64,000 bases of DNA from an uncultured bacterium (lineage in GTDB: Bacteria > Cyanobacteriota > Vampirovibrionia > Gastranaerophilales > Gastranaerophilaceae). A model generated the notes under the pieces. It saw only the letters and a program-made list of their open reading frames with translations, searched no databases and was not told the origin of the DNA. Numbering within the stretch: the stretch's first letter is position 1; each line of letters begins with the position of its first letter. A program made the position numbers and the translations under genes. The stretch covers positions 62,001 to 126,000 of the forward strand of contig CASDOW010000002.1 in the NCBI GenBank assembly GCA_949282195.1. The letters are read 5' to 3'. Shown piece by piece: positions 1 through 64,000 of the stretch.

Positions 1-231
1 CACTCTACTAAACAAAAAGGCGTAAGATATCTTTCATTAACAGAAGGTTATATTTTAGAACTTGGTTTAGACAAAAACGACGAAGTTATAGGATATAAAT
101 TTGTTAATCTTGGAAAAGTTATGGACGCCATTAAAGCAGGCGTTGACGCTAAAGAAGCTTATGAAAAAAATATCGGTACTTACGGCAGATTTAATGACGC
201 TGTTAAGAAAATCGACCCGAGAAAACAATAG
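1..231 (+). CDS. C-terminal part of NifU/IscU-like Fe-S scaffold-type protein
   Basis: The reading frame is open from base 1 and ends at TAG 229-231, so the start lies outside the window; 76 residues are visible. The end reads like the C-terminus of the NifU-like scaffold proteins that sit beside GGGtGRT genes in clostridia (GYILELGLDKNDEVIGYKF, then NLGKVMDAI, then GTYGRFNDAVKKIDPR). I recognise this by memory of the family, not by a search. The cysteine-bearing N-terminal part cannot be seen. It lies 39 bp upstream of the GGGtGRT gene on the same strand, which supports a conserved two-gene unit. Confidence 0.65.
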   Translation, partial: HSTKQKGVRYLSLTEGYILELGLDKNDEVIGYKFVNLGKVMDAIKAGVDAKEAYEKNIGTYGRFNDAVKKIDPRKQ

Positions 232-270
232 TTTTAGTTTAGTAGAATTTAAATATAAGGAAAATATAAT

Positions 271-1272
271 ATGGCAAAATTTGAAGGACAAGATAGACGT
301 AAAGAAACGCTTGATAAAGTTCTTAAGGAATATGGTTTTTCCAGCTTAGATGAAGCTAATGAACTTTGTCTGTCAAAAGGAATAAACGTAGACGAAATCG
401 TTAAAGGTATTCAACCAATCGCATTTGATAATGCTTCTTGGGCTTACACTCTTGGCTGCGCAATTGCAATTAAAAAAGGCATAACAAATGCTGCTGACGC
501 TGCTGAAGCTATCGGTATCGGCTTACAAGCATTTGCAGTTCCGGGGTCAGTTGGTGACACAAGAAAAGTTGGCTTGGGCCACGGTAACTTAGGCGCTATG
601 CTTTTAAGAGAAGAAACAAAATGCTTCTGCTTCTTAGCAGGTCACGAATCATTTGCAGCTGCTGAAGGTGCAATCGGTATTGCAAGAAATGCTAACAAAG
701 TTAGAAAAGAACCTTTAAGAGTAATCTTGAACGGTCTTGGAAAAGATGCAGCTTATATCATCTCAAGAATTAACGGCTTTACACACGTTGAAACAGATTT
801 TGATTACAAAACAGGCGAATTAAAAGTTGTTAAAGAAACACCATTTTCTGAAGGAGAAAGAGCAAAAGTTAAATGCTACGGCGCAGATGATGTATCTGAA
901 GGCGTTGCAATTATGATAAAAGAAGGTGTTGATGTTTCTATTACAGGTAACTCAACTAACCCGACAAGATTTCAACACCCTGTTGCAGGTACTTATAAAA
1001 AATGGTGCTGGGAAAACGGTAAAAAATATTTCTCAGTTGCTTCAGGCGGCGGCACAGGTAGAACACTTCACCCTGACAACGTTGCAGCAGGCCCTGCTTC
1101 ATACGGCATGACAGATACTATGGGTAGAATGCATGGTGACGCTCAATTTGCAGGTTCATCTTCAGTTCCTGCTCACGTAGAAATGATGGGCGTAATCGGT
1201 ATGGGTAATAACCCGATGGTTGGTGCAACCGTTGCTGTTGCAGTTGCCGTTCAAAATGCAATGACAAAATAG
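271..1272 (+). CDS. GGGtGRT family protein
   Basis: 333 residues. The motif that names the family is present (ASGGGTGRTLHPDNVAAGPA, about residues 255-275). Other conserved blocks are GHGNLGAMLLREETKCFCF, the Gly-rich C-terminus GVIGMGNNPMVGATVAVAV and several Cys residues. The biochemical role of the family is not established; its regular pairing with a NifU-like scaffold, also seen here, suggests an Fe-S-related job. The start is ATG at 271 with AAGGA about 9 nt upstream. A strong terminator follows the stop, so this is the last gene of its operon. Family call is firm; function is open. Confidence 0.9.
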   Translation: MAKFEGQDRRKETLDKVLKEYGFSSLDEANELCLSKGINVDEIVKGIQPIAFDNASWAYTLGCAIAIKKGITNAADAAEAIGIGLQAFAVPGSVGDTRKVGLGHGNLGAMLLREETKCFCFLAGHESFAAAEGAIGIARNANKVRKEPLRVILNGLGKDAAYIISRINGFTHVETDFDYKTGELKVVKETPFSEGERAKVKCYGADDVSEGVAIMIKEGVDVSITGNSTNPTRFQHPVAGTYKKWCWENGKKYFSVASGGGTGRTLHPDNVAAGPASYGMTDTMGRMHGDAQFAGSSSVPAHVEMMGVIGMGNNPMVGATVAVAVAVQNAMTK

Positions 1273-1290
1273 ATTAATAAAGCATATTAA

Positions 1291-1321
1291 AAGAGGTAAT
1301 CAATTGATTACCTCTTTTTTT
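1291..1321 (+). terminator. Rho-independent terminator
   Basis: 11-bp perfect stem (AAGAGGTAATC / GATTACCTCTT) with an AATT loop, followed by a run of seven T. It sits 18 bp after the GGGtGRT stop. The gene on the opposite strand ends at 1337, so the hairpin may serve both directions, though the T-run favours the plus strand. Confidence 0.9.
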
Positions 1322-1336
1322 AATAAAAACCCTTAA

Positions 1337-2308
1337 TTAATTCTTAGTTAACATTTCTTTTATGCCGTCAATAGAAGATAAAATACCTGTTGCTTCATAA
1401 GGCATATACACAATTTTATTATTTTGACCTTTAGTAATATCTTGTAATGACTCAAGATATTTCATTGCAATTAAATATTTATCGGGATGACCTTGATTAT
1501 TAAATGCTTCTGTTATTCTTTTAATTGCTTCTTTTTCTGCATCTGCTTCAATTAAGCGTGCTTGAGCATAACCTTCCGCTTTTAAAATTTCAGCTTGCTT
1601 TGTACCTTCAGCCTGATTAATTGCAGCTTCTTTTTCACCTTCAGCCTTTAAAATTGCAGATTTTTTAAGTCCTTCAGCTTCTAATATTGCAGCACGTCTG
1701 TCGCGTTCTGCTTTCATTTGTTTTTCCATTGCTGATTGAATATCAACAGGAGGAATTATATCCTGTAATTCTACTCTGTTAACTTTTACACCCCATTTAT
1801 TTGTTGCTTCATCTAAAATTGCTCTTAATTCATTGTTTATTTTATCTCTTGAAACAAGAGTTTCATCTAAATCAAGTTGTCCGACAAGATTTCTTAATGT
1901 AGTTTGGGTTAATTTTTCAATTGCTTCAGGAAGATTTTGAATTTCATAAACTGCGCTTTTGGCATCAACTATTTGAAAATACAAAAGAGCATTAATGCTA
2001 ATTGAAACATTATCTTTTGTAATAACCGTTTGTCTTGGAAAATCATAAACAGACTCTCTTAAATCGATTTTTGTTCTTTCTTTAATGTATGAATATGTTT
2101 GACCGTCTATTCCTTTTTGAGTAACTTTCCAAGCAATTCCTCGAGGCGCCTCAATAATCGGCACAATAAAATTAAGACCTGATTCAAGTGTTCTAGAATA
2201 TTTTCCTAAATTTTCAATGATTACAACCTCTGCCTGTTGAACAATCACAACACCTTTAACAATTATAAGTATTGCTAAAATAAGCAACAAAACCAAAAAA
2301 ATAGACAT
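1337..2308 (-). CDS. qmcA: SPFH/band-7 (stomatin-like, QmcA/paraslipin type) membrane protein
   Basis: 323 residues. One hydrophobic N-terminal helix (about 2-24) anchors the protein. An SPFH domain follows (VVIIENLGKYSRTLESGLNF through PPVDIQSAMEKQMKAERDRR), then an Ala/Glu/Lys-rich coiled coil about 195-265 with repeated AEG(E/T)K(E/Q)A units, and a short C-terminal tail. Such proteins form large oligomers at membranes; exact function varies. It sits 19 bp downstream of an NfeD gene, the usual partner, and has its own Shine-Dalgarno (TAAGGAGTAAAT before ATG). Family call is firm; the symbol is by analogy to E. coli. Confidence 0.88.
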   Translation of the reverse strand: MSIFLVLLLILAILIIVKGVVIVQQAEVVIIENLGKYSRTLESGLNFIVPIIEAPRGIAWKVTQKGIDGQTYSYIKERTKIDLRESVYDFPRQTVITKDNVSISINALLYFQIVDAKSAVYEIQNLPEAIEKLTQTTLRNLVGQLDLDETLVSRDKINNELRAILDEATNKWGVKVNRVELQDIIPPVDIQSAMEKQMKAERDRRAAILEAEGLKKSAILKAEGEKEAAINQAEGTKQAEILKAEGYAQARLIEADAEKEAIKRITEAFNNQGHPDKYLIAMKYLESLQDITKGQNNKIVYMPYEATGILSSIDGIKEMLTKN

Positions 2309-2327
2309 ATTTACTCCTTATAAACTA

Positions 2328-2741
2328 TTAAATTTTTTCAACCTGAAATATCAAACCTTGATAGCTTTTGATTTTTACTTTTTCGCCTTTTAAGATAGGT
2401 TCATTGCTTCTTGCCTGCCACCTTTCATCATAGATTGTAACAACGCCGCAATCAGTATTAACATCTTCAATAACCGTTGCAATTTGCCCGATATATTTTT
2501 CTTCCATACCTGTTTTTTGAGTGTTTTGAGCTTTTAATCTTAAAAATATCGGTCTTATTGTAAATAAAAATATAAACCCGAATAAAACAAAAGAAATTGT
2601 TAAAAACGGAATACTTTTGCTAAACAAAGAAATAACGGCAACCGCAATTGCACTAAGCGCAAAATTAATAAAAAACAAGCTTGGAATAAATATTTCCAAC
2701 AACACAAATATTATTGCGATACTTAAAAATAATTCCCACAT
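2328..2741 (-). CDS. NfeD family membrane protein (short form)
   Basis: 137 residues. The first ~75 residues form two or three membrane helices (MWELFLSIAIIFVLLEIFIP and the FLTISFVLFGFIFLF stretch). The last ~60 form the small OB-fold of NfeD (KYIGQIATVIEDVN to EKVKIKSYQGLIFQVEKI). There is no ClpP-like protease part, so this is the short NfeD1b-type protein that partners SPFH proteins. The pairing with the downstream SPFH gene is the standard operon arrangement. ATG at 2741 begins at the N-terminal helix. Confidence 0.85.
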   Translation of the reverse strand: MWELFLSIAIIFVLLEIFIPSLFFINFALSAIAVAVISLFSKSIPFLTISFVLFGFIFLFTIRPIFLRLKAQNTQKTGMEEKYIGQIATVIEDVNTDCGVVTIYDERWQARSNEPILKGEKVKIKSYQGLIFQVEKI

Positions 2742-2782
2742 AATGAATTAGTCTAGCAAATTTTTAGGATTTTTGCAATCAA

Positions 2783-3460
2783 TTAAAGGCTTATTATTTT
2801 TAAAATTTCTTTTTGTTCTTTCGAAATTTTAAAAGACTCTCTTGTTTTTAAAATCCCCTTTTTTAAAACCCAAGGATGAATTTTTTTATTTTTAATCATT
2901 TTAAGAGTTTTATTAAAATCATACATAAAACAATATGATAAACACCAAGCAGCTGCCATTTTAGCGTAATACTGCTCATTATTAAATAAGGATAATTTAT
3001 CTGTTACATAATCAAAATCGCTTTCAATAAAATAATTTAATAAAATTACATAACAAAACCTAATTTCATATTCATTTTTTGAATTAAAATATTTTTCAAT
3101 AAATTCTTTTGTTTCATTTTTGTGTTCTTTAACTATTTTTAAATTAGAACACAATGTATCACACACTGACCAGCAATTAATTTTTTTAATAAATTTCTTT
3201 AAATGATTTTTAATATAATTAAAATCTTCACCAATAAAGCCTAAAACCATTGCCTCAAGCAAAGTTAACTCTAAAAATTCATCATCATTTTCTTTGAAAA
3301 ATAATTCATAGTCATTTTTTGCAATTTTTTTTGCGATTTTTTTTAAAATCGGAAATCGAACCCCTAAAACATTTTCAATATTTGGCAACAAAGATGATGA
3401 GAATTTTTGATATTTTTCATCCTTATTTTTAAAAAGTTCTTTTTTAATTTCTTCTATCAT
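2783..3460 (-). CDS. DNA alkylation repair protein, AlkD-like HEAT-repeat family
   Basis: 225 residues, all-helical, matching the DNA_alkylation family in length and layout: IENVLGVRFPILKKIAKKIAK near the N-terminus, LLEAMVLGF, INCWSVCDTLCSNLKIV, then AMMAAAWCLSYCF-like helices and a Lys-rich end. AlkD relatives remove alkylated purines without base flipping, but many members of this family are uncharacterised. Its ATG overlaps the mutS2 stop in an ATGA arrangement (3457-3460), so translation is probably coupled. The gene is more AT-rich and Lys/Phe-rich than its neighbours. Confidence 0.75.
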   Translation of the reverse strand: MIEEIKKELFKNKDEKYQKFSSSLLPNIENVLGVRFPILKKIAKKIAKNDYELFFKENDDEFLELTLLEAMVLGFIGEDFNYIKNHLKKFIKKINCWSVCDTLCSNLKIVKEHKNETKEFIEKYFNSKNEYEIRFCYVILLNYFIESDFDYVTDKLSLFNNEQYYAKMAAAWCLSYCFMYDFNKTLKMIKNKKIHPWVLKKGILKTRESFKISKEQKEILKIISL

Positions 3461-5811
3461 AATAAATCAACTATTACAACACCGTCCCTGCCCTCTGTTT
3501 CATCTCCATAGCGAAATTTAGCCACATAAGGAGAATTTTTAAGATAATCCTGAACAGCCTGCTTTAATGCTCCTGTTCCATAACCATGGATAACGGTAAT
3601 TTGATTTAAACCTCTCAAACTGGCTTTATCAAGTTTTTCGTCTAAATATTCAATAGCTTCCAAGACGCGCATGCCTCTTAAATCTAAACGAGATAAAAGA
3701 TTATCAGTATTATCAAAAGTTACTTGAACTTTCTTTAAGTGGGGTGCAACTTTTTTATCTGTTTTAGCTAATTTTGAAATATGGATTTTAGATTTAATAT
3801 TTCCTATTCTAACTATAACATTACCTTTTTTATCCGGCAGACTATCTAAAATAACAACCTGTTCAAGCTTTTTTATTAAAACATTTTGACCGATTTTTAA
3901 ATTATTTAAATCGAGCGGAATAAATTTTTGAGCTAAATCATCATCAGCAGAAGAAAATTCTTCTCTGATTTTTTGTTCAATGGAATTTAAGCGGTTATAT
4001 GAACGCATTGCAACTTTAAGAGATTTTTCTTTTCTAATTTCATCAACAACTTCTTTAATTTCATCTCTCGCTAATTCAAGTTGATTTTGAAATTTCTTTT
4101 TAAAATTATCAAGTGATTTTTTCTTGTTTTTCTTTAATTCTTTTAATTTTTCATTGTATTCGATATTCTGCTTTTGTGCTTCATCAAGGTTTTTTTTCGC
4201 AAGATTTTCTTTTTCAATTAAACTTTGATTTGTTTTTTCAATCTCAAGAAACATTTTAGAAGATTCTGAACCGTTTGAAATTAAATTTTCTCTTGCAATT
4301 TTAATTATTTCAGGATTTAGACCAAGCTCTTGAGATATATCAATAGCATTTGATGTTCCTGAAATGCCGATTATTAAATTATATTTTGGTTTCAAGGTTG
4401 CTATATCAAAAAGAACAGTTGCATTTTCAAAATAAGGGTCTTTATATTTTAAGGTTTTTAATTCACCAAGGTGAGTTGTAATTATTGCGGCACTATTTTT
4501 CTTTTTAATAAATTCCAATATCCCATACGCCAAAGCCGCACCTTCGTTTGGGTCAGTTCCGGAGCCTAATTCATCCAATAAAACCAAAGAATTTTCATCA
4601 ATTAAATCTAAAATTTCAGCTATATTTTTAATATGAGCGGAAAAAGTTGAAAAACCCTGCTCCAGACTTTGTTCTTTTGATATATCGCAAAAAATAGATT
4701 GATAAGGATAAATCTTTGCCCCGATTGAAGGAATATGAAGCCCTGCTTTTGTCATTAACACCAACAGTCCTGCTGTTTTCAGGGCAACCGTTTTACCCCC
4801 TGTATTAGAGCCTGTAATTAAAAGACAATTATAGTCTTTACCTAATATAAAATCATTTTCAACAACATCTTCCTTAACTTCAACCAATAAAGGATGACGC
4901 ATTTTTTGAATGTCGATTATTTTTTCATCAGTAATTTCAGCTGCTTGTGCTTTTAAAAATATTGAATATTTTGCTTTTGCAAAAACAACATCAAGACGAG
5001 TTAAGATTTTTTGATTTAAAATAAGCTCATTTTTAATTTCTTTTAGTTTAGCGCTTAAAATAGAAAGTATTCTATCAATTTCAGCTTCAATTTCTATTTC
5101 AATTTGCCTTAGTTTATTTGATAAAGGCACCAAATTAGATGGCTCAATGAAATAGGTCAAATTTGTTGATGAAATATCGTGGACAATTCCTGATACTTTA
5201 TTTTTACAGCTGGCTTTAACTTGAAAAACGGGTCTTCCTTCCCTTGTTGAAACAACGGTGTCTTGAAGATTATCCACAAAAGACGGATTTTGTAAAAGCA
5301 GATTTATAGCATTTTTTAAATTATCTTTATTATCCTTATATGAATTTCTTAATGATTTTAATGTATCAGAAGCAGAATCTCTAACATTTAATTCACTATC
5401 AAAGGTTGAAAAAATTTCATCTTCAAAGTCTTTATTTATATATAAATTTTTAATAATCTCCAAAAGACTTTTATCTTGCGTATTTTTAGATATAAAATTT
5501 TTAGTAAGTCTTGCATATTGCAAATTCTTCGCCGTTTCAATAATTTCATCAATATTTAAGTAATTTTGTTTAAACAAAAGCTCAATATCAGCTAAATCTT
5601 GAATTGGAACAGTTGATTGCGTATCATCAATTATTCTTCTTGCGCTGTCAACAAGATTTAATTCATACTCAATTTTTTCTTTTATATTATTTATTTCAAG
5701 CTCAAAACAAGCCTTTTTACCTAAAGAAGAAATTGCATACTTAGATAAACTTGATAAAACTTTATCAAATTCAAGGGCAATATAGTGGTCATTTATGGTT
5801 AAATTTTCCAT
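3457..5811 (-). CDS. mutS2: Endonuclease MutS2 (MutS core plus Smr domain)
   Basis: 784 residues, full length for MutS2. Order: N-terminal core helices; clamp/lever region; ABC-type ATPase with Walker A GSNTGGKT (about 332-340) and Walker B LVLLDELGSGTDPNEGAAL; a long Lys/Glu-rich coiled coil (about 500-610); KOW-like segment; and a C-terminal Smr nuclease domain (about 705-784) with LDLRGM and HGYGTGALK. The mismatch-binding domain I of MutS is absent. MutS2 acts in suppression of recombination and in rescue of collided ribosomes in other bacteria. There is no Shine-Dalgarno; a -10-like hexamer lies 6 nt before ATG. Confidence 0.95.
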   Translation of the reverse strand: MENLTINDHYIALEFDKVLSSLSKYAISSLGKKACFELEINNIKEKIEYELNLVDSARRIIDDTQSTVPIQDLADIELLFKQNYLNIDEIIETAKNLQYARLTKNFISKNTQDKSLLEIIKNLYINKDFEDEIFSTFDSELNVRDSASDTLKSLRNSYKDNKDNLKNAINLLLQNPSFVDNLQDTVVSTREGRPVFQVKASCKNKVSGIVHDISSTNLTYFIEPSNLVPLSNKLRQIEIEIEAEIDRILSILSAKLKEIKNELILNQKILTRLDVVFAKAKYSIFLKAQAAEITDEKIIDIQKMRHPLLVEVKEDVVENDFILGKDYNCLLITGSNTGGKTVALKTAGLLVLMTKAGLHIPSIGAKIYPYQSIFCDISKEQSLEQGFSTFSAHIKNIAEILDLIDENSLVLLDELGSGTDPNEGAALAYGILEFIKKKNSAAIITTHLGELKTLKYKDPYFENATVLFDIATLKPKYNLIIGISGTSNAIDISQELGLNPEIIKIARENLISNGSESSKMFLEIEKTNQSLIEKENLAKKNLDEAQKQNIEYNEKLKELKKNKKKSLDNFKKKFQNQLELARDEIKEVVDEIRKEKSLKVAMRSYNRLNSIEQKIREEFSSADDDLAQKFIPLDLNNLKIGQNVLIKKLEQVVILDSLPDKKGNVIVRIGNIKSKIHISKLAKTDKKVAPHLKKVQVTFDNTDNLLSRLDLRGMRVLEAIEYLDEKLDKASLRGLNQITVIHGYGTGALKQAVQDYLKNSPYVAKFRYGDETEGRDGVVIVDLL

Positions 5812-5826
5812 AGTTAAATTTTAACA
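5812..5826 (-). promoter_or_regulatory. Extended -10 promoter placing mutS2 on a leaderless mRNA
   Basis: On the minus strand TGT-TAAAAT is followed by six bases (TTAACT) and the mutS2 ATG. No Shine-Dalgarno is visible. Initiation about 6-7 nt after the hexamer would start the RNA at the ATG. Confidence 0.5.
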
Positions 5827-5841
5827 TAAAAGCAAAATTAA

Positions 5842-6617
5842 CTATTTGGGTTGAAATATGTTTTTGATGAAATCTTTTATAGAATCTATTGAACTTTCAG
5901 GCTTACATTGAACATCACCCGCAAAATTTGCCGGATTAATTAACATTTTTTTTCTTAAAGGTCTTATAAATAATGCGGGTTCTAATTTAAATAATTCAGC
6001 TAAAATAAACCTTAGCCTAAAAATCTTAACTTCATCAGAAGCAGCATCATAAGGACAATCGCCATAACGATCTATTACTCTATTATATAAATTGGCATAG
6101 GTCTTATCTGAAATATTAAAAATTTCAGGACAAGTTTCAATTAAATCATCAAAAAATCTATTTAATTTTTCAGGATTATTTGTATATATCCTAGATGCCA
6201 CATTTGCTTTTAAATTTTCCATACTCGATTCATAAGTTACGTTGTTGTAATAGCCATATGGCGATTTTTCCAAAACAACCAAACTGCCGCTATTCTCAGA
6301 AACCCTTCTTTGGGTTTCTTCAGAATTATCTGTTTCAGAATAATTAAGCAATCTTTCAGCACATAAATCTGCAATATACTTATCTCTTATGCAATCATCA
6401 GATAAAAAAGTATCGCCTGCTCCGATTTGTCCGCATAATCTTTCTTTTTTAATCCTTGCATTAATTTTTTGTAAATCCCTCTGGGTTATTCTTGTTCTAT
6501 AAGAAAAACATCCATATAATTATTTGCCTTAAAGCGAGGTTGAGAAGCAAAAGAATTTTTATTTACATATGGATTTTTTCTTGTTAGGGTTTGCAAATTA
6601 ATTGGGGAGATATTCAT
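5842..6617 (-). pseudogene. Lineage-specific hypothetical gene interrupted by a one-base frameshift
   Basis: The natural start is ATG at 6615-6617, which overlaps the upstream gene's TGA as ATGA. It opens NISPINLQTLTRKNPYVNK, then SFASQPRFKANNYMDVF. The frame then reads LIEQE and stops. The long continuation lies one frame over (SYRTRITQRDLQKINARIK, down to KDFIKNIFQPK at 5842). Adding one A to the five-A run at 6504-6508 (plus strand) joins the two into a single frame of about 258 residues. The product is unknown. Its N-terminus closely resembles the neighbouring protein, suggesting a related pair. The loss could be a real mutation or a homopolymer sequencing error. Confidence 0.75.
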
Positions 6618-7123
6618 TTTTTATCCTTCCTGAATTTATTTATTAATTTATTATTTTTATCTTCAGTATTAAAACGATTTTTATCTATAGAATCAGAAAT
6701 AAAGTATTTTATTTGCATAGGAGGTGTTTGCCTCAAACGTTTTTCAGTTTGAGCAAGTGCAATTTTAATATTCTCATCTCCAAGCTTATACGTAGGAAGA
6801 CTTCTGTCTGTTCTGTCAGAAGAGAATAACTCTGCGATTAATTCTGTTTTTTGTTCAGAAGTTAAACTATCAATCCACGCAGTTGAGATTTTTCTTATAG
6901 AATCGGCGCTTTGTGTAGTGCCTGAATTAACTTGTAATATAAGTTCAATCACTTTTTCAGCAGGAATTTTATCAAGCAACTGTTCTAATTGCCTGATATC
7001 ATCCGCTGAAACAGTTTTAATATCTGCCTCTTTATCTTTAAATCCGTAATAAGGTTTTTGTTTACCTGAAAATACTTGATTATTCTTAGCAAAACTTTGT
7101 AAATTAACAGATGAAATGTTTAT
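6614..7123 (-). CDS. Lineage-specific hypothetical protein, apparent AUA start
   Basis: The longest frame from a standard start would begin at TTG 6979, but the open frame runs much further up, to an AGGAG (7130-7134) placed 6 nt before an ATA codon at 7121-7123. Read from there the protein begins (M)NISSVNLQSFAKNNQVFSG, matching the N-terminus of the adjacent gene (MNISPINLQ), so ATA is most likely the start: about 169 residues. The body is helical (EKVIELILQVNSG, WIDSLTSEQKTELIAELF) and ends Lys-rich. No known domain recognised. It is translationally coupled to the frameshifted gene downstream. Confidence 0.6.
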   Translation of the reverse strand: MNISSVNLQSFAKNNQVFSGKQKPYYGFKDKEADIKTVSADDIRQLEQLLDKIPAEKVIELILQVNSGTTQSADSIRKISTAWIDSLTSEQKTELIAELFSSDRTDRSLPTYKLGDENIKIALAQTEKRLRQTPPMQIKYFISDSIDKNRFNTEDKNNKLINKFRKDKK

Positions 7124-7222
7124 ATTATTCTCCTTTTTGTATTTTTCTTGAGATAGCTATACAACTCTCATAAAAAAAGAAAATTGACAAAAAGAAAAAT
7201 AATTTTAATATTTTGTAATATA

Positions 7223-10200
7223 TTAGCTTACAGCCTGACGAACTCTTTCAAGACAAGCGCTTGACGATATATCCCACTCTCTTTTTGTAATTCTAATTAC
7301 ATTAAAACCGCAGCGCTCCATTATCGCCTGTTTTTTCATATCATTGAATTTACAAGAAACATTATCTTGAACGCCGTCTATTTCAACAACTGTTTTATCA
7401 ATTACAATATCAGCACTGACAGAACCCATTAAAACACCCGCTTTAATTTTATTTTCTTTATCAAACGACGGAAATTCTTCTTTTATTGCTTCAAAAACAA
7501 CTTTCTCAAAATCGTTTTTAAAAGTATCTTTTGTAATGTTTGAATTAATTTTTCTTACATATTCAAGGTAATCCCTTAAAAGTCCTTCAGGAAGTTCATT
7601 TATATCTCTTGAAATAAAATTAATCAATTTATATTTTGCTCTTGTTATTGCAACATTGAAAAGATTAGGTTTTTGGGCAAATATCAAACTTTGACTATGA
7701 GAATTAGGCGCAAAAGTCCAAGACAAAAGCATTATATCTCTTTCATCCCCTTGGAAAGTGTGCGCTGTACCTACATCAATTTTATGTTTTAGAATGGTAT
7801 CACCGTCAAAAACTTTTAATATTGCTTTTTTAATCAAGTCAACCTGTGCTCTAAATGGTGAAATCACACCTATAGAAACAGGGGTTTGATTATTATCTCT
7901 ATCTTTTATAATTAACTCTTGAATTGTTTTAACCACTTCTTCACACTCGGGAACATTTCTTGTAGCATCGTGGTCAACTTTTCCGTCTTTTACAATTCTT
8001 AGTTCAACAATATCGCCCTCGTTAATATTAGGGCTCATTATTTTAATTTTGCCGCCATAAAATTCTTTGCTTGAAAATTCAATAATAGGAGCGCTTGAGC
8101 GAAAATGCTCATCTAATAATACAGGGCTTGTTGAATAATAATTAGCCAAATCAAACATGGAATTTTCTCTAAAACGCCACATTAATTGATATCTGTCATC
8201 AATATTATATTGAGATAAGAAACTTTGTTCTTTCGCTTTTTCCAAAAAAGATAAATGCGGTAATTGCTTATCATCACCCACAATTATTGCTTTTTTTGCT
8301 CTAAATAATACAGGAATACAAGAAGCAATATCGCATTGAGAAGCTTCATCAATAATTACAACGTCAAACATTGCAGGTTTTAAAGGCAAGCTGTTTGATA
8401 TAGCATAAGTTGTTGTGCACCAGCAAGGAAAAGCGGATAACAAAGGTTTAAAGTCCTCGCGTTCCAAGACCCTGTTTTGCAAATTAGCTTTTCTTGAAAC
8501 CAAAGATTTAGCATGAATCATCAGTCTTCTTCTTTTTTGTGCATCGCACAAAATATTTTTTAAAGATGTTCTTCTTTTATTTCTTAAAATATCAATTGCC
8601 AATTTCTTTTGTTTTGATTTTAGGGTTTTAATTCTTCTTAGAATTTGATGAAGATTACCCTTTGAATTAATTTCATCTTCGACTTGTCTTAATTTTGCGT
8701 CTTCAAGGGCAATATTAAGCTCATAAGGCAATCTTTTTAAAATTTCCTCGTTTAAAATTTTATTCAACTTTAAAAGCTTTTTAATTTTTCGATAATCAAA
8801 AAATAATTTAATTTTATCAAAAATATTTTTCTTATATTTTTCTTCAATTTCTTCAATGGTTGAAAAAATCTTTTTAACCTCTTCCAGTTGATTATATTTT
8901 AATTTTTCAACAATCAAAGTAAGTCCTGATATTGAATCTTTAGCTTGCTCAAATTCATCGTAGATTTCAGTGTATTTTTTCTCTAAAGACAAAATTGATA
9001 ATGCTGACTCTTCAAGCCTTTTAACATCTTTTAAAAGCTCTTTCATATCATCAACGTCAGCCACCATATTATCATCATAGCTGCCATTTAGCTCAACTTT
9101 ATTTGACAACAGCTCTTGAAGCTCAATGTTTAATTGTTTTTGATAATTAGCTCTTCCTGCCCTTAAGGCTAAATAAGGAGCATTTAATTCATTTAATCTT
9201 TGAGCTACAACATCAACCGCTTTATCCATACGGCTTGCAACCAAAACAGTCTTACCTGTTGCAATTAAATGCGCTGCAACATTGACTATAGTTTGGCTTT
9301 TTCCTGTCCCCGGAGGTCCATAAACTGCTAAAAAGTCATTTTCTTCTATTTTTCTTATGACTTCTTCTTGTGAATCAGACAAACTCAAAGGAGTAACAGG
9401 GAAAAAATTCTTTAACTCCGTTTCATCAATTTTAATTTCAGACTGCCCGCTTGATTCTAAAAACTCTTGATTTATTACATTTAAAACAGTTTCTCTATGA
9501 ACTCCTGAAGGCTTTTCAGCTATTTGCATGAGTTCGTGCAAGACACCTGCGGTAACAGTCGGACGAGTAGTTAAAATAACTGCCTGAGTTCTTTCAAGAC
9601 TCAGTGTATCAACTTTTACTTTAGGGCTTGATTGGATATTTTCAATTGAATCGAAATCAAAATTACCGTTTTCAATATCTTCAATGGCGGCTTCTCTATT
9701 ATAAAAATCATTTTCATCCTGTTTAATATCGGATGTAGCACCAATATTTAAGGAAATTTCAATATCAGGCACCAATGATTTTAGAGTTGTTAAAAAGATA
9801 TTTAGTTCATCTTCTTTTAACGGTAAACTCGGCACAACATCTAAAAGCCCCGATAACATTGCATCTGTTTCCTGCTCATCTTCTCTTTGAATTAGCTGCG
9901 CAATTGCCCCCGTATTTAAAGATAATACATCTTCTTGTATTGACAATTGAAGATTAACCCCGACACGCTCCAATTTTGCAGGCGCATACAAAAGAGGGGT
10001 TAAAAATTCGTTATTTTTCTTTGTTTTACCGTTTTTTCCAACCAAAAACAAAAACCCGTAGATTAAATATTTGTCTTTTTGATTCATTTCAGACTGAATC
10101 ATCAATTCTGTCAGATAACTGTTTGTGCCGTCTAAACTTAAGGGAGTATCAAAATTGGAAAATACTTTTTCTTCGCCATCCAAGAAAGCCCATTTGTTTT

Positions 10201-10336
10201 CTTTGTCACCTTTTAAATTTCTAAAAGTTGACGATTTAACTTCTTCACGAACACAATCATGAAGATAATTACAGATTTTTTTTATAAAACTTCCTCTAAA
10301 TGCATTTTTAATAGCAGATGGCACAGATTGCAACAT
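7223..10336 (-). CDS. UPF1-like superfamily 1 helicase with C-terminal Vsr/MTES_1575-like nuclease domain
   Basis: 1037 residues. Walker A is GPPGTGKSQ (about 340); motif II FDVVIIDEASQCD (about 660); motif III VGDDKQLPHL (about 688); motif V GTAHTFQGDERDIM (about 860); motif VI NVAITRAKYK (about 899). A coiled-coil insertion spans about 430-620. The last ~80 residues look like a small PD-(D/E)xK fold (SADIVIDKTVVEIDGVQ, then MKKQAIMERCGFNVIRI). The first ~320 residues match no family I know. Helicase-nuclease fusions of this kind are common in defence islands and in DNA/RNA repair. Start ATG has AAGGAAG upstream. Helicase call is firm; biological role is open. Confidence 0.85.
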   Translation of the reverse strand: MLQSVPSAIKNAFRGSFIKKICNYLHDCVREEVKSSTFRNLKGDKENKWAFLDGEEKVFSNFDTPLSLDGTNSYLTELMIQSEMNQKDKYLIYGFLFLVGKNGKTKKNNEFLTPLLYAPAKLERVGVNLQLSIQEDVLSLNTGAIAQLIQREDEQETDAMLSGLLDVVPSLPLKEDELNIFLTTLKSLVPDIEISLNIGATSDIKQDENDFYNREAAIEDIENGNFDFDSIENIQSSPKVKVDTLSLERTQAVILTTRPTVTAGVLHELMQIAEKPSGVHRETVLNVINQEFLESSGQSEIKIDETELKNFFPVTPLSLSDSQEEVIRKIEENDFLAVYGPPGTGKSQTIVNVAAHLIATGKTVLVASRMDKAVDVVAQRLNELNAPYLALRAGRANYQKQLNIELQELLSNKVELNGSYDDNMVADVDDMKELLKDVKRLEESALSILSLEKKYTEIYDEFEQAKDSISGLTLIVEKLKYNQLEEVKKIFSTIEEIEEKYKKNIFDKIKLFFDYRKIKKLLKLNKILNEEILKRLPYELNIALEDAKLRQVEDEINSKGNLHQILRRIKTLKSKQKKLAIDILRNKRRTSLKNILCDAQKRRRLMIHAKSLVSRKANLQNRVLEREDFKPLLSAFPCWCTTTYAISNSLPLKPAMFDVVIIDEASQCDIASCIPVLFRAKKAIIVGDDKQLPHLSFLEKAKEQSFLSQYNIDDRYQLMWRFRENSMFDLANYYSTSPVLLDEHFRSSAPIIEFSSKEFYGGKIKIMSPNINEGDIVELRIVKDGKVDHDATRNVPECEEVVKTIQELIIKDRDNNQTPVSIGVISPFRAQVDLIKKAILKVFDGDTILKHKIDVGTAHTFQGDERDIMLLSWTFAPNSHSQSLIFAQKPNLFNVAITRAKYKLINFISRDINELPEGLLRDYLEYVRKINSNITKDTFKNDFEKVVFEAIKEEFPSFDKENKIKAGVLMGSVSADIVIDKTVVEIDGVQDNVSCKFNDMKKQAIMERCGFNVIRITKREWDISSSACLERVRQAVS

Positions 10337-10378
10337 AAATAACAGCTTCCTTTTAAAAAATATAATTTTACTACTTTA

Positions 10379-11197
10379 TTATTCTATATAATTGGTTATT
10401 TGATAATCCATCATTTCAATTAAATCTTTAAGCATATTATCTTTGGTAATTTCAAACTCTTTAGTATGAGAATCAATTGTATCATCATAATATACGCAAG
10501 GATGAATTAAAGCTTCAACAATATCTGCGTTTTTAACTTTCTTTAATCCTTCTAAGATTGTATTAGAATTCATCATGGAAGTATAACTAACGCCAATTAA
10601 ATAATCATTGGTTTTAAGATTGTATTTTTTTACAACCTGCTTATTTTTTAGGGAAAAATAATTTAATAAAAACACTTTTACTAAATTTATCGGGTTATAT
10701 TTATAGCCTAAAATAAAATAAGGAATTTCATTTTGAGTTCTGATTTGTTTAATATTATATTCCAAAGCTAATTTTGCAACTATTTCAAATATATTTGGAA
10801 TTGAATGAACATGAACATGCGAATCAAGGTGGCTTGGTTGAAAAGTTTCAAGTGCAATCTCAATTTGTGAACGAAATTCTTTTTCAACTTGAGCTAAAAA
10901 TGTTTTATTTTTTGACTTCAATAATAAAGACAAATATCCGTTATTAAAAGAATTATATTTATCGCAAAGTAAATTTAATTTTGAATTAATTGCTTTACCT
11001 TCTATTAAATTCAAATGCACTCCAACTCCAAGATTAGGATTAGGCATAACTACCCTATATAATGCATCTTTATAAGAGGGCATATTGGTCATAACACTTG
11101 CACTTTTTAAAAGACCTTTTTTAAATCCTTCCAGAACCGCATTGTTATGAAATTCGCTTTTACCTAAATCATCCGCATTTAAAATAAACTTTTTCAT
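10379..11197 (-). CDS. ChbG/HpnK (YdjC) family carbohydrate deacetylase
   Basis: About 272 residues from ATG 11195-11197, preceded by GAGG. The start was moved in from the longest open frame because MKKFILNADDLG is the family's N-terminus and the extension would run into the divergent gene's promoter. The metal-site signature NADDLG, then VGVHLNLIEG, HLDSHVHVHSIPNIF and ALIHPCVY are all visible (Asp and His ligands). Members remove N-acetyl groups from sugars such as chitobiose or hopanoid-linked glycans. Divergent to a polyprenyl-type glycosyltransferase, which hints at a shared envelope-sugar role. Confidence 0.88.
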   Translation of the reverse strand: MKKFILNADDLGKSEFHNNAVLEGFKKGLLKSASVMTNMPSYKDALYRVVMPNPNLGVGVHLNLIEGKAINSKLNLLCDKYNSFNNGYLSLLLKSKNKTFLAQVEKEFRSQIEIALETFQPSHLDSHVHVHSIPNIFEIVAKLALEYNIKQIRTQNEIPYFILGYKYNPINLVKVFLLNYFSLKNKQVVKKYNLKTNDYLIGVSYTSMMNSNTILEGLKKVKNADIVEALIHPCVYYDDTIDSHTKEFEITKDNMLKDLIEMMDYQITNYIE

Positions 11198-11277
11198 GTC
11201 AACCTCAAAAACGATTTTACCATAAAAGATTGCATGGCGTTTATTTAGCATGTTAGTATTTAGAAGGAGAGAATAAA

Positions 11278-12237
11278 ATGTCAAAAGATACAGTATTAGC
11301 AATAGTAGTTCCTTGTTTTAACGAAAAAGATTTAATTACCTCAACAACCGAAAGACTTTTAGAGGTGTTGTCCGATTTAGAGAAAAAAGAAAAAATTTCA
11401 GACAAAAGTTATCTTTATTTTGTTGATGACGGCTCTATTGATAATACTTGGTATGAAATAGCCAAAAATGTCGCAAGACATCCAAACAAAGTTAAAGGTT
11501 TAAAATTCAGCTCTAACTTCGGAAATCAAAAAGCGCTTTTAGCAGGTATGCTTCAAGTTAAAAAAATCGGATGTGATGCCGTTATTACAATTGATGCCGA
11601 TTTACAACAAGATGAAAATAAAATTGAAGAATTTATTGACAAATATGATGAAGGCTATAAAATCGTTTTTGGGGTTAGAAACGACAGAAAAACAGACACT
11701 TTCACCAAAAAATTTACAGCTTTGGCCTTTTATAAAGTTATGGCAATTCTAGGTGTTAATATTCCAAAAAATCACTCAGATTACAGGCTTGTATCAAGGG
11801 ATGTCTTGAATATATTAGATGAATACAAAGAAACTGATTTATTTTTAAGAGGATTTTTCCACGCCATAGGTTTTAGAAAAACAAAGGTTATGTTTGACGT
11901 CAAACCAAGAAAAACAGGAAAATCAAAATTTAATCTCATTTCTCTTACAGGACTTGCGGTTAACGGAATAACATCATATAGCATTGTACCTCTAAAATTA
12001 ATCAGTGTAGTCGGCATAATATCTACTATTTTTGGCTTTTTAATGGGAATATGGACAATAATAGCCAAATTTGTCTGGAATGACTCACCTGACGGCTGGG
12101 CAACAGCAATAATTGTCAGTTCGTTCTTTGGCGGCATTCAGCTGTTTTGTGTGGGTATTGTTGCTGAATACTTAGGACAGATTTTTAGAGAAGTAAAAAG
12201 ACGCCCAAGGTACTTAATAGAAGAAGAATTGCTATAA
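11278..12237 (+). CDS. GT2 family glycosyltransferase with two C-terminal membrane helices (GtrB/DPM1 type)
   Basis: 319 residues. The GT-A domain has VVPCFNEKDLI, YFVDDGSIDNT, the donor-binding ITIDADLQQDE and DYRLVSRDV. Two C-terminal membrane segments follow (about 228-255 and 265-300), and the protein ends KRRPRYLIEEELL. This is the layout of enzymes that load a sugar onto undecaprenyl phosphate. AAGGAGAG precedes ATG. It ends 1 bp from the convergent ispE stop, with no room for a separate terminator. Confidence 0.88.
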   Translation: MSKDTVLAIVVPCFNEKDLITSTTERLLEVLSDLEKKEKISDKSYLYFVDDGSIDNTWYEIAKNVARHPNKVKGLKFSSNFGNQKALLAGMLQVKKIGCDAVITIDADLQQDENKIEEFIDKYDEGYKIVFGVRNDRKTDTFTKKFTALAFYKVMAILGVNIPKNHSDYRLVSRDVLNILDEYKETDLFLRGFFHAIGFRKTKVMFDVKPRKTGKSKFNLISLTGLAVNGITSYSIVPLKLISVVGIISTIFGFLMGIWTIIAKFVWNDSPDGWATAIIVSSFFGGIQLFCVGIVAEYLGQIFREVKRRPRYLIEEELL

Positions 12238-12238
12238 T

Positions 12239-13024
12239 TTAAACTTCAACAACCCCATGATCAACCGAATTTAGGTCATTAATGACCAAATAATCATTCA
12301 AATCGATTTTCACATCAAAATTTTTGTCCCTCAAAAAATATGTGGGTCCTGAACCTGACATTTGAAGCCCCAAGGAAGACAAAAATTCTAATTCGGGATA
12401 TTTTTTAGATTCTAAAAGCGCAAATTCTAAATCATTTCTCATGTTTGATTCTTTTTTTAATAAATCAAAAGTCTGATAAGCCTCTTTTGCCGAAATTTTA
12501 AGATGTTTCGGCTTTACTAATGACAATTTAAAATTATAAAAAGGCATTTTTGTTAAAATTTCGCCTCTGCCTGTACAAAGTATCGTTCCGCCTTCAAGGC
12601 AAAAATTTAAGTCAGAGCCTAATTCTTGAGCCAATTGATGAAGCTCATTTAAAGATAAAGGATAATCCAAAATTTTATTTAAACCATATAAAACTCCGGC
12701 AGCATCAGTTGAACCGCCTGCAAGACCTGCGCAAACAGGAATATTTTTTTCAATAAAAATAGAAACATCATAAGTTTTGTTAATTTTTTCAAGAAAAACT
12801 TTTATTGCCTTATAGCAAATATTTTTTTCATCATAAGGTATTTCACTACTTGTTCCTGAAAGCTTAATGCCATTACCTTCATTTAATTTTATTGTAATGT
12901 AATCAAAAAGCCCGATTGTTTGCATTATGCTTTTAATTGAATGAAATCCCGTTTTTTTATCAATAGGAAAAACTCTTAAATCAAGATTAATTTTTGCAGG
13001 ACACTTTATTTTAATTTGTTTCAT
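12239..13024 (-). CDS. ispE: 4-diphosphocytidyl-2-C-methyl-D-erythritol kinase
   Basis: 261 residues from ATG 13022-13024. The longer frame (13048) was rejected because MKQIKIKCPAKINLDL is the normal GHMP-kinase start and lies 1 bp after the rsmA stop with GAGGA upstream. It phosphorylates CDP-methylerythritol in the MEP isoprenoid pathway. Visible motifs are CPAKINLDL, the ATP-binding PVCAGLAGGSTDAAGVL, and LGSDLNFCLEGGT, followed by MSGSGPTYF. It is coupled to rsmA, a common partner of ispE in bacteria. Confidence 0.95.
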   Translation of the reverse strand: MKQIKIKCPAKINLDLRVFPIDKKTGFHSIKSIMQTIGLFDYITIKLNEGNGIKLSGTSSEIPYDEKNICYKAIKVFLEKINKTYDVSIFIEKNIPVCAGLAGGSTDAAGVLYGLNKILDYPLSLNELHQLAQELGSDLNFCLEGGTILCTGRGEILTKMPFYNFKLSLVKPKHLKISAKEAYQTFDLLKKESNMRNDLEFALLESKKYPELEFLSSLGLQMSGSGPTYFLRDKNFDVKIDLNDYLVINDLNSVDHGVVEV

Positions 13025-13025
13025 T

Positions 13026-13865
13026 TTAATTAAATTCCTCAAGTGCAATCGCCAATTTTTGTATGTCTGATAAAGACAGTTTCTCTCCTCTTTGAGTTTT
13101 ATTTATATTTATACTGTCAAGCGCACGCTCAACTTCAAGAAATCCTGCATTAGTTAGAGAATTTTTGATATTTTTTCTTCTTGCCATAAAAATTGCTTTT
13201 ATAGTTCTTTTTAAAAGGCGAGTAATTTCAACTTTTGGCTTATCATTAATTTTAAAATGAACTAAAGCGCTATCCACCTTAGGAGAAGGCATAAAGCAAT
13301 CTTTAGGCACAATTTTAATTATTTCTGGCTCACTAAACATTTGAGATAAAATAGACAATTGACCATACTCTTTATTTTCAGAATTTTCATCAGCAACTAT
13401 TCTTTTTGCAACTTCCAATTGCACCATTAAAACAATCTCAGAAATTCTTGAACGATTTTTATGATTTAATTCATCAATTTCACCCAATAAATGAACCAAA
13501 ATCGGACTTGTAATGTAATATGGAATATTTGCAATTACTTTTATTTTTTCATTTTCAAAAGGCAGTTCATCTATATCTGTTTTTAAAACATCCTTTTCAA
13601 AAAGATGAAAATTATCTTTTGAAAATAAATTCCTTTCCAAAACAGCTATTGCATCTTTATCTATTTCAAGAGCAACAACTTTTTTAGCTCTTTCAACCAA
13701 CTGTTCAGTTACAAAGCCAAGCCCAGGTCCAATTTCTAAAATTTCATCATCAAAAGTTGCAAAATCAGAAATAAAATTAATTACAGATGAATCAACAAGA
13801 AAATTTTGCCCTAAAGATTTTTTTGCTCTAAACTTTTTAGCTCTTAAAATATAATTTAAATCCAT
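13026..13865 (-). CDS. rsmA: 16S rRNA (adenine1518-N6/adenine1519-N6)-dimethyltransferase
   Basis: 279 residues, standard length. It dimethylates two adjacent adenines near the 3' end of 16S rRNA. Motifs: KKSLGQNFLVD, SAM-binding EIGPGLGFVTEQL, ANIPYYITSPIL, and the C-terminal MARRKNIKNSL helix. Followed directly by ispE. No Shine-Dalgarno; TAATAT lies 6 nt before the ATG. Confidence 0.95.
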   Translation of the reverse strand: MDLNYILRAKKFRAKKSLGQNFLVDSSVINFISDFATFDDEILEIGPGLGFVTEQLVERAKKVVALEIDKDAIAVLERNLFSKDNFHLFEKDVLKTDIDELPFENEKIKVIANIPYYITSPILVHLLGEIDELNHKNRSRISEIVLMVQLEVAKRIVADENSENKEYGQLSILSQMFSEPEIIKIVPKDCFMPSPKVDSALVHFKINDKPKVEITRLLKRTIKAIFMARRKNIKNSLTNAGFLEVERALDSININKTQRGEKLSLSDIQKLAIALEEFN

Positions 13866-13877
13866 AAGATAATATTA
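13866..13877 (-). promoter_or_regulatory. -10 hexamer for leaderless rsmA-ispE mRNA
   Basis: Minus strand reads TAATAT, six bases (TATCTT), then the rsmA ATG, with no Shine-Dalgarno in between. The -35 is weak. Confidence 0.45.
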
Positions 13878-13927
13878 ACAGAAAAAAAGAATTAAATCTT
13901 ATAGACAGCTTGAATAATTATTATTCA

Positions 13928-13942
13928 TGATAAGATTTGAAT
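13928..13942 (+). promoter_or_regulatory. Extended -10 promoter for leaderless mRNA of the ligase-like gene
   Basis: TGA-TAAGAT, six bases (TTGAAT), then ATG at 13943. The spacing supports ATG 13943 rather than the in-frame TTG at 13937 as the start. Confidence 0.45.
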
Positions 13943-15301
13943 ATGCAAAAATTATTAGAAAAAAAACAAGCACCAACACCAATTAAAAAAGATTTTAAAT
14001 CATTTAAAAAACTTACAAAAAATGAAATAAAATCGTTTTATCTAAAAAAGAAAAATTCTGATTTTTTAATCGGGCTTGAATATGAAAGAATTAGCCTTGA
14101 CAAAAAAACCTTTAAAACCGCAAGCTACGAAAAAATTTCAAAAATCATAGAACACTTTGCTTCTATTACTTCTTGGGCTTTGATTTACGATAACGATACA
14201 ATTATAGGTGCTATTTCAAAAGATGAAACATCAATTTCACTTGAACCGGGATGTCAATTAGAAATCAGTCTTTCCCCAAAGAAAAACATTTTAGATATAG
14301 ACCTTGAAATAACAAAAATTTCAAAATTATTAGATAGTATAGCAAATATCTATGACGTTATCTTTTTAGGCTATGGAATAAACCCTCTGGATTCAGTTGA
14401 TGAAATTGAAATATTAAACAAAACCCGCTACAAAATAATGAATGATTATCTTCCAAATTGCCCTTGGGGAGAATTAGCTCCCAAAATGATGCGTCAAAGT
14501 GCGGGTATTCAGGTTAATATTGATTACAAAGATAATTTTGACGCATATCATAAACTAAAATTTTTTAATTTAATCATGCCTTTTATGACAGGATTATTTT
14601 CAAATTCGCCTTTAGAAAAAAATAAATTATCAGATAAAAAATCCCTAAGAGCACACGTATGGCGCTATACAGGAAAAGACAGGTGTAATTTATTTTATAA
14701 AAATATTTTTTCCAAACTTTTTTCTTCTTTAAATTTATTTGATAACTATATTGATGAAATTCTTGATGTACCTATGGTTTTCATTGAAAAAAACGGAAAA
14801 TCCATTCCAATTGAAGGAGAAATCACCTTTAGAGAATATATGAAATACGGCTTTATGGGTTTTAGTGCCGATATTTATGATTATATGCTTCATCAAAGTC
14901 TTGTATTTCCTGATGTTCGATTGAAAAAATATATTGAGATAAGAAACCATGACAGCTCATCAATCAAAATGGCTTTGGCTCTATGCGCACTATATAAAGG
15001 ATTATCTTCAATCAATCCAAAAACACTACTAAAAAAATTCAATTATTTAAAAATTAATGACATTGATAAATATAATGAATTAGTTGTTGATAAGGCTCTT
15101 GATTTTAATGTTAACTCTAAAATAAGCGCTTGGGACACAGTAAATTCCATTTTAGACGAAGCAAAAAATGCCCTAAACTCAAAAGACAGAATTTATTTAA
15201 AACCAATTTTAGAAATGATTAAAGCAAGAAAAACACAAAGCGATATTTTAATTGACTACAATATTAAAAATGTTCAAGAATTAATTCAATTTTTAAATTA
15301 A
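13943..15301 (+). CDS. Glutamate-cysteine ligase-like enzyme (GCS2/plant-type family)
   Basis: 452 residues. The ATP-grasp-like ligase fold of the GCS2 family is recognisable: LIGLEYERISLD near residue 40, SLEPGCQLEISLSP (glutamate-site block, ELS-type), MMRQSAGIQVNIDY, RAHVWRYTGKDR, and YIEIRNHDSS near the end. The plant/proteobacterial type makes gamma-glutamylcysteine; EgtA-like enzymes in the same family serve other thiols. No glutathione synthase gene is in the window, so the final product is open. It stands alone between divergent rsmA and the kinase cluster. No signal peptide. Confidence 0.78.
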   Translation: MQKLLEKKQAPTPIKKDFKSFKKLTKNEIKSFYLKKKNSDFLIGLEYERISLDKKTFKTASYEKISKIIEHFASITSWALIYDNDTIIGAISKDETSISLEPGCQLEISLSPKKNILDIDLEITKISKLLDSIANIYDVIFLGYGINPLDSVDEIEILNKTRYKIMNDYLPNCPWGELAPKMMRQSAGIQVNIDYKDNFDAYHKLKFFNLIMPFMTGLFSNSPLEKNKLSDKKSLRAHVWRYTGKDRCNLFYKNIFSKLFSSLNLFDNYIDEILDVPMVFIEKNGKSIPIEGEITFREYMKYGFMGFSADIYDYMLHQSLVFPDVRLKKYIEIRNHDSSSIKMALALCALYKGLSSINPKTLLKKFNYLKINDIDKYNELVVDKALDFNVNSKISAWDTVNSILDEAKNALNSKDRIYLKPILEMIKARKTQSDILIDYNIKNVQELIQFLN

Positions 15302-15322
15302 ATATTACAAAAATGTTATAAG

Positions 15323-15356
15323 TTGCAAAAGGCTAATGCTTTGTTAAAATTTAATT
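15323..15356 (+). promoter_or_regulatory. Promoter of the histidine kinase cluster, leaderless type
   Basis: TTGCAA at 15323-15328, 16-bp spacer ending TGT, TAAAAT at 15345-15350, then six bases and the ATG at 15357. Confidence 0.5.
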
Positions 15357-17387
15357 ATGACAAAAATATTTTTACTTATAAACAACGAAGCCAACAGCCA
15401 AATAGAAGATATTTTATCTGATAAAAATAATGAACTAATGAAAGCACAAGGAGAGTTAGAGGACATCTTAACTCAAATTCACCATTTTTGCCCTGATATC
15501 ATTTTAGTTGAAAACAATCTTGAAAATTGCGAATTTATAATTCGACAAATAAAATCTATTGCAAAAAATCAAAACACTCAAATTATATTTTTACTGCACG
15601 AAAATGTTAAAACAGACATATTAAACCTTGCAGACGGTTTAGTTGAATTTCCTTTAAAAAAAGAAGTGTTATTATCGACCATAAATTCCCACTTTAAAAT
15701 TAAAAAATCACTGGACAGACTCTATGACAACAACAAAGAACTGTCAAAAAGTCTTTATCAATTAAATGTTTTATATAATACAAGTTCGCAATTTGCAGGA
15801 ACACTGAACACTTCAAAATTATATGAAATTATGATTGAAGCAATGGAAAAAACTTTAAGCTTTGATATTTCAAGCGTCTTAATTTTTAATCAATTTTCAA
15901 AACCGATTTTATATTTAAATACAATTCACACACCAAGCGAAAATTTAATTGATGCACTAAAAATCCGCTCCATATTAAATTATAAAACAATGTTTGAAAA
16001 TACAACCCTTCCCCATGATAAAGATTTTGACGAAATTGAAGTTATACAAAAAACAAAACAAAGTCGTTCAAATAAAATTTATTCTATAGACTCACTAAGT
16101 TATGATTCATTATTTGCACCAATTAAGGTCGGAGATGAATTTTTTGGAGTAGTTGAATTATTTAGACAAATTCCCTACACAGCAGAAGATGTTACATGTT
16201 TCCAAGCAATAACTCATCAAGTGGCACTCCCTCTAAGAAGTGCAAAACTTTATGAAGAAATTTCATCCACAAATAAAAAACTGGAAAAACTTGAGAGAAT
16301 TAAATCTGAATTTGTTTCAATCGTTTCCCATGAATTAAGAACACCATTAACTCCAATAAACAATTCTCTTGAGATTGTTCTATCTAATCAAGCAGGCGAA
16401 ATTCCTCCTGAAGCTCAAAATTTCATTATAATGGCAAAAAGAAACATACAAAGACTCTCAGGAATTATTGAAGATTTATTGGATTTATCAAGAATACAAA
16501 CAGGAAAACTGGATTTAAAATATAAACTTGTAGATATAACACCATCCTTGGAATTATTGCAAAAAACTTTTTTACAAGTTGCACAAGAAAAAAATATAAC
16601 AATTAACCTTGAAATTAAACAAAAACTACCCGAAATTTATGCTGACTTAAGAAGAATTGAACAAATTTTTTCTAATTTAGTTTCAAATTCACTTAAATTT
16701 ACTCCTCAAGACGGCACAATTAATGTTGTTGCAGAAGTTGTTTTAAGTAACGAAATCGATAAAACAAAATTAATATCTCCTTATATAGATTTAAAAGGCG
16801 AATACATTAAAATTTCTGTTCAAGATAACGGAATTGGAATAAAAGAAGATGACATTCCAAAAATATTTGATAAATTTTCTCAAATTGAAACGTCATTAAA
16901 CAGAAACAAAGGCGGAGTAGGTCTTGGATTAACAATTACTAAACAATTAATTGACTCACATTTTGGCGCAATATGGGTTGAAAGCGAAGAAAAAAAAGGT
17001 TCTGTTTTCAATGTAATTCTGCCGTTGTGTGATGATTTTAAAATATTTGAAATGGATTTATCTCACGCGCTTATTGCCTCAGGCAATGTTGGAATATTAA
17101 AAATCAACTACAACAAAAGAATTGAGTTAATTGAGCTTTTAAAGGAACAAAAACTTTTAAATATAACAAGGCTGTCAAAAGAAATTTTATTTGACAAAGA
17201 CGAAAGAAAAGAATATTGGGCTTATATACCAAAAATTTCAATCAGCTCTTTTGATGCAATATATAGAACTATTGAAGATTTTTGTATAAAGATTTCAAAT
17301 GATGAAAGTGATATAATATTATCAAAAGCACACAGCGAAAAAGATGGTATTGAAGTTAGCAAAATAATTAATATTTTAAACAGTTAA
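15357..17387 (+). CDS. GAF-containing sensor histidine kinase with degenerate N-terminal receiver-like domain
   Basis: 676 residues with no membrane helix, so probably cytosolic. Residues 1-125 look like a receiver fold (KIFLLINNE, PDIILVENN, FPLKKEVLLSTI) but lack the usual acidic pocket. A GAF-like domain spans about 140-305. HisKA carries the phospho-acceptor SHELRTPLTPINN (about 323), and HATPase_c has NSLKFTP, DNGIGI and GGVGLGL. About 110 residues follow the ATPase with no family I recognise. It leads a tight three-gene cluster with a CheY-like regulator and a degenerate PilB-type ATPase. Confidence 0.88.
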   Translation: MTKIFLLINNEANSQIEDILSDKNNELMKAQGELEDILTQIHHFCPDIILVENNLENCEFIIRQIKSIAKNQNTQIIFLLHENVKTDILNLADGLVEFPLKKEVLLSTINSHFKIKKSLDRLYDNNKELSKSLYQLNVLYNTSSQFAGTLNTSKLYEIMIEAMEKTLSFDISSVLIFNQFSKPILYLNTIHTPSENLIDALKIRSILNYKTMFENTTLPHDKDFDEIEVIQKTKQSRSNKIYSIDSLSYDSLFAPIKVGDEFFGVVELFRQIPYTAEDVTCFQAITHQVALPLRSAKLYEEISSTNKKLEKLERIKSEFVSIVSHELRTPLTPINNSLEIVLSNQAGEIPPEAQNFIIMAKRNIQRLSGIIEDLLDLSRIQTGKLDLKYKLVDITPSLELLQKTFLQVAQEKNITINLEIKQKLPEIYADLRRIEQIFSNLVSNSLKFTPQDGTINVVAEVVLSNEIDKTKLISPYIDLKGEYIKISVQDNGIGIKEDDIPKIFDKFSQIETSLNRNKGGVGLGLTITKQLIDSHFGAIWVESEEKKGSVFNVILPLCDDFKIFEMDLSHALIASGNVGILKINYNKRIELIELLKEQKLLNITRLSKEILFDKDERKEYWAYIPKISISSFDAIYRTIEDFCIKISNDESDIILSKAHSEKDGIEVSKIINILNS

Positions 17388-17397
17388 AGGTGAAATA

Positions 17398-17775
17398 ATG
17401 AAGAAGATATTAATAGTTGATGATGAAAAAGATATAGTTGAAACACTGTCTTTTATGTTAAAAGCAAAAGGCTTTGAATGTATTTGTGCTTATGACGGAG
17501 AAGAAGGACTTAACCTTGCCAAAAACTCTAATCCTGATTTAGTTATTTTAGATGTCATGATGCCCAAAATAAACGGCTATAAAATTTGCAGACTTTTAAA
17601 ATTCGACAATAAATATAAAAATATTCCGATTATTATGATTACAGCAAGAAGTCAAGATGAAGACAAGTTAATCGGTGAAGAGACAGGTGCTGATGAATAC
17701 ATCACAAAACCTTTTGAATTTTCAGATGTACTAGAAAAAATCAGCAAATATTTAAAACAAAATGAAACGGTGTAA
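17398..17775 (+). CDS. Single-domain response regulator (CheY-like)
   Basis: 125 residues, a complete receiver and nothing more. Acidic pair DDEKD near the N-terminus, phospho-acceptor in LVILDVMMPKING (about residue 52), Thr in IIMITARS, and Lys in YITKPFEF. With no output domain it must act by binding a partner; the adjacent kinase and MshEN/PilB-type ATPase are obvious candidates. AAAGGTG precedes ATG; the next gene begins 2 bp after its stop. Confidence 0.93.
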   Translation: MKKILIVDDEKDIVETLSFMLKAKGFECICAYDGEEGLNLAKNSNPDLVILDVMMPKINGYKICRLLKFDNKYKNIPIIMITARSQDEDKLIGEETGADEYITKPFEFSDVLEKISKYLKQNETV

Positions 17776-17777
17776 AA

Positions 17778-19175
17778 ATGGACTTATTGAACGACAGCAC
17801 TTCTTTAGACAACAAAACTCTCGATAAACTAAAATATGATTTAGTTAGAGATAATCTTGTTACGTATGACGACATTGAACATGCGCAAGAACTTGCTGTT
17901 GCGCAAAACACCAATATAGGTCAAATTTTAATCAATACGGGTATGATTGACGAAAATGTTTTAATGAAATTTTTAGAAGAAAAACTTCATACCCCTTGTG
18001 TTGATTTAGAAAACTACACAATAGATAAAAAATGTCTTGATTTTATAACATACCAAGACGCAATAAGGTTCAAAATTCTGCCTTTATTTATTATCGAAGA
18101 TACTCTTACAATTGCAATGGCAGATCCTATGGATTTATTTTCCATAGATAAAATTATGCAAATAACAAAAAAGAACATTGACCCTGTTATAGCCTCAGAA
18201 AAAAGTATTCTAAAAAAAATCAATGAATATTACGATATAAAATCTAAAGTTGAAAATATAAATCTCGACAATTCAAAAACATTTAATTGGCAAGAAGAGC
18301 TTCACAATGATGACTTATCTCAAGAACACATCCAAGTGTTATTTAGAGCAATTTTAAAACAAGCAATTAATGAAGATATCCACGAGCTTTATTTTGAAAA
18401 TTCTCAAGAAGGTCTAAACGTTTATTTTAAACGCCCTGTTGAGATATATAAAACGGGCACAATTCCAAGCCTTTTAACAAGTTCATTTATTCAATCGCTT
18501 AAAACAATGTCTAATTTAGACCCTAATGTTTTTGAAATTCCGCAGTTGGGAAAATTGAATTTCAATGTTGATGATAATGAACTGACGGCAAGCGTAAGCG
18601 CATTTCCTACAATCAGCGGTGAGAGAATTTTAATCAAAATTTATCACCCCCCGCTAAGTTTGGATAAGTTGAATATCACACAAAATAAAATCGAAATAAT
18701 AAAACAAGCAATGACAAAATCAGGAATTATCCTGATTTGCGGCTCATCCTTATCAGGAAAAACTCATCTTATTTATTCAATTTTATCTAATTTAATTCCA
18801 AAAGCAAGAAATGTTATGACATTAGAAAGTATTGCAAAATACAAGCTAAAAAACGTTGCTCAATGCGAATTAAACGAAAATATAGGATTTAACCTTGATA
18901 AAGCAATGAGATTTATTGAGTTTCAATCGCCCGACATTATTTATTTTGAAGGAATTACAACAAAAGAAGGGCTCGATTTCTTCACTTCTTTAACCCTAAA
19001 AAATAAAACACTTATCACTGAATTTTTAGCAGAAAACATGGATGATTTAAGAAGAAAATTTGAATTCAGCGAATTTACAATGTTTAAGTCCGTAATAAGC
19101 TGTTTAATTTTTATCCACAATAAAGACTCAATTGAAGTTTTTGACAAAAATGAATTAGATAAATATTTATTATAA
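17778..19175 (+). CDS. MshEN/PilB-GspE-type ATPase, degenerate
   Basis: 465 residues. The N-terminus matches the MshEN (T2SSE_N) domain (NIGQILINTGMIDENVLMKF then DPMDLFSIDKIMQIT); this domain binds c-di-GMP in MshE. The C-terminal half follows secretion ATPases: a changed Asp box (EDIHELYFE), Walker A CGSSLSGKTHL (about 322-330) and IISGERILIKIYHPP-type arginine region. The Walker B/His box is altered: the usual VGEIRDxET is replaced by IIYFEGITTKEG, and the zinc CxxC pairs are missing. Hydrolysis may be weak or lost. Coupled to a kinase and CheY protein, it looks like a signalling or regulatory relative of pilus motors. Confidence 0.72.
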   Translation: MDLLNDSTSLDNKTLDKLKYDLVRDNLVTYDDIEHAQELAVAQNTNIGQILINTGMIDENVLMKFLEEKLHTPCVDLENYTIDKKCLDFITYQDAIRFKILPLFIIEDTLTIAMADPMDLFSIDKIMQITKKNIDPVIASEKSILKKINEYYDIKSKVENINLDNSKTFNWQEELHNDDLSQEHIQVLFRAILKQAINEDIHELYFENSQEGLNVYFKRPVEIYKTGTIPSLLTSSFIQSLKTMSNLDPNVFEIPQLGKLNFNVDDNELTASVSAFPTISGERILIKIYHPPLSLDKLNITQNKIEIIKQAMTKSGIILICGSSLSGKTHLIYSILSNLIPKARNVMTLESIAKYKLKNVAQCELNENIGFNLDKAMRFIEFQSPDIIYFEGITTKEGLDFFTSLTLKNKTLITEFLAENMDDLRRKFEFSEFTMFKSVISCLIFIHNKDSIEVFDKNELDKYLL

Positions 19176-19772
19176 TAAGTCATCTAAAAGTTTTTTAGCT
19201 ATTTTTTGATGATTTTCAATATCATAATGCAATCCGTCAATTTTAGATACTTCTACAACCGAATTTAAATCTATCATTTTACAGCATTCTTTTTTTGCCA
19301 GATTGTTAAATATTTCAGGCAATTTCTTTGACCTTTCAATAGATATTTTATCAAACATTAAACTAAATCCGCTTTTTAAAATACATTCATCGATTATAGA
19401 AGGACAAAGAAGGATTATTTTCACTTCATTTATCACATCTTTAATTGAACTTATAAAACATTGGAATTTATTTTCAAAATCCGATAACTCATAGTTATAT
19501 AAAAATTGCATGTCATTAATGCCAACTTGAAGAATTATAATATCTAAATCATCTTTTAAATATTGTTTTATGGCTTTATAGCCCGTCATTTCAACAGAAA
19601 CATTGTCATAAACCGCAGTTCTGTTGTTGCACCCTTGTTCTATAACGAGATATTTATCTTTAAGCTTTTCTTTTAAAATCCCGCTCCACCTCTCGCTTTG
19701 GGTGTATCTCAAACCGTTTAAGGGATTGAAGCCGTAAGTATTACTGTCACCAAAACATAGAATTTTTTTCAT
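19170..19772 (-). CDS. SGNH/GDSL-family hydrolase
   Basis: 200 residues, no signal peptide. Catalytic Ser block FGDSNTYGFNP at residue 8, Gly/Asn block QVGINDM, and C-terminal DGLHYDIENHQKIA carrying the Asp-His pair. Members are esterases, acyl-protein thioesterases or sugar deacetylases; substrate cannot be told. The gene overlaps the convergent ATPase gene by 6 bp. Confidence 0.85.
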   Translation of the reverse strand: MKKILCFGDSNTYGFNPLNGLRYTQSERWSGILKEKLKDKYLVIEQGCNNRTAVYDNVSVEMTGYKAIKQYLKDDLDIIILQVGINDMQFLYNYELSDFENKFQCFISSIKDVINEVKIILLCPSIIDECILKSGFSLMFDKISIERSKKLPEIFNNLAKKECCKMIDLNSVVEVSKIDGLHYDIENHQKIAKKLLDDLL

Positions 19773-19869
19773 AGTATATTATTTTTTAATTTTTGGGTTT
19801 TTGTCAAGAGGAAAAACTTTAAAATCGTTTTAAAAACAAAACAAAGTTTAGAGTTTCTCTTTTAACAGC

Positions 19870-19901
19870 AAAAAAAGACTTCTTTTAAAGAAGTCTTTTT
19901 T
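19870..19901 (-). terminator. Terminator T2 downstream of the tRNA-Leu-linked element
   Basis: A near-perfect palindrome (AAAAAGACTTC ... GAAGTCTTTTT) with T-runs on both strands. On the minus strand it follows a second copy of the tRNA-Leu 3' end, exactly as terminator T1 follows the real tRNA. Confidence 0.7.
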
Positions 19902-19909
19902 AATGGTGG

Positions 19910-20034
19910 GCCCGGATGCTTCAGTTGTAGGCGAAAACTGAGCCGTACAAATGAAGTATGCGCAGATTGCGTAGAAAATCGGACTTTTAGTCCTGATTTT
20001 CGAGCAAGCCAGCTAAGACGCAGTCTCGACGGGC
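19910..20034 (-). other. Structured ~125-nt element of unknown nature between the repeats
   Basis: Closing arms GCCCG (19910-19914) and CGGGC (20030-20034) enclose several hairpins: ATGCTTCA/TGAAGTAT around TCAGTT/AACTGA, GCGCA/TGCGT, a 12-bp stem AAAATCGGACT/AGTCCTGATTTT with one bulge, and CGAG/CTCG. It is much more GC-rich than the surroundings and has no open frame. It ends in a tRNA-like CCCACCA, but I could not fold it as a tRNA. It may be a structured RNA, a MITE-like repeat or a decayed integration remnant. Confidence 0.5.
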
Positions 20035-20036
20035 AA

Positions 20037-20065
20037 TAAAAAAAGACACCCTAAAGTGTCTTTTT
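20037..20065 (-). terminator. Terminator T1 after tRNA-Leu
   Basis: On the minus strand AAAAGACAC / GTGTCTTTT forms a 9-bp stem with a 6-nt loop, followed by seven T. It starts 4 bp after the tRNA CCA. Confidence 0.85.
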
Positions 20066-20068
20066 AAA

Positions 20069-20152
20069 TGGTGGGCCCGGAGAGACTCGAACTCTCACAC
20101 CGAAGGCGCTAGATCCTAAATCTAGTGCGTCTACCAATTTCGCCACAGGCCC
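20069..20152 (-). tRNA. tRNA-Leu (anticodon TAG)
   Basis: 84 nt including an encoded CCA. Acceptor GGGCCTG pairs with CGGGCCC (one T-G pair). The anticodon arm is CTAGA-TTTAGGA-TCTAG with TAG at the centre, a long class II variable arm contains CGCCTTCGGTGT, and the T-arm has GTTCGAGTC. Decodes CTA/CTN leucine codons. Confidence 0.97.
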
Positions 20153-20158
20153 ATTAGA

Positions 20159-20187
20159 TTTATATAAACATAAAAAATTCTAATCAA
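20159..20187 (-). promoter_or_regulatory. Promoter of tRNA-Leu
   Basis: Minus strand TTGATT, 17-bp spacer, TATAAA, then 6 bases to the tRNA 5' end. Confidence 0.6.
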
Positions 20188-20264
20188 TTCAATTTTCAAA
20201 CTGCAAGCAAACATGAAGTTCAACTGCAAATAAATAATACACTGGACAAACTAATTAGTCAAGT

Positions 20265-20292
20265 AAAAAGAGTATTTAAAAATACTCTTTTT
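20265..20292 (-). terminator. Terminator after the glycosyltransferase gene
   Basis: AAAAAGAGTATTT / AAATACTCTTTTT, a 13-bp stem overlapping the stop codon of the gene that ends at 20291. Symmetric, so it could also act on the other strand. Confidence 0.75.
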
Positions 20293-21028
20293 AATCTTTA
20301 CACCAATACTTATCAAGCCATTTTGTGGGTTTAACGTATCTGAAACCTCCTTTACCCATGAACCCTTTATATGCCTGCTCCGGATTTGGGCGCCCATGGA
20401 AAATTAAAATTTTAGCTTCAAAGGGATCTTTGGGTACTAAAAAGAAATTCAATGGAAAAGGCCACAAACAATTTCTTTTAAAGCTAACACACCAACCTTT
20501 ATCCCAATATTTTAAAATTCCTTTATCGTTCATCTGGTGAGATAAAAAAGCTTGTTCGTTTTTGTAGCGTTTTCTAATATCTTTACCTTCTTTATAAAAG
20601 TTTTCAATAATATCTTTATGTTGTTTAACATTAAATTTAAATACAGAAGAATTTCCAATAATATCATCAGGAAAATCCCAATCCTTTATAATATAAAATT
20701 CCCCTTCTTTCCTAAAAAAGCAATCGATGTTATCCCTGATAACTATATCTAAATCCAAAAACAAGGCTTCACCTTCTAAATCTGCTAATTTATCGGTAAA
20801 TAGACCGAGCTTTTTCCAAGCTTTTTCAGGCAATCCTTCATCATGAAGCTCAGGTAAAGGTCTTATTTCAACCCCTTCAGATATGCCCTCGGGTTTATCT
20901 GTAAAACAAATAAACCTATGTGGCAGAGTTAAATTTCTCTCAACCATTTTATAAAGACGGTTAACATAATCTGCGCCAAATTTATCGCCCCATTTGATAC
21001 AAATTACATTTCTTTTCATTTTATCCAT
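20291..21028 (-). CDS. Putative glycosyltransferase with DxD motif
   Basis: 245 residues. KRNVICIKWGDKFGADYVNR at the N-terminus, RFICFTDKPEGI, then the metal-binding LFLDLDIVI (about residue 92) and GNSSVFKFN. This pattern is shared by a widespread uncharacterised GT-A group related to GT8/GT32; the acceptor is unknown. No signal peptide or membrane helix. ATG at 21028 is preferred over the ATG three codons later because AAGGAG lies 7 nt upstream. It follows lysS by 11 bp on the same strand, apparently as a chance operon partner. Confidence 0.75.
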   Translation of the reverse strand: MDKMKRNVICIKWGDKFGADYVNRLYKMVERNLTLPHRFICFTDKPEGISEGVEIRPLPELHDEGLPEKAWKKLGLFTDKLADLEGEALFLDLDIVIRDNIDCFFRKEGEFYIIKDWDFPDDIIGNSSVFKFNVKQHKDIIENFYKEGKDIRKRYKNEQAFLSHQMNDKGILKYWDKGWCVSFKRNCLWPFPLNFFLVPKDPFEAKILIFHGRPNPEQAYKGFMGKGGFRYVKPTKWLDKYWCKD

Positions 21029-21039
21029 TGGATTTCTCC

Positions 21040-22527
21040 TTATTTACCTGTTTGGCGCATAGTTGGGAATGCTATTACATCTCTGATTGAAGGTGAATTG
21101 GTTAAAAGCATAACCAGTCTATCTATACCCATGCCCATGCCGCCTGTCGGAGGCATGCCATATTCAAGAGCCGTAATAAAATCTTCATCAATTTCCATGG
21201 CTTCTTCATCTCCGTTTGCCTTTGCTAAAGCCTGAGCCTCAAACCTTTGACGCTGGTCAATCGGGTCAGATAATTCTGAAAATGCATTTGCAATTTCCCA
21301 ACCGTTAACTCTTGTTTCAAAACGCTCCGTCAAACGTTCGTTATCCCTGTGAACTTTAGCTAATGGCGAGATTTCTCTTGGATAATCAATAATATGGCAA
21401 GGCTGAATTAAACTTGGTTCAACTTTATCTTCAAATACAGCTTCGACAATTTGACCCCAATTTAAGTTTTCATCAACGTGCACACCAATACTTAAAGCTA
21501 AATCTCTAGCTTCTTGAGCTGTATAAACACTCATAAAATCAACTCCGGTTGCATCTTTAATTGAACCTAACATAGTTTTTCTATCCCATGGCGGAGTTAA
21601 GTCAATTTCATTTTCTCCATATTGAATTTTAGTTGTTCCCAAAACCTCTTGCGCTACATAAGCAACCATGTTTTCGGTTAAAGTCATCATGTCATTATAA
21701 TCAGCATAAGCTTGATATAATTCAATCATGGTAAACTCAGGATTATGACGAGTGTCTATACCCTCATTTCTAAAGCATTTACCAATTTCAAATACACGCT
21801 CTGAAACACCGCCCACGATTAATCTTTTTAAAAACAACTCAAGAGCAATTCTTAAAGTTAAATCCATTTCAAGCGCATTATGGTGTGTGAAAAACGGTCT
21901 AGCACTAGCACCTGAGGCAGTAGTTTGAAGCGTCGGAGTTTCAACCTCCATAAAACCGTCTTTTGCTAAAAATTCTCTGATTTTTTGTATAATCAAGCTT
22001 CTTTTTTTGAAAGTATCTCTAACTTCAGGATTTACTATCATATCAAGATATCTTTGGCGATATCTGATTTCAACATCAGATAACCCATGGAATTTTTCAG
22101 GCAGGGGAAGAAGTGATTTTGATAACAATTTTAAATCAGTCGTTTTAATAGACAACTCACCTCTTGGAGTTCTTCTTATTGTACCTTTAAAACCGACAAT
22201 ATCGCCCACATCAATTAATTTTAAAAGTTTCATTTTGTCTTCAGGAAGATTTTGCTTATGAGAAAAAATTTGAATTTTTCCCGTTGAATCAGCTAAATCG
22301 ATAAACATGCCTGTATTTCTGATTGCCATAACGCGTCCTGCAACAGAATAAACATCTTGTGTTTCAACACCTGCTTCTAAGTCTTTATATTTTTCTTGCA
22401 AAGTCTTAGCATTAGCAGTTTTATCAAACGTATAGGGATACGGATTAACCCCCATATCGATTAAATCGGTTAATTTTTGTATTCTGCCTTCTCTTATGCT
22501 TTGAGCAGAGCTTGTATTTGATTCCAT
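21040..22527 (-). CDS. lysS: Lysyl-tRNA synthetase, class II
   Basis: 495 residues, standard length. N-terminal OB-fold (YSVAGRVMAIRNTGMFIDL) binds the anticodon. The class II core shows motif 1 (GFMEVETPTLQ), motif 2 (FEIGKCFRNEGIDTRHNPEFTMIE) and motif 3 (GMPPTGGMGMGIDRLVMLL). It charges tRNA-Lys. AAAGGAGAAATAA precedes ATG. Confidence 0.97.
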   Translation of the reverse strand: MESNTSSAQSIREGRIQKLTDLIDMGVNPYPYTFDKTANAKTLQEKYKDLEAGVETQDVYSVAGRVMAIRNTGMFIDLADSTGKIQIFSHKQNLPEDKMKLLKLIDVGDIVGFKGTIRRTPRGELSIKTTDLKLLSKSLLPLPEKFHGLSDVEIRYRQRYLDMIVNPEVRDTFKKRSLIIQKIREFLAKDGFMEVETPTLQTTASGASARPFFTHHNALEMDLTLRIALELFLKRLIVGGVSERVFEIGKCFRNEGIDTRHNPEFTMIELYQAYADYNDMMTLTENMVAYVAQEVLGTTKIQYGENEIDLTPPWDRKTMLGSIKDATGVDFMSVYTAQEARDLALSIGVHVDENLNWGQIVEAVFEDKVEPSLIQPCHIIDYPREISPLAKVHRDNERLTERFETRVNGWEIANAFSELSDPIDQRQRFEAQALAKANGDEEAMEIDEDFITALEYGMPPTGGMGMGIDRLVMLLTNSPSIRDVIAFPTMRQTGK

Positions 22528-22546
22528 TTATTTCTCCTTTAAATTA

Positions 22547-24751
22547 TTAAAAAGTATATTTAGGGATTTTAAATTCTCTTTTATCTTCGTCTTTTAAAGT
22601 ATATTTTGAATAAACTTCAAATGAAACATCCTTACATTTTTGCACATATTCTTCACTAATATATTTTTTATATGTTTCATTTAAATCGCCCGAATAATTT
22701 CCCAGACAATCGGCAAATTTAATAAGCACTTGTTTATCACATCCGCCTGCATAAGCTTTTGTCTTGGCATCTGTTCCTGACGGTCTTATTTCAACAAACT
22801 TATCCTCAAAATCAAGATAAGTACCGTCACCCACAAACAATACATCCGTCAAATTTGAAAAATCTAATTCTTTAAATGTATCAGATAAAATTTCTTTAAT
22901 TTGAGCTAAAGAAATTTTATTTTCTAATTTTGCCATAGCAAGAGCCAAATAGAAAATATCATTTTTAGTTCTTTTAGCTTCACCTTTTACTTTAGCTTCT
23001 TTTAATTTGTCAATATCAGGTTCTGATTCATTATAATAAGCAATATCAACTCTAACGTCATATCTTGAAATTATATTATTTTCATCATAAATCTTTTGAA
23101 GATGTTCAGCTAAAGTTGTATCAATTGATGAAACTAAAGCACTTGCAACAATGATTGCTTCAGTAGCTGATTTTTCTCTCATAGCAAGCGCCACTCTTCC
23201 ATTAAGCGATTTAACGGGTTCAATTGCCCCTATTATCATGCCGCCTGATTCTTCGCCGCCAAAAATCATTCTGGGGTTTTTTCCAAGCTCAACTTTTTTA
23301 TTAAACACATCATAAACAATTATGTTTTCAGCATTTTTTTCAAACTGAGCTTCGATTTTTTTAACAGCAGAAGCGATTTCTTTAAAACCGACAGGAGTGT
23401 TGATAATTTTTATATTTTTTGATTTTGCCCACTCATCCCATGCTTTTGAACTTGCAGTTGTTTTAATCATGAAATATTCATTATTTGGGTTTTTATCTAA
23501 TGCCCCAAACCAATAATCCATAATCATTAAGAAGGACTGATTTGCTGAAAATACGCACAATATCCTATTTTCGTCTAATTTTACATAATCAATTCCTGCT
23601 TTTTTAACCACATCTATTTTATCAATAGAAACAATTTGAACAATATTCAATCTGTCATGATCAGGGTCTGTAATTAATACAACCGTATTTAAGGGATAAT
23701 CTTTTAATTTTTCGCCGTAGTTAAGAGATTTCACAACGGGGAAATATTCAACCCCATTTTCATCTTTTGCTAAAACAGTAACATCTAATGACCAGTCGTA
23801 AAAAACTTCTTTTCCTGATTTATCTTTTTTGATGTCCTTACCAATACCATGGAAAAATGGGTCTTCTTCTTTATTTAACCAAACAAAATTATCTGATATA
23901 TTAAGCTTTTCAAGAATTTTTGACAATGTATTATAAGCACATCCGCCAACTGAATCTATTACAATTTTATTTTTGAAATTCTTGATTGTATCTGTGTTCT
24001 TTTTGTTTGCAACCCCATTTTCAAGATATTCACAATATAAATCAATACCGTTGTTTAATTTTTCCATTGTTTTTTCGTCAATTAATTCATCGTCGGATGA
24101 AGAAAATTCAATTTCATAAAAGCCTTTTTTATCTACCTCATCTAAAATTTGTTCAATTTTATTAACAAATTCCATGCTCTCATCCGGTAAATATTGTGAG
24201 CCTTGGTTGTTTAAATCTTTAGTTGCATTTTTAACTGAAATCCCATGGGAACTTGTGATATATTCTGCACCCACTAAATCCAATTTGAAAGCCAAAAAAG
24301 AAGCGAGCCAGATAGGTATGGTTCTGCGATTAACAGGCGTCAGCGTTCTTATATTAAGCGCCGCTTGAATTCTTGCAATAATATCTAAATATGTTTTTGA
24401 ATTATATCTGACTTCGCAGCCGACAAGTTTTACATGTTCATCATTAGGATATTTTTCTTTTAAAACCAATGCTTTAGCTAAAGTTGCAAGAGTCATCCCG
24501 ATTGTATTAATCGGAAAACGAGTATCATGAGGATAAATTATATTTTGAGGCCCTCTAATACCTGCTGTCGAAACAAGAGCTTCCTTTTTATATCCTTGAA
24601 ACCAATTTCTTAAATTTAGCTTTTCAACATATTCTTTTGTTAATTTAAAAGTAAATTTGTTTTTATTGCTATAATCAAAAATCTTATCTTCTTTAATATA
24701 TTGAGGTGTATTTCTTTCAACACTCTCCATTAACATTTTTTCTAAATTCAT
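22547..24751 (-). CDS. Long phosphohexomutase (phosphoglucomutase/phosphomannomutase superfamily)
   Basis: 734 residues, longer than the usual 450-580. Superfamily landmarks: STAGIRG near residue 65; the phosphoserine loop, here ITSSHGISVK (about 165) instead of TASHNP; the metal loop TDPDHDRLN (about 362); sugar loop GGEESGGMI (about 500); and phosphate loop RPSGTDAKTKAY (about 655). The catalytic Ser-His pair and metal Asp residues are kept, so activity is likely. The sugar specificity is not clear. It shares a strand with lysS (19 bp gap) and may feed envelope glycan synthesis. Confidence 0.85.
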   Translation of the reverse strand: MNLEKMLMESVERNTPQYIKEDKIFDYSNKNKFTFKLTKEYVEKLNLRNWFQGYKKEALVSTAGIRGPQNIIYPHDTRFPINTIGMTLATLAKALVLKEKYPNDEHVKLVGCEVRYNSKTYLDIIARIQAALNIRTLTPVNRRTIPIWLASFLAFKLDLVGAEYITSSHGISVKNATKDLNNQGSQYLPDESMEFVNKIEQILDEVDKKGFYEIEFSSSDDELIDEKTMEKLNNGIDLYCEYLENGVANKKNTDTIKNFKNKIVIDSVGGCAYNTLSKILEKLNISDNFVWLNKEEDPFFHGIGKDIKKDKSGKEVFYDWSLDVTVLAKDENGVEYFPVVKSLNYGEKLKDYPLNTVVLITDPDHDRLNIVQIVSIDKIDVVKKAGIDYVKLDENRILCVFSANQSFLMIMDYWFGALDKNPNNEYFMIKTTASSKAWDEWAKSKNIKIINTPVGFKEIASAVKKIEAQFEKNAENIIVYDVFNKKVELGKNPRMIFGGEESGGMIIGAIEPVKSLNGRVALAMREKSATEAIIVASALVSSIDTTLAEHLQKIYDENNIISRYDVRVDIAYYNESEPDIDKLKEAKVKGEAKRTKNDIFYLALAMAKLENKISLAQIKEILSDTFKELDFSNLTDVLFVGDGTYLDFEDKFVEIRPSGTDAKTKAYAGGCDKQVLIKFADCLGNYSGDLNETYKKYISEEYVQKCKDVSFEVYSKYTLKDEDKREFKIPKYTF

Positions 24752-24806
24752 ATGTCCTTACTCTCTCTCAAAATTCCATATGTATAAATTTTAACACAAA
24801 GATAAA

Positions 24807-27308
24807 TTATTTATCTTTTTTTACATCATTAGAAGCAATACCAACTTTTTGGGTTAATGATTTTTTACCTGTCAATTTCTTAAATGTCCTGCTCCACCAG
24901 CCTATAAAGCCTTTTTTGCTCATTTGTTCATTTTCATATTTTATAATATCGTCTTTAGATTTCATTTTGCGGAACGGTTGACAAATTGATTTTCTTACAA
25001 AAAATTCATTAGTAGTTTCTGTTGCACCTGCAATCAATGTAGCGTCTAACAGACTTCTGTTAAGCGGAAATCTAAACACAGAATTAAACACATTCATCAA
25101 AGTACCGTTTATAATGAAGTTTGATATTTTATGAGCAAGTCTTTCGTTGCGTTCTTCTTTTGCAGCCTCAACGTCCTTACCTTCAGATTCGATTAACACT
25201 TTATTTGTATAATCATTTACAAAGAAATAGGTAGAAATCGCCGTTACCATTGTACGAGAAAGATTTGCCAACTCCCCTGTTTCAGATGATGATTCAAAAG
25301 CTCTTGTGTTTCTTTTAATATAATCCAGAATTTTTTCATTACTCCAGCTTTTTCTGGAAACCAAATCATAAACAGCAACTAATTCTTTTTTAACTTCATT
25401 CAAACTAAAGTTATCGTTGCGAGCTTTTAAAGCAGCAAAAGCAGCTTCAGATTCCTTGAAAATCGTCTTATCCATGAGCATTTCAACTAACATAGCAGGA
25501 GCACTCAAAATTTGATAAATAGTTTTAAATACCTTAGTAAAACCGTTATAAAGCCCCGGAAGAGCGGGAAGATCTTTTCTGTTATGAATTAACAGTTTAT
25601 CAGTATCACCTATTCTTTCAATCCCATCAGGCAATACAGTCTTAGATTCAAGAGCTGCCTGTTTTAATTTTGTGATATTTTCTAAAAATTCATCCAAAAT
25701 TGGTGCAATTTCAATGCCTTTTTTTGTTTTCCTTAATTCAATGACTTTATTTTTCAATTCATCAAGCTCAAAAGAAGAATTATATTTTAAAAATTTCTCT
25801 TTAAATTTCGTCTCAAGAGAAAACATTTGCATTCTGCGTTTATATTTCTTATCCATATTGCTTATTGCTGTTTCCAAATGGTCAGGTAATGATGTTTCAT
25901 TTCTTAAAGCGTTAATTATGGCACTTTTTGTAACACCATTTTCATACAATTTCTTTCTTTCAATTTTTATGCCAATTTGACCTTTTAAACTTCGGCTTAT
26001 AACATAAAAAGCACAGCAGCCCAATACTGCATATCCAAAAATTTGAGATAAACTAAATTTCTTCTTCTTGGAATTATTTCCGTTTTCAGATACTGCCTCC
26101 TTGGCAGTTGATTTAACCAAACTGTTCATCGAAGCAAAAGTACCGTCTTTTGAAGCAAATTGAATAAAAAGATTATCCTGATTAGAGTTTATTCCTGTAA
26201 AGTTAAGTTTTTTAGTGTCTTTATCAGATGCAATATTAGGATTAGAAGTTAAATTTTGTTGTTTTTCGGCTTCTTTTTTAGCGTTTTTCAATTTTCTTTT
26301 TTGGGCAATTTTTTTAGCCTGTTCAGGGGTAAGAGGATGCAATGGAGTTCTGCTGAATATTCTTGAGCCAACTTCTGAAATCAATGAACTTAGCGCAATT
26401 ACAACAGCATTAATTATAATACTTTTCTTTACTATTTTATCTAGTGCGCCCAAAGTCACAAATGTAGTTCCTGCACTTAGGAACATTCTTGTTATTTCTT
26501 GTTTTAAACGAGAATGATGAGCTTTTTTGGCTTCATCTTTATCGTCTTTTTGAAGCATTGAGATATTATAAAAATCGTTTGCAGAATATAGCGCGCTAAC
26601 CATTGATGTAGCTAACCTATTTAGAGTTCTTTCATCTCTGGTGCTATAGCCTTTATAAAGTTTATTTACATCTAAAGCAACATAATCCTTGAAATGTTCT
26701 CTGCAATTTGCTAATGAAAATTTTTGCCCCCCTACTGCTGTCATGGGATTATTTTCTTTAGAAACCATATTAAAATAATTTGAAATTTTTTCATTACTTG
26801 ATAATGAAGTAAATTTATCTAAAATATCAGTACAGAGTTTTTGATTAGCTAAAATTTCAGAAATTCTTAATCGTTTTGTTTGTATAGGAGTTGCGCCAAT
26901 CTTTTTTAATACCGCATTTGCGGCACGAACAGGCAATTCAAAAATCGGAAAAGTAAGCGTATAATACAAATCTGACGCCAAAGCCTGGTTTGTTATTTTA
27001 AGCATATCAGGGATAACAATTTTGCCTGAAGCATCTTTTGCCACAAATCCGGCTTTATACAAAACATTAGTAAAAAATTTATCACTTCCAAGCACTTGAT
27101 CAATTGCTTCTACAACCTTTTGTGCATTAGTTAATGTAATATTTTTTTTTGTTTTATCTATAACTCTACTAAATGTATCATCTACACTGCCCGTAAATTT
27201 AATATCTCTGCCTTGGTTTAATGGGGTGGAGCGTCTATCCGCTTTGGCTTTATTTGCATTGCGGAATTTATCAGCAGAAATAAATTGTTTATTAAATTTT
27301 AAATCCAT
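24807..27308 (-). CDS. Large lineage-specific membrane-associated protein with internal duplication
   Basis: About 833 residues from ATG 27306-27308. The TTG two codons earlier is less likely. No known domain. It begins MDLKFNKQFISADKFRN and reaches the tag-like DIKFTG near residue 38; a second KKLNFTG occurs near 370. Hydrophobic stretches include IIINAVVIALSSLISEVG (about 310) and FGYAVLGCCAFYVISR (about 430). Two halves resemble each other: NRLATSMVSALYSANDFYN (first) and NLSRTMVTAISTYFFVNDYTN (second), each followed by a Lys/Glu-rich helix and a Gly/Ser-rich hydrophobic segment. A duplicated module of roughly 230 residues is likely. Confidence 0.65.
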   Translation of the reverse strand: MDLKFNKQFISADKFRNANKAKADRRSTPLNQGRDIKFTGSVDDTFSRVIDKTKKNITLTNAQKVVEAIDQVLGSDKFFTNVLYKAGFVAKDASGKIVIPDMLKITNQALASDLYYTLTFPIFELPVRAANAVLKKIGATPIQTKRLRISEILANQKLCTDILDKFTSLSSNEKISNYFNMVSKENNPMTAVGGQKFSLANCREHFKDYVALDVNKLYKGYSTRDERTLNRLATSMVSALYSANDFYNISMLQKDDKDEAKKAHHSRLKQEITRMFLSAGTTFVTLGALDKIVKKSIIINAVVIALSSLISEVGSRIFSRTPLHPLTPEQAKKIAQKRKLKNAKKEAEKQQNLTSNPNIASDKDTKKLNFTGINSNQDNLFIQFASKDGTFASMNSLVKSTAKEAVSENGNNSKKKKFSLSQIFGYAVLGCCAFYVISRSLKGQIGIKIERKKLYENGVTKSAIINALRNETSLPDHLETAISNMDKKYKRRMQMFSLETKFKEKFLKYNSSFELDELKNKVIELRKTKKGIEIAPILDEFLENITKLKQAALESKTVLPDGIERIGDTDKLLIHNRKDLPALPGLYNGFTKVFKTIYQILSAPAMLVEMLMDKTIFKESEAAFAALKARNDNFSLNEVKKELVAVYDLVSRKSWSNEKILDYIKRNTRAFESSSETGELANLSRTMVTAISTYFFVNDYTNKVLIESEGKDVEAAKEERNERLAHKISNFIINGTLMNVFNSVFRFPLNRSLLDATLIAGATETTNEFFVRKSICQPFRKMKSKDDIIKYENEQMSKKGFIGWWSRTFKKLTGKKSLTQKVGIASNDVKKDK

Positions 27309-27465
27309 TACCAATATTTAAAAAATAATACTTCTATTATTTTTCCCCATAGTCATACACTAACACAACAAAACATCTGAATATAATTTTTTGCCTAAAA
27401 TTTTAAGTTTTTTATATTTTTGTTAATAATTTGTATTATATTAAAAAATAAATTATCTTTTTATT

Positions 27466-29013
27466 ATGGATAAGTTGGGTAAAATATTAATTGTAGACGA
27501 TGAACAAATGGTCACAAAAACAGTTGTTATGCTTTTGGGTCTGGAAGGCTTTAGCAATGCAATACCTTTTAATAACCCTAAAGACGCCCTTAGTTATCTT
27601 GAAAACAACGAAGTCGATTTAATTTTAAGCGATTTTATAATGCCTCAAATGAATGGTATTGATTTTCTTGAGCAAGCAAAAAAAATCCAGCCTGAAGTTG
27701 CAACAATACTATTAACAGGCTACGCCGATAAAGAAAACGCAATCAGAGCAATAAATGAAATAGGAATATTTAAATATATTGAAAAACCTTGGGATAACAA
27801 CAACCTCATTATAAATATCAAAAATGCACTAACTCAAACAAGACTCAAAAAAGAACTGAATAAAAAAGTTGAAGAGCTTGAAAAACTAAACGCAAAACTT
27901 GAAAATTATTCAAAAAATCTGGAACAAATAGTTAGAGAAAGAACTTTGGAGCTTTCTCAAGCTAACTCAAAATTAAGCGCAATAATTACAAATTGCGCAG
28001 ACGGTATTATACTTTTTGATAACGACCTTAGGATAACGGATTTAAATACAGCAGCAGTTGAGCTTTTTGGTCAAAATAAAAAAGATTTAATCTCAAAAAA
28101 TCTTTTTGAACTTGTGGTAAGCGAGAAAAAACAATTTAATAAAACCAACTTAAAACCCCATGAAAACCTTTTTTTAAGAAATTATTACCTTATAAACTAC
28201 AAAAAAGATATAAAAATTCCTGTTGAAATAAGTATAGCAACAGTAAACGACGACAAAATAAACTTTTATGTTGCAGTAATCAGAGATGTTACTTATCAAA
28301 AAGAAACAGAGCGCTTAAGAGATGATTTTATTGCCACTTTGACCCATGACTTAAGAACACCCCTATTGGCAACCATTTCAGGATTAGATTTTATTTTGGA
28401 TAAATCTTTGGGTGATATCACAGACAAACAAACAAATCTTTTTCTTGCTATGAAAAAAAGCTCGGAAGACATGCTCGGTCTTGTGAATGCACTTTTAGAA
28501 GTATACAGATATGAAGCAGGAAAAACATACCTATATAAAACAAAGTTTGACATAGTCAAACTTGCTAACGAATGTAAAGACGAATTAACCCCGCTTGCAA
28601 AAAAATCCAATATAGATTTTAAAATCAAAACAAACGATAATGAAATTTTTGTCAATGCGGATAAAAATGAAATCAGAAGAGTATTAGCCAATCTTATGGG
28701 AAACGCTATCAAGCACTCCCAAACAGACGGAGTTGTTACAATTAATATCGAAAAAAACAACAAAGATTTAAAAACAGAAGTAATTGACAACGGTATCGGC
28801 TTATCCAAGGATGATTGCAATAAATTATTCAACAGATTTTCTCAAGGTACAAACCAAAAACGCTCAAGCTCAACAGGTCTTGGTTTATACCTTTCAAGAC
28901 AAATTATAGAAGCACACAATGGAAAAATATACGTTGAATCGAAGCTGAACAAAGGCTCAAAATTCACATTTGAACTAAAAAACTCAATAAACGATTGTAA
29001 GGTAATTTTATGA
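27466..29013 (+). CDS. Receiver-PAS-histidine kinase hybrid
   Basis: 515 residues, cytosolic. N-terminal receiver with IVDDEQ, phospho-Asp in LILSDFIMPQMNG (about 55), Thr in TILLTGYAD and Lys in IEKPWD. A coiled coil (about 125-165), a PAS domain (about 167-285), HisKA with THDLRTPLLATISG (about 293), and HATPase_c with NAIKHSQ, DNGIGL and STGLGLYLSRQ follow. The input receiver implies control by an upstream kinase. It overlaps the next regulator gene by 4 bp (ATGA) and begins the operon that leads to the RND-like genes. Confidence 0.92.
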   Translation: MDKLGKILIVDDEQMVTKTVVMLLGLEGFSNAIPFNNPKDALSYLENNEVDLILSDFIMPQMNGIDFLEQAKKIQPEVATILLTGYADKENAIRAINEIGIFKYIEKPWDNNNLIINIKNALTQTRLKKELNKKVEELEKLNAKLENYSKNLEQIVRERTLELSQANSKLSAIITNCADGIILFDNDLRITDLNTAAVELFGQNKKDLISKNLFELVVSEKKQFNKTNLKPHENLFLRNYYLINYKKDIKIPVEISIATVNDDKINFYVAVIRDVTYQKETERLRDDFIATLTHDLRTPLLATISGLDFILDKSLGDITDKQTNLFLAMKKSSEDMLGLVNALLEVYRYEAGKTYLYKTKFDIVKLANECKDELTPLAKKSNIDFKIKTNDNEIFVNADKNEIRRVLANLMGNAIKHSQTDGVVTINIEKNNKDLKTEVIDNGIGLSKDDCNKLFNRFSQGTNQKRSSSTGLGLYLSRQIIEAHNGKIYVESKLNKGSKFTFELKNSINDCKVIL

Positions 29014-29687
29014 CAGAGAAAAAAATAAATATACTACTAGTTGAAGACCATGAATTTACAAGACTGGGACTTTCGATGAAACTTGAAAACATGCCTGATT
29101 ATAACCTTGTCGCTCAAGCAACCGACGGACAGGAAGGTATTATAATGGCACAAAAATATAATCCTGATGTCATATTAATGGATATAGGTCTTCCAAAAAT
29201 GGACGGTATTACCGCCACAAAAAAAATTAAAGAAGAACTAAAACTTGATTGCGCTGTTTTAATGTTCACCTCAAGAGATAGTAAGGATGATATTTTTGCA
29301 GCTTTTAAAGCAGGAGCGGACGGTTATATTATGAAAGGCTCAAGCTCGGAAAACCTTTTCAATGCAATCAATGCAGTTGCAGTACACGCAGCTTGGATAG
29401 ATTCACAAATTGCAAGAGTAGTTCTATCAAGTATACAAAATGAAGACAATTTACAATCCGAAGAAACAAAAACTCAAAAAGAAGCCAATAAAAAATACGG
29501 ATTAACTAAAAAAGAGCTTGAGGTTCTTGCTTTAATAGTAGACGGACTATCAAACCAAGAAATCTCAGAAAAACTTGTTGTTTCAATATCTACAACAAAA
29601 GCACATGTACACAATATATTACAAAAACTATACCTTTCAGACAGAACAAAAGCAGCAATTGTTGCCCTTAAAGAAGGTTTAGTGTAA
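29010..29687 (+). CDS. NarL/FixJ-type response regulator
   Basis: 225 residues. Receiver with VEDHEF, phospho-Asp in VILMDIGLPKMDG (about 56), Thr/Ser in LMFTSRDS and Lys in YIMKGSS. A LuxR-type HTH at about 155-220 reads YGLTKKELEVLALIVDGLSN then SISTTKAHVHNILQKL. It is the DNA-binding output for the overlapping hybrid kinase. The next gene's ATG begins directly at the base after its stop, so the exported protein is co-transcribed. Confidence 0.94.
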   Translation: MTEKKINILLVEDHEFTRLGLSMKLENMPDYNLVAQATDGQEGIIMAQKYNPDVILMDIGLPKMDGITATKKIKEELKLDCAVLMFTSRDSKDDIFAAFKAGADGYIMKGSSSENLFNAINAVAVHAAWIDSQIARVVLSSIQNEDNLQSEETKTQKEANKKYGLTKKELEVLALIVDGLSNQEISEKLVVSISTTKAHVHNILQKLYLSDRTKAAIVALKEGLV

Positions 29688-30653
29688 ATGTCAAAAAAAA
29701 TTAAAGTCGCTTTAATTGTTACATTTTGCACTATTTTTTGTTTGCCTTGTTATTCTTTTGATTTTAAAAAATATCTTCCTTTTAAGAAAAAACAACCCGA
29801 ACAAAAACAAAGAATGGTTGAAACAAAACAAGAATGGGAAATAGAGGCTAAGAATGTGCCCTTATCAGAAAGAGAAGAAAAAAGCTATCAAGACCCCAAA
29901 AGCACAAAAAAATATTATCAGCCCACACCAAAATATATCTTTGAAAAATACAATTACCCTCAAGGCACAAGACAAATAAATATAGAAGATGTAAAGAAAA
30001 ACCTATATTCATATCCATATATTGTGGCTGACGTTAATTGTCATTATGTTGCATATCCAAGGTATTATTTTTCTCCTGATATAAACCAAATCTCATCAAA
30101 TTTTTATGTGGAAAAACTGGATACATCCAAAACAAAAACAAGAAGAATTTTAGATTACAATCATAATCAACTTGAAAGAAGAGCAATTATTCAAGCAGGT
30201 ACAAAAGAAGTTTATCCTAATTTATTTAACGGATTAACATTAGTTGATTGGAGTGCTGATGGAAAAAAACTGTTAATAAAAGAACAAATAGGCTCAACCT
30301 TAAACGGTATATATAAAACATATTTATATATACATTTTTTAGGAAACGAAAACCAAGAAAGCTATACAATAAAACTGCTCGATTTGGATGATACAATTAA
30401 AAATTATTATCTTGATTGGAAAAATATACAACTGATTAAATACAGATATGATATCGAACCACTTGGCTTTAGCGCTGATAACGACAATTTAATTATAGTT
30501 TTAAGCTACATCTACAATAAAGAAAATCAAAAAATATTCTTAGGCGCTTGGAGCTATAATTGCCTAACTCACGAAATTATTTTATTATCCAAAACAAATA
30601 CTGTATATGAAATAAGTGCAAACGGGCTAATACTAAAAAGAAGTTATGATTAA
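29688..30653 (+). CDS. Exported protein of unknown function
   Basis: 321 residues with an N-terminal signal peptide (KIKVALIVTFCTIFCLPCYS then FDFKKY). A Lys/Gln/Pro-rich linker (about 35-95) is followed by a Tyr-rich beta-strand region with WSADGKKLLIKE and GFSADNDNLIIVLSY. These two blocks look like WD40/TolB-type propeller blades, so a periplasmic propeller is possible. It is translationally linked to the regulator before it and lies 48 bp before the adaptor gene. Confidence 0.65.
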   Translation: MSKKIKVALIVTFCTIFCLPCYSFDFKKYLPFKKKQPEQKQRMVETKQEWEIEAKNVPLSEREEKSYQDPKSTKKYYQPTPKYIFEKYNYPQGTRQINIEDVKKNLYSYPYIVADVNCHYVAYPRYYFSPDINQISSNFYVEKLDTSKTKTRRILDYNHNQLERRAIIQAGTKEVYPNLFNGLTLVDWSADGKKLLIKEQIGSTLNGIYKTYLYIHFLGNENQESYTIKLLDLDDTIKNYYLDWKNIQLIKYRYDIEPLGFSADNDNLIIVLSYIYNKENQKIFLGAWSYNCLTHEIILLSKTNTVYEISANGLILKRSYD

Positions 30654-30689
30654 CCTAAAACGATAATTAATTTTAATTGCAATAGGCAA

Positions 30690-30701
30690 TAAAATTAAAA
30701 T
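30690..30701 (+). promoter_or_regulatory. -10 hexamer for a leaderless start at the adaptor gene
   Basis: TAAAAT at 30690-30695, six bases (TAAAAT), then ATG at 30702; no Shine-Dalgarno. This could give the adaptor/porter pair a promoter inside the operon. Confidence 0.4.
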
Positions 30702-31745
30702 ATGAATTTTATCAGAATTATTCTTCTAACGCTTGCACTGTTATGTTTTGGCGGATGTAATTATAATAATGAAATTAAAAACATAAGCTATATAAAAATC
30801 CCTAAAACCGCTAATTGCAACTATATGGAATTTTACGGCAATATAAAATCGCAAAAAATTGCCGATTTAAGCTTTGAAAGTGAAGGCAAAATCATTTTCA
30901 TTCCCTACATGCAAGGGGATTTTATCAAAAAAGGACAAGTTATAGCCCGCTTGGACGGAGAACTGTATAAAATTAAAAAGAGAGAACAAATTGCACTTTT
31001 GAATAATGCTTCAATAAAAGAGGATCGCTCTAAAATATATTATAAAAGAATGACAACCCTGCACAACTCAGGCGCAATTTCTGATAACGACTGGGAAGAA
31101 GCATATTTTAACTACAAAAGCAGTATTCAAGATGTCAAAGCGCAAAAAGAAAAACTCAGCTATTTAAATAAACAAATAAGCTACAATATGATAACTGCAC
31201 CATATGACTGCTATATAGCTGAAAAATATAAAGACTCAGGCTCTTTTGCTTCAATTGGTGAACCTATTGTGAGAGTTATTGCAACAGGCGATACACAAAT
31301 TGAGATAATGGTTGATTCAAATATTGTCAACAAATTAAAACTAAATGAAAAAATAACAGCAAAATTTAATAATCAAAACTACTTTGGCTTTATAAAACAT
31401 ATTTCCCCTTCCAGCTTAAAAGACGGAGGATATATAGTCAAAATTCTTTTAGATAAAAATTATAAAGATTTAAAAAACGGCATGACCATTAGCGTATTTA
31501 TCCCTCAAAAAGAAAAATACAGTGCAAAAATACCGCTTACAAGCATTGTTTTTGAAGACAGTGAAAAATGGGTTTATAAAATAACGGATATAAAAAATAA
31601 TATCGGCACAATCAAAAAAGAAAAAGTAATCATAGGCGCTATCAACAACAATGAAGCACAAATCGTATCAGGAATAAATGCAAACGACATTATAATTGCA
31701 AAAGATACAGATAAAATAAAACCTAATTCAAAAGTGAGATTGTAA
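30702..31745 (+). CDS. RND efflux membrane-fusion (periplasmic adaptor) lipoprotein
   Basis: 347 residues. Signal peptide with lipobox LCFGGC (Cys about 19) predicts lipidation. Barrel-sandwich/lipoyl half-motifs ADLSFESEGKIIFIPYMQGD and YNMITAPYDCYIAEKY flank a helical hairpin (about 95-150); a beta-barrel (TQIEIMVDSNIV) and membrane-proximal domain (PLTSIVFEDSEKWVYKI) complete the AcrA/CusB order. It would bridge an inner-membrane RND pump and an outer-membrane TolC-like channel. The gene abuts the RND-porter-like gene with no gap. No channel gene is visible. Confidence 0.88.
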   Translation: MNFIRIILLTLALLCFGGCNYNNEIKNISYIKIPKTANCNYMEFYGNIKSQKIADLSFESEGKIIFIPYMQGDFIKKGQVIARLDGELYKIKKREQIALLNNASIKEDRSKIYYKRMTTLHNSGAISDNDWEEAYFNYKSSIQDVKAQKEKLSYLNKQISYNMITAPYDCYIAEKYKDSGSFASIGEPIVRVIATGDTQIEIMVDSNIVNKLKLNEKITAKFNNQNYFGFIKHISPSSLKDGGYIVKILLDKNYKDLKNGMTISVFIPQKEKYSAKIPLTSIVFEDSEKWVYKITDIKNNIGTIKKEKVIIGAINNNEAQIVSGINANDIIIAKDTDKIKPNSKVRL

Positions 31746-33329
31746 ATGAAAAAATTTTTGATAATTTTTTCTTGTGTTATTATTTTTTCTATTATTTATG
31801 TAGTAGAAAATTTTGAAAAAAATAAAAATAACTATGAAATTAAAATAATAGCAAAAATAGGCAATCTAAAAGCAAAAGAGATTGATGCACAAGTTGCGGA
31901 AGAAATAAAAGATAAAATCTCAAACCTTGAAATGGTTAAAGATGTCTACATTTTTTCTTATGACGGATATTGTAATATATATTGCAAGTTAAATCCAACA
32001 ATTATATTTAAACAAACAGCAATAGACATGGTAAAAACAAGGCTGACGCAAGCTTTGTATAATGTTGACAAAAGAATAAACATATTTTTTGACGATAACA
32101 ACTCAATTAAATATGATACTTTTATAACTATAAGTACAAATAAAGACTATAAAAACCTAAAAGCTCTGACAGACAGCGCCCATGATAAGCTTTTAGATTA
32201 TAAAATAGCTTCAAAAATAATTAAAATGGGCGAACAAAAAACAACAATTTTTGTAAATTACAAAACAGACAACTTAAGAAAATACAATCTTTCAATTAGC
32301 GACTTATCCGACTTAATCAATAACAATAATATATATCAAAACTCAAGTACAGAAACAACAAAAGATAGTTCATTTCCAATATATAGCAACGCAAGCATAA
32401 AAAACATAAAAGATATAGAAAAAATAAGAGTTTATTATAAAAATAGTCAATTTTCAAACAACCTCGGTGATATTTTTGAAGTTAAAGAAACAACCACAAC
32501 ACCTCCTGAAAGCCTAATATTTTATGATGACAAAAAGACTCAAATCCTTGCATTAAGAAAAAAAGAAGGATTATTGAGAATAATTTATGATATAAAATTG
32601 GCATTTTATTTAAAAGAATTAAAAAAACAAAACGAAGATATAAAAGTTATAAAAACCAATACACTGGACACAATCGATGTTTACACGCAAAAAACAAACA
32701 GCATATATAAAACAGAACAACTTTATGAAAAAATATCATCATATCATAATATAAGAAATATAATATATCTAATTGGAATAAACAGCCCTAAAATCAACAA
32801 TGATACGGATTTTTTCGAACAAGAATTTAACAAAATAACAATCTTGTGTCCCAAATATGAAACAAGAAGAATAAAAGCAATACTAAACGAGCTTAATATC
32901 GATTATGCAACCAAAGAGAAAAAAGAATATTGCGACAAAAACCTTGAAAATCTGTATTTAAAAATATCAGAATATAAAAAAGAAAAAAATATAATCAATT
33001 CAACCACAGATAAAAAATTATCAATTAATTATAATATAAACGACAAAGCTCTAAATGCATATAAAATGGATAAAAAAGAAATAGTCAATTCGCTTCAAGG
33101 ATACTACAAAGGGCTTGAATGTTCCAATTTTTGGCAAGGCAGCTCCAACACTAAAATAATATTAAAAAATAATGACAACACAGATACAATTTACGTATAT
33201 TCAAAAAACTACAAAACGCTTTTTGATATAGCCAATTTTACACAAAAAGAAATAGAAGAAAATTTCTATAAAATTTCAAGAAAAAATGCACAATACTGTT
33301 CAATTGTAAAATTCAAAAACCCTTCTTAA
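31746..33329 (+). CDS. RND porter-domain-like protein lacking the multi-helix membrane domain
   Basis: 527 residues, about half an RND pump. One N-terminal membrane helix (about 4-24) is followed by NNYEIKIIAKIGNLKAKEID and KISNLEMVKDVYIFSYDGY, which follow the PN1 domain of CusA/AcrB-type pumps. LRKYNLSISDLSDLINNNN, KDIEKIRVYYKNS, LGDIFEVKE and ILALRKKEGL follow PN2. A second porter half seems present (EQEFNKITILCPKYETRR; NAYKMDKKEIVNSLQGYY; SNTKIILKNND). No run of membrane helices lies between or after the halves, so the proton-relay domain is missing. Highly Lys/Asn-rich. Inferred from pattern, not from a search. Confidence 0.65.
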   Translation: MKKFLIIFSCVIIFSIIYVVENFEKNKNNYEIKIIAKIGNLKAKEIDAQVAEEIKDKISNLEMVKDVYIFSYDGYCNIYCKLNPTIIFKQTAIDMVKTRLTQALYNVDKRINIFFDDNNSIKYDTFITISTNKDYKNLKALTDSAHDKLLDYKIASKIIKMGEQKTTIFVNYKTDNLRKYNLSISDLSDLINNNNIYQNSSTETTKDSSFPIYSNASIKNIKDIEKIRVYYKNSQFSNNLGDIFEVKETTTTPPESLIFYDDKKTQILALRKKEGLLRIIYDIKLAFYLKELKKQNEDIKVIKTNTLDTIDVYTQKTNSIYKTEQLYEKISSYHNIRNIIYLIGINSPKINNDTDFFEQEFNKITILCPKYETRRIKAILNELNIDYATKEKKEYCDKNLENLYLKISEYKKEKNIINSTTDKKLSINYNINDKALNAYKMDKKEIVNSLQGYYKGLECSNFWQGSSNTKIILKNNDNTDTIYVYSKNYKTLFDIANFTQKEIEENFYKISRKNAQYCSIVKFKNPS

Positions 33330-33404
33330 TTCAAGAAGGGTCTACTCCAAATCCGCCATTATCTCTCTCTATATATAAATCTGTTAAGATTAAACTCTTT
33401 TTTA

Positions 33405-33575
33405 TTATCTTGCTATTCTGAAGTTAATCATTGCTTTGTGGTTAACTGCGATTAATTCCATTGAATTCCAGAATTCGTTTGGTTGAATAGCTGATTTAGT
33501 GTTGTCTAGGTTTACAGTTACTTTTGATGAATAAAGTTCTGCTAATTTTTTATCGAAATCTTCAGTAATTTTCAG
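33405..33575 (-). pseudogene. Orphan C-terminal gene fragment in the 314-bp gap
   Basis: Between 33330 and 33643 there is no complete gene. On the minus strand an open frame of 56 codons ends at TAA 33405-33407 and reads LKITEDFDKKLAELYSSK through NEFWNSMELIAVNHKAMI. It looks protein-like, but upstream a stop comes before any ATG, GTG or TTG, so it is probably the tail of a lost gene. An 8-bp hairpin CCCTTCTT/AAGAAGGG (33320-33340) overlaps the stop of the porter-like gene but has no T-run. Confidence 0.45.
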
Positions 33576-33643
33576 TTTTTGTTTATTTCTTTACAAAACT
33601 TTACATAAATTTTTTACCAAATTCATCTTTGATTTTATAGCAT

Positions 33644-34921
33644 TTAGGAGTGCTTTGAAAAAAATTCTCTACCAAGATACTTGGCACTGCAGCCTAAAAC
33701 ACTTTCGATATATAAAAGCCTATTATATTTCATTGTTCTTTCGCTTCGAGACAGAGAACCCGTTTTAATAAAACCCGAATTTAATCCAACTGCTAAATCT
33801 GAAATAAATGTGCTTTCTGTTTCACCTGAACGATGAGAAATGATTGTTTTATAATTATTTCTTTTAGCTAAATCCACACACTCAAGGGTTTTAGTTAATG
33901 TACCTATTTGATTTAGTTTTATTAAAATTGAATTTGCTGCATTATTTTCAATTCCGTTTTTTAATAACTCAGAATTTGTCACAAAAAAATCGTCACCAAC
34001 AAGCATAACTTTTTTATTTAAAATTTGCGTTAATTTTATCCAAGATAAAAAATCATCTTGCGCTAAACCGTCTTCAATTGAAACAATAGGGTAATTTTCA
34101 CATAAATCTTTTAAATAATCTATCATTTCATCGCTTGTTAGGCTTTTATTTTCAAAGTTGTATTTTCCGTCTTTATAAAATTCGCTCGCTGCAACATCAA
34201 GCGCAATTTTAATATTATCTGTTGAATATCCTGCTTCAAAAATGGCGTCTAAAATTATTTCCAAGGCTTCTTTATTGCTTTTCAATTGAGGTGCAAATCC
34301 GCCTTCATCACCAACATTTGTTGATAAATTTTTGCTTTTTAAAATATTTTTTAAAGCATTAAACACTTCAAGAGAAATTCTTATTGCTTCAGAAAAACTC
34401 GCAACACCATAAGGTACAATCATAAATTCTTGAAAATCAAGCTCATTATTAGCATGTGCTCCGCCATTTAAAATATTAATAAAAGGAATGGGCATAGTTA
34501 GGGAATTAATTCCGCCTAAATATTGAAATAATTCAAGATTAAAAGCTTTGCTTGCAGCAGCACAAACTGCCAAAGACACAGCTAAAACAGAATTAGCTCC
34601 AAGATTGGAAAGATTTTTTGTATTATCTATTTCAAGCATAATATTATCAATCTCAAACTGATTAAAAGGGGATTTATTAATTAACATTGGAGCAATAACA
34701 TTATTAACATTATCAACCGCTTTTAGTACACTTTTTGAATACAAAAAATCAGGATTATTATCCCTTAATTCTAAGGCTTCATTAATTCCAACCGAAGCCC
34801 CCGAAGGAACCGATTGAATTGCTTTTATTCCGTTATTCAGTTCTACACGCGCGCAAACCGTAGGAACTGCACGCGAATCAATAATTTGCCAAGCTTTTAT
34901 ATCTTTAATTAAAATTGCCAT
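33644..34921 (-). CDS. eno: Enolase
   Basis: 425 residues, normal length. Catalytic and metal residues are in place: PSGASVG loop, NGGAHANNELDFQEFMIVP, GDEGGFAP (Glu base helper), LDVAASEF, SIEDGLAQDD, VGDDFFVTN, ILIKLNQIGT (Lys base) and SHRSGETE. The protein is more divergent than typical: the N-terminal DSRGNPT is DSRAVPT and the C-terminal GAPxRSERxAKYN is GSLSRSERTMKYN. It interconverts 2-phosphoglycerate and PEP. It lies 51 bp after flgC on the same strand, and its start codon sits inside a long hairpin. Confidence 0.93.
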   Translation of the reverse strand: MAILIKDIKAWQIIDSRAVPTVCARVELNNGIKAIQSVPSGASVGINEALELRDNNPDFLYSKSVLKAVDNVNNVIAPMLINKSPFNQFEIDNIMLEIDNTKNLSNLGANSVLAVSLAVCAAASKAFNLELFQYLGGINSLTMPIPFINILNGGAHANNELDFQEFMIVPYGVASFSEAIRISLEVFNALKNILKSKNLSTNVGDEGGFAPQLKSNKEALEIILDAIFEAGYSTDNIKIALDVAASEFYKDGKYNFENKSLTSDEMIDYLKDLCENYPIVSIEDGLAQDDFLSWIKLTQILNKKVMLVGDDFFVTNSELLKNGIENNAANSILIKLNQIGTLTKTLECVDLAKRNNYKTIISHRSGETESTFISDLAVGLNSGFIKTGSLSRSERTMKYNRLLYIESVLGCSAKYLGREFFSKHS

Positions 34922-34942
34922 AAGAACATCTTATGGCAATTT
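34912..34942 (-). promoter_or_regulatory. 14-bp hairpin covering the enolase start codon
   Basis: Perfect inverted repeat: AAATTGCCATAAGA (34912-34925) and TCTTATGGCAATTT (34929-34942) with a 3-nt loop. The eno ATG (34919-34921) lies in one arm and no Shine-Dalgarno is visible. In RNA the hairpin would hide the start codon; it could also act as a weak terminator for the flagellar genes. Confidence 0.6.
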
Positions 34943-34972
34943 AATAAAAATTTAATTACACTATAGACTAAA

Positions 34973-35401
34973 CTATTTACCGATTTCCAAAGAAGCAACT
35001 GCCATTGCTTTTGATATGGTCATCACGCCCAAAGACGCTTCATAAGCACGCTGCGCAATAGTTGCATCTGCAATATCAACCATAGCATTAGTGTTTGATG
35101 TTCTTATATATCCGTTTTCATCTGCATCAGGGTGCCCCGGCTTATATATTTTAGCTCCCGGAGTAGGATCTTCAACTATACCGTCAAAATTTACACCCCC
35201 AAGGTTAGAAGAAGCAGCACCCATGCCCATTGAAGACAATACCGTTGCAAAACTTTGGTCTTGATTAGATGAAATCAATGGAATTTTTCTTGTATAGTTT
35301 GGGGTGTCAATATTTGCGATATTTTTAGCAGCTATTTCAACACGTTTTCCATGGACAGCCAAGCCCTCGCGCCCTATTTGAAATGCATTCATTAAACCCA
35401 T
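34973..35401 (-). CDS. flgC: Flagellar basal-body rod protein FlgC
   Basis: 142 residues, standard size. N-terminal heptad helix with KNIANIDTPNYTRKIPL, central VNFDGIVEDPTPGAKIYKPGHPDADENGY-type loop (DPTPGAKIYKPGHPDADENG), and the C-terminal helix RAYEASLGVMTISKAM. Part of the proximal rod crossing the periplasm. AAGGAG precedes ATG; 12 bp after flgB. Confidence 0.93.
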   Translation of the reverse strand: MGLMNAFQIGREGLAVHGKRVEIAAKNIANIDTPNYTRKIPLISSNQDQSFATVLSSMGMGAASSNLGGVNFDGIVEDPTPGAKIYKPGHPDADENGYIRTSNTNAMVDIADATIAQRAYEASLGVMTISKAMAVASLEIGK

Positions 35402-35413
35402 AATCTAATCTCC

Positions 35414-35776
35414 TTAACCGTTAGCTGAAACATTCATAGCGGTTTTAATTTCTGTAATTGTGCTGGACAATTGACGAACAGCAACATTATAAAGCAGATA
35501 ATTTTCCTGCATTAAAGATAGTTCGTCTTCAGTGCTTATGTTTTCGCTTTGAGAATTAAAGCTTGCAATAGGCGCTGAACCATATTTATCAATTAATTTG
35601 CTCTCAAGATTAGAAGAAACTCCGCTATTTAAATATTGAGAAAAATCAACGTCTTTTCTTCTGTAACCTTTTGTATGCATATTGGCAATATTATCAGACA
35701 AGCACTCTTGTCTTTGAGAAACCAAATCAAGCATTTGCTGTGGTTTATTTAATAAATTTAAAGGTAATAATCCCAT
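35414..35776 (-). CDS. flgB: Flagellar basal-body rod protein FlgB
   Basis: 120 residues. QECLSDNIANMHTKGYRRKDVDF at the N-terminus and EDELSLMQENYLLYNVAVRQ near the C-terminus match FlgB, which forms the first rod ring. TAAGGAATTAAATT precedes ATG. Encoded between the FlgG-like gene and flgC, the reverse of the usual flgB-flgC lead position. Confidence 0.9.
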   Translation of the reverse strand: MGLLPLNLLNKPQQMLDLVSQRQECLSDNIANMHTKGYRRKDVDFSQYLNSGVSSNLESKLIDKYGSAPIASFNSQSENISTEDELSLMQENYLLYNVAVRQLSSTITEIKTAMNVSANG

Positions 35777-35794
35777 AATTTAATTCCTTATGCA

Positions 35795-36511
35795 TTATTC
35801 TGTAATATTAATAGCTTGTTGATACATCTGGTCAACCGCCTTCATTAATGATGTTGTCGCAAGGATTGAAGCGTTAATTCTTGATACCATGTATACTTCA
35901 GATAAAACATCCAAATTAGAACGCTCTACCCCGTATTGTTTTATTCCCTTATGATCCTCAATTAATTTCATAGCGCCGGCATTTTCTGTTGCTATAAATT
36001 CATTACCCCCAACATCTTTTAAACCTTCAGGGTTTTGAAATTGCACAACAGGAATTGTACCTGAATATTCAGGCTCATCTTGCAATCTTTTATATGTAAA
36101 AACATCTCCGTTTTCTTTTATTTCTATCTTTTCAGCCGTAGAATCGATAATTATTCCCGAACCGACTAAATCGCCTGTTTTTGTAATTAAATAACCGTCT
36201 TTATTTACTGTAAAAGCACCGTCCCTTGTATATCTTATTTCCCCTTGAGGAGTTGTAACAGGAATATACCCGGGACATTGAAGAGCGATATCAAGAGGGT
36301 TGTTTGTTATTAAATATTCACCTGTTCTTGTATCAGTTCTTTCAACGCCATGGACAGAACCGTCTGCATCAATCACATCCTCAAATCTGACTGCTTTATA
36401 TCCGTTAGTTTGAATATTTGCAATATTTTGGGTAGCATAAGCCAATCTGTCAAATTCAACAGTTAAATTAGTGGAAGCTTTTCTTACCATACCTTGTAGA
36501 TTATAAGCCAT
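35795..36511 (-). CDS. flgG: Flagellar hook-basal body protein, FlgG/FlgF type
   Basis: 238 residues. ATQNIANIQTNGYKAVRFED at the N-terminus, NPLDIALQCPGYIPVTTPQG and YTRDGAFTVNKDGYLITKTG in the middle, and a C-terminal helical block VSRINASILATTSLMKAVD. This fits the distal-rod FlgG family; FlgG and FlgF are hard to separate by eye. GGGTAATAT precedes ATG, 10 bp after the preceding gene. Confidence 0.85.
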   Translation of the reverse strand: MAYNLQGMVRKASTNLTVEFDRLAYATQNIANIQTNGYKAVRFEDVIDADGSVHGVERTDTRTGEYLITNNPLDIALQCPGYIPVTTPQGEIRYTRDGAFTVNKDGYLITKTGDLVGSGIIIDSTAEKIEIKENGDVFTYKRLQDEPEYSGTIPVVQFQNPEGLKDVGGNEFIATENAGAMKLIEDHKGIKQYGVERSNLDVLSEVYMVSRINASILATTSLMKAVDQMYQQAINITE

Positions 36512-36521
36512 ATATTACCCT

Positions 36522-37220
36522 TTATACTTGTCCTAGTCTTGAAATTGCGGTTGATAATTTTGAATTTTGCATACGAAACATTTGCCTATTTGCTTCAAAA
36601 CTTCTTTTATAATTAGCCATTTCAATATATTCTTTTTCTAATGATACATTGGAAGCTTCAACATAACCTTGTCTGACGCAATTTGAATTAATTCTCTCGC
36701 CTTCAGAAGAAACAACGCCAATAGTTCCTGCGGTTAATAGCCCTCTTTTTTCATTATCAAAAACACCGACTTTGCCGTCTAAACCAATTGTAATTTTACT
36801 GATATCATCAGGAACAACAGGCAGAACAATCGGAAAACCCGTTGAAGATAGAACTTTTTGGTTTGTTTGAGTTAATAATTCACCTTGCTTATTAATTTGA
36901 AATCTGCCGTCACGAGTTAATTCAACGCTTCCGTCTGAATTTAAGACTTGAAAATAGCCTTTATCTGATAACGCTAAATCAAGAGGTCTTTGAGTCATAA
37001 CCAATCTGCCTGCTTGCGTATCAACACTGTGTGACAATGCGCCGACACCCATATATTCAGCAAAAGAAGAAATAACCGCTTCTTTTCTTTGATAACCAAT
37101 TTTATCAAAACCGACAACATTTTCACCGAATATACCCATAACATCCATTTCTAATTGCATAGCATTAATGGATTGAGCAATTCCTGATGCATCAAAGTTT
37201 ATTCCTGCAGCCAGTTTCAT
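36522..37220 (-). CDS. flgF: FlgF-like flagellar rod protein with altered N-terminus
   Basis: 232 residues, first gene of the rod cluster. QRPLDLALSDKGYFQVLNSDG, ELTRDGRFQINKQGELLTQT and the C-terminal EMANYKRSFEANRQMF are standard. The usual NNIANxxTxGYKR near residue 35 is replaced by GENVVGFDKIGYQRKE, so the N-terminal helix differs from canonical rod proteins. AAGGAG precedes ATG at 37220. FlgF is a guess by elimination, since the next gene is closer to FlgG. Confidence 0.75.
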   Translation of the reverse strand: MKLAAGINFDASGIAQSINAMQLEMDVMGIFGENVVGFDKIGYQRKEAVISSFAEYMGVGALSHSVDTQAGRLVMTQRPLDLALSDKGYFQVLNSDGSVELTRDGRFQINKQGELLTQTNQKVLSSTGFPIVLPVVPDDISKITIGLDGKVGVFDNEKRGLLTAGTIGVVSSEGERINSNCVRQGYVEASNVSLEKEYIEMANYKRSFEANRQMFRMQNSKLSTAISRLGQV

Positions 37221-37338
37221 TGTGTACTCCTTTTTTATAGGTTAACGACCTTTTAGATTGAAACTTCATAGAAAACAAGAAAAATACTCTATATATATTA
37301 GAGATAAGAATTTTTTTATTAAAGTCAACAGCATTTTA

Positions 37339-37373
37339 TTGAATAATGTTAAAAAATAAAATATAATAAACCT
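37339..37373 (+). promoter_or_regulatory. Promoter for leaderless TPR-protein mRNA
   Basis: TTGAAT (37339-37344), 17-bp spacer, consensus TATAAT (37362-37367), six bases, then ATG at 37374. There is no room for a Shine-Dalgarno. Confidence 0.65.
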
Positions 37374-39041
37374 ATGGAAGAAAATAAAGAAAAAATTGAA
37401 TTAATTAAAAAATCCTTTGAACTTAAACACATAAAAAAATACAAAGAAGCATTGGAGTTATTATATAAAGCGCTTGAATATGACGACGTTAAGCAAGATA
37501 ATGTCGAATTACTTTCGCAAATCGGAGATTTACATATAAAATTAAAAAACTATGATAGAGCACTTGATGAATTTCAAAAAGCACTTGCCATAAATAAACG
37601 CCACCAATACAGTATACAAAAATGTTATGACATTTATTATGAAACAAATAAATTAAATAAAGCACTAAATATTGCTCAAAAAATGTGTGAAGAAAATAAA
37701 ACTCCGCACAGCTATTACAATTATTTTAAAGTATTAATCAAACTCGATAAAGCACAAGATGCAATTGAAGTTTTCAATTCATTACCCGATGAAATAAAAT
37801 TAGATTCAGACATTTTATATTTAATATCTACAATAAGCAGCGGTGTAAAAAAGAAAATCCTGCTTGAAAGAATTCTTTCAATAAATGCGTACAATGTTAA
37901 TGCAAATCTTGATTTAGCGGCAATTGAATTTGAAAGCGGAAATTATTCAAAAGTAATTCAATATTGCTTAAATATAGAAGAAGACAACCCAATGGCACTG
38001 TATTATTTAGCAATGGTTGAAAGCAAAAATAAAAACTATACAAAGGCAATTGATTTATTTACAAATGCCATAAAAATAGATAATGACACCCATGATTTTT
38101 ATTATGACCTTGCAAAAGCATATTGCGACATAGCTTGGTTTGACGAAGCATTATGCTCGCTAAAAAAATCAATTAATCTTGATTTAGCAAGAAACAACAA
38201 TAATAACTTGGATGAAAAATATTTTCTTATAGGTTGGATTTTAATTAAACAAAATAAACTACAAAAAGCACTTTTAAATTTAAACTTAGTAGACAAATCA
38301 TCTAAAATGTATGAAAGCGCGCAAATACTAATTCAAATCATAAACTTAAAATCTATGAACCTTTCATCCGCCAAAAAACGTCTTGAAGAATATTACGAAA
38401 AAGACAAAGATAACACAATTCTTCTCGATACTTTGGCTAATGTATATAAGGAATTAAAACTATACAAACAAGCAATTAAAATCTATTCGGACGCGCTGAA
38501 AATAAATCCTAATTCAATATACTACACACTTGAAATCATTGATTTATTGATTGACGAAAAAGAATATGATAAAGCAATTGAAATGATTGAAAAATTTAGC
38601 GAAAAATATCAAAATTGCGCTAATATATATAATTCACTGGCAAGAGTTTATTACCGATTACATGATTTAGATAATGCACTTAACGCAATCAATAAATACT
38701 TGGAATTAGACAACAATAACTCTGAAGCTTTTTATTTCAGAGGTTTAATATTAAACGATTTAGCTCAATATGAAGATGCGAGAAGCTCAATTTATAACGC
38801 AATAAAGCTAAATCCGAATATAGCTAAATACTATAGCCAAATGGCAAGAAGCTATCAAAATTTAAAAGAATATAAAAATGCGCTCTTATATTCAAAAGAA
38901 GCTGTTGAAATTGACCCCAATGAAATCAACTACAAAAAACAAGCTTACGAAATATCTTTATTAATTGGCGACAAAAGCCAAATTGAGATGTATAAAAACC
39001 AGCTCGAAAGAAGCGAAAAGATTTTAAAAATGAACAGATAA
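37374..39041 (+). CDS. Tetratricopeptide-repeat protein
   Basis: 555 residues built almost wholly from TPR units of 34 residues. Clear examples are NYDRALDEFQKALAINKRHQ, NYTKAIDLFTNAIKIDNDTH, LYKQAIKIYSDALKINPNSI, DLDNALNAINKYLELDNNNS and EYKNALLYSKEAVEIDPNEI. No signal peptide, so a cytosolic scaffold is likely; partners cannot be inferred. It is divergent to the flagellar rod operon. Confidence 0.88.
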   Translation: MEENKEKIELIKKSFELKHIKKYKEALELLYKALEYDDVKQDNVELLSQIGDLHIKLKNYDRALDEFQKALAINKRHQYSIQKCYDIYYETNKLNKALNIAQKMCEENKTPHSYYNYFKVLIKLDKAQDAIEVFNSLPDEIKLDSDILYLISTISSGVKKKILLERILSINAYNVNANLDLAAIEFESGNYSKVIQYCLNIEEDNPMALYYLAMVESKNKNYTKAIDLFTNAIKIDNDTHDFYYDLAKAYCDIAWFDEALCSLKKSINLDLARNNNNNLDEKYFLIGWILIKQNKLQKALLNLNLVDKSSKMYESAQILIQIINLKSMNLSSAKKRLEEYYEKDKDNTILLDTLANVYKELKLYKQAIKIYSDALKINPNSIYYTLEIIDLLIDEKEYDKAIEMIEKFSEKYQNCANIYNSLARVYYRLHDLDNALNAINKYLELDNNNSEAFYFRGLILNDLAQYEDARSSIYNAIKLNPNIAKYYSQMARSYQNLKEYKNALLYSKEAVEIDPNEINYKKQAYEISLLIGDKSQIEMYKNQLERSEKILKMNR

Positions 39042-39305
39042 ATTAAGGTAAAAAAAGGGAGGTTATCAAAACCCCCATTTCCCCATTAAAAATTTTCTTC
39101 TCAATCTATTAACATATTCAACTATAATATTATTTTAAACTAAAAAAACCCTATTTGGCAAATTAGTTAACCATATTATAATTCTACACTTGTAATATCT
39201 GTCAATCATCCTTTATATAGCGGATTTTAGCCTTTTAAAAAAAGTTTACAATTTTAACAATAAAACTAATTTTTATAAAAAAATTGAAAAAATTAACCGA
39301 ATTAT

Positions 39306-39317
39306 TATAAAAAAGTC
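39306..39317 (+). promoter_or_regulatory. -10 hexamer for leaderless mRNA
   Basis: TATAAA (39306-39311), six bases (AAAGTC), then ATG at 39318. The 276-bp gap upstream (39042-39317) shows only AT-rich sequence and a weak G/C hairpin near 39060. Confidence 0.4.
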
Positions 39318-40253
39318 ATGACAAATTTTAACCCAATAAATAATAATTTTAATATACACCAAAATTTTGCAGCTCAAAAAGCGGGTATTGTTCAAAATAA
39401 TCAAAATCAACAAATAACACAGTTCGGACAAAATCAAACACCTTTACAAACACAACAGCAAACACCTGAAATCAATCCTAATTTATTAATTAATTATGAA
39501 GCTGTAAAAATGACAAACGAACAGGTTTTAAAATACCTTTTAAGCATGCTTGATATGCCCTCTTCAATAGATAAATTTATCTCAAATCTTAATAACCCAA
39601 AAAATCAAGATAAAATTGCCAAACTTTTAGTTGAAAATCTTTTAAATATTAAAGGCTTAAACGAATTTCTAAATCAAAATTCAACAAATGCAATAAATAA
39701 ACTCTTAAATGTCATAACAACAACCCTAAAACAAGGCAGAGAAGATATATCACAATTAAAAGAAATGCTGAATATATTAACATCAATTCAACAATCAAGC
39801 ACACTCAATACAAATACCTTAAAAGAACTTCTGCTTTTATATATACCCTTAAATATTCCTGTTTTTGATAAACAAAATGAATTAAAAAACATAGAAGATG
39901 AAGAATTAAAAATAATAAAATCATCAACGCTGTCAATAATGCTTGAAACAATAAATTTTTCAAATGTTCTTTGCTCAATTAATTCAAATGACACTCAAAT
40001 ATTTTTAGATGTTTATTCAGGAGAATTTTTCCCGTTTGAAAAATTCAAAAAAATAACGGACCTATTGGCGCAAAACGCCAATCTAAACTTGTCTTTTGAT
40101 TTTAAAATTATCAAATCAAGCACAAAAGAAAACTTAATTCAAAACTTTAAAGTTAATTCTAAAGGAAACATTCCTCTTAACGTTCTGCTTTTAGCACATA
40201 TGATAATAAAAACGATATTTAAATTAGACAATGATTATAATTTAGCTATTTAA
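39318..40253 (+). CDS. Lineage-specific hypothetical protein with Asn/Gln-rich N-terminus
   Basis: 311 residues, no recognised domain. Residues 1-55 are Asn/Gln-rich and disordered-looking (FNPINNNFNIHQNFAAQKAG, then ITQFGQNQTPLQTQQQ). A helical middle (about 65-170) is followed by a C-terminal beta/alpha block (IFLDVYSGEFFPFEKFKKIT). That last part has the general look of small C-terminal domains of hook-length control proteins, but the resemblance is too weak to name. It overlaps the convergent AsmA-like gene by 8 bp. Confidence 0.55.
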   Translation: MTNFNPINNNFNIHQNFAAQKAGIVQNNQNQQITQFGQNQTPLQTQQQTPEINPNLLINYEAVKMTNEQVLKYLLSMLDMPSSIDKFISNLNNPKNQDKIAKLLVENLLNIKGLNEFLNQNSTNAINKLLNVITTTLKQGREDISQLKEMLNILTSIQQSSTLNTNTLKELLLLYIPLNIPVFDKQNELKNIEDEELKIIKSSTLSIMLETINFSNVLCSINSNDTQIFLDVYSGEFFPFEKFKKITDLLAQNANLNLSFDFKIIKSSTKENLIQNFKVNSKGNIPLNVLLLAHMIIKTIFKLDNDYNLAI

Positions 40254-43020
40254 TTTTTTTCAAGCTTGAAATAAAGTTATTATGCTCAACATCACCCTCA
40301 ACTTGAGTTAAGAATACTTCACTGTCTTTTCTGCCAACAGCAATAGGAGGTAAATCGATTAATTCTGAAGCATAATAATTTGCGTCATTTCTGGTATTCA
40401 TTTTAACTTTATTTGCAAGCCTGTTTAAAGATAAATTACGGAAAAATCCAAATGCCGTCTTTTTGTCGGAAGAAAATCTTGTATAAATCCTTAAAGACGC
40501 GTCATGGCGCTCCATGTCAAATCTTCCCCTAATCAAGGCAGATAAAGTATCAGAATACGATTTAATATTCATCATAGTTACAACATTATCTTTTAAATGC
40601 AATTCACCGGTAATTTTATCAAATTTGCCCTCAGGAATAGAAACAATATCCATTATTACTCCGGGGCTAATCATAACAATCGGATTTCTAAATACTGATG
40701 CAATTTTTAAAAGATACTCAACCAACCCGATTTTTCCAATTGTGCCACTATTAACAATGAACTGGATTTTACCGTTCAATTTAAGCGACTTATCGCTATT
40801 AATGTCAATTAGTCCTGACGCTTTTCCTGTAATTTCTTTGTCTAAATTCAAAAGCACTTTTGCCATTAAATTCGAATCAACATCTTTAACTCCAAGTTTA
40901 ATAGAATATAAAAGATTAACCAAATCGCAGTTTATATATAATGAAGAAAAACCTTCAGCTATATCAAACCTGTTTGATTTAACAATTAATATACCTTTTT
41001 CATCAAGAGTTAAATTTGCCTTAACATTAGAAAATTCAAGCTCTTTATACTTTCCTTTGTTTACGATAAAATTTGCATCTTTAATTCTTATTAAATTTGT
41101 ATCAAACATGTAATTATCATCCGCAATTTCATCCGGATTTTCGCTTTGTACTTCTTTTATTGATGCTTGAGTTTTTGCGCCGTTATTAAAAGAGGCCATA
41201 ACTCTTTCAATATCTATATTATCCAATTCTAGAGCAAGATTATTAATAGTAAAAGGAGGTTTTAATTCATTTTTGATTTTGCCTTTAAAAATAAAGGGAA
41301 TTCTTTTAAATCTGCCGTCTGAATATACCCAAATATTGTCATCGGTCGTTTTTAAAACTGCATTTTTTACCCACATTCTTTGATAAGGTAAAAATGTTTT
41401 ACTGATTTTCATATCTGCATCTAAATATGGAATATCATTTTTAAATGCAATATGCATATTTCCAATCATAGTGCCTTTTACAAATGTTTTTTGCTTTGTA
41501 AATATATTTAAAAATTCGCAAGGAATTTCTCTATCAAACCTAAAACCAAGATTATCTATCTTGCCATTAAGCGCCATTTTGCCGTCTAAAATAACAATAG
41601 GTTTTAATTTAACACCGCGTTTTATATCAGAGGCAATATAATAGTTTATATTTCTGATTTCAAGATTATTGTTTTCAATATGAAAATCGCCCTTAACAGC
41701 TCTATCATAATCAGACAAAGCAGATTTTGTATCTTTTAGTCCAAAGTTAACCTTTTTTGGAATTTTTGCAAGCCAAGTTATATCCATTATATTGTTTTTA
41801 GATTTATAAACTATTGCAGTTTTAAAAGGCTGAGATGTAAATAAAACAGTGTTATTAATTAACTTAGCAAGATAATCTTTAAAAAATTCATTAGTAACAA
41901 CAGTATCTACAATCAAATTAGAATCAAATGTTTTATAATAATCTTTAATATCACCAAAAATTTTAACGGTATTTAATTTATTTTTACCATAATAACCAAT
42001 AAAATCTTTGAAGCTGATTTTATCTTTACTAATTACAATTTTACCTTTTTGAATGTTTATCGGTAAATTTGCCAAATCTTTTATTGAAGCCTTAGCATTA
42101 GTTACATTGATATATCCTGATAAATCAGAATTATTTTTCATATTAACATCAAAAGAAACATATCCCGAAGGATTAACCAAAGGAGCTAAAAGCTTATCTC
42201 CGCCGGCAATTACAACATCAGAGTTGATTATATTAAAGACATCTTTGAGAAAAAATCTTTTAGACTTAGCATTCAAATTTAAAGTTAAATCCTTCAATAA
42301 AAACTCGGAATTTACAAGCAAATCAGACTTGTTTAACAACACTTTTAAATTCTGAGTTTGAATTTTATCCTGATAGATTTTTACTTCGTCAACAGACGAA
42401 CTAACAACATGTAAATATTCTTTATTTCCCTTAAAAACATCCAAGGACAAATTAAAAACAAGATTTTTGCAACAATTATCTTCTTCAATTGAAATATCCC
42501 TTGAATAAACATCAATCAAGGCATTATTTTGCTTATATGAAACTTCTAATTCAGAGAGTTTTATATCGGAATTATAAATATCAATCCTAAAATCAGACGG
42601 CTTTTGTTCTTCTTTCTGTTCAAATTTAGGCAAATTTTCAAGCAATTTGTCTGCCATTATTATTAGAGAATTTGCTTTAAGATAGTTTAATCTAATTTCT
42701 TTTTTTAAAATTTTATTATAAGAAATTGAAGCTGAAAAATCATCTAAGCTTAACAATATTTCGTTATTCTTTGTTAATAAAAATGTATCTACACTGCAAT
42801 CAAAAACAGGTTTTAAACTTGTTTTAATCTTTGGATTCTCAATAATGAGCTCCATTTTTAAAATGTCATGGGTAATTTTTTGAATTGATTTAATTGCTAT
42901 TTTAGAAGTCAATAATTGCGGCAAAATATATAAATAAGAAGATATTAAAAGCACAAAAAATGCAACCACTGAACTTATAAGGATTAATATTGGCTTTTTA
43001 TTAAAAAATATTTTTCTCAT
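40246..43020 (-). CDS. AsmA/YhdP/TamB-like envelope protein
   Basis: 924 residues. One N-terminal membrane helix (about 10-34: ILILISSVVAFFVLLISSYL) is followed by long beta-strand repeats. The C-terminal region has the AsmA-like block IKLNGKIQFIVNSGTIGKI-type (GKIQFIVNSGTIGKIGLVEY), LLKIASVFRNPI, and DMERHDASLRIYTRF. These proteins form periplasm-spanning grooves that move lipids to the outer membrane, evidence that the cell is diderm. Extended -10 promoter TGT-TATAAT lies 8 nt before ATG. Confidence 0.82.
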   Translation of the reverse strand: MRKIFFNKKPILILISSVVAFFVLLISSYLYILPQLLTSKIAIKSIQKITHDILKMELIIENPKIKTSLKPVFDCSVDTFLLTKNNEILLSLDDFSASISYNKILKKEIRLNYLKANSLIIMADKLLENLPKFEQKEEQKPSDFRIDIYNSDIKLSELEVSYKQNNALIDVYSRDISIEEDNCCKNLVFNLSLDVFKGNKEYLHVVSSSVDEVKIYQDKIQTQNLKVLLNKSDLLVNSEFLLKDLTLNLNAKSKRFFLKDVFNIINSDVVIAGGDKLLAPLVNPSGYVSFDVNMKNNSDLSGYINVTNAKASIKDLANLPINIQKGKIVISKDKISFKDFIGYYGKNKLNTVKIFGDIKDYYKTFDSNLIVDTVVTNEFFKDYLAKLINNTVLFTSQPFKTAIVYKSKNNIMDITWLAKIPKKVNFGLKDTKSALSDYDRAVKGDFHIENNNLEIRNINYYIASDIKRGVKLKPIVILDGKMALNGKIDNLGFRFDREIPCEFLNIFTKQKTFVKGTMIGNMHIAFKNDIPYLDADMKISKTFLPYQRMWVKNAVLKTTDDNIWVYSDGRFKRIPFIFKGKIKNELKPPFTINNLALELDNIDIERVMASFNNGAKTQASIKEVQSENPDEIADDNYMFDTNLIRIKDANFIVNKGKYKELEFSNVKANLTLDEKGILIVKSNRFDIAEGFSSLYINCDLVNLLYSIKLGVKDVDSNLMAKVLLNLDKEITGKASGLIDINSDKSLKLNGKIQFIVNSGTIGKIGLVEYLLKIASVFRNPIVMISPGVIMDIVSIPEGKFDKITGELHLKDNVVTMMNIKSYSDTLSALIRGRFDMERHDASLRIYTRFSSDKKTAFGFFRNLSLNRLANKVKMNTRNDANYYASELIDLPPIAVGRKDSEVFLTQVEGDVEHNNFISSLKKIK

Positions 43021-43063
43021 ACGAAATAATTATAACATAATCAATTTATGATATTATATTCAT
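43021..43063. promoter_or_regulatory. Divergent extended -10 promoters in a 43-bp gap
   Basis: Minus strand: TGT-TATAAT 8 nt before the AsmA-like ATG. Plus strand: TGA-TATTAT 6 nt before the WG-repeat ATG (43064). Both leaders would be 0-2 nt. Confidence 0.5.
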
Positions 43064-43939
43064 ATGAAAAAAATATTAATATTGGTATCATTAATTTTAT
43101 TTTGCACATCTGCACATGCTCAAGATAATGCAGTTCAAACATACAGCGAAGAAAATAAATTTGGGCTAATTAAAAATGAGCAAAAAATTACAGAAGCAAA
43201 ATATAATAAGCTAATTCGACTAAAAGACAGCTCATGGTTATTTTTATATAAAAATAAATTTGGCATCATGGATAATGACGGAAATATTTTAGTTGAGCCA
43301 AAATTTACACAAGCCCAAAGATACGTCGGCAGATTTGCAAAACTGGGTTCAAAAGGATTATATTGTTTGTTTGATGAAAATGCAAATTTAATTATTCCGC
43401 AAGAATACAGTGCAATCGAAATACTTTACGGAAAAATGTTTTTAGTTGAAAAAAACTACAAATACGGCTTAATTAGTTTTAACGGCGATATTATACTTGC
43501 ACCAATTGCGGATGATATCTATATGCCAAGACCCAATATTTTAAAAATATCATATGACGGTGTGTGGCATGAAATTGAACAAAAATCCAGAGATACAATA
43601 GAACTTCCAAAAGACATATCCGAAATCAGTCAAGATAGTGAAAACTTCACTGTCAAACAAATTATTGACCAGCCAATTACAAGTGCCGGTTATGGAGTCG
43701 TTAGTGCAAGCGATTATTTAATTAAAGTATTTTCATCAATTTCACCTGCTTACGAACAAACGATAGATGAATTAATATTAAACCATGGGGCTGATACTGC
43801 AACAATATTAATGAAATCTTCTTGGCTTGTTAAATTCCCGTTTGTTTACGGTAAAAATTATTTTAAAAATCTGACAGCACCAAACAATGGTCCTTTAGCA
43901 GATGTTAAAGCTAATTTAAAAAACAAAATGAGCAATTAA
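43064..43939 (+). CDS. Exported WG-repeat protein
   Basis: 291 residues. Signal peptide KKILILVSLILFCTSAHAQ. Three or four WG-type beta repeats follow: FGLIKNEQKITEAKYNKLIR, FGIMDNDGNILVEPKFTQAQ, LYCLFDENANLIIPQEYSAI and YGLISFNGDIILAPIADDIY. A C-terminal helical part of ~100 residues is unique. WG repeats are surface or periplasmic binding modules of unknown ligand. Its stop overlaps the convergent gene by 4 bp. Confidence 0.8.
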   Translation: MKKILILVSLILFCTSAHAQDNAVQTYSEENKFGLIKNEQKITEAKYNKLIRLKDSSWLFLYKNKFGIMDNDGNILVEPKFTQAQRYVGRFAKLGSKGLYCLFDENANLIIPQEYSAIEILYGKMFLVEKNYKYGLISFNGDIILAPIADDIYMPRPNILKISYDGVWHEIEQKSRDTIELPKDISEISQDSENFTVKQIIDQPITSAGYGVVSASDYLIKVFSSISPAYEQTIDELILNHGADTATILMKSSWLVKFPFVYGKNYFKNLTAPNNGPLADVKANLKNKMSN

Positions 43940-45414
43940 CCCATTAAGCCATTTTCAAAATCAAGAAACAAATTCCTTATAATTGGGTCATCAATAGCAT
44001 CAATGCCTTTGGTTTTATATAGCTCGATATATTCAGAAGCTTTCTTGTGAGCTAAACTAAATTCTTCTGTGCCTGCTTCACTCCAATAACTTTTTCTATA
44101 TTTAGCTAAAATAACCTGTTCTTTAGGCGGCAATTCTTCATCAGGAAGATTCTTTGCGATAATGGAAGAAACATAGCCATCTTGTTTTGCTAAATCAGAA
44201 GCAACAAATCTAGTCATAGGACAAAGCGACCAAATAATTTTCATTCTCAATCTTTGAATTGGAGAATTCAATTCATCCCTAACTAATCTGTCAGCTTTCG
44301 CAGCTTCTTTTCTTTGTGCTTGCAAAAGCGAATTTTCAAATTGTTTTTTATCAACAAAAGCCTTTGTTTTTTCGTCTCGTAAATTAATAAAAACACATTT
44401 TGAATCATCTTTAAAGATATATTCAGGAATTATATCTAATTCACCATTTAAAATAGCTTCATCTAAATCAGTTTTTCTTATATTCAAATTTTTTGCAAGT
44501 TTTGAAGTAGAAACAATATTTGGATTACTACCTCTTAATATCGATAAAACGTATTCAGAATTTGAATATGGCATAATATCAACAAGAGCCCTAATTTTAT
44601 CCCCTTGAGGAGTTTGAACTCTTTCATAAATACCCGGTAGTTGTTTTGTTCTTAAAAGCTCAGCCAAATGGTTAGCACTTGAATAACCAAGCTTGCTAAG
44701 ATAAGTTACAGGTACATAAATCGGCTCCATATTGCCATTAACACTTTCATTTTTATAATATTTTTTAGATGGAACAGGATTTAATCTGGCATGTTGAACC
44801 AATGTTGATTTATTTATTTCATCAGTTAAATCAAAAACATAAGAATCAAGGCTTTCACCTTCTTTGTATTCGGCTTCAAGTGGCCTTAGGGAATTATCTT
44901 TTAAAAATTGAATTAAAGTTCCGCGAGATATGTTATATTCAAATTCTAACTGCTTGTAATTTCTGCAATTTGGCATTTTTTCTTGGACAAATGAAAGAAA
45001 ATTTGCATTTTGAGGTGACTGTGTATCAATAAAAGCACTTGATAACAAAGTTCTTGGTATCAAATCGAAATCAAACTTCTCGCCACGCAACCATTTTACA
45101 ACCGGCAAATAAGATTCTAGCCCCATAGTTTTTGCTAAACCGGACACATCTTTAATAGTCGGATCATCTTTTGCCTGTTGCTCTCTTGTTTTCTTTGGAA
45201 TATCAGGGTTATACAAAAAAGCCATTTTTGGGTTTGTTTGGCTTCTTTTTTTATACATTTCCAAATCTTCTTCTCGGTTTCTGGCTTTTGTTTCAGCATT
45301 TCCGGTAAAAATAAAGCTATCGGATTTTAAATTAGGCAAAGACACAAACTGATTAAATGCTTTTGGAGCATTTTTTTTAACTGTTGGATTTTGTAAAATT
45401 AAATTTATTTTCAT
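43936..45414 (-). CDS. Lineage-specific protein with several HTH/excisionase-like repeats
   Basis: About 492 residues from ATG 45412-45414; the longer frame crosses the ribosomal terminator and was dropped. N-terminus MKINLILQNPTVKKNAPKAF runs to FIFTG near residue 42, like other lineage proteins here. The body has four similar ~55-residue units: DVSGLAKTMGLESYLPVVKW, EFEYNISRGTLIQFLKDNSL, VTYLSKLGYSSANHLAELL and STSKLAKNLNIRKTDLDEAI. Each is followed by short strands, as in MerR/excisionase HTH folds. A DNA-binding array is possible but unproven. Confidence 0.6.
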   Translation of the reverse strand: MKINLILQNPTVKKNAPKAFNQFVSLPNLKSDSFIFTGNAETKARNREEDLEMYKKRSQTNPKMAFLYNPDIPKKTREQQAKDDPTIKDVSGLAKTMGLESYLPVVKWLRGEKFDFDLIPRTLLSSAFIDTQSPQNANFLSFVQEKMPNCRNYKQLEFEYNISRGTLIQFLKDNSLRPLEAEYKEGESLDSYVFDLTDEINKSTLVQHARLNPVPSKKYYKNESVNGNMEPIYVPVTYLSKLGYSSANHLAELLRTKQLPGIYERVQTPQGDKIRALVDIMPYSNSEYVLSILRGSNPNIVSTSKLAKNLNIRKTDLDEAILNGELDIIPEYIFKDDSKCVFINLRDEKTKAFVDKKQFENSLLQAQRKEAAKADRLVRDELNSPIQRLRMKIIWSLCPMTRFVASDLAKQDGYVSSIIAKNLPDEELPPKEQVILAKYRKSYWSEAGTEEFSLAHKKASEYIELYKTKGIDAIDDPIIRNLFLDFENGLMG

Positions 45415-45451
45415 AACATCATATATAAAACAAATGGAGAAAAAAAATTGC

Positions 45452-45486
45452 CAAAAAAAAATGATTGGATAAAAACATCCAATCAT
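45452..45486 (-). terminator. Terminator of the ribosomal cluster
   Basis: Minus strand ATGATTGGAT / ATCCAATCAT (10-bp stem, 6-nt loop) followed by nine consecutive T. It lies 18 bp after the rplR stop. Confidence 0.92.
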
Positions 45487-45503
45487 TTTTATATTTTTTT
45501 GAA

Positions 45504-45866
45504 CTAGAATTGCAAACCGGCTTCTCTTGCAGCATCTGCTAAAGCTGCAACTCTACCATGGAACAAGAAACCGCCTCTATCAAATACAACGCCTTCAATA
45601 CCTTTAGCAAGCGCCTTTTTAGCAACATCAGCGCCAACAACTTTAGCAGCTTCGATATTACCGCCGTGTTTTAAGCCAAGTTCTTTAACTTTTGATGAAG
45701 ATGAGCAAATTGTAACACCTTTAACATCATCAATAACTTGAGCATAAATATGTTTTGTAGAACGATATACTGCCAAACGAGGCCATTGAGCATCTCCAGA
45801 AATTTTAAGACGTACTCTTTGGTGTCTTTTTCTTGCTTGTTCTTTTCTGTTAATTGTTTTAATCAT
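45504..45866 (-). CDS. rplR: 50S ribosomal protein L18
   Basis: 120 residues, complete. [35 protein letters not shown] and [20 protein letters not shown] are the L18 core; it binds 5S rRNA. It is the last gene of this cluster: rpsE, rpmD, rplO and secY, which usually follow, are absent and a terminator follows instead. Confidence 0.97.
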
Positions 45867-45937
45867 TTTTCTTTCCTTTCACCAAAACCGAGTCCTCAAA
45901 AAAGGTCGATTTATATTGGCAATAATTTATTTAACGA

Positions 45938-46477
45938 CTATTTTTTACCTGCTTTACCAACTTTTCTTGCGATATATTCGCCTTCATATTTAACACCCTT
46001 ACCTTTATATACTTCAGGCGGACGTTTAGAACGAATTAAAGCAGCTATATCGCCAACCATTTGTTTGTTTGAACCTGATACAGTGATTTTTGTATTAGCT
46101 TCAACAGAAATTGTAATACCTTGTGGAGGTTCAACAATAACAGGGTGTGAATAACCTAATGAAAGGTTGATTGCACTTCCTTGCATTGCTGCACGGTAAC
46201 CTACACCAACGATTTCCAATTTCTTTTCAAACGGAGTTTTAACACCAGTAACGGCATTAAAAATTAAAGTTCTAAATAAACCATGTAAGCTTCTTGATTT
46301 TCTATCTTCAGCTTTTCTGTTAACAACAATTTCTTTGTCGTTAATTACAACTTCGATTTCAGAAGGAATTTCAACACATTCTGTGCCTTTAGGGCCTTTT
46401 GCGCTTAATTTTGAACCTTCTAATTTTACTTCAACCCCATCAGGAATTGAGATTGGTAATTTGCCTATTCTTGACAT
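45938..46477 (-). CDS. rplF: 50S ribosomal protein L6
   Basis: 179 residues, complete. MSRIGKLPISIPDGVEV, HGLFRTLIFNAVTGV, and the C-terminal RSKRPPEVYKGKGVKYEGEY are diagnostic. AAAAGGAGAAAG precedes ATG. The 227 bp upstream of it hold a GC-rich insert that separates it from rpsH. Confidence 0.97.
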   Translation of the reverse strand: MSRIGKLPISIPDGVEVKLEGSKLSAKGPKGTECVEIPSEIEVVINDKEIVVNRKAEDRKSRSLHGLFRTLIFNAVTGVKTPFEKKLEIVGVGYRAAMQGSAINLSLGYSHPVIVEPPQGITISVEANTKITVSGSNKQMVGDIAALIRSKRPPEVYKGKGVKYEGEYIARKVGKAGKK

Positions 46478-46704
46478 TTTTCTTTCTCCTTTTGCTTAAC
46501 TAGCGGGAACGCATCGTATTGTAACGATTTAACCCTTATACTTTACTTTTTTTGCTATTCACATTGTTCACTATATAAAGTAAACTTGCTTTGGTCTTCG
46601 TGCTTTGCGCCAAGCTCAACGCTTGCCGCATGGCGCTATCGCACACTTCTGCCTTTTTCGTTTTCATTGGGCGCAGTCGCGCCACAATTCAAACTTCAAA
46701 AGGT
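46478..46704 (-). other. GC-rich intergenic insert inside the ribosomal cluster
   Basis: A 227-bp gap where ribosomal genes normally sit within a few bases. Its part 46595-46685 is much richer in G and C than the flanks and contains nested inverted repeats: GCGCC (46607-46611) with GGCGC (46632-46636), enclosing AAGC/GCTT, and a second GGGCGCAGTCGCGCC near 46670. A 43-codon frame (46536-46667, minus; MKTKKAEVCDSAMRQALSLA) lacks a Shine-Dalgarno and is doubtful. The block looks like an inserted palindromic repeat. Confidence 0.5.
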
Positions 46705-47100
46705 TTACCATACATAGCAAAGAACTTCGCCGCCAAGTTTATTTGTACGAGCAGCTTTCTCGGTCATCAAACCTTTAGAAGTTGAAATAACCGCAATTCC
46801 CATACCGTCAAATACTCTTGGCATATTTTTTGCTTTTGAATATACTCTTAAGCCCGGTTTAGAAACTCTTTGTAACCCTGTGATAACACCTTGTCCGTTG
46901 TTATATTTAAGAGTAACTGTAAGATTTTTAAAACCGTCTTTTTCTTCAACAACATAACCTTCAACGTAACCTTCTTCTTTAAGTACTTTAACTAATTGTT
47001 CTTTAAGGTTTGATGACGGCATAGAAACTGTTTCGTGTTTAACCATGTTTGCATTTCTGATACGTGTTAAAGCATCAGCGATTGGATCATTGATTGTCAT
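46705..47100 (-). CDS. rpsH: 30S ribosomal protein S8
   Basis: 131 residues, complete. MTINDPIADALTRIRNANM, RVSKPGLRVYSKAKNMPRV, GIAVISTSKGLMTEKAAR and the typical ending GGEVLCYVW. It binds helix 21 of 16S rRNA. It starts a new transcription unit with its own promoter and a 50-nt leader that holds a small hairpin (ACTTG/CAAGT) before the AAAGGA Shine-Dalgarno. Confidence 0.97.
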   Translation of the reverse strand: MTINDPIADALTRIRNANMVKHETVSMPSSNLKEQLVKVLKEEGYVEGYVVEEKDGFKNLTVTLKYNNGQGVITGLQRVSKPGLRVYSKAKNMPRVFDGMGIAVISTSKGLMTEKAARTNKLGGEVLCYVW

Positions 47101-47156
47101 TTGTTTTTCCTTTCTACTTGCAAGAACAAGTCTTGTAGTTTAGTGTAAGCCTAAAT

Positions 47157-47185
47157 ATCATATTTTAAACATAAATTTTATGCAA
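47157..47185 (-). promoter_or_regulatory. Promoter for rpsH-rplF-rplR
   Basis: Minus strand TTGCAT (47180-47185), 17-bp spacer, TATGAT (47157-47162). It lies directly after the rpsN terminator and ~56 nt before the rpsH ATG. Confidence 0.65.
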
Positions 47186-47213
47186 ATAAAATATTAAATT
47201 ATATTAACATAAC

Positions 47214-47245
47214 AAAAGAACATATCCACAGGGATATGTTCTTTT
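47214..47245 (-). terminator. Terminator between rpsN and rpsH
   Basis: 14-bp perfect stem AAAAGAACATATCC / GGATATGTTCTTTT with a 4-nt loop. The minus-strand tail is TTTTGTT, somewhat short, so read-through is possible. It begins 13 bp after the rpsN stop. Confidence 0.75.
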
Positions 47246-47258
47246 AACTTTTATTTTA

Positions 47259-47465
47259 CTACCAAGAAGCTTTGGTTACACCCGGCAATAAACCTTGGTG
47301 AGCCATTTTTCTAAGGCAGATTCTGCAGATACCAAAATCACGATGAAAACCGTGAGGTCTGCCGCAAATTGAACAACGGTTATGAAGTCTAACTCTTGGG
47401 TATTTGCCCTTAGCAGCTAAAGCTTCACGTTTGTGTTCTTTGTCTATCATTGCTTTTTTAGCCAT
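47259..47465 (-). CDS. rpsN: 30S ribosomal protein S14, zinc-binding (type Z)
   Basis: 68 residues. [20 protein letters not shown] then [20 protein letters not shown] supplies the two zinc CxxC pairs of the short S14 form. The ~7 extra N-terminal residues over the usual 61 are minor. Last gene before the internal terminator. Confidence 0.96.
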
Positions 47466-47489
47466 TTCTAAAATTATCTCCTATATTTA

Positions 47490-48044
47490 TTATTTATTTT
47501 TAAAAGGCATACCTAAGTGTCTTAACAAACTTCTTGCTTCATCATCAGTTCTTGCTGTTGTGATGATTGAAACATTCATACCCTTAACAATATCAACTTC
47601 TTCATAATGAATTTCAGGGAATAATGATTGTTCTTTTAAACCAAAAGTGTAATTTCCGCGTCCGTCAAAACTTTTTGGGCTAACACCTCTAAAGTCACGA
47701 ATACGAGGAAGCACAACACAAACTAATTTTTGGAAGAAATCATACATTCTTTCGCCTCTAAGAGTAACCATTGCACCAACAGGCATTCCTTCTCTTAGTT
47801 TGTATGAAGCAATTGATTTTTTAGCCTTTGTTGATAAAGCTTTTTGACCTGCAATTTTTGTTAATTGATTTACAATTGTTTCAGCAAGCTTAGAATTGTG
47901 AGAAGCTTCACCAACACCCATGTTTAGAACAATCTTAGACATTTTAGGAATTTGCATATCATTAGAATATGAAAATTCTTCTTTTAATTTTGCTCTAACT
48001 TCGTTATTGTAACGGTCTTTTAAATTACCGGTGCTTTTAGACAT
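47490..48044 (-). CDS. rplE: 50S ribosomal protein L5
   Basis: 184 residues, complete. [56 protein letters not shown] and [20 protein letters not shown]. It contacts 5S rRNA. A stable hairpin sits just before its Shine-Dalgarno (AAAAGGAAAAG). Confidence 0.97.
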
Positions 48045-48068
48045 TTTCTTTTCCTTTTACTTAGCCTT

Positions 48069-48103
48069 TGAAATCCTGCTATCTATAAGCCTGTCGGATT
48101 TCA
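48069..48103 (-). promoter_or_regulatory. Hairpin in the rplX-rplE gap, possible translational control site
   Basis: Minus strand TGAAATCC / GGATTTCA, 8-bp stem around a 19-nt loop, lying 25 nt before the rplE ATG. In E. coli, S8 represses the spc operon by binding mRNA at the rplE start, so the position fits; I cannot see the S8 core site itself. Confidence 0.35.
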
Positions 48104-48123
48104 ATGCCCCACAATCACGTGGT

Positions 48124-48474
48124 CTACACATCAATTGTTTCGCCGCATTTAGCACAAACGCGAACTTTTTTACCGTCTTTTACAACTTTTTTAACTCTTG
48201 TTGCTTTTTCACAAGACGGGCAGCAAATCATAACTTTTGAAGCATTCAAAGGTTTAGCAATTTTGTTTAAACCACCTTGAACACCAGCCATAGGATTTGC
48301 TTTTTGGGCTTTAGTTACAACATTCACACCGTCAACTAAAACAGTTCCTTTAGCTAAGTCAACTTCTTTTACGTTACCTTGTTTTCCTTTATCTTTACCG
48401 GAAACAACAATAACACGGTCGCCAACTTTGGTATGAAGTTTTTTATTTGCCAAATTTTTGTCATTTTTAGCCAT
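48124..48474 (-). CDS. rplX: 50S ribosomal protein L24, zinc-ribbon variant
   Basis: 116 residues. KOW motif GDRVIVVSGKDKGKQGNVKE near the N-terminus. The C-terminal region reads VMICCPSCEKATRVKK and KVRVCAKCGETIDV: two CxxC pairs, so this is the zinc-binding form of L24 seen in some phyla. Confidence 0.96.
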   Translation of the reverse strand: MAKNDKNLANKKLHTKVGDRVIVVSGKDKGKQGNVKEVDLAKGTVLVDGVNVVTKAQKANPMAGVQGGLNKIAKPLNASKVMICCPSCEKATRVKKVVKDGKKVRVCAKCGETIDV

Positions 48475-48497
48475 TTTACTTATTTCCTATTACTTTA

Positions 48498-48866
48498 TTA
48501 TATTACTTCCGGAGCTAGAGAAATAATTTTCATGAAATTCTTTTCTCTAAGTTCTCTTGCAACAGGTCCAAATACACGTGTGCCACGAGGAGCACCGTCT
48601 TTTGCTATAATAACAGCGGCATTATCATCAAAACGAATAACAGATCCGTCATTGCGTTTAATATCATGTTTTGTTCTAACGACAACTGCAGTTACAACAT
48701 CAGATTTTTTTACGGGCATATTGGGAGTTGCGTCTTTAACGGCAGCGATAATTGTATCGCCAACGCTTGCATATTTTTTATTACTTGAACCCATAACACG
48801 GATGCAAAGAAGTTCTTTAGCACCTGTATTATCAGCAACTTGTAATCTGGTTTCTTGTTGTATCAT
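48498..48866 (-). CDS. rplN: 50S ribosomal protein L14
   Basis: 122 residues, complete. [37 protein letters not shown] and [20 protein letters not shown]. Standard spacing to rplX and rpsQ. Confidence 0.98.
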
Positions 48867-48890
48867 ATCTTGTTACCTTACTTATTTTAA

Positions 48891-49136
48891 CTACTTAGCA
48901 ACGCTTACAACTTTATCTAAAGTCCAACGGATAGAACCTGAAAGAGGTTTAGATTCAACAATTGTAACAACATCGCCTACACGACATTGATTTTCAGCAT
49001 CACGAACTTTGAAGTTCTTTGTGAAAGTCATTGTTTTTTTGTATTTCTTGTGAGCTTTGTGTTCAGCAACTTCAACAACAATTGCTTTATCCATTTTGTC
49101 GCTCACAACAGTACCTTGTTTTACTTTTTTAGGCAT
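48891..49136 (-). CDS. rpsQ: 30S ribosomal protein S17
   Basis: 81 residues, complete. KQGTVVSDKMDKAIVVEVAE, YKKTMTFTKNFKVRDAEN and VTIVESKPLSGSIRWTLDKV. Confidence 0.97.
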   Translation of the reverse strand: MPKKVKQGTVVSDKMDKAIVVEVAEHKAHKKYKKTMTFTKNFKVRDAENQCRVGDVVTIVESKPLSGSIRWTLDKVVSVAK

Positions 49137-49148
49137 TTGATTATTTCC

Positions 49149-49346
49149 TTATGCTTGTTGTTCTTTTTGTCTTAAAATAGTCTTCGCACGTGCAATTTCT
49201 CTTTTTTTATTTTTGATAGATGCAGTGTTTTCCAACTGTTTTAATTTATTGTGTCCCATTTTTAAAGTAAATAATTCTTTTTTTGATTCAAGAATTAAAT
49301 CCTTTAATTCATCTATTGTTTTTTCTTTTATTTCTTGAAGTTTCAT
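49149..49346 (-). CDS. rpmC: 50S ribosomal protein L29
   Basis: 65 residues, complete. MKLQEIKEKTIDELKDLILE, KELFTLKMGHNKLKQLENTA and KREIARAKTILRQKE. It normally contacts L23 at the tunnel exit, which matters because rplW is broken here. Confidence 0.96.
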   Translation of the reverse strand: MKLQEIKEKTIDELKDLILESKKELFTLKMGHNKLKQLENTASIKNKKREIARAKTILRQKEQQA

Positions 49347-49353
49347 TTAGTAC

Positions 49354-49758
49354 CTACTTTTCTACTACTCTTAATTTGATTGGCAATTTTTGAGCAGCTA
49401 AGTTTAGTGCTTCAATAGCATCTTCTTTAATATCGAATGCTACTTCGAATAAAATTCTGCCGGGTTTAACAACTGCAACCCAATATTCAGGATTACCTTT
49501 ACCTTTACCCATACGAGTTTCAGCAGGTTTTGCAGTAATTGGTTTATCCGGAAAAATTTTAATCCAAACATTACCGCCACGTTTAATTTTTCTTGTTATA
49601 ACACGACGAGCAGCTTCGATTTGTCTTGAAGTAATCCAGGCAGGTTCAAGCGCTTGCAAACCGTATTGACCAAACTCAAGATTGCAACCTCTTGTTTCTG
49701 TTCCTTTCATATTGCCTTTCATTTTTTTACGAAACTTTGTCTTTTTAGGCATTAACAT
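49354..49758 (-). CDS. rplP: 50S ribosomal protein L16
   Basis: 134 residues, complete. [39 protein letters not shown]-type block ([20 protein letters not shown]), and [20 protein letters not shown]. Confidence 0.98.
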
Positions 49759-49788
49759 TTTTATATTTCTCCTAGTTTATTACTTAAG

Positions 49789-50538
49789 TTATGCTTGCTC
49801 AGCTGCAGGAGCTTCTTGTTGTTCACCACGTTTAGAACGTCTTTGAAAACGACCGTTTTCTTTTGCAGCAGGTTTTTTAACTTTAATGTTTTGATCAGCT
49901 TTTTCGCCGGGTAATAAATCACCTTTAAATACCCAAACTTTAACGCCGATTTTACCCATTATAGTATCAGCTTCCGCAAAACCGTATTGAACATCAGCTC
50001 TAAGAGTTTGAAGAGGAATTCTTCCTTCTTTTGCCCATTCTGATCTTGCGATTTCAGCGCCGCCTAAACGACCTGATACCATAACTTTGATACCTTGAAC
50101 ACCTGCACGCATTGTTCTTTGCATTGCTTGTTTCATAGCACGTCTGAATGCAACACGTTTTTCCAATTGAAGTGCAATGTTTTCAGCAACCAATTGAGCG
50201 TCAACATCAACTCTTGCAACTTCTACAACGTCAATTGTTACAGTGTGAGTTTTAATAAGTTTTTGAACTGCAGCTCTTAACTCATCAATGCCTTGACCGC
50301 CACGACCTACAACAATACCAGGTTTAGCAGTTACAACAGTAACATTTACGTTATTAGCTTTTCTTGCAATATTTATTCTTGATACGCCCGCAGTATAAAG
50401 TTTTTTCTTGATAAATTTTCTTATTACTGCGTCTTGTGCAATATTAAGTGCATATTGACCTTTTTTTGCAAACCATGTAGAAACCCATGGTTCAATAATA
50501 CCTACTCTAAATCCGGTTGGATGTGTTTTTTGTCCCAT
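49789..50538 (-). CDS. rpsC: 30S ribosomal protein S3
   Basis: 249 residues, complete. [20 protein letters not shown] domain [15 protein letters not shown], and [17 protein letters not shown]. The C-terminal tail ([18 protein letters not shown]) is a lineage extension. Its Shine-Dalgarno overlaps the original rplV stop (CTAGGAG). Confidence 0.98.
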
Positions 50539-50547
50539 GTCTTTCTC

Positions 50548-50858
50548 CTAGTCCTTTGCTACTTTCACTGTTAAATGAGATGTTCTTTTTAATCTCGTCT
50601 AACACGTCTGTATGTAGGAGCCTCATCAGCATAAATTTCAGAAATTTTAAGCACATCAGCTGTTGCCCCAAATTTTTCGGAAGCATTTGCAATAGCAGCA
50701 TTTAAGTTTTTTTCAACTATGCGGGCTGCAAAATAAGGCATGAACTTAAGCATTCTTTGAGCTTCAGTTGCTTTTTTGCCACGAATTAGATTAATCACTC
50801 TGCGGATTTTTCTAACCGTCATTTTAATATCTGTTTGTTTTGATATAGCTTCTTGCAT
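50548..50858 (-). pseudogene. rplV: 50S ribosomal protein L22, disrupted by a 22-nt deletion
   Basis: The first frame reads MQEAISKQTDIKMTVRKIRR to EIYADEAPTYRRVRRD and stops at residue 89 (50589). Two bases over, the sequence continues with TRLKRTSHLTVKVAKD and a TAG at 50548-50550, the normal L22 C-terminus. The segment usually reading PRAxGRA, at the tip of the beta-hairpin that reaches the exit tunnel, is missing at about 50596-50600. Restoring 22 nt gives exactly 110 residues, the usual length. The gene is essential, so this is either a true deletion with another source of L22 or an assembly error. Confidence 0.85.
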
Positions 50859-50889
50859 TTTATTATTTCCTTAAAGTTATTTCTAATAA

Positions 50890-51168
50890 TTATTTCTTCT
50901 TGGCTGTCTTATCAGCGGCATGACCTCTGTAAGTTCTTGTTAGTGCAAATTCACCTAATTTATGACCAACCATTTGTTCAGTTACATAAACCGGCACGTG
51001 AGTTTTACCGTTGTGAACTGCAATTGTGTGACCTAACATGTCAGGCACAATCATAGAAGCTCTTGACCAAGTTTTGATAACTTTCTTTTCGTTTTTTTCA
51101 TTCATTGCATTAATCTTTTTTTGTAAAGATTCATGAACGTATGGACCTTTTTTTAATGAACGAGCCAT
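50890..51168 (-). CDS. rpsS: 30S ribosomal protein S19
   Basis: 92 residues, complete. [39 protein letters not shown] and [20 protein letters not shown]. Confidence 0.98.
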
Positions 51169-51185
51169 CTATTTATGTTCTCCTT

Positions 51186-52013
51186 TTATTTTTTTCTTCT
51201 TCTTACTATCAACTTACTTGAAGCTTTCTTAGGATTACGAGTCTTGTAACCAAGAGCCGGTTTGCCCCAAGGAGTTTTCGGATTACCACCGGGACCTGTT
51301 TTACCTTCACCACCACCATGAGGGTGATCAACAGGGTTCATAGTAACACCACGTACTGTTGGTTTAATACCTAAGTAACGAGTTCTTCCGGCTTTACCGG
51401 TTGATAGGTTTTTATATTCAGAGTTACCTAAAACGCCGATTGTTGCATAACAATCTTTTCTTACCATTCTCATTTCTGAAGAAGGAAGTTTTAAAGTAAC
51501 GTAATTACCTTCTTTTGCCATAACTTGAGCGGAATTACCGGCACTTCTTGCCATTTTACCGCCTCTTCCCGGTCTTAATTCAATATTATGAACTAAAGCA
51601 CCAAGAGGAATAGAATCAAGAGGAAGCGCATTACCCACTGAAATTTCAACTTCGGGACCAGAACAGATTTTTGCCCCTACTTGTAAACCTTCCGGACATA
51701 AAATGTATCTTTTTTCGCCATCGGCATAGTTTACTAAACAAATTCTAACATTTCTGTTAGGATCATATTCAATTGTCATAACAGTGCCTACTACGCCGAT
51801 TTTATCTCTTTTAAAATCAACTACACGATAAGCTCTTTTATGACCGCCACCAATGTGTCTTGTGGTAATTCTTCCGGTATTATTTCTACCGCCTGTTTTA
51901 GTTAAAGATTTAACTAAAGATTTTTCAGGAGTAGATGTTGTGATTTCTGAATAATCCGGTCTTGTCATACCCCTTTGACCAGGTGAAGTTGGATTAATTT
52001 TTCTAGTTGCCAT
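51186..52013 (-). CDS. rplB: 50S ribosomal protein L2
   Basis: 275 residues, complete. [60 protein letters not shown] and [20 protein letters not shown], the last block containing the conserved peptidyl-transferase-centre His. Confidence 0.98.
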
Positions 52014-52017
52014 AATC

Positions 52018-52234
52018 TTATACTCCTGTCAATTCTTCGATAGGATCGCCAACTATTGTAACAATAGCTTTCTTTCCTGATTGTGTTCTACCAAATTTCA
52101 TGCCCATTCTTTTTTGATGAGAAGGCATATAAACCGTTCTAACTTTCTTAACTTTGCGGTTTGGATAAGCCAGTGATGATAGGCTTTTTAATTACTTCGT
52201 ATAATCTTTCTTTGTTGGTATTAGTGTTTGCCAT
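52018..52234 (-). pseudogene. rplW: 50S ribosomal protein L23, internally deleted and frameshifted
   Basis: This 217-nt region occupies the rplW position. From ATG 52232-52234 (overlapping the rplD stop as TAATG) it reads MANTNTNKERLYEVIKKPII then TGLSKPQS and stops. In another frame the L23 C-terminus is clear: AYPNRKVKKVRTVYMPSHQK, GRTQSGKKAIVTIV, ending at 52018. The middle block (usually EKSxxxxxxxxYxFxVxxxAxKxxIKxAVE) of roughly 30-40 residues is missing, with a junction near 52169-52175. No frameshift could restore it. Truncated gene or assembly collapse. Confidence 0.82.
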
Positions 52235-52884
52235 TATTTTGCCAACCTTTCAGTGATTGAATTGATTGCAGCTTCAGTTGCAATAATTGTATCTGCATCA
52301 ACCAAATCTTTAACATTTAAATTAGACGGTAATAATAATTTAACGCTTGGAATATTTCTTGCTGATAATACAAGATTTTTGTTTTCATCAGCAGTTAAAT
52401 CTGCGATAATTAAAATCTTACCTTGTGCATTTAAATCTTTTAAAACTTTTGCCATAACTTTTGTTTTAGGTTCTGAAATTTCAGAAAAATCTTTAACAAC
52501 TTTTATGATATCAAGTTTTGCGCTTAGCGCTGATTTTAATGCTAATTTACGAGCTTTTTGAGGAAGAGCTGTTTCATAGCTTCTTGGTTTTGGTCCAAAA
52601 ATAACGCCGCCGCCTCTAAATAACGGGCTTCTTAATGAACCTGCACGAGCTCTGCCTGTACCTTTTTGTTTCCAAGGTTTTTTACCACCACCAGAAACTT
52701 CTGCTCTTGTTTTTGCACATGCTAAACCTGCTCTTGCATTGTTTAATTGTCTTTTAAGAGCTAAGTACATAACATGCATGTTTGGTTCAACACCAAATAC
52801 AGAACCTTCTAAACTCATTTGTCCAAGTTCTGAACCTTGTGTTGATAATATTTTAACTGTTTTATTTTCGATATTTTTTGTCAT
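52234..52884 (-). CDS. rplD: 50S ribosomal protein L4
   Basis: 216 residues, complete. RQLNNARAGLACAKTRAEVS, KKPWKQKGTGRARAGSLRSP and FRGGGVIFGPKPRSYETALP are the conserved extended loop. Its stop overlaps the start of the broken rplW. Confidence 0.98.
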   Translation of the reverse strand: MTKNIENKTVKILSTQGSELGQMSLEGSVFGVEPNMHVMYLALKRQLNNARAGLACAKTRAEVSGGGKKPWKQKGTGRARAGSLRSPLFRGGGVIFGPKPRSYETALPQKARKLALKSALSAKLDIIKVVKDFSEISEPKTKVMAKVLKDLNAQGKILIIADLTADENKNLVLSARNIPSVKLLLPSNLNVKDLVDADTIIATEAAINSITERLAK

Positions 52885-52893
52885 TATGCACCT

Positions 52894-53529
52894 CTAATTC
52901 CATTTAGCTCTGGTAGGTTTTACTGTAACCAATTTACCTTCAGGGCCAGGAATTGCACCCTTGATTAATAGTAAGTTTTTGTCTGCAATAACTTTAGCTA
53001 GAGTTAATTTCTTAACTGTAACTCTTTCGTTACCCATATTACCAGCCATTCTCTTACCTTTAACAACGCGGCTTGGAGTTGTACCAGCGCCGATTGAACC
53101 CGGAGCTCTGTGGTTTTTAGAACCGTGACCCATAGGTCCTCTTGAGAAGTTGTGTCTTTTTACAGTACCTTGGAAACCTTTACCGATTGAGCGACCTGTA
53201 ACATCAACTTTCTCTACATTGTCTAAAACTTCTAAAGAAATTTTTTGACCAACTTCAAATTTTGATGCGTCTTCTACTCTGAATTCTTGTAAATGTCTGA
53301 AGTTTTCAAGATTATTTTTCTTAAAATGACCAATTTGTGCTTTTGTTAAGTGTTTTTCTTTAGCAGCAACTACACCAACTTGAATAGCTTCATAGCCGTC
53401 AGTTTCTGTAGTTTTTACTTGAGTTACAACAGCTTCTTCAACAGCAACAACGGTAACAGGGATGCATAACCCTGCTTCGTCATAAATTTGTGTCATTCCA
53501 AGTTTTTTTCCAATAACACCTAATGTCAT
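52894..53529 (-). CDS. rplC: 50S ribosomal protein L3
   Basis: 211 residues, complete. MTLGVIGKKLGMTQIYDEAG, GKGFQGTVKRHNFSRGPMGH and HRAPGSIGAGTTPSRVVKGK. Confidence 0.98.
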   Translation of the reverse strand: MTLGVIGKKLGMTQIYDEAGLCIPVTVVAVEEAVVTQVKTTETDGYEAIQVGVVAAKEKHLTKAQIGHFKKNNLENFRHLQEFRVEDASKFEVGQKISLEVLDNVEKVDVTGRSIGKGFQGTVKRHNFSRGPMGHGSKNHRAPGSIGAGTTPSRVVKGKRMAGNMGNERVTVKKLTLAKVIADKNLLLIKGAIPGPEGKLVTVKPTRAKWN

Positions 53530-53667
53530 GTTAAACCTTTCTGTTGTGAGAGCTACTTTTGAAAGTTTTTCTCTTGTTGTACTTACTTGCTTTGTTTGTT
53601 TTGCAAACTCTGCTTTTTACATAGATCACATTAATATTCAATTGTCATGTGTCTTTAAATGAAGTAA

Positions 53668-53985
53668 TTATAGTTTTACTTCGATATCAACTCCTGAAGG
53701 AAGATCCATTCTTGATAATTCTTCAGTTGTTTGTTGAGTTGGTTCATAAATGTCGATAATTCTTTTATGAGTTCTCATTTCGAAATGTTCACGAGATTTT
53801 TTATCAACGTGAGGCGAACGAAGAACACAATATACTCTACGTTTTGTAGGAGTAGGAATAGGACCGGATACAGATGCACCTGTTCTTTTCGCAGTTTCTA
53901 CAATTTTTTGAGCAGAACTATCAATCAATTGATGGTCGTATGCTTTTAAACATACTCTGATTCTTTGTCTGTTTGCTGTGCTCAT
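53668..53985 (-). CDS. rpsJ: 30S ribosomal protein S10
   Basis: 105 residues, complete. [40 protein letters not shown] and [20 protein letters not shown]. First gene of the cluster; a 138-bp gap to rplC carries no gene. Confidence 0.98.
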
Positions 53986-54035
53986 TTTACCTTTATTACC
54001 TTTACTATGTAGTCTAATACAATATGGTACATTTT

Positions 54036-54064
54036 AGCGTATAACAAACAAAATCGCTCGTCAA
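54036..54064 (-). promoter_or_regulatory. Possible promoter of the S10 cluster
   Basis: Minus strand TTGACG (54059-54064), 17-bp spacer, TACGCT (54036-54041). The -35 is good and the -10 weak; about 50 nt lie between it and the rpsJ ATG. Confidence 0.4.
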
Positions 54065-54134
54065 CAAGTTTTTTGAAATTGTTTGTTACATAACTTTAAA
54101 AACTCTAAAAATTTTTTTTTGCACAAAATTAAAA

Positions 54135-55193
54135 TTAAATTTTGTAACCTTGAACAAATTTTTTAGGTAAATATTCACCAATTGTTGTAACTAAAATTTC
54201 ATTTTCAAGATTTAAAATTAAAAGAGTATCGCCTGATGCGTGTTTTTGTCTAATTCTACCCAGAGTTTTTATTGATACAACACCGTCTTTAATTTCAGAA
54301 TTATTATATTCATCACCAAAATAACAAACTGCTTTTATTTCAAGATTTCCGTCAGTCTTTTGCATAGCTTCTGCGCAAGCATGCTCTAAAGGTTCAACAA
54401 ACCACCTTTTTGTCCAATCAAGCTTTTTAAATGTCATTATTTCGTCCCCAAAAAAGACAGACGCTATAATATTTTGCCCTGAAATTTTAACTAAATTATT
54501 ATTTTTATATGCTTCATATGTTTTAAAAAGAATATTTTTAATTATATTTTTATCAATTTTAAATTTTAACAAAGATTTTTGAGCTAAAGGGGTAGTTTTT
54601 ATATCTTTATTTTCTGAATAAATACTCGAGGTTTTAACTATTCTATATGGCAATAAATCAACCAATTTTGTAGCTGAAATTTTTAAAATTCTGTCTTCTT
54701 TTCGAACAAAAGAAAAAATCATTGTATCTTCATCAAAACATCTGTTTGTATTAAGCCAAGACAAACAATCTTCACAAGGAACGATAAAATCATAATAATC
54801 ATTTATGTCGATATTAGATGACATACACATATATTTAATTTTAAAATCAAATCCGCTTTGAGGATTTTTCATATATGAAACAAGGGCGTAATTATAAGCG
54901 CTTAAAATGGCAGACCTTTCACCGCACACAGATGAAATATCGTTTCTTGTGTTATTAAAATTTGTTCCAAGACTCCATTTGTTTTTATTAGTGCAGACAT
55001 AAGTTGCAAAGCCTCTATTAGTAACATTACCCACTTTGACATTTGTTTTTGCTAATTTATGAGCTTCCAGAAGTTTATTATAAATTTCTATTTTTTCTTC
55101 CAAAGACAAATCTATCCCGTAATCAGATATAACGGGAATTTTTTCAATATCGACTTCTGAAATTGTTTCAAGGGAAATTTTTTCTTCTGCCAT
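54135..55193 (-). CDS. Tandem cytidine-deaminase-fold protein
   Basis: 352 residues. The first domain (about 30-190) has zinc ligands and the catalytic Glu in VCGERSAILSAYNYA and a second ligand pair in VPCEDCLSWLN, the cytidine deaminase pattern. The second domain (about 215-345) shares the fold outline (GQNIIASVFFGDEIM, then EPLEHACAEAMQK), but its CxxC block is not visible, so it is probably a structural or degenerate copy, as in dimer-in-one-chain deaminases. Substrate may be free cytidine, a nucleotide or a nucleic acid; unknown. It stands alone, behind a leader with a terminator. Confidence 0.72.
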   Translation of the reverse strand: MAEEKISLETISEVDIEKIPVISDYGIDLSLEEKIEIYNKLLEAHKLAKTNVKVGNVTNRGFATYVCTNKNKWSLGTNFNNTRNDISSVCGERSAILSAYNYALVSYMKNPQSGFDFKIKYMCMSSNIDINDYYDFIVPCEDCLSWLNTNRCFDEDTMIFSFVRKEDRILKISATKLVDLLPYRIVKTSSIYSENKDIKTTPLAQKSLLKFKIDKNIIKNILFKTYEAYKNNNLVKISGQNIIASVFFGDEIMTFKKLDWTKRWFVEPLEHACAEAMQKTDGNLEIKAVCYFGDEYNNSEIKDGVVSIKTLGRIRQKHASGDTLLILNLENEILVTTIGEYLPKKFVQGYKI

Positions 55194-55249
55194 TGTTAAT
55201 ACATCTACACTTATCCTATACCTATTAAAACCGCTAAAAATATTTTTTG

Positions 55250-55289
55250 CAAGAAAAAATTAAATCCACTTTCAAAAATGAAGTGGATT
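55250..55289 (-). terminator. Terminator upstream of the deaminase-fold gene
   Basis: Minus strand AATCCACTT / AAGTGGATT, 9-bp stem with a 9-nt loop, then TAATTTTTTC. It ends about 57 nt before the deaminase ATG, with no gene before it. Confidence 0.7.
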
Positions 55290-55419
55290 ACCCTTAGTCT
55301 AGTAGTTAACCTAATTAAAACTTTTTTCGTTGTTAATAATCTAAAATTCATTCCGTATACTCAACCTTAATTAAGCCATCACTCCTTTCAAAAGTGTTTA
55401 AATTGAACTCCTTGACTAT
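55250..55419 (-). ncRNA. Candidate ~170-nt RNA or attenuated leader
   Basis: In the 424-bp gap 55194-55617, a good minus-strand promoter and the terminator at 55250-55289 bracket about 170 nt with no convincing gene. It contains a hairpin CACTTTT-GA-AAGGAGTG that hides an AAGGAG, followed by ATG GCT TAA, a two-codon frame. It could be a free small RNA or a regulatory leader of the deaminase-fold gene. The 62-codon plus-strand frame at 55445-55633 looks non-coding. Confidence 0.35.
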
Positions 55420-55425
55420 ATTTAC

Positions 55426-55454
55426 ATTCTAGTAGGGCAAGATTTTGCATGCAA
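55426..55454 (-). promoter_or_regulatory. Promoter of the candidate RNA
   Basis: Minus strand TTGCAT (55449-55454), 17-bp spacer, TAGAAT (55426-55431). Confidence 0.5.
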
Positions 55455-55617
55455 TAAAAATGTTTGTTAAAAAATTTTTACAATGGTTGTATTTAAAGAA
55501 TATTAAACGAAAATTCGTGTTTACAAACTTAATATTGAAATTTTTTATTGACAAAAGCTTAAGCAAAGAAAAAATAAAGCCTAAACCATGCCAAAAAGCT
55601 CAAAATTCAATAATAGC

Positions 55618-56175
55618 CTATTTAAGAAAATAAACACAAACACCAAAAATTCCCGCAATTGCCATATAAATTATCGGATCTCTTTTTAACTTAAAAGTCA
55701 ATAAAAATAAGAAAACAACAAGCGCAAAACCCAGATAATCAACCTTTGAAAAATCCAGCTTGCTATTTAAAATTAAATTATAAAATAATTTCGCTCCAAC
55801 ACTTGTTATTAAAGCACAAGACGTCGGACGCAAAACATACAAAATCGATTTTACATATTTATTTTCACTAAATTTTCGATACAGACGAAATACTTGACTT
55901 GTAATGATTATCATTGGCAAAATTAAACCAAAGCTTGAAATAAACGCTCCTAAAAGCCCTAATGTCTGATAACCTGCAAAAGTAGCCATATTAAGCCCTA
56001 TTGGCCCCGGAGTAATACCTGAAATTGCAATCAATTGAACCAGTTGTTCATGAGAAAACCAATTATAAGTATCAGCCATTAAATACAAAAAAGGCAAAGA
56101 CGCATATCCGCCGCCATAAGTAAATAAGCCCACTTTTAAAAATTCAAAAAACAAGAGAAAATATGTACTATGCAT
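55618..56175 (-). CDS. Chromate transporter half-protein (ChrA family)
   Basis: 185 residues, mostly membrane helices. LKVGLFTYGGGYASLPFL, ISGITPGPIGLNMATFAGYQ and FGLILPMIIITSQVF are the ChrA half signature (GGGxA and PGP). It overlaps the upstream half by 8 bp, the normal arrangement for short-chain ChrA pairs, which work as heterodimers. Chromate as the true substrate is not shown in most gut anaerobes. Confidence 0.88.
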   Translation of the reverse strand: MHSTYFLLFFEFLKVGLFTYGGGYASLPFLYLMADTYNWFSHEQLVQLIAISGITPGPIGLNMATFAGYQTLGLLGAFISSFGLILPMIIITSQVFRLYRKFSENKYVKSILYVLRPTSCALITSVGAKLFYNLILNSKLDFSKVDYLGFALVVFLFLLTFKLKRDPIIYMAIAGIFGVCVYFLK

Positions 56176-56722
56176 TATTACCCCTCTTGTCTTTTACAAT
56201 TTGAAAAATTACCCCTAAAAATATTGAACCTATAATCAAATAAGCAGGATTAACCTTTAATATAGCCAAAATCAAAATAAATACAAACCAAAAAGCACTA
56301 AATAAATCAACAATGCTTTTTGACCACATTTCTTTTAAAGCAAGATAAATCAAAACAATAACAGATAAATTCACACCCCAAAAAAGGCTTTCAATAAAAG
56401 GTATGGCTAAAATTTTATTCAATAAATGGGCTATAATTACAATTGAAACAAAAGGAGAAAAGCTCATGCCAATTATTGCAGCCAGAGCGCCTTTAATTTT
56501 TGCCAATTTATAGCCAACCAAAATCGACATATTAGCAGCAATAATCCCCGGTAAACACTGACTTACGCAATAATAATCACATAATTCATCTTCATTTAAC
56601 CAATTTCTTTTTTCAATTAGCTCACTTTTCATAATGGGAATAATCACATAACCCCCGCCAAGAAGAATTATGCCGATTTTTAAAAAAACTTTAAATACAT
56701 CAAAAAAAGAAATTTTTTTCAT
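56168..56722 (-). CDS. Chromate transporter half-protein (ChrA family), partner
   Basis: 184 residues. LKIGIILLGGGYVIIPIMKS, VSQCLPGIIAANMSILVGYK and IIGMSFSPFVSIVIIAHLL match the ChrA half pattern, with PGI in place of PGP. Own start with ATG 56722; the downstream half begins before its stop. 10 bp after a glycosyltransferase gene. Confidence 0.88.
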   Translation of the reverse strand: MKKISFFDVFKVFLKIGIILLGGGYVIIPIMKSELIEKRNWLNEDELCDYYCVSQCLPGIIAANMSILVGYKLAKIKGALAAIIGMSFSPFVSIVIIAHLLNKILAIPFIESLFWGVNLSVIVLIYLALKEMWSKSIVDLFSAFWFVFILILAILKVNPAYLIIGSIFLGVIFQIVKDKRGNNA

Positions 56723-56732
56723 AACGATAATT

Positions 56733-57635
56733 TTATCTTAAACAAAGGAAATATTTAATCAAAAAAGATAAGTAATTCTGAGAGGTGATTATAGACTCAT
56801 AAATTTTAAAATATCTTTTAAATTTCACATCTTTTGTATCTAAAATATTAAATTCATTTTCGTAATTTTTTATTAACTTATATACTGAATATTTTTTATA
56901 AATATTTTTAAAATCTAAATAATGCCAAATTAAACACCTCAAAACAATGTTTTTAAAATCATCAGTCCTTTTTTCAAACACGCCATTCTTAATTAAAAGT
57001 TCTTTTAATTCTTTTGAAGCATAAAATATATTTTCAAGCTCTCTTTTTTTTGACAGGGAATTTTTTCTTATTCTATGAAAAACAAGACAATCATCAAGAT
57101 AAACAATTTTATTTGATAAAAAATAAACCCCGTAAGAAAATAAAAAATCTTCTGAAGAATTAAAAGATGAAAATTTTAAATCATATTTTTCAATAAGTTC
57201 TTTTTTAACTAATTTATCCCATGCCCAGCCTTGAGGATAAGGAAAATTATTATGAATTTTTCCCTTTGTTTTCGGGTTTTTCTTAAATTCTCTTGAAACA
57301 CAAATTGCACAATCCGAGCTATTTTGAACAATCTTTTTATGCATTTTTAACAAAAAATCTCTGTCAAAAATATCATCACCGTCCAAAAACAAAATATAAT
57401 CTCCGACAGCCTTTTTTAGCGCAAAATTTCTTATAACACCGGCGCCTTTATGTTCTTTTTGATACAAAGTAATTTGAGGATATTTTTCAAGAATTTTAAC
57501 CGAATTGTCATCAGACCCGTCATCAACAACAATTAATTCAAAATCTTTAAATGACTGATTTAAGATTGAATTAATTGTATCTTCGATATAATTTTTCAAA
57601 TTGTAAACAGGAATTATTATTGAAATTTTAGGCAT
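56733..57635 (-). CDS. GT2 family glycosyltransferase (WcaA/EpsJ type)
   Basis: 300 residues. GT-A core: ISIIIPVYNLKNYIEDTINS, LIVVDDGSDDNSVKIL, the DxD block YILFLDGDDIFDRDF and FSSFNSSEDFLFSYGVYF. No membrane helix. The C-terminal third is very Lys/Tyr/Ile-rich. It would add a sugar to a surface glycan. Located between the transporter halves and a small anchored protein, all close-packed on the minus strand. Confidence 0.88.
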   Translation of the reverse strand: MPKISIIIPVYNLKNYIEDTINSILNQSFKDFELIVVDDGSDDNSVKILEKYPQITLYQKEHKGAGVIRNFALKKAVGDYILFLDGDDIFDRDFLLKMHKKIVQNSSDCAICVSREFKKNPKTKGKIHNNFPYPQGWAWDKLVKKELIEKYDLKFSSFNSSEDFLFSYGVYFLSNKIVYLDDCLVFHRIRKNSLSKKRELENIFYASKELKELLIKNGVFEKRTDDFKNIVLRCLIWHYLDFKNIYKKYSVYKLIKNYENEFNILDTKDVKFKRYFKIYESIITSQNYLSFLIKYFLCLR

Positions 57636-57637
57636 AA

Positions 57638-58255
57638 TTAAAACTTAAGCGCATTAATAAAACCTTGTGCTATTGTAGGATTAAACGCTTTTTTATCCAC
57701 AATTGTAACAATTAGTTTGCTTGAGGGTTCTTTTGCTTTTTCATTTGTTGTTGAATAACAAGCAATTATTCCAACAACATTTTTAAAAGGAACATTTTTT
57801 ACTTTTGCACTAAATTTTATAAAAGGAATTGTTTTATTTTTTGCAATATAGCTTCCTCTTTGGATAACCTGAAATTCCTCAAAAGTAATAAATGAATCCT
57901 TTAATTTATTCAAAAGGTCATTAATCTTTGTGTCAATTTCTCTTGTTTGAAAATCTTTTGGTGAAATTGTTTTTTCATTTTTTAAATCATAAATTGTAAT
58001 TTTTTGACCTGTGGGCAAATATTTAGCACTGATTTTTTTATAGCCCAATATATTAAAACTTCGCGATAATTGATAATCGCCTGAAACATTTGAAAAATCT
58101 GCATAATTTTTTTCTGTTTTAATAAATTCTTCCCTTGGGGGGTTTTGATAATCATTTATTGAATTTTTAACATACGTATATCCGCCAAGCGCAAAAAAAG
58201 CAACTATAACAGCTATAAAAATAATTTTTTTAAATATACTTTTTAAACAACCCAT
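57638..58255 (-). CDS. Hypothetical anchored or exported protein
   Basis: 205 residues, no recognised family. One N-terminal helix (IIFIAVIVAFFALGGYTYVK, about 11-30) places the rest outside the cytoplasm. The remainder is mixed alpha/beta with GYKKISAKYLPTGQKITIYD, NKTIPFIKFSAKVKNVPFKN and LIVTIVDKKAFNPTIAQGF. GAGG precedes ATG at 58255. It lies 2 bp before the glycosyltransferase and is preceded by tRNA-Thr on the same strand. Confidence 0.65.
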   Translation of the reverse strand: MGCLKSIFKKIIFIAVIVAFFALGGYTYVKNSINDYQNPPREEFIKTEKNYADFSNVSGDYQLSRSFNILGYKKISAKYLPTGQKITIYDLKNEKTISPKDFQTREIDTKINDLLNKLKDSFITFEEFQVIQRGSYIAKNKTIPFIKFSAKVKNVPFKNVVGIIACYSTTNEKAKEPSSKLIVTIVDKKAFNPTIAQGFINALKF

Positions 58256-58273
58256 AATTAACCTCGCTCAATA

Positions 58274-58346
58274 AGCCGATAGTGGGACTCGAACCCACGA
58301 CCTGCGCATTACGAATGCGACGCTCTACCATCTGAGCTATATCGGC
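58274..58346 (-). tRNA. tRNA-Thr (anticodon CGT)
   Basis: 73 nt, CCA not encoded. Acceptor GCCGATA/TATCGGC, D-arm GCTC..GAGC, anticodon loop TTCGTAA with CGT, T-arm GTGGG-TTCGAGT-CCCAC. The first anticodon-stem pair is a T/C mismatch. Decodes ACG. Confidence 0.95.
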
Positions 58347-58371
58347 ACAAAAATATAATACCATAAATAAA

Positions 58372-58400
58372 TTGACAAAGTAAGAAATTTAATCTATATT
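58372..58400 (+). promoter_or_regulatory. Promoter of thiG-thiH
   Basis: TTGACA (58372-58377), 17-bp spacer, TATATT (58395-58400): near consensus. Predicted transcript start is about 58407, giving an ~89-nt leader before the thiG ATG. Confidence 0.75.
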
Positions 58401-58413
58401 TAAAGTATATATA

Positions 58414-58485
58414 TTGCGCGAAACGCAAACAAAGGGGCGCACCACCAAAAAGGTACGATTAAACCCTGGTTTGCGTTTTTATTTT
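58414..58485 (+). promoter_or_regulatory. Candidate attenuator or atypical thiamine-responsive leader of thiG
   Basis: AAACGCAAAC (58421-58430) pairs with GTTTGCGTTT (58469-58478), a 10-bp stem ending in a T-rich run, terminator-like. An alternative upstream hairpin TTGCG-CGAAA-CGCAA (58414-58428) uses the same left arm, so the two are mutually exclusive. Inside the large loop lies AAAGGGGCGC with GGT and AAACCCT, reminiscent of the first half of a TPP riboswitch (GGGGxGC ... ACCCT), but the CUGAGA core and the pyrophosphate-binding half are not present. Confidence 0.5.
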
Positions 58486-58495
58486 GGAGAATATT

Positions 58496-59254
58496 ATGAG
58501 AGATGTATTGAAAATAGGAAAATACGAGTTTAATTCAAGATTTATCTTGGGTTCGGGAAAATATAACACAAAACTCATTAAATCAGCAATCGAAGACGCT
58601 GAAGCCGAAATTATTACAATGTCTTTAAGAAGAATAAACACCGATTGCGACAACATTCTTGATTATATTCCCGAAAACATTAAAATTCTTCCTAATACAT
58701 CAGGAGCAAGAAACTCCGATGAAGCGCTAAGAATTGCTCTTTTAGCGAGAGAATTATCAGGGGCGGATATGATTAAAATTGAAGTTATAAAAGATTCGAA
58801 ATATCTTCTGCCCGATAACTACGAAACAACCTTGGCTGTTGAAAAGTTAGCAAATGAGGGGTTTATCGCGCTTCCTTATATGTATCCTGATTTAAATTTT
58901 GCAAGAGATATGAAAAACGCAGGCGCTCAAGCTATTATGCCCTTAGCTTCTCCGATTGGAACAAACAAAGGGTTATCAACCAAAGAGTTTATTAAAATTT
59001 TAATTGAAGAAATTGATTTACCCATAATTGTGGATGCAGGAATAGGCAAACCCCACCAAGCAGCTGAGGCAATGGAATTGGGAGTAGATGCAATTATGGC
59101 AAATACTGCTATTGCAACATCAGGTGATATTAATTTAATGGCGAAAGCCTTTAAACACGCAATTATAGCAGGAAGATTGGCATATTTAGCTAAAATGGGC
59201 GAGGTAAAAGACACAGCACAAGCCTCAAGCCCTCTAACAGGTTTTTTGGAATAA
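58496..59254 (+). CDS. thiG: Thiazole synthase ThiG
   Basis: 252 residues from ATG 58496-58498 with TTTGGAGAAT upstream; the in-frame TTG at 58484 lies in the Shine-Dalgarno. It condenses deoxyxylulose phosphate, dehydroglycine and ThiS-bound sulfur to thiazole phosphate. Visible: FILGSGKYNT, LPNTSGARNSDEAL, the Schiff-base Lys in ADMIKIEVI, PLASPIGTNKGLS, and VDAGIGKPHQAAEAMELGVD. Paired with thiH 4 bp downstream. No thiS or thiF is in the window. Confidence 0.96.
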   Translation: MRDVLKIGKYEFNSRFILGSGKYNTKLIKSAIEDAEAEIITMSLRRINTDCDNILDYIPENIKILPNTSGARNSDEALRIALLARELSGADMIKIEVIKDSKYLLPDNYETTLAVEKLANEGFIALPYMYPDLNFARDMKNAGAQAIMPLASPIGTNKGLSTKEFIKILIEEIDLPIIVDAGIGKPHQAAEAMELGVDAIMANTAIATSGDINLMAKAFKHAIIAGRLAYLAKMGEVKDTAQASSPLTGFLE

Positions 59255-59258
59255 AATT

Positions 59259-60410
59259 ATGATAAATGAAATTGAAAAATATTTTCCTGATATGGAAGTA
59301 ATAAATTCCGATATTGAAGAAAAAATTCACTCTGCTTTAGATAAAGCAAACTTTGAAAAATACACAAAAGAGGATGTCATCAAAGCACTAAATAAAGAAA
59401 CTCTCGATATTGATGACTTTTGCGCGTTATTATCTAATCCTGCCAAAGATTTAATTGAAGAAATAGCCAAAAGAGCAAAAAAGGAAAGAGAAAGATACTT
59501 TGGAAAAAATGTCTATTTTTTCACACCGTTATATATTTCAAACTATTGCGAAAATCAATGTGTTTATTGCGGATTTAACTGCAAAAATAATATAAAAAGA
59601 GCTAAATTAGGTTTTGATGAAATTGAAAAAGAATTAATCGAAATTAAAAAATCGGGCCTTGAAGAAATTCTTATTCTAACCGGTGAATCAAGAACAAAAT
59701 CAGATGTTCAATATATTGGTCAATCCATTCAATTAGCCAAAAAATATTTTAAAAATATAGGAATAGAAATTTATCCTCTTAATACTGATGAATACAATTA
59801 TCTTCATAAAATGGGTGCTGATTATGTAACAGTATTTCAAGAAACTTATGACAAAACTACTTATGAAAAAAAACACCTAAAAGGACATAAAAGAATTTAT
59901 CCTTATAGGCTTAATTCTCAAGAAAGAGCAATTTTAGGAGGTATCAGAGGTGTGGCTTTTGGTGCGCTATTGGGGCTTTTTGACTATAAAAAAGATACAT
60001 TAGCGACAGCTTGTCATATGTATTATTTACAAAAAAAATATCCGCATGCTGAAATTTCCGTTTCAATTCCAAGGCTTCGCCCGACAGTTATAGATAATTC
60101 AATTAACCCGAACGAAGTTAAAGAACTGGAATTATTGCAAATAATGTGTGCCTATAGAATTTTTATGCCTTTTATTAACATGACAATTTCAACAAGAGAA
60201 AGAGCAGATTTTAGAAATAACGCCGTTCAAATTGCCGCAACAAAAATCTCTGCAGGTGTTTCAACAGGAATCGGCGAGCACACAAAAAAAGAAAAAGACG
60301 GCGATAATCAATTTGAAATAGCAGATTCAAGAAGTGTTGATGAAATTTATAAAACCCTTGAAAATTTAGGTATGCAGCCTATTATGAATGATTATATTTA
60401 TGTGGGTTAA
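59259..60410 (+). CDS. thiH: 2-iminoacetate synthase ThiH (radical SAM)
   Basis: 383 residues. The radical SAM cluster motif is in SNYCENQCVYCGFNC (about residues 100-114). ILILTGESR, YVTVFQETYDKTTY and the C-terminal ISTRERADFRNNAVQIAATK follow. It cleaves tyrosine to give dehydroglycine for ThiG; an oxygen-sensitive enzyme, in line with an anaerobic lifestyle. Confidence 0.96.
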   Translation: MINEIEKYFPDMEVINSDIEEKIHSALDKANFEKYTKEDVIKALNKETLDIDDFCALLSNPAKDLIEEIAKRAKKERERYFGKNVYFFTPLYISNYCENQCVYCGFNCKNNIKRAKLGFDEIEKELIEIKKSGLEEILILTGESRTKSDVQYIGQSIQLAKKYFKNIGIEIYPLNTDEYNYLHKMGADYVTVFQETYDKTTYEKKHLKGHKRIYPYRLNSQERAILGGIRGVAFGALLGLFDYKKDTLATACHMYYLQKKYPHAEISVSIPRLRPTVIDNSINPNEVKELELLQIMCAYRIFMPFINMTISTRERADFRNNAVQIAATKISAGVSTGIGEHTKKEKDGDNQFEIADSRSVDEIYKTLENLGMQPIMNDYIYVG

Positions 60411-60459
60411 TAAATTTAAAATTACTAAATAGAAAACATGATTTTAACCGTAAACAAAA

Positions 60460-61356
60460 CTATCTGCTATGAGGATGAGTTGTGTTATACACATCTTTCA
60501 ATCTTTGAATGGAAACATGTGTATAAATTTGAGTGTTTTTAATGCTTGAATGACCCAAAAGTTCTTGCACAACTCTTAAATCGGCGCCATTTTCAAGAAG
60601 TTTTGTTGCAAAACTATGTCTAAAAATATGGGGAGTAACACGCTTTGTAAAATGAATATTATCTAGGCAATTCTTAAGAGCTTTTCTGATGCTTTGGTTT
60701 TGCAATCTGTAACCATTATAATTAATAAACAAAGGGCTTTGAGGTGTTTTTTCTTTTTTACAAATTAAATCAGAAACATTTTCTATATAATTAATTAAAG
60801 CCTCTTTGGTTTTATTAGGTATTAAAACAATTCTTTCTTTTGCACCCTTACCAAAAACCCTGATTTCATTTTGTTCAAGATTAAGATTTTCATAATTAAG
60901 ACCCGATAATTCAGAAATTCGCATGCCTGAAACCCACAACAATTCAAAAATAATTCTGTTTCTATATCCGGCAGGGGTATCTATTTTTATTCCTCTTAAA
61001 ATATTATCAACCTCATCCTCATATAAAAAATCAGGTAAAGTTTTGTTTTGTTTTGGAATCGGAATATTATCCACAGGATTATATTCAATTAATTCCTCTT
61101 GATATAAAAACTTATAAAAAGCTCTAATTGAAGCAATTTTTCTCGCTATTGTCGTTTTTGTATAATTAATTTGCGAAATAAAATAAAGATATTCACTAAA
61201 TTTTTTAGGTTCAATTTCTAGCGGATTTTCATTTCCTATCCACAACAAAAAAGTGTAAACATCAGCACAATAAGCCCTTATAGTGTGAGAAGAAAAATTC
61301 TTTTCACTTTTTAAATATATTTTAAAATCCTCTAAATATTCTTTATTTTCAGACAT
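60460..61356 (-). CDS. Tyrosine recombinase, XerC/XerD type
   Basis: About 298 residues from ATG 61354-61356; the longer frame adds six hydrophobic residues of no family relevance. N-terminal SAM-like domain (FKIYLKSEKNFSSHTIRAYC). The catalytic set is visible: Arg in LLWVSGMRISELSGL, Lys in VFGKGAKERIVLI, HIFRHSFATKLLENG (His/Arg), LLGHSSIKNTQIYTH (His and nucleophile Tyr). Length and lack of neighbouring integron or phage genes favour the housekeeping dimer-resolution enzyme over an integrase. Confidence 0.88.
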   Translation of the reverse strand: MSENKEYLEDFKIYLKSEKNFSSHTIRAYCADVYTFLLWIGNENPLEIEPKKFSEYLYFISQINYTKTTIARKIASIRAFYKFLYQEELIEYNPVDNIPIPKQNKTLPDFLYEDEVDNILRGIKIDTPAGYRNRIIFELLWVSGMRISELSGLNYENLNLEQNEIRVFGKGAKERIVLIPNKTKEALINYIENVSDLICKKEKTPQSPLFINYNGYRLQNQSIRKALKNCLDNIHFTKRVTPHIFRHSFATKLLENGADLRVVQELLGHSSIKNTQIYTHVSIQRLKDVYNTTHPHSR

Positions 61357-61505
61357 AGTTAAAATAATTATACACATTTTATCAAAAAAAATTAAATATT
61401 TTTTTGTATGTAAAAATGTAAAGAAAAATTATATTATTATATAAAATATTTCCCCTTTGTTATATTATTTTTTTGGATATCCCCAAGATGAGGAATTAGT
61501 TTATT

Positions 61506-62153
61506 TTGCAAAACAATTTCGACAGCCTTGATAATTTAGAATTGAGAGTACAAAAGTCTTCTGTTGTACAACAGAGGGCAGGGCTTGTTGCTGTTTATAT
61601 GTACAAACAATTCATAGAATTTCATCAAGCAACGCTAAATACTAACGATATGTTTACTAAAATTCTGGAAAATTTAGCAGAAGTTTTAGAATATCTTAAA
61701 CAATCACTTAACATAAGAAATGTGCCCACGCAAAATGTTACATGCACTATTGACTCCACCAAAACCCTTGCAATAGTTAACATCTTATGGCACAAAATCA
61801 GCTTTACTTGCAGATTTAATATCTCCCCGAAAGCGCTTCCAAGAAAAGACGGAAACCCCATGTTTTGCGGAAGAATATTTGCAATAAACGGAGATTTCAC
61901 AAGACTAATCAAAGAAGAAGATGACTATGAAAAACAAATGGATATTTTATTAGCTAATGAAATAGCATCTTTATATGTTCCGGCTGAAAAAAACCAAGGA
62001 ACTATCATGACAATAAGACACAAAGACAACCAAGAATTATATATAAGCCAACTTGATGCACCAAGAGAATTTCTTTTAAAAGTAATTGAAATAGTATGTG
62101 CAGGCGGAGAATTTCATAAACAAAACACTAAAAAAACAGGCTTTTTGTTTTAA
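61506..62153 (+). CDS. Hypothetical cytosolic protein
   Basis: 215 residues if it starts at TTG 61506, which follows a stop by two codons. A GAGGAAT lies 13-17 nt upstream, so the start is uncertain; the first ATG is at residue 31. No signal peptide or known domain. Helical first third (AGLVAVYMYKQFIEFHQATL, ENLAEVLEYLKQSLN), then beta-rich (SFTCRFNISPKALPRKDG, MFCGRIFAINGDFTRLI). Ends in its own terminator; single-gene unit. Confidence 0.6.
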   Translation: MQNNFDSLDNLELRVQKSSVVQQRAGLVAVYMYKQFIEFHQATLNTNDMFTKILENLAEVLEYLKQSLNIRNVPTQNVTCTIDSTKTLAIVNILWHKISFTCRFNISPKALPRKDGNPMFCGRIFAINGDFTRLIKEEDDYEKQMDILLANEIASLYVPAEKNQGTIMTIRHKDNQELYISQLDAPREFLLKVIEIVCAGGEFHKQNTKKTGFLF

Positions 62154-62163
62154 GCCTGTTTTT
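62133..62163 (+). terminator. Rho-independent terminator
   Basis: AACAGGCTT / AAGCCTGTT, 9-bp stem, followed by TTT. The stop codon of the preceding gene lies in the loop. Confidence 0.85.
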
Positions 62164-62173
62164 ATATACATCA

Positions 62174-62196
62174 AGGCCAAGGGAGGACCTTGGCCA
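62174..62196 (-). terminator. GC-rich hairpin after the 53-residue gene
   Basis: GGCCAAGG / CCTTGGCC, 8-bp stem with a 5-nt loop (62175-62195), 10 bp past the small gene's stop. No proper T-run on the minus strand, so termination may be partial. Confidence 0.5.
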
Positions 62197-62204
62197 TATT
62201 TGTT

Positions 62205-62366
62205 TTACGCTTCAGCTGCACGCGCTAGGACTATTTTTTTCATCAATCTTTCAAAAAAGCTCATTGTGGGTTTTTCGATAATTCTTGCCAACATTCGGAT
62301 TTCTTGTTCATATTGTAAGCTTACCGGGTTATATTCACATAAATCCAAATCTTTTTCGTAATCCAT
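62205..62366 (-). CDS. Small protein, 53 residues
   Basis: MDYEKDLDLCEYNPVSLQYE then QEIRMLARIIEKPTMSFFER and LMKKIVLARAAEA. ATG at 62364-62366 has AAGGA 7 nt upstream, the codon usage is like real genes, and a hairpin follows the stop. The second half is an amphipathic, basic helix. No known family. It fills the gap between the convergent hypothetical gene and divergent tsaE. Confidence 0.65.
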   Translation of the reverse strand: MDYEKDLDLCEYNPVSLQYEQEIRMLARIIEKPTMSFFERLMKKIVLARAAEA

Positions 62367-62472
62367 TTTATCATCCTTATTTAACTAACCTTACATGATA
62401 TATAACGACATAGAAATTGACATTCTTTAGTAATTTATTTAATTGTTTACAATTGTTAATAATTTTTTAATG

Positions 62473-62484
62473 TAAAATTTATAT
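62473..62484 (+). promoter_or_regulatory. -10 hexamer for leaderless tsaE-tsaB mRNA
   Basis: TAAAAT (62473-62478), six bases (TTATAT), then ATG at 62485; preceded by TG and by no Shine-Dalgarno. Confidence 0.5.
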
Positions 62485-62961
62485 ATGAAAATAAAAGTAG
62501 CAAGTTTAAACGAAACAAAAAAATTAGCTCAGGCTTTTGCCTCTTTAATAAATGAAAAAGGCATGTTTATAACTCTAACAGGCGATATTGGAGCAGGTAA
62601 AACGCAATTCATCAGATACATCCTTGAATGTCTTAATGTCAAAGACAAAGTAACAAGCCCGAGCTTTGTCATTTTAAACGAATACAAGAGTTCTCTTTGC
62701 CCAATTTATCATTTTGATTTATACAGACTGGAAGAAAAAGGGCTTAAATCAATAGTTTCAGAACTAAGAGAATACTCAAAAGAAGGCAATCTAACCTTCA
62801 TTGAATGGGCAGAATTTGCACACGATGAAATTCCCAACGACGCATTTAAAATCAATGTTTACTATGATGAAGATGATGTTGATATAAGGTGGTTTGAATT
62901 TATTGAAAACAATAATAACAAAAGATTTATAGAAGAATTATCAAAAAAGGTTACAAAATGA
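62485..62961 (+). CDS. tsaE: tRNA threonylcarbamoyladenosine biosynthesis ATPase TsaE
   Basis: 158 residues. Walker A LTGDIGAGKTQFIRYI, SPSFVILNEYKS, HFDLYRLEEKGL and LTFIEWAEFA are the family blocks. With TsaB, TsaD and TsaC it makes t6A37 on ANN-decoding tRNAs. It overlaps tsaB by 4 bp (ATGA). Confidence 0.95.
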   Translation: MKIKVASLNETKKLAQAFASLINEKGMFITLTGDIGAGKTQFIRYILECLNVKDKVTSPSFVILNEYKSSLCPIYHFDLYRLEEKGLKSIVSELREYSKEGNLTFIEWAEFAHDEIPNDAFKINVYYDEDDVDIRWFEFIENNNNKRFIEELSKKVTK

Positions 62962-63563
62962 ATATTTTAGCAATTTGTTCGGCACTAAACAATTCTTATC
63001 TCGGCTTAAAAACTAAAGACAAAATTCAAAGCAAAATAATCAAAAGCGATGAAAATTATCATAGTCTTTATTTAATATCCGAAATTCAAAAAATCTTAAA
63101 AGAAAATTCGCTAACATCTAAAAACATCGATATGATATGTGTAAATTGCGGCCCCGGAAGCTTCACAGGAATTAGAGTAGCGCTGACTATTGCTAAAGTT
63201 ATGGCAGGAGAGCTTGATGTTCCTTTAATTCCTCTAAATACAGCCGAAATCTTGCTTAATACATACAACAAAAAATATCTTATTATGGATGCAAGACGAG
63301 ATATGTATTTTATCGGCACAAAAGATGATATAAAGCTTGTTTACAAAGACAAAATTAATATCAATGATAATGAAGAAATTTTATGCGACAAAAGAAGTCT
63401 TGCAATTTTTCCCAATGCAGCCTGCTATGAAAATGAGGAATTAGATATTTCTAAAACAATGATTGAAATTGCACAACAAAAATACATAAATTCAAACAAT
63501 AAAGAAGAATTTAATTATCTTTTGACTAAAGCAAATTATATTCAAACACCACCTGTATTTTAA
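62958..63563 (+). CDS. tsaB: tRNA threonylcarbamoyladenosine biosynthesis protein TsaB
   Basis: 201 residues, a little short. ILAICSALNNSYLGL, VNCGPGSFTGIRVALTIAKV and YLIMDARRDMYFIGT are standard. It is the non-catalytic partner of TsaD. The tsaE-tsaB overlap is a common operon. Its end abuts the convergent small membrane gene. Confidence 0.94.
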   Translation: MNILAICSALNNSYLGLKTKDKIQSKIIKSDENYHSLYLISEIQKILKENSLTSKNIDMICVNCGPGSFTGIRVALTIAKVMAGELDVPLIPLNTAEILLNTYNKKYLIMDARRDMYFIGTKDDIKLVYKDKININDNEEILCDKRSLAIFPNAACYENEELDISKTMIEIAQQKYINSNNKEEFNYLLTKANYIQTPPVF

Positions 63564-63800
63564 TTAATCGCAATCACAATCTTTAACGTCTGAATTTAGC
63601 GACCACAATAATGCTGCAAGCCACCCGAAAAATGTCCAACCTAAAAATGTTGTCATTATTGTAATTGCAAGAATATTATTGTGTTTTCTGACAAACGCAA
63701 CTATAACAGGGATAAAATATATAGCCAACGATATAAACAACCAAGTTGCACAGAACAAAAGAGCCATAAAAGTAAATATATATACGTATGCCATTTCCAT
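63564..63800 (-). CDS. Superinfection-immunity-type small membrane protein
   Basis: 78 residues, two membrane helices (about 8-35 and 43-68). The pair IYFIPVIVAFVRKHNN and TFLGWTFFGWLAALLWSL is the pattern of the T4 Imm-like 'superinfection immunity protein' family. Most chromosomal members are unstudied, so a phage role is not implied. TAGAGGTAG precedes ATG 63800. Ends Asp/Cys-rich (DVKDCDCD). Confidence 0.75.
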   Translation of the reverse strand: MEMAYVYIFTFMALLFCATWLFISLAIYFIPVIVAFVRKHNNILAITIMTTFLGWTFFGWLAALLWSLNSDVKDCDCD

Positions 63801-63863
63801 ATTGCTACCTCTAATATTTTGTATGTATTATTATAAGCAGTTTTTTATCTTATTTCAACATGC

Positions 63864-64000
63864 CTACATATCTAATTGTCCGACAATACCTTGTAAAAAT
63901 ATCGGCATAGGCATTCCGGGCTTATGTAACACCTTGAAACAAGATAATTTATTAGGGTTAAATTCATTTGCCGCATCCACACAAGTTGTTTGATTAGTTA
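63864..64000 (-). CDS. C-terminal end of an unknown protein, cut by the window edge
   Basis: Open to the window end; 44 residues visible, ending FKVLHKPGMPMPIFLQGIVG then QLDM, with TAG at 63864-63866. Two Cys in the visible part. No family recognised and no start visible. Confidence 0.5.
   Translation of the reverse strand, partial: TNQTTCVDAANEFNPNKLSCFKVLHKPGMPMPIFLQGIVGQLDM

Follow-up and report, generated by a model that had tools for sequence, protein, structure and literature searches.

The window, a stretch of 64,000 nucleotides, contains a gene for an RND-derived protein of 527 residues in which both halves of the periplasmic porter and the docking funnel are predicted to be present and the membrane motor is missing. 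Genes of the same design occur across the genus, in uncultured bacteria of the gut, and in four species of a second genus, where full-length pumps of the same subfamily are also found. We tentatively propose, at slightly less than even confidence, that these proteins make up a natural motorless class of RND proteins, formed by at least two independent losses, in which the docking base of a pump has been put to separate use, as a free-standing seat for an adaptor and its outer-membrane channel; the resulting tripartite-like assemblies would lack power at the inner membrane.

Fold and membrane topology of the 527-residue protein

The gene occupies positions 31,746–33,329 of the forward strand, and is supported by the open reading frame, a Pfam match, an AlphaFold2 model and structural alignments. 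An earlier, sequence-only reading of this DNA had described a long open frame, set with zero gap behind the gene for an RND adaptor lipoprotein and encoding one N-terminal helix with none of TM2–TM12. Each of these points stands. The ATG abuts the adaptor stop codon (31,743–31,745), the frame is open to its end, and many stops interrupt the opposite strand. In a 19-residue Kyte-Doolittle scan, the sole hydrophobic stretch lies at residues 4–22, within a predicted membrane helix (residues 2–26; 31,749–31,823) equivalent to TM1. Past residue 40 the highest 19-residue mean is 0.65, compared to 2.6–3.1 in full-length RNDs, for which the identical scan gives 8–12 hydrophobic stretches. All 29 short forms that we collected have a single hydrophobic helix by this measure. 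The Pfam family ACR_tran matches the protein (E 6.7e-11; 41.1 bits against a gathering cut-off of 28), with its best stretch in the N-terminal half, and NCBIfam pump models score it far under their cut-offs. Because the protein lacks the membrane domain of 12 helices, with proton-relay residues in TM4, TM10 and TM11, that marks RND efflux transporters of the HAE/HME type, we refer to it as RND-derived and not as an RND pump.

An AlphaFold2 model, computed from an input alignment of 25 relatives (pLDDT 88.7, pTM 0.84), predicts an RND porter and docking funnel in the order PN1-PN2-DN / PC1-DC, with a truncated PC2 that lacks its final alpha-beta unit. Compared to OqxB, TriC, CusA and AcrB, the model gives Z scores of 24–26. 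Residues 25–526 align to OqxB 40–836 (Z 25.9; 488 residues, 3.4 Å), residues 25–527 align to CusA 42–830 (Z 24.9), and TriC yields 25.5 in VIA-align, in which some 490–515 residues are aligned across OqxB, TriC and CusA. The OqxB and CusA alignments indicate that both periplasmic halves are present and both TM blocks absent, as the sequence-only reading had surmised for the porter-like halves. The best 16 PDB matches in Foldseek are chains of AcrBper (5eno_C: E 1e-27, TM 0.74), and the nearest solved proteins by sequence profile are MexK (E 8e-12) and TriC. The Foldseek matches and Z scores also answer the concern, raised in that reading, that a structural match to the RND porter might be lacking.

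The subdomain limits, all on the forward strand, follow our own reading of the predicted secondary structure. A segment matching the PN region of MexK and TriC (31,839–32,093; model and profile match) comes after the membrane helix, followed by the first half of PN2 (residues 125–161; 32,118–32,228; model and MexK/TriC profile), the funnel/docking subdomain DN (residues 166–260; 32,241–32,525; model, profile and relatives' alignment) and the second half of PN2 (residues 263–303; 32,532–32,654; model and relatives' alignment). The alignment to full-length relatives places the missing TM2–TM8 at the PN2-PC1 junction, residues 304–306 (32,655–32,663), which is flanked by predicted strands at 298–303 and 307–313. 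Beyond it lie an eroded PC1 (residues 307–391; 32,664–32,918; model, relatives' alignment and the model of the shortest relative, L025), the first half of PC2, or PC2a (residues 392–418; 32,919–32,999; model and relatives' alignment), and the funnel/docking subdomain DC (residues 422–494; 33,009–33,227; model, profile and relatives' alignment). The truncated second half of PC2 (residues 499–527; 33,240–33,326) ends the chain, and TM9–TM12 are missing beyond it, as judged by the model, the alignment and tblastn.

A mis-joined or frameshifted full-length gene could look like this, and most of the genomes are draft assemblies of the metagenome type. However, identical architecture is seen in 29 genomes of different species, assembled independently, and the junction coincides with a boundary between subdomains. 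Nor did tblastn find a remnant of the TM half beside the gene: TM blocks of full-length relatives, searched against the window and the short loci of the second genus, gave nothing below E 0.3. We regard an assembly or gene-calling artefact as next to inconceivable. A split gene with its TM half elsewhere was also considered and rejected, as an ACR_tran search of the genome itself returned only a full-length RND, the motorless gene and a SecD-like gene.

The closest design known to us is man-made. AcrBper was engineered by fusing both periplasmic loops of AcrB into a soluble protein; it is trimeric and binds drugs (PMC8617272). In AcrBper (PDB 5EN5, 5ENO, 7B8R), as in the motorless protein, the PN and PC halves are directly joined, TM2–TM8 are missing and the chain ends before TM9, so that none of TM2–TM12 is present. 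The two differ in that AcrBper is soluble and has no anchor, whereas the natural protein keeps TM1, has an adaptor gene alongside and lacks the end of PC2; they are ~12% identical. The sequence-only reading, which knew of no described system of this design, had seen neither AcrBper nor the full-length relatives and probable second loss described below. In the open-licence literature we found nothing relevant on natural TM-less RND proteins or on RND proteins in this bacterial group. TriC/MexK, CusA, AcrB and OqxB have the porter and funnel fold in common with the motorless protein but add 12 TM helices and proton-driven transport, and the motorless chain alone has neither. SecD/SecF and MmpL-type proteins are related to it at the superfamily level only, and none of these RND members is known to lack a multi-helix membrane domain.

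Conservation, selection and origin of the short form

We found the motorless form in 25 of the 28 sampled genomes of the genus (genus 1), at lengths of 408–558 aa and identities down to 23–30%, which disposes of the possibility that the TM half was lost only in this strain. Counting both genera, the short-form frame is open in 29 genomes of different species. Ratios of dN/dS (NG86) are 0.07–0.11 in the closest genus-1 group, 0.09–0.19 in two further genus-1 sets and 0.10–0.14 in the short forms of the second genus (g42), compared to 0.05–0.11 for the adaptor; all are approximate, because in most pairs synonymous sites approach saturation. By these estimates the short form is shown to be under purifying selection, with dN/dS ~0.1. 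Strain-specific decay is ruled out by the relatives together with these ratios, and it is on these grounds that the product is not a stray fragment, as had been claimed; the zero gap alone would not establish it.

A slower decay, in which a pump is being lost and the present product is functionless, would fit the progressive shortening and the apparent absence of the gene from three congeners (G006, G013 and G015), in which no match to the short form was found. Two of these, G006 and G013, carry the kinase, regulator and 321-residue genes that lie upstream in the window (see below) without the adaptor/motorless pair. The G006 assembly is 77% complete, and the G015 contig stops 149 bases past the 321-residue gene, too early to judge. 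Against slow decay stand the dN/dS of ~0.1 among diverged species, the open frames in 29 genomes, an adaptor that is equally constrained and the same outcome having probably arisen twice, and we consider it very improbable.

Searching with a short-form profile, we identified full-length RNDs of the same subfamily, ~990–1020 aa long, in genera g42, g52, g53 and g55. Each adjoins a related adaptor, and both of its halves match the profile with a TM block between them. These pumps resemble the short forms in subfamily, adaptor family, adjacent gene order and the RLS motif of the adaptor (see below), and differ from them in having the TM4 Asp motif GILVDNSIV and 8–10 membrane helices in the simple hydropathy scan, by which other RNDs show 12. 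Four of the seven carriers in g42 are species with short forms (553–573 aa), each with the adaptor directly adjacent, and three have full pumps. One full locus (G156) and three short ones (G135, G192 and G207) have common upstream neighbours and a SulP-like transporter downstream; the two other full loci (G075 and G109) share those upstream neighbours. The SulP-like protein (L088, L089, L090, L093; family assigned by eye) has ~540 aa and 9–10 predicted helices, and its gene lies directly 3′ of both short and full RND genes, with a gap of ~20–30 bases. Outside the two genera, samples of the family, order and phylum yielded no short forms, with a profile that is blind to unrelated RND subfamilies, and every relative whose frame allowed a judgement was full length; a 497-aa frame near a contig end in G055 was left out of the count.

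In the adaptor tree, the g42 short and full forms are joined (support 100/98), with genus 1 apart from them; grouping all short-form adaptors in one clade is rejected by an AU test (P = 0.0014). A concatenated tree likewise unites the short and full forms of g42 (100/100). These trees suggest that the motor was probably lost twice. A single origin of the short forms is rejected by the adaptors, although the porter-only tree favours it slightly, uniting the two short sets (79/98) on long branches; on the porters alone, unity of the g42 forms is not rejected (P = 0.31). One caveat here is that adaptor exchange could in principle mislead the inference. Two independent losses are, on these phylogenies, likely but not proven.

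The adaptor and its genomic neighbourhood

Immediately upstream, at 30,702–31,745 on the forward strand, lies the gene for an RND-type periplasmic adaptor of 347 aa (TIGR01730: E 3.5e-48; 164.2 bits, cut-off 94.9). A lipobox-like segment, FGGC, was recognized by eye, in keeping with the lipoprotein of the sequence-only reading. The adaptor hairpin carries the RLS motif RMTTLHNSGAIS (residues 116–127; 31,047–31,082, forward strand), a docking signature for outer-membrane channels, with the spacing R-x3-L-x6-S, which we take to be that of AcrA-type adaptors. This pattern is present at the hairpin in 29 of 29 adaptors of short forms. The RLS motif is where adaptors contact TolC-type channels (PMC13328181). 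At all 25 genus-1 loci the adaptor gene precedes the short form, abutting it, overlapping it slightly or separated from it by a few bases. The gene cluster of the motorless protein contains no outer-membrane-channel gene, and TolC-like proteins are encoded in all 23 genomes searched.

Further upstream, in the same gene run and on the same strand, are genes for a histidine kinase with an N-terminal receiver domain (27,466–29,013), a response regulator, NarL/FixJ-type by eye (29,010–29,687), and an exported-looking protein of 321 aa (29,688–30,653), which has no Pfam or NCBIfam match and no assigned family. Many genera of the order have conserved this trio. The motorless protein and its adaptor could serve it as a sensor or regulator, reporting on the adaptor or the state of the envelope, or could titrate the adaptor or channel away from active pumps; the genus-1 pair follows the 321-residue gene after tens of bases, and the gap of 48 bases in the window has no terminator-like site. 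However, the g42 short pair sits in a different neighbourhood, and in other genera and families the trio is found with no such pair. We judge a sensory or titrating role unlikely, albeit the least so among the alternatives to our preferred reading. In G040 (C3:199216-200001), a relative of the 321-residue protein is placed within a 24,398-aa open frame, which may reflect a giant ORF or a run of N.

Another way to reconcile the missing motor with transport is a motor supplied in trans, either by the resident RND of full length (G000 C6, ~1100 aa) within a mixed trimer or by some other energised inner-membrane partner. Short-form genomes that were searched do also have full-length or contig-split RND genes. 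Yet the resident RND, a member of a distant subfamily, has an adaptor and a TolC-like gene of its own and occurs just as much in congeners that lack the short form. The genus-1 cluster holds no energising gene, and no free-standing RND TM half was found, the only other match in the genome itself being SecD-like. A borrowed motor seems less probable than either the sensory role or the passive porter discussed below.

Just past the motorless gene there is a small convergent ORF (33,405–33,590, reverse strand) of ~54–60 aa, with 75–95% DNA identity across the genus. It is present in G006 (L045), which has no pair; its ATG is lost in the window and present in relatives. We considered whether the conserved stretch 3′ of the motorless gene might be an RNA, and found no Rfam match; it reads as the small ORF. 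In seven assemblies (L003, L004, L005, L008, L010, L020 and L022) the contig breaks off no more than ~250 bases past the motorless gene, a hint that the sequence there is repeated or difficult to assemble.

Retention of the docking funnel and a possible role

To assess what has been kept, we compared mean pairwise identity in porter and funnel columns. In full pumps (seven representatives), porter columns are better conserved than funnel columns (0.476 versus 0.300), and in genus-1 short forms (12 representatives) the order is reversed (0.283 versus 0.331). The difference of differences is significant when columns are treated as independent (Mann-Whitney P = 1.7e-12; permutation P = 1e-4). Of the residues invariant in full pumps, genus-1 short forms retain 83% in DN, 92% in DC, 11% in PC1 and 2% in PC2a, and g42 short forms 100, 100, 13 and 25%, the DN and DC values resting on few sites, as only three and two residues, respectively, are invariant there. 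PC2a and part of PC1 are gone from four relatives (L019, L020, L022 and L023), and PC2a and nearly all of PC1 from L025 (408 aa). In the L025 model (pLDDT 81.7; Z 18 against AcrB), PN1, PN2, DN and DC are still predicted to fold, one loop within DN being weak. As read from these alignments, preferential retention of the funnel (docking) subdomains after motor loss is shown.

This pattern bears on the idea of a passive porter, whose pockets would bind substrates and let them flow to the channel down a gradient or along a cycle of the adaptor. AcrBper, which has no TM domain, binds drugs in the LLT trimer (PMC8617272), and the 527-residue form and the short forms of g42 retain PC1. Some porter function may persist, given that identity in PN1 and PC1 still stands at ~30% among the short forms of genus 1. 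Nevertheless, erosion is heaviest in PC1 and PC2a, and five relatives have deleted these parts in whole or in part; passive transport appears a slightly poorer prospect than the sensory role.

Having no membrane domain, the motorless chain cannot itself couple protons to transport. The sequence-only reading had offered three options: a passive porter, one driven by a partner, and a sensor or scaffold for the adaptor. As erosion affects the transport cleft and spares docking-funnel residues, the evidence from these comparisons leans toward a scaffold or passive docking base. In AcrB, the funnel is structurally unchanged through the pumping cycle, collecting exported substrate and connecting neighbouring protomers, and mutants of the MtrD proton pathway still seem to assemble with MtrCE (PMC8277102). 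With the funnel kept and assembly apparently independent of the proton relay, a docking base is the simplest reading. An RND transporter would have lost both TM blocks, TM2–TM8 between the porter halves and TM9–TM12 at the end, leaving TM1 as the only anchor. The protein would be made together with the adaptor that it docks, and its chains may form a trimer-like periplasmic ring at the inner membrane, seating the adaptor and thereby a TolC-like outer-membrane channel. In RND pumps a homotrimer docks to a hexamer of adaptors and to the channel, an arrangement on which the RLS motif and the conserved funnel bear indirectly here. The outcome would be an assembled but unpowered envelope-spanning complex, passive or gated by binding, in place of a proton-driven pump. 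Such a docking base, anchored by a single helix and serving an adaptor-channel assembly that is not powered, is our preferred interpretation of the sequence data, with nearly as much weight given to it as to all else.

Gram-negative bacteria export drugs mainly by RND pumps, and the present proteins touch on the question of whether the adaptor-channel part can be of use without the proton motor. Evolution seems to have cut away the motor, probably twice, near the site that engineers chose for AcrBper, and to have kept the adaptor and the docking subdomains. They also sound a note of caution, in that genes annotated as 'RND permease' by their porter domain may not encode pumps. That the outer half is kept under selection after the motor was apparently lost twice suggests that a partial pump has a useful job, and these proteins offer a natural separation-of-function mutant with which to ask what assembly alone does for the envelope.
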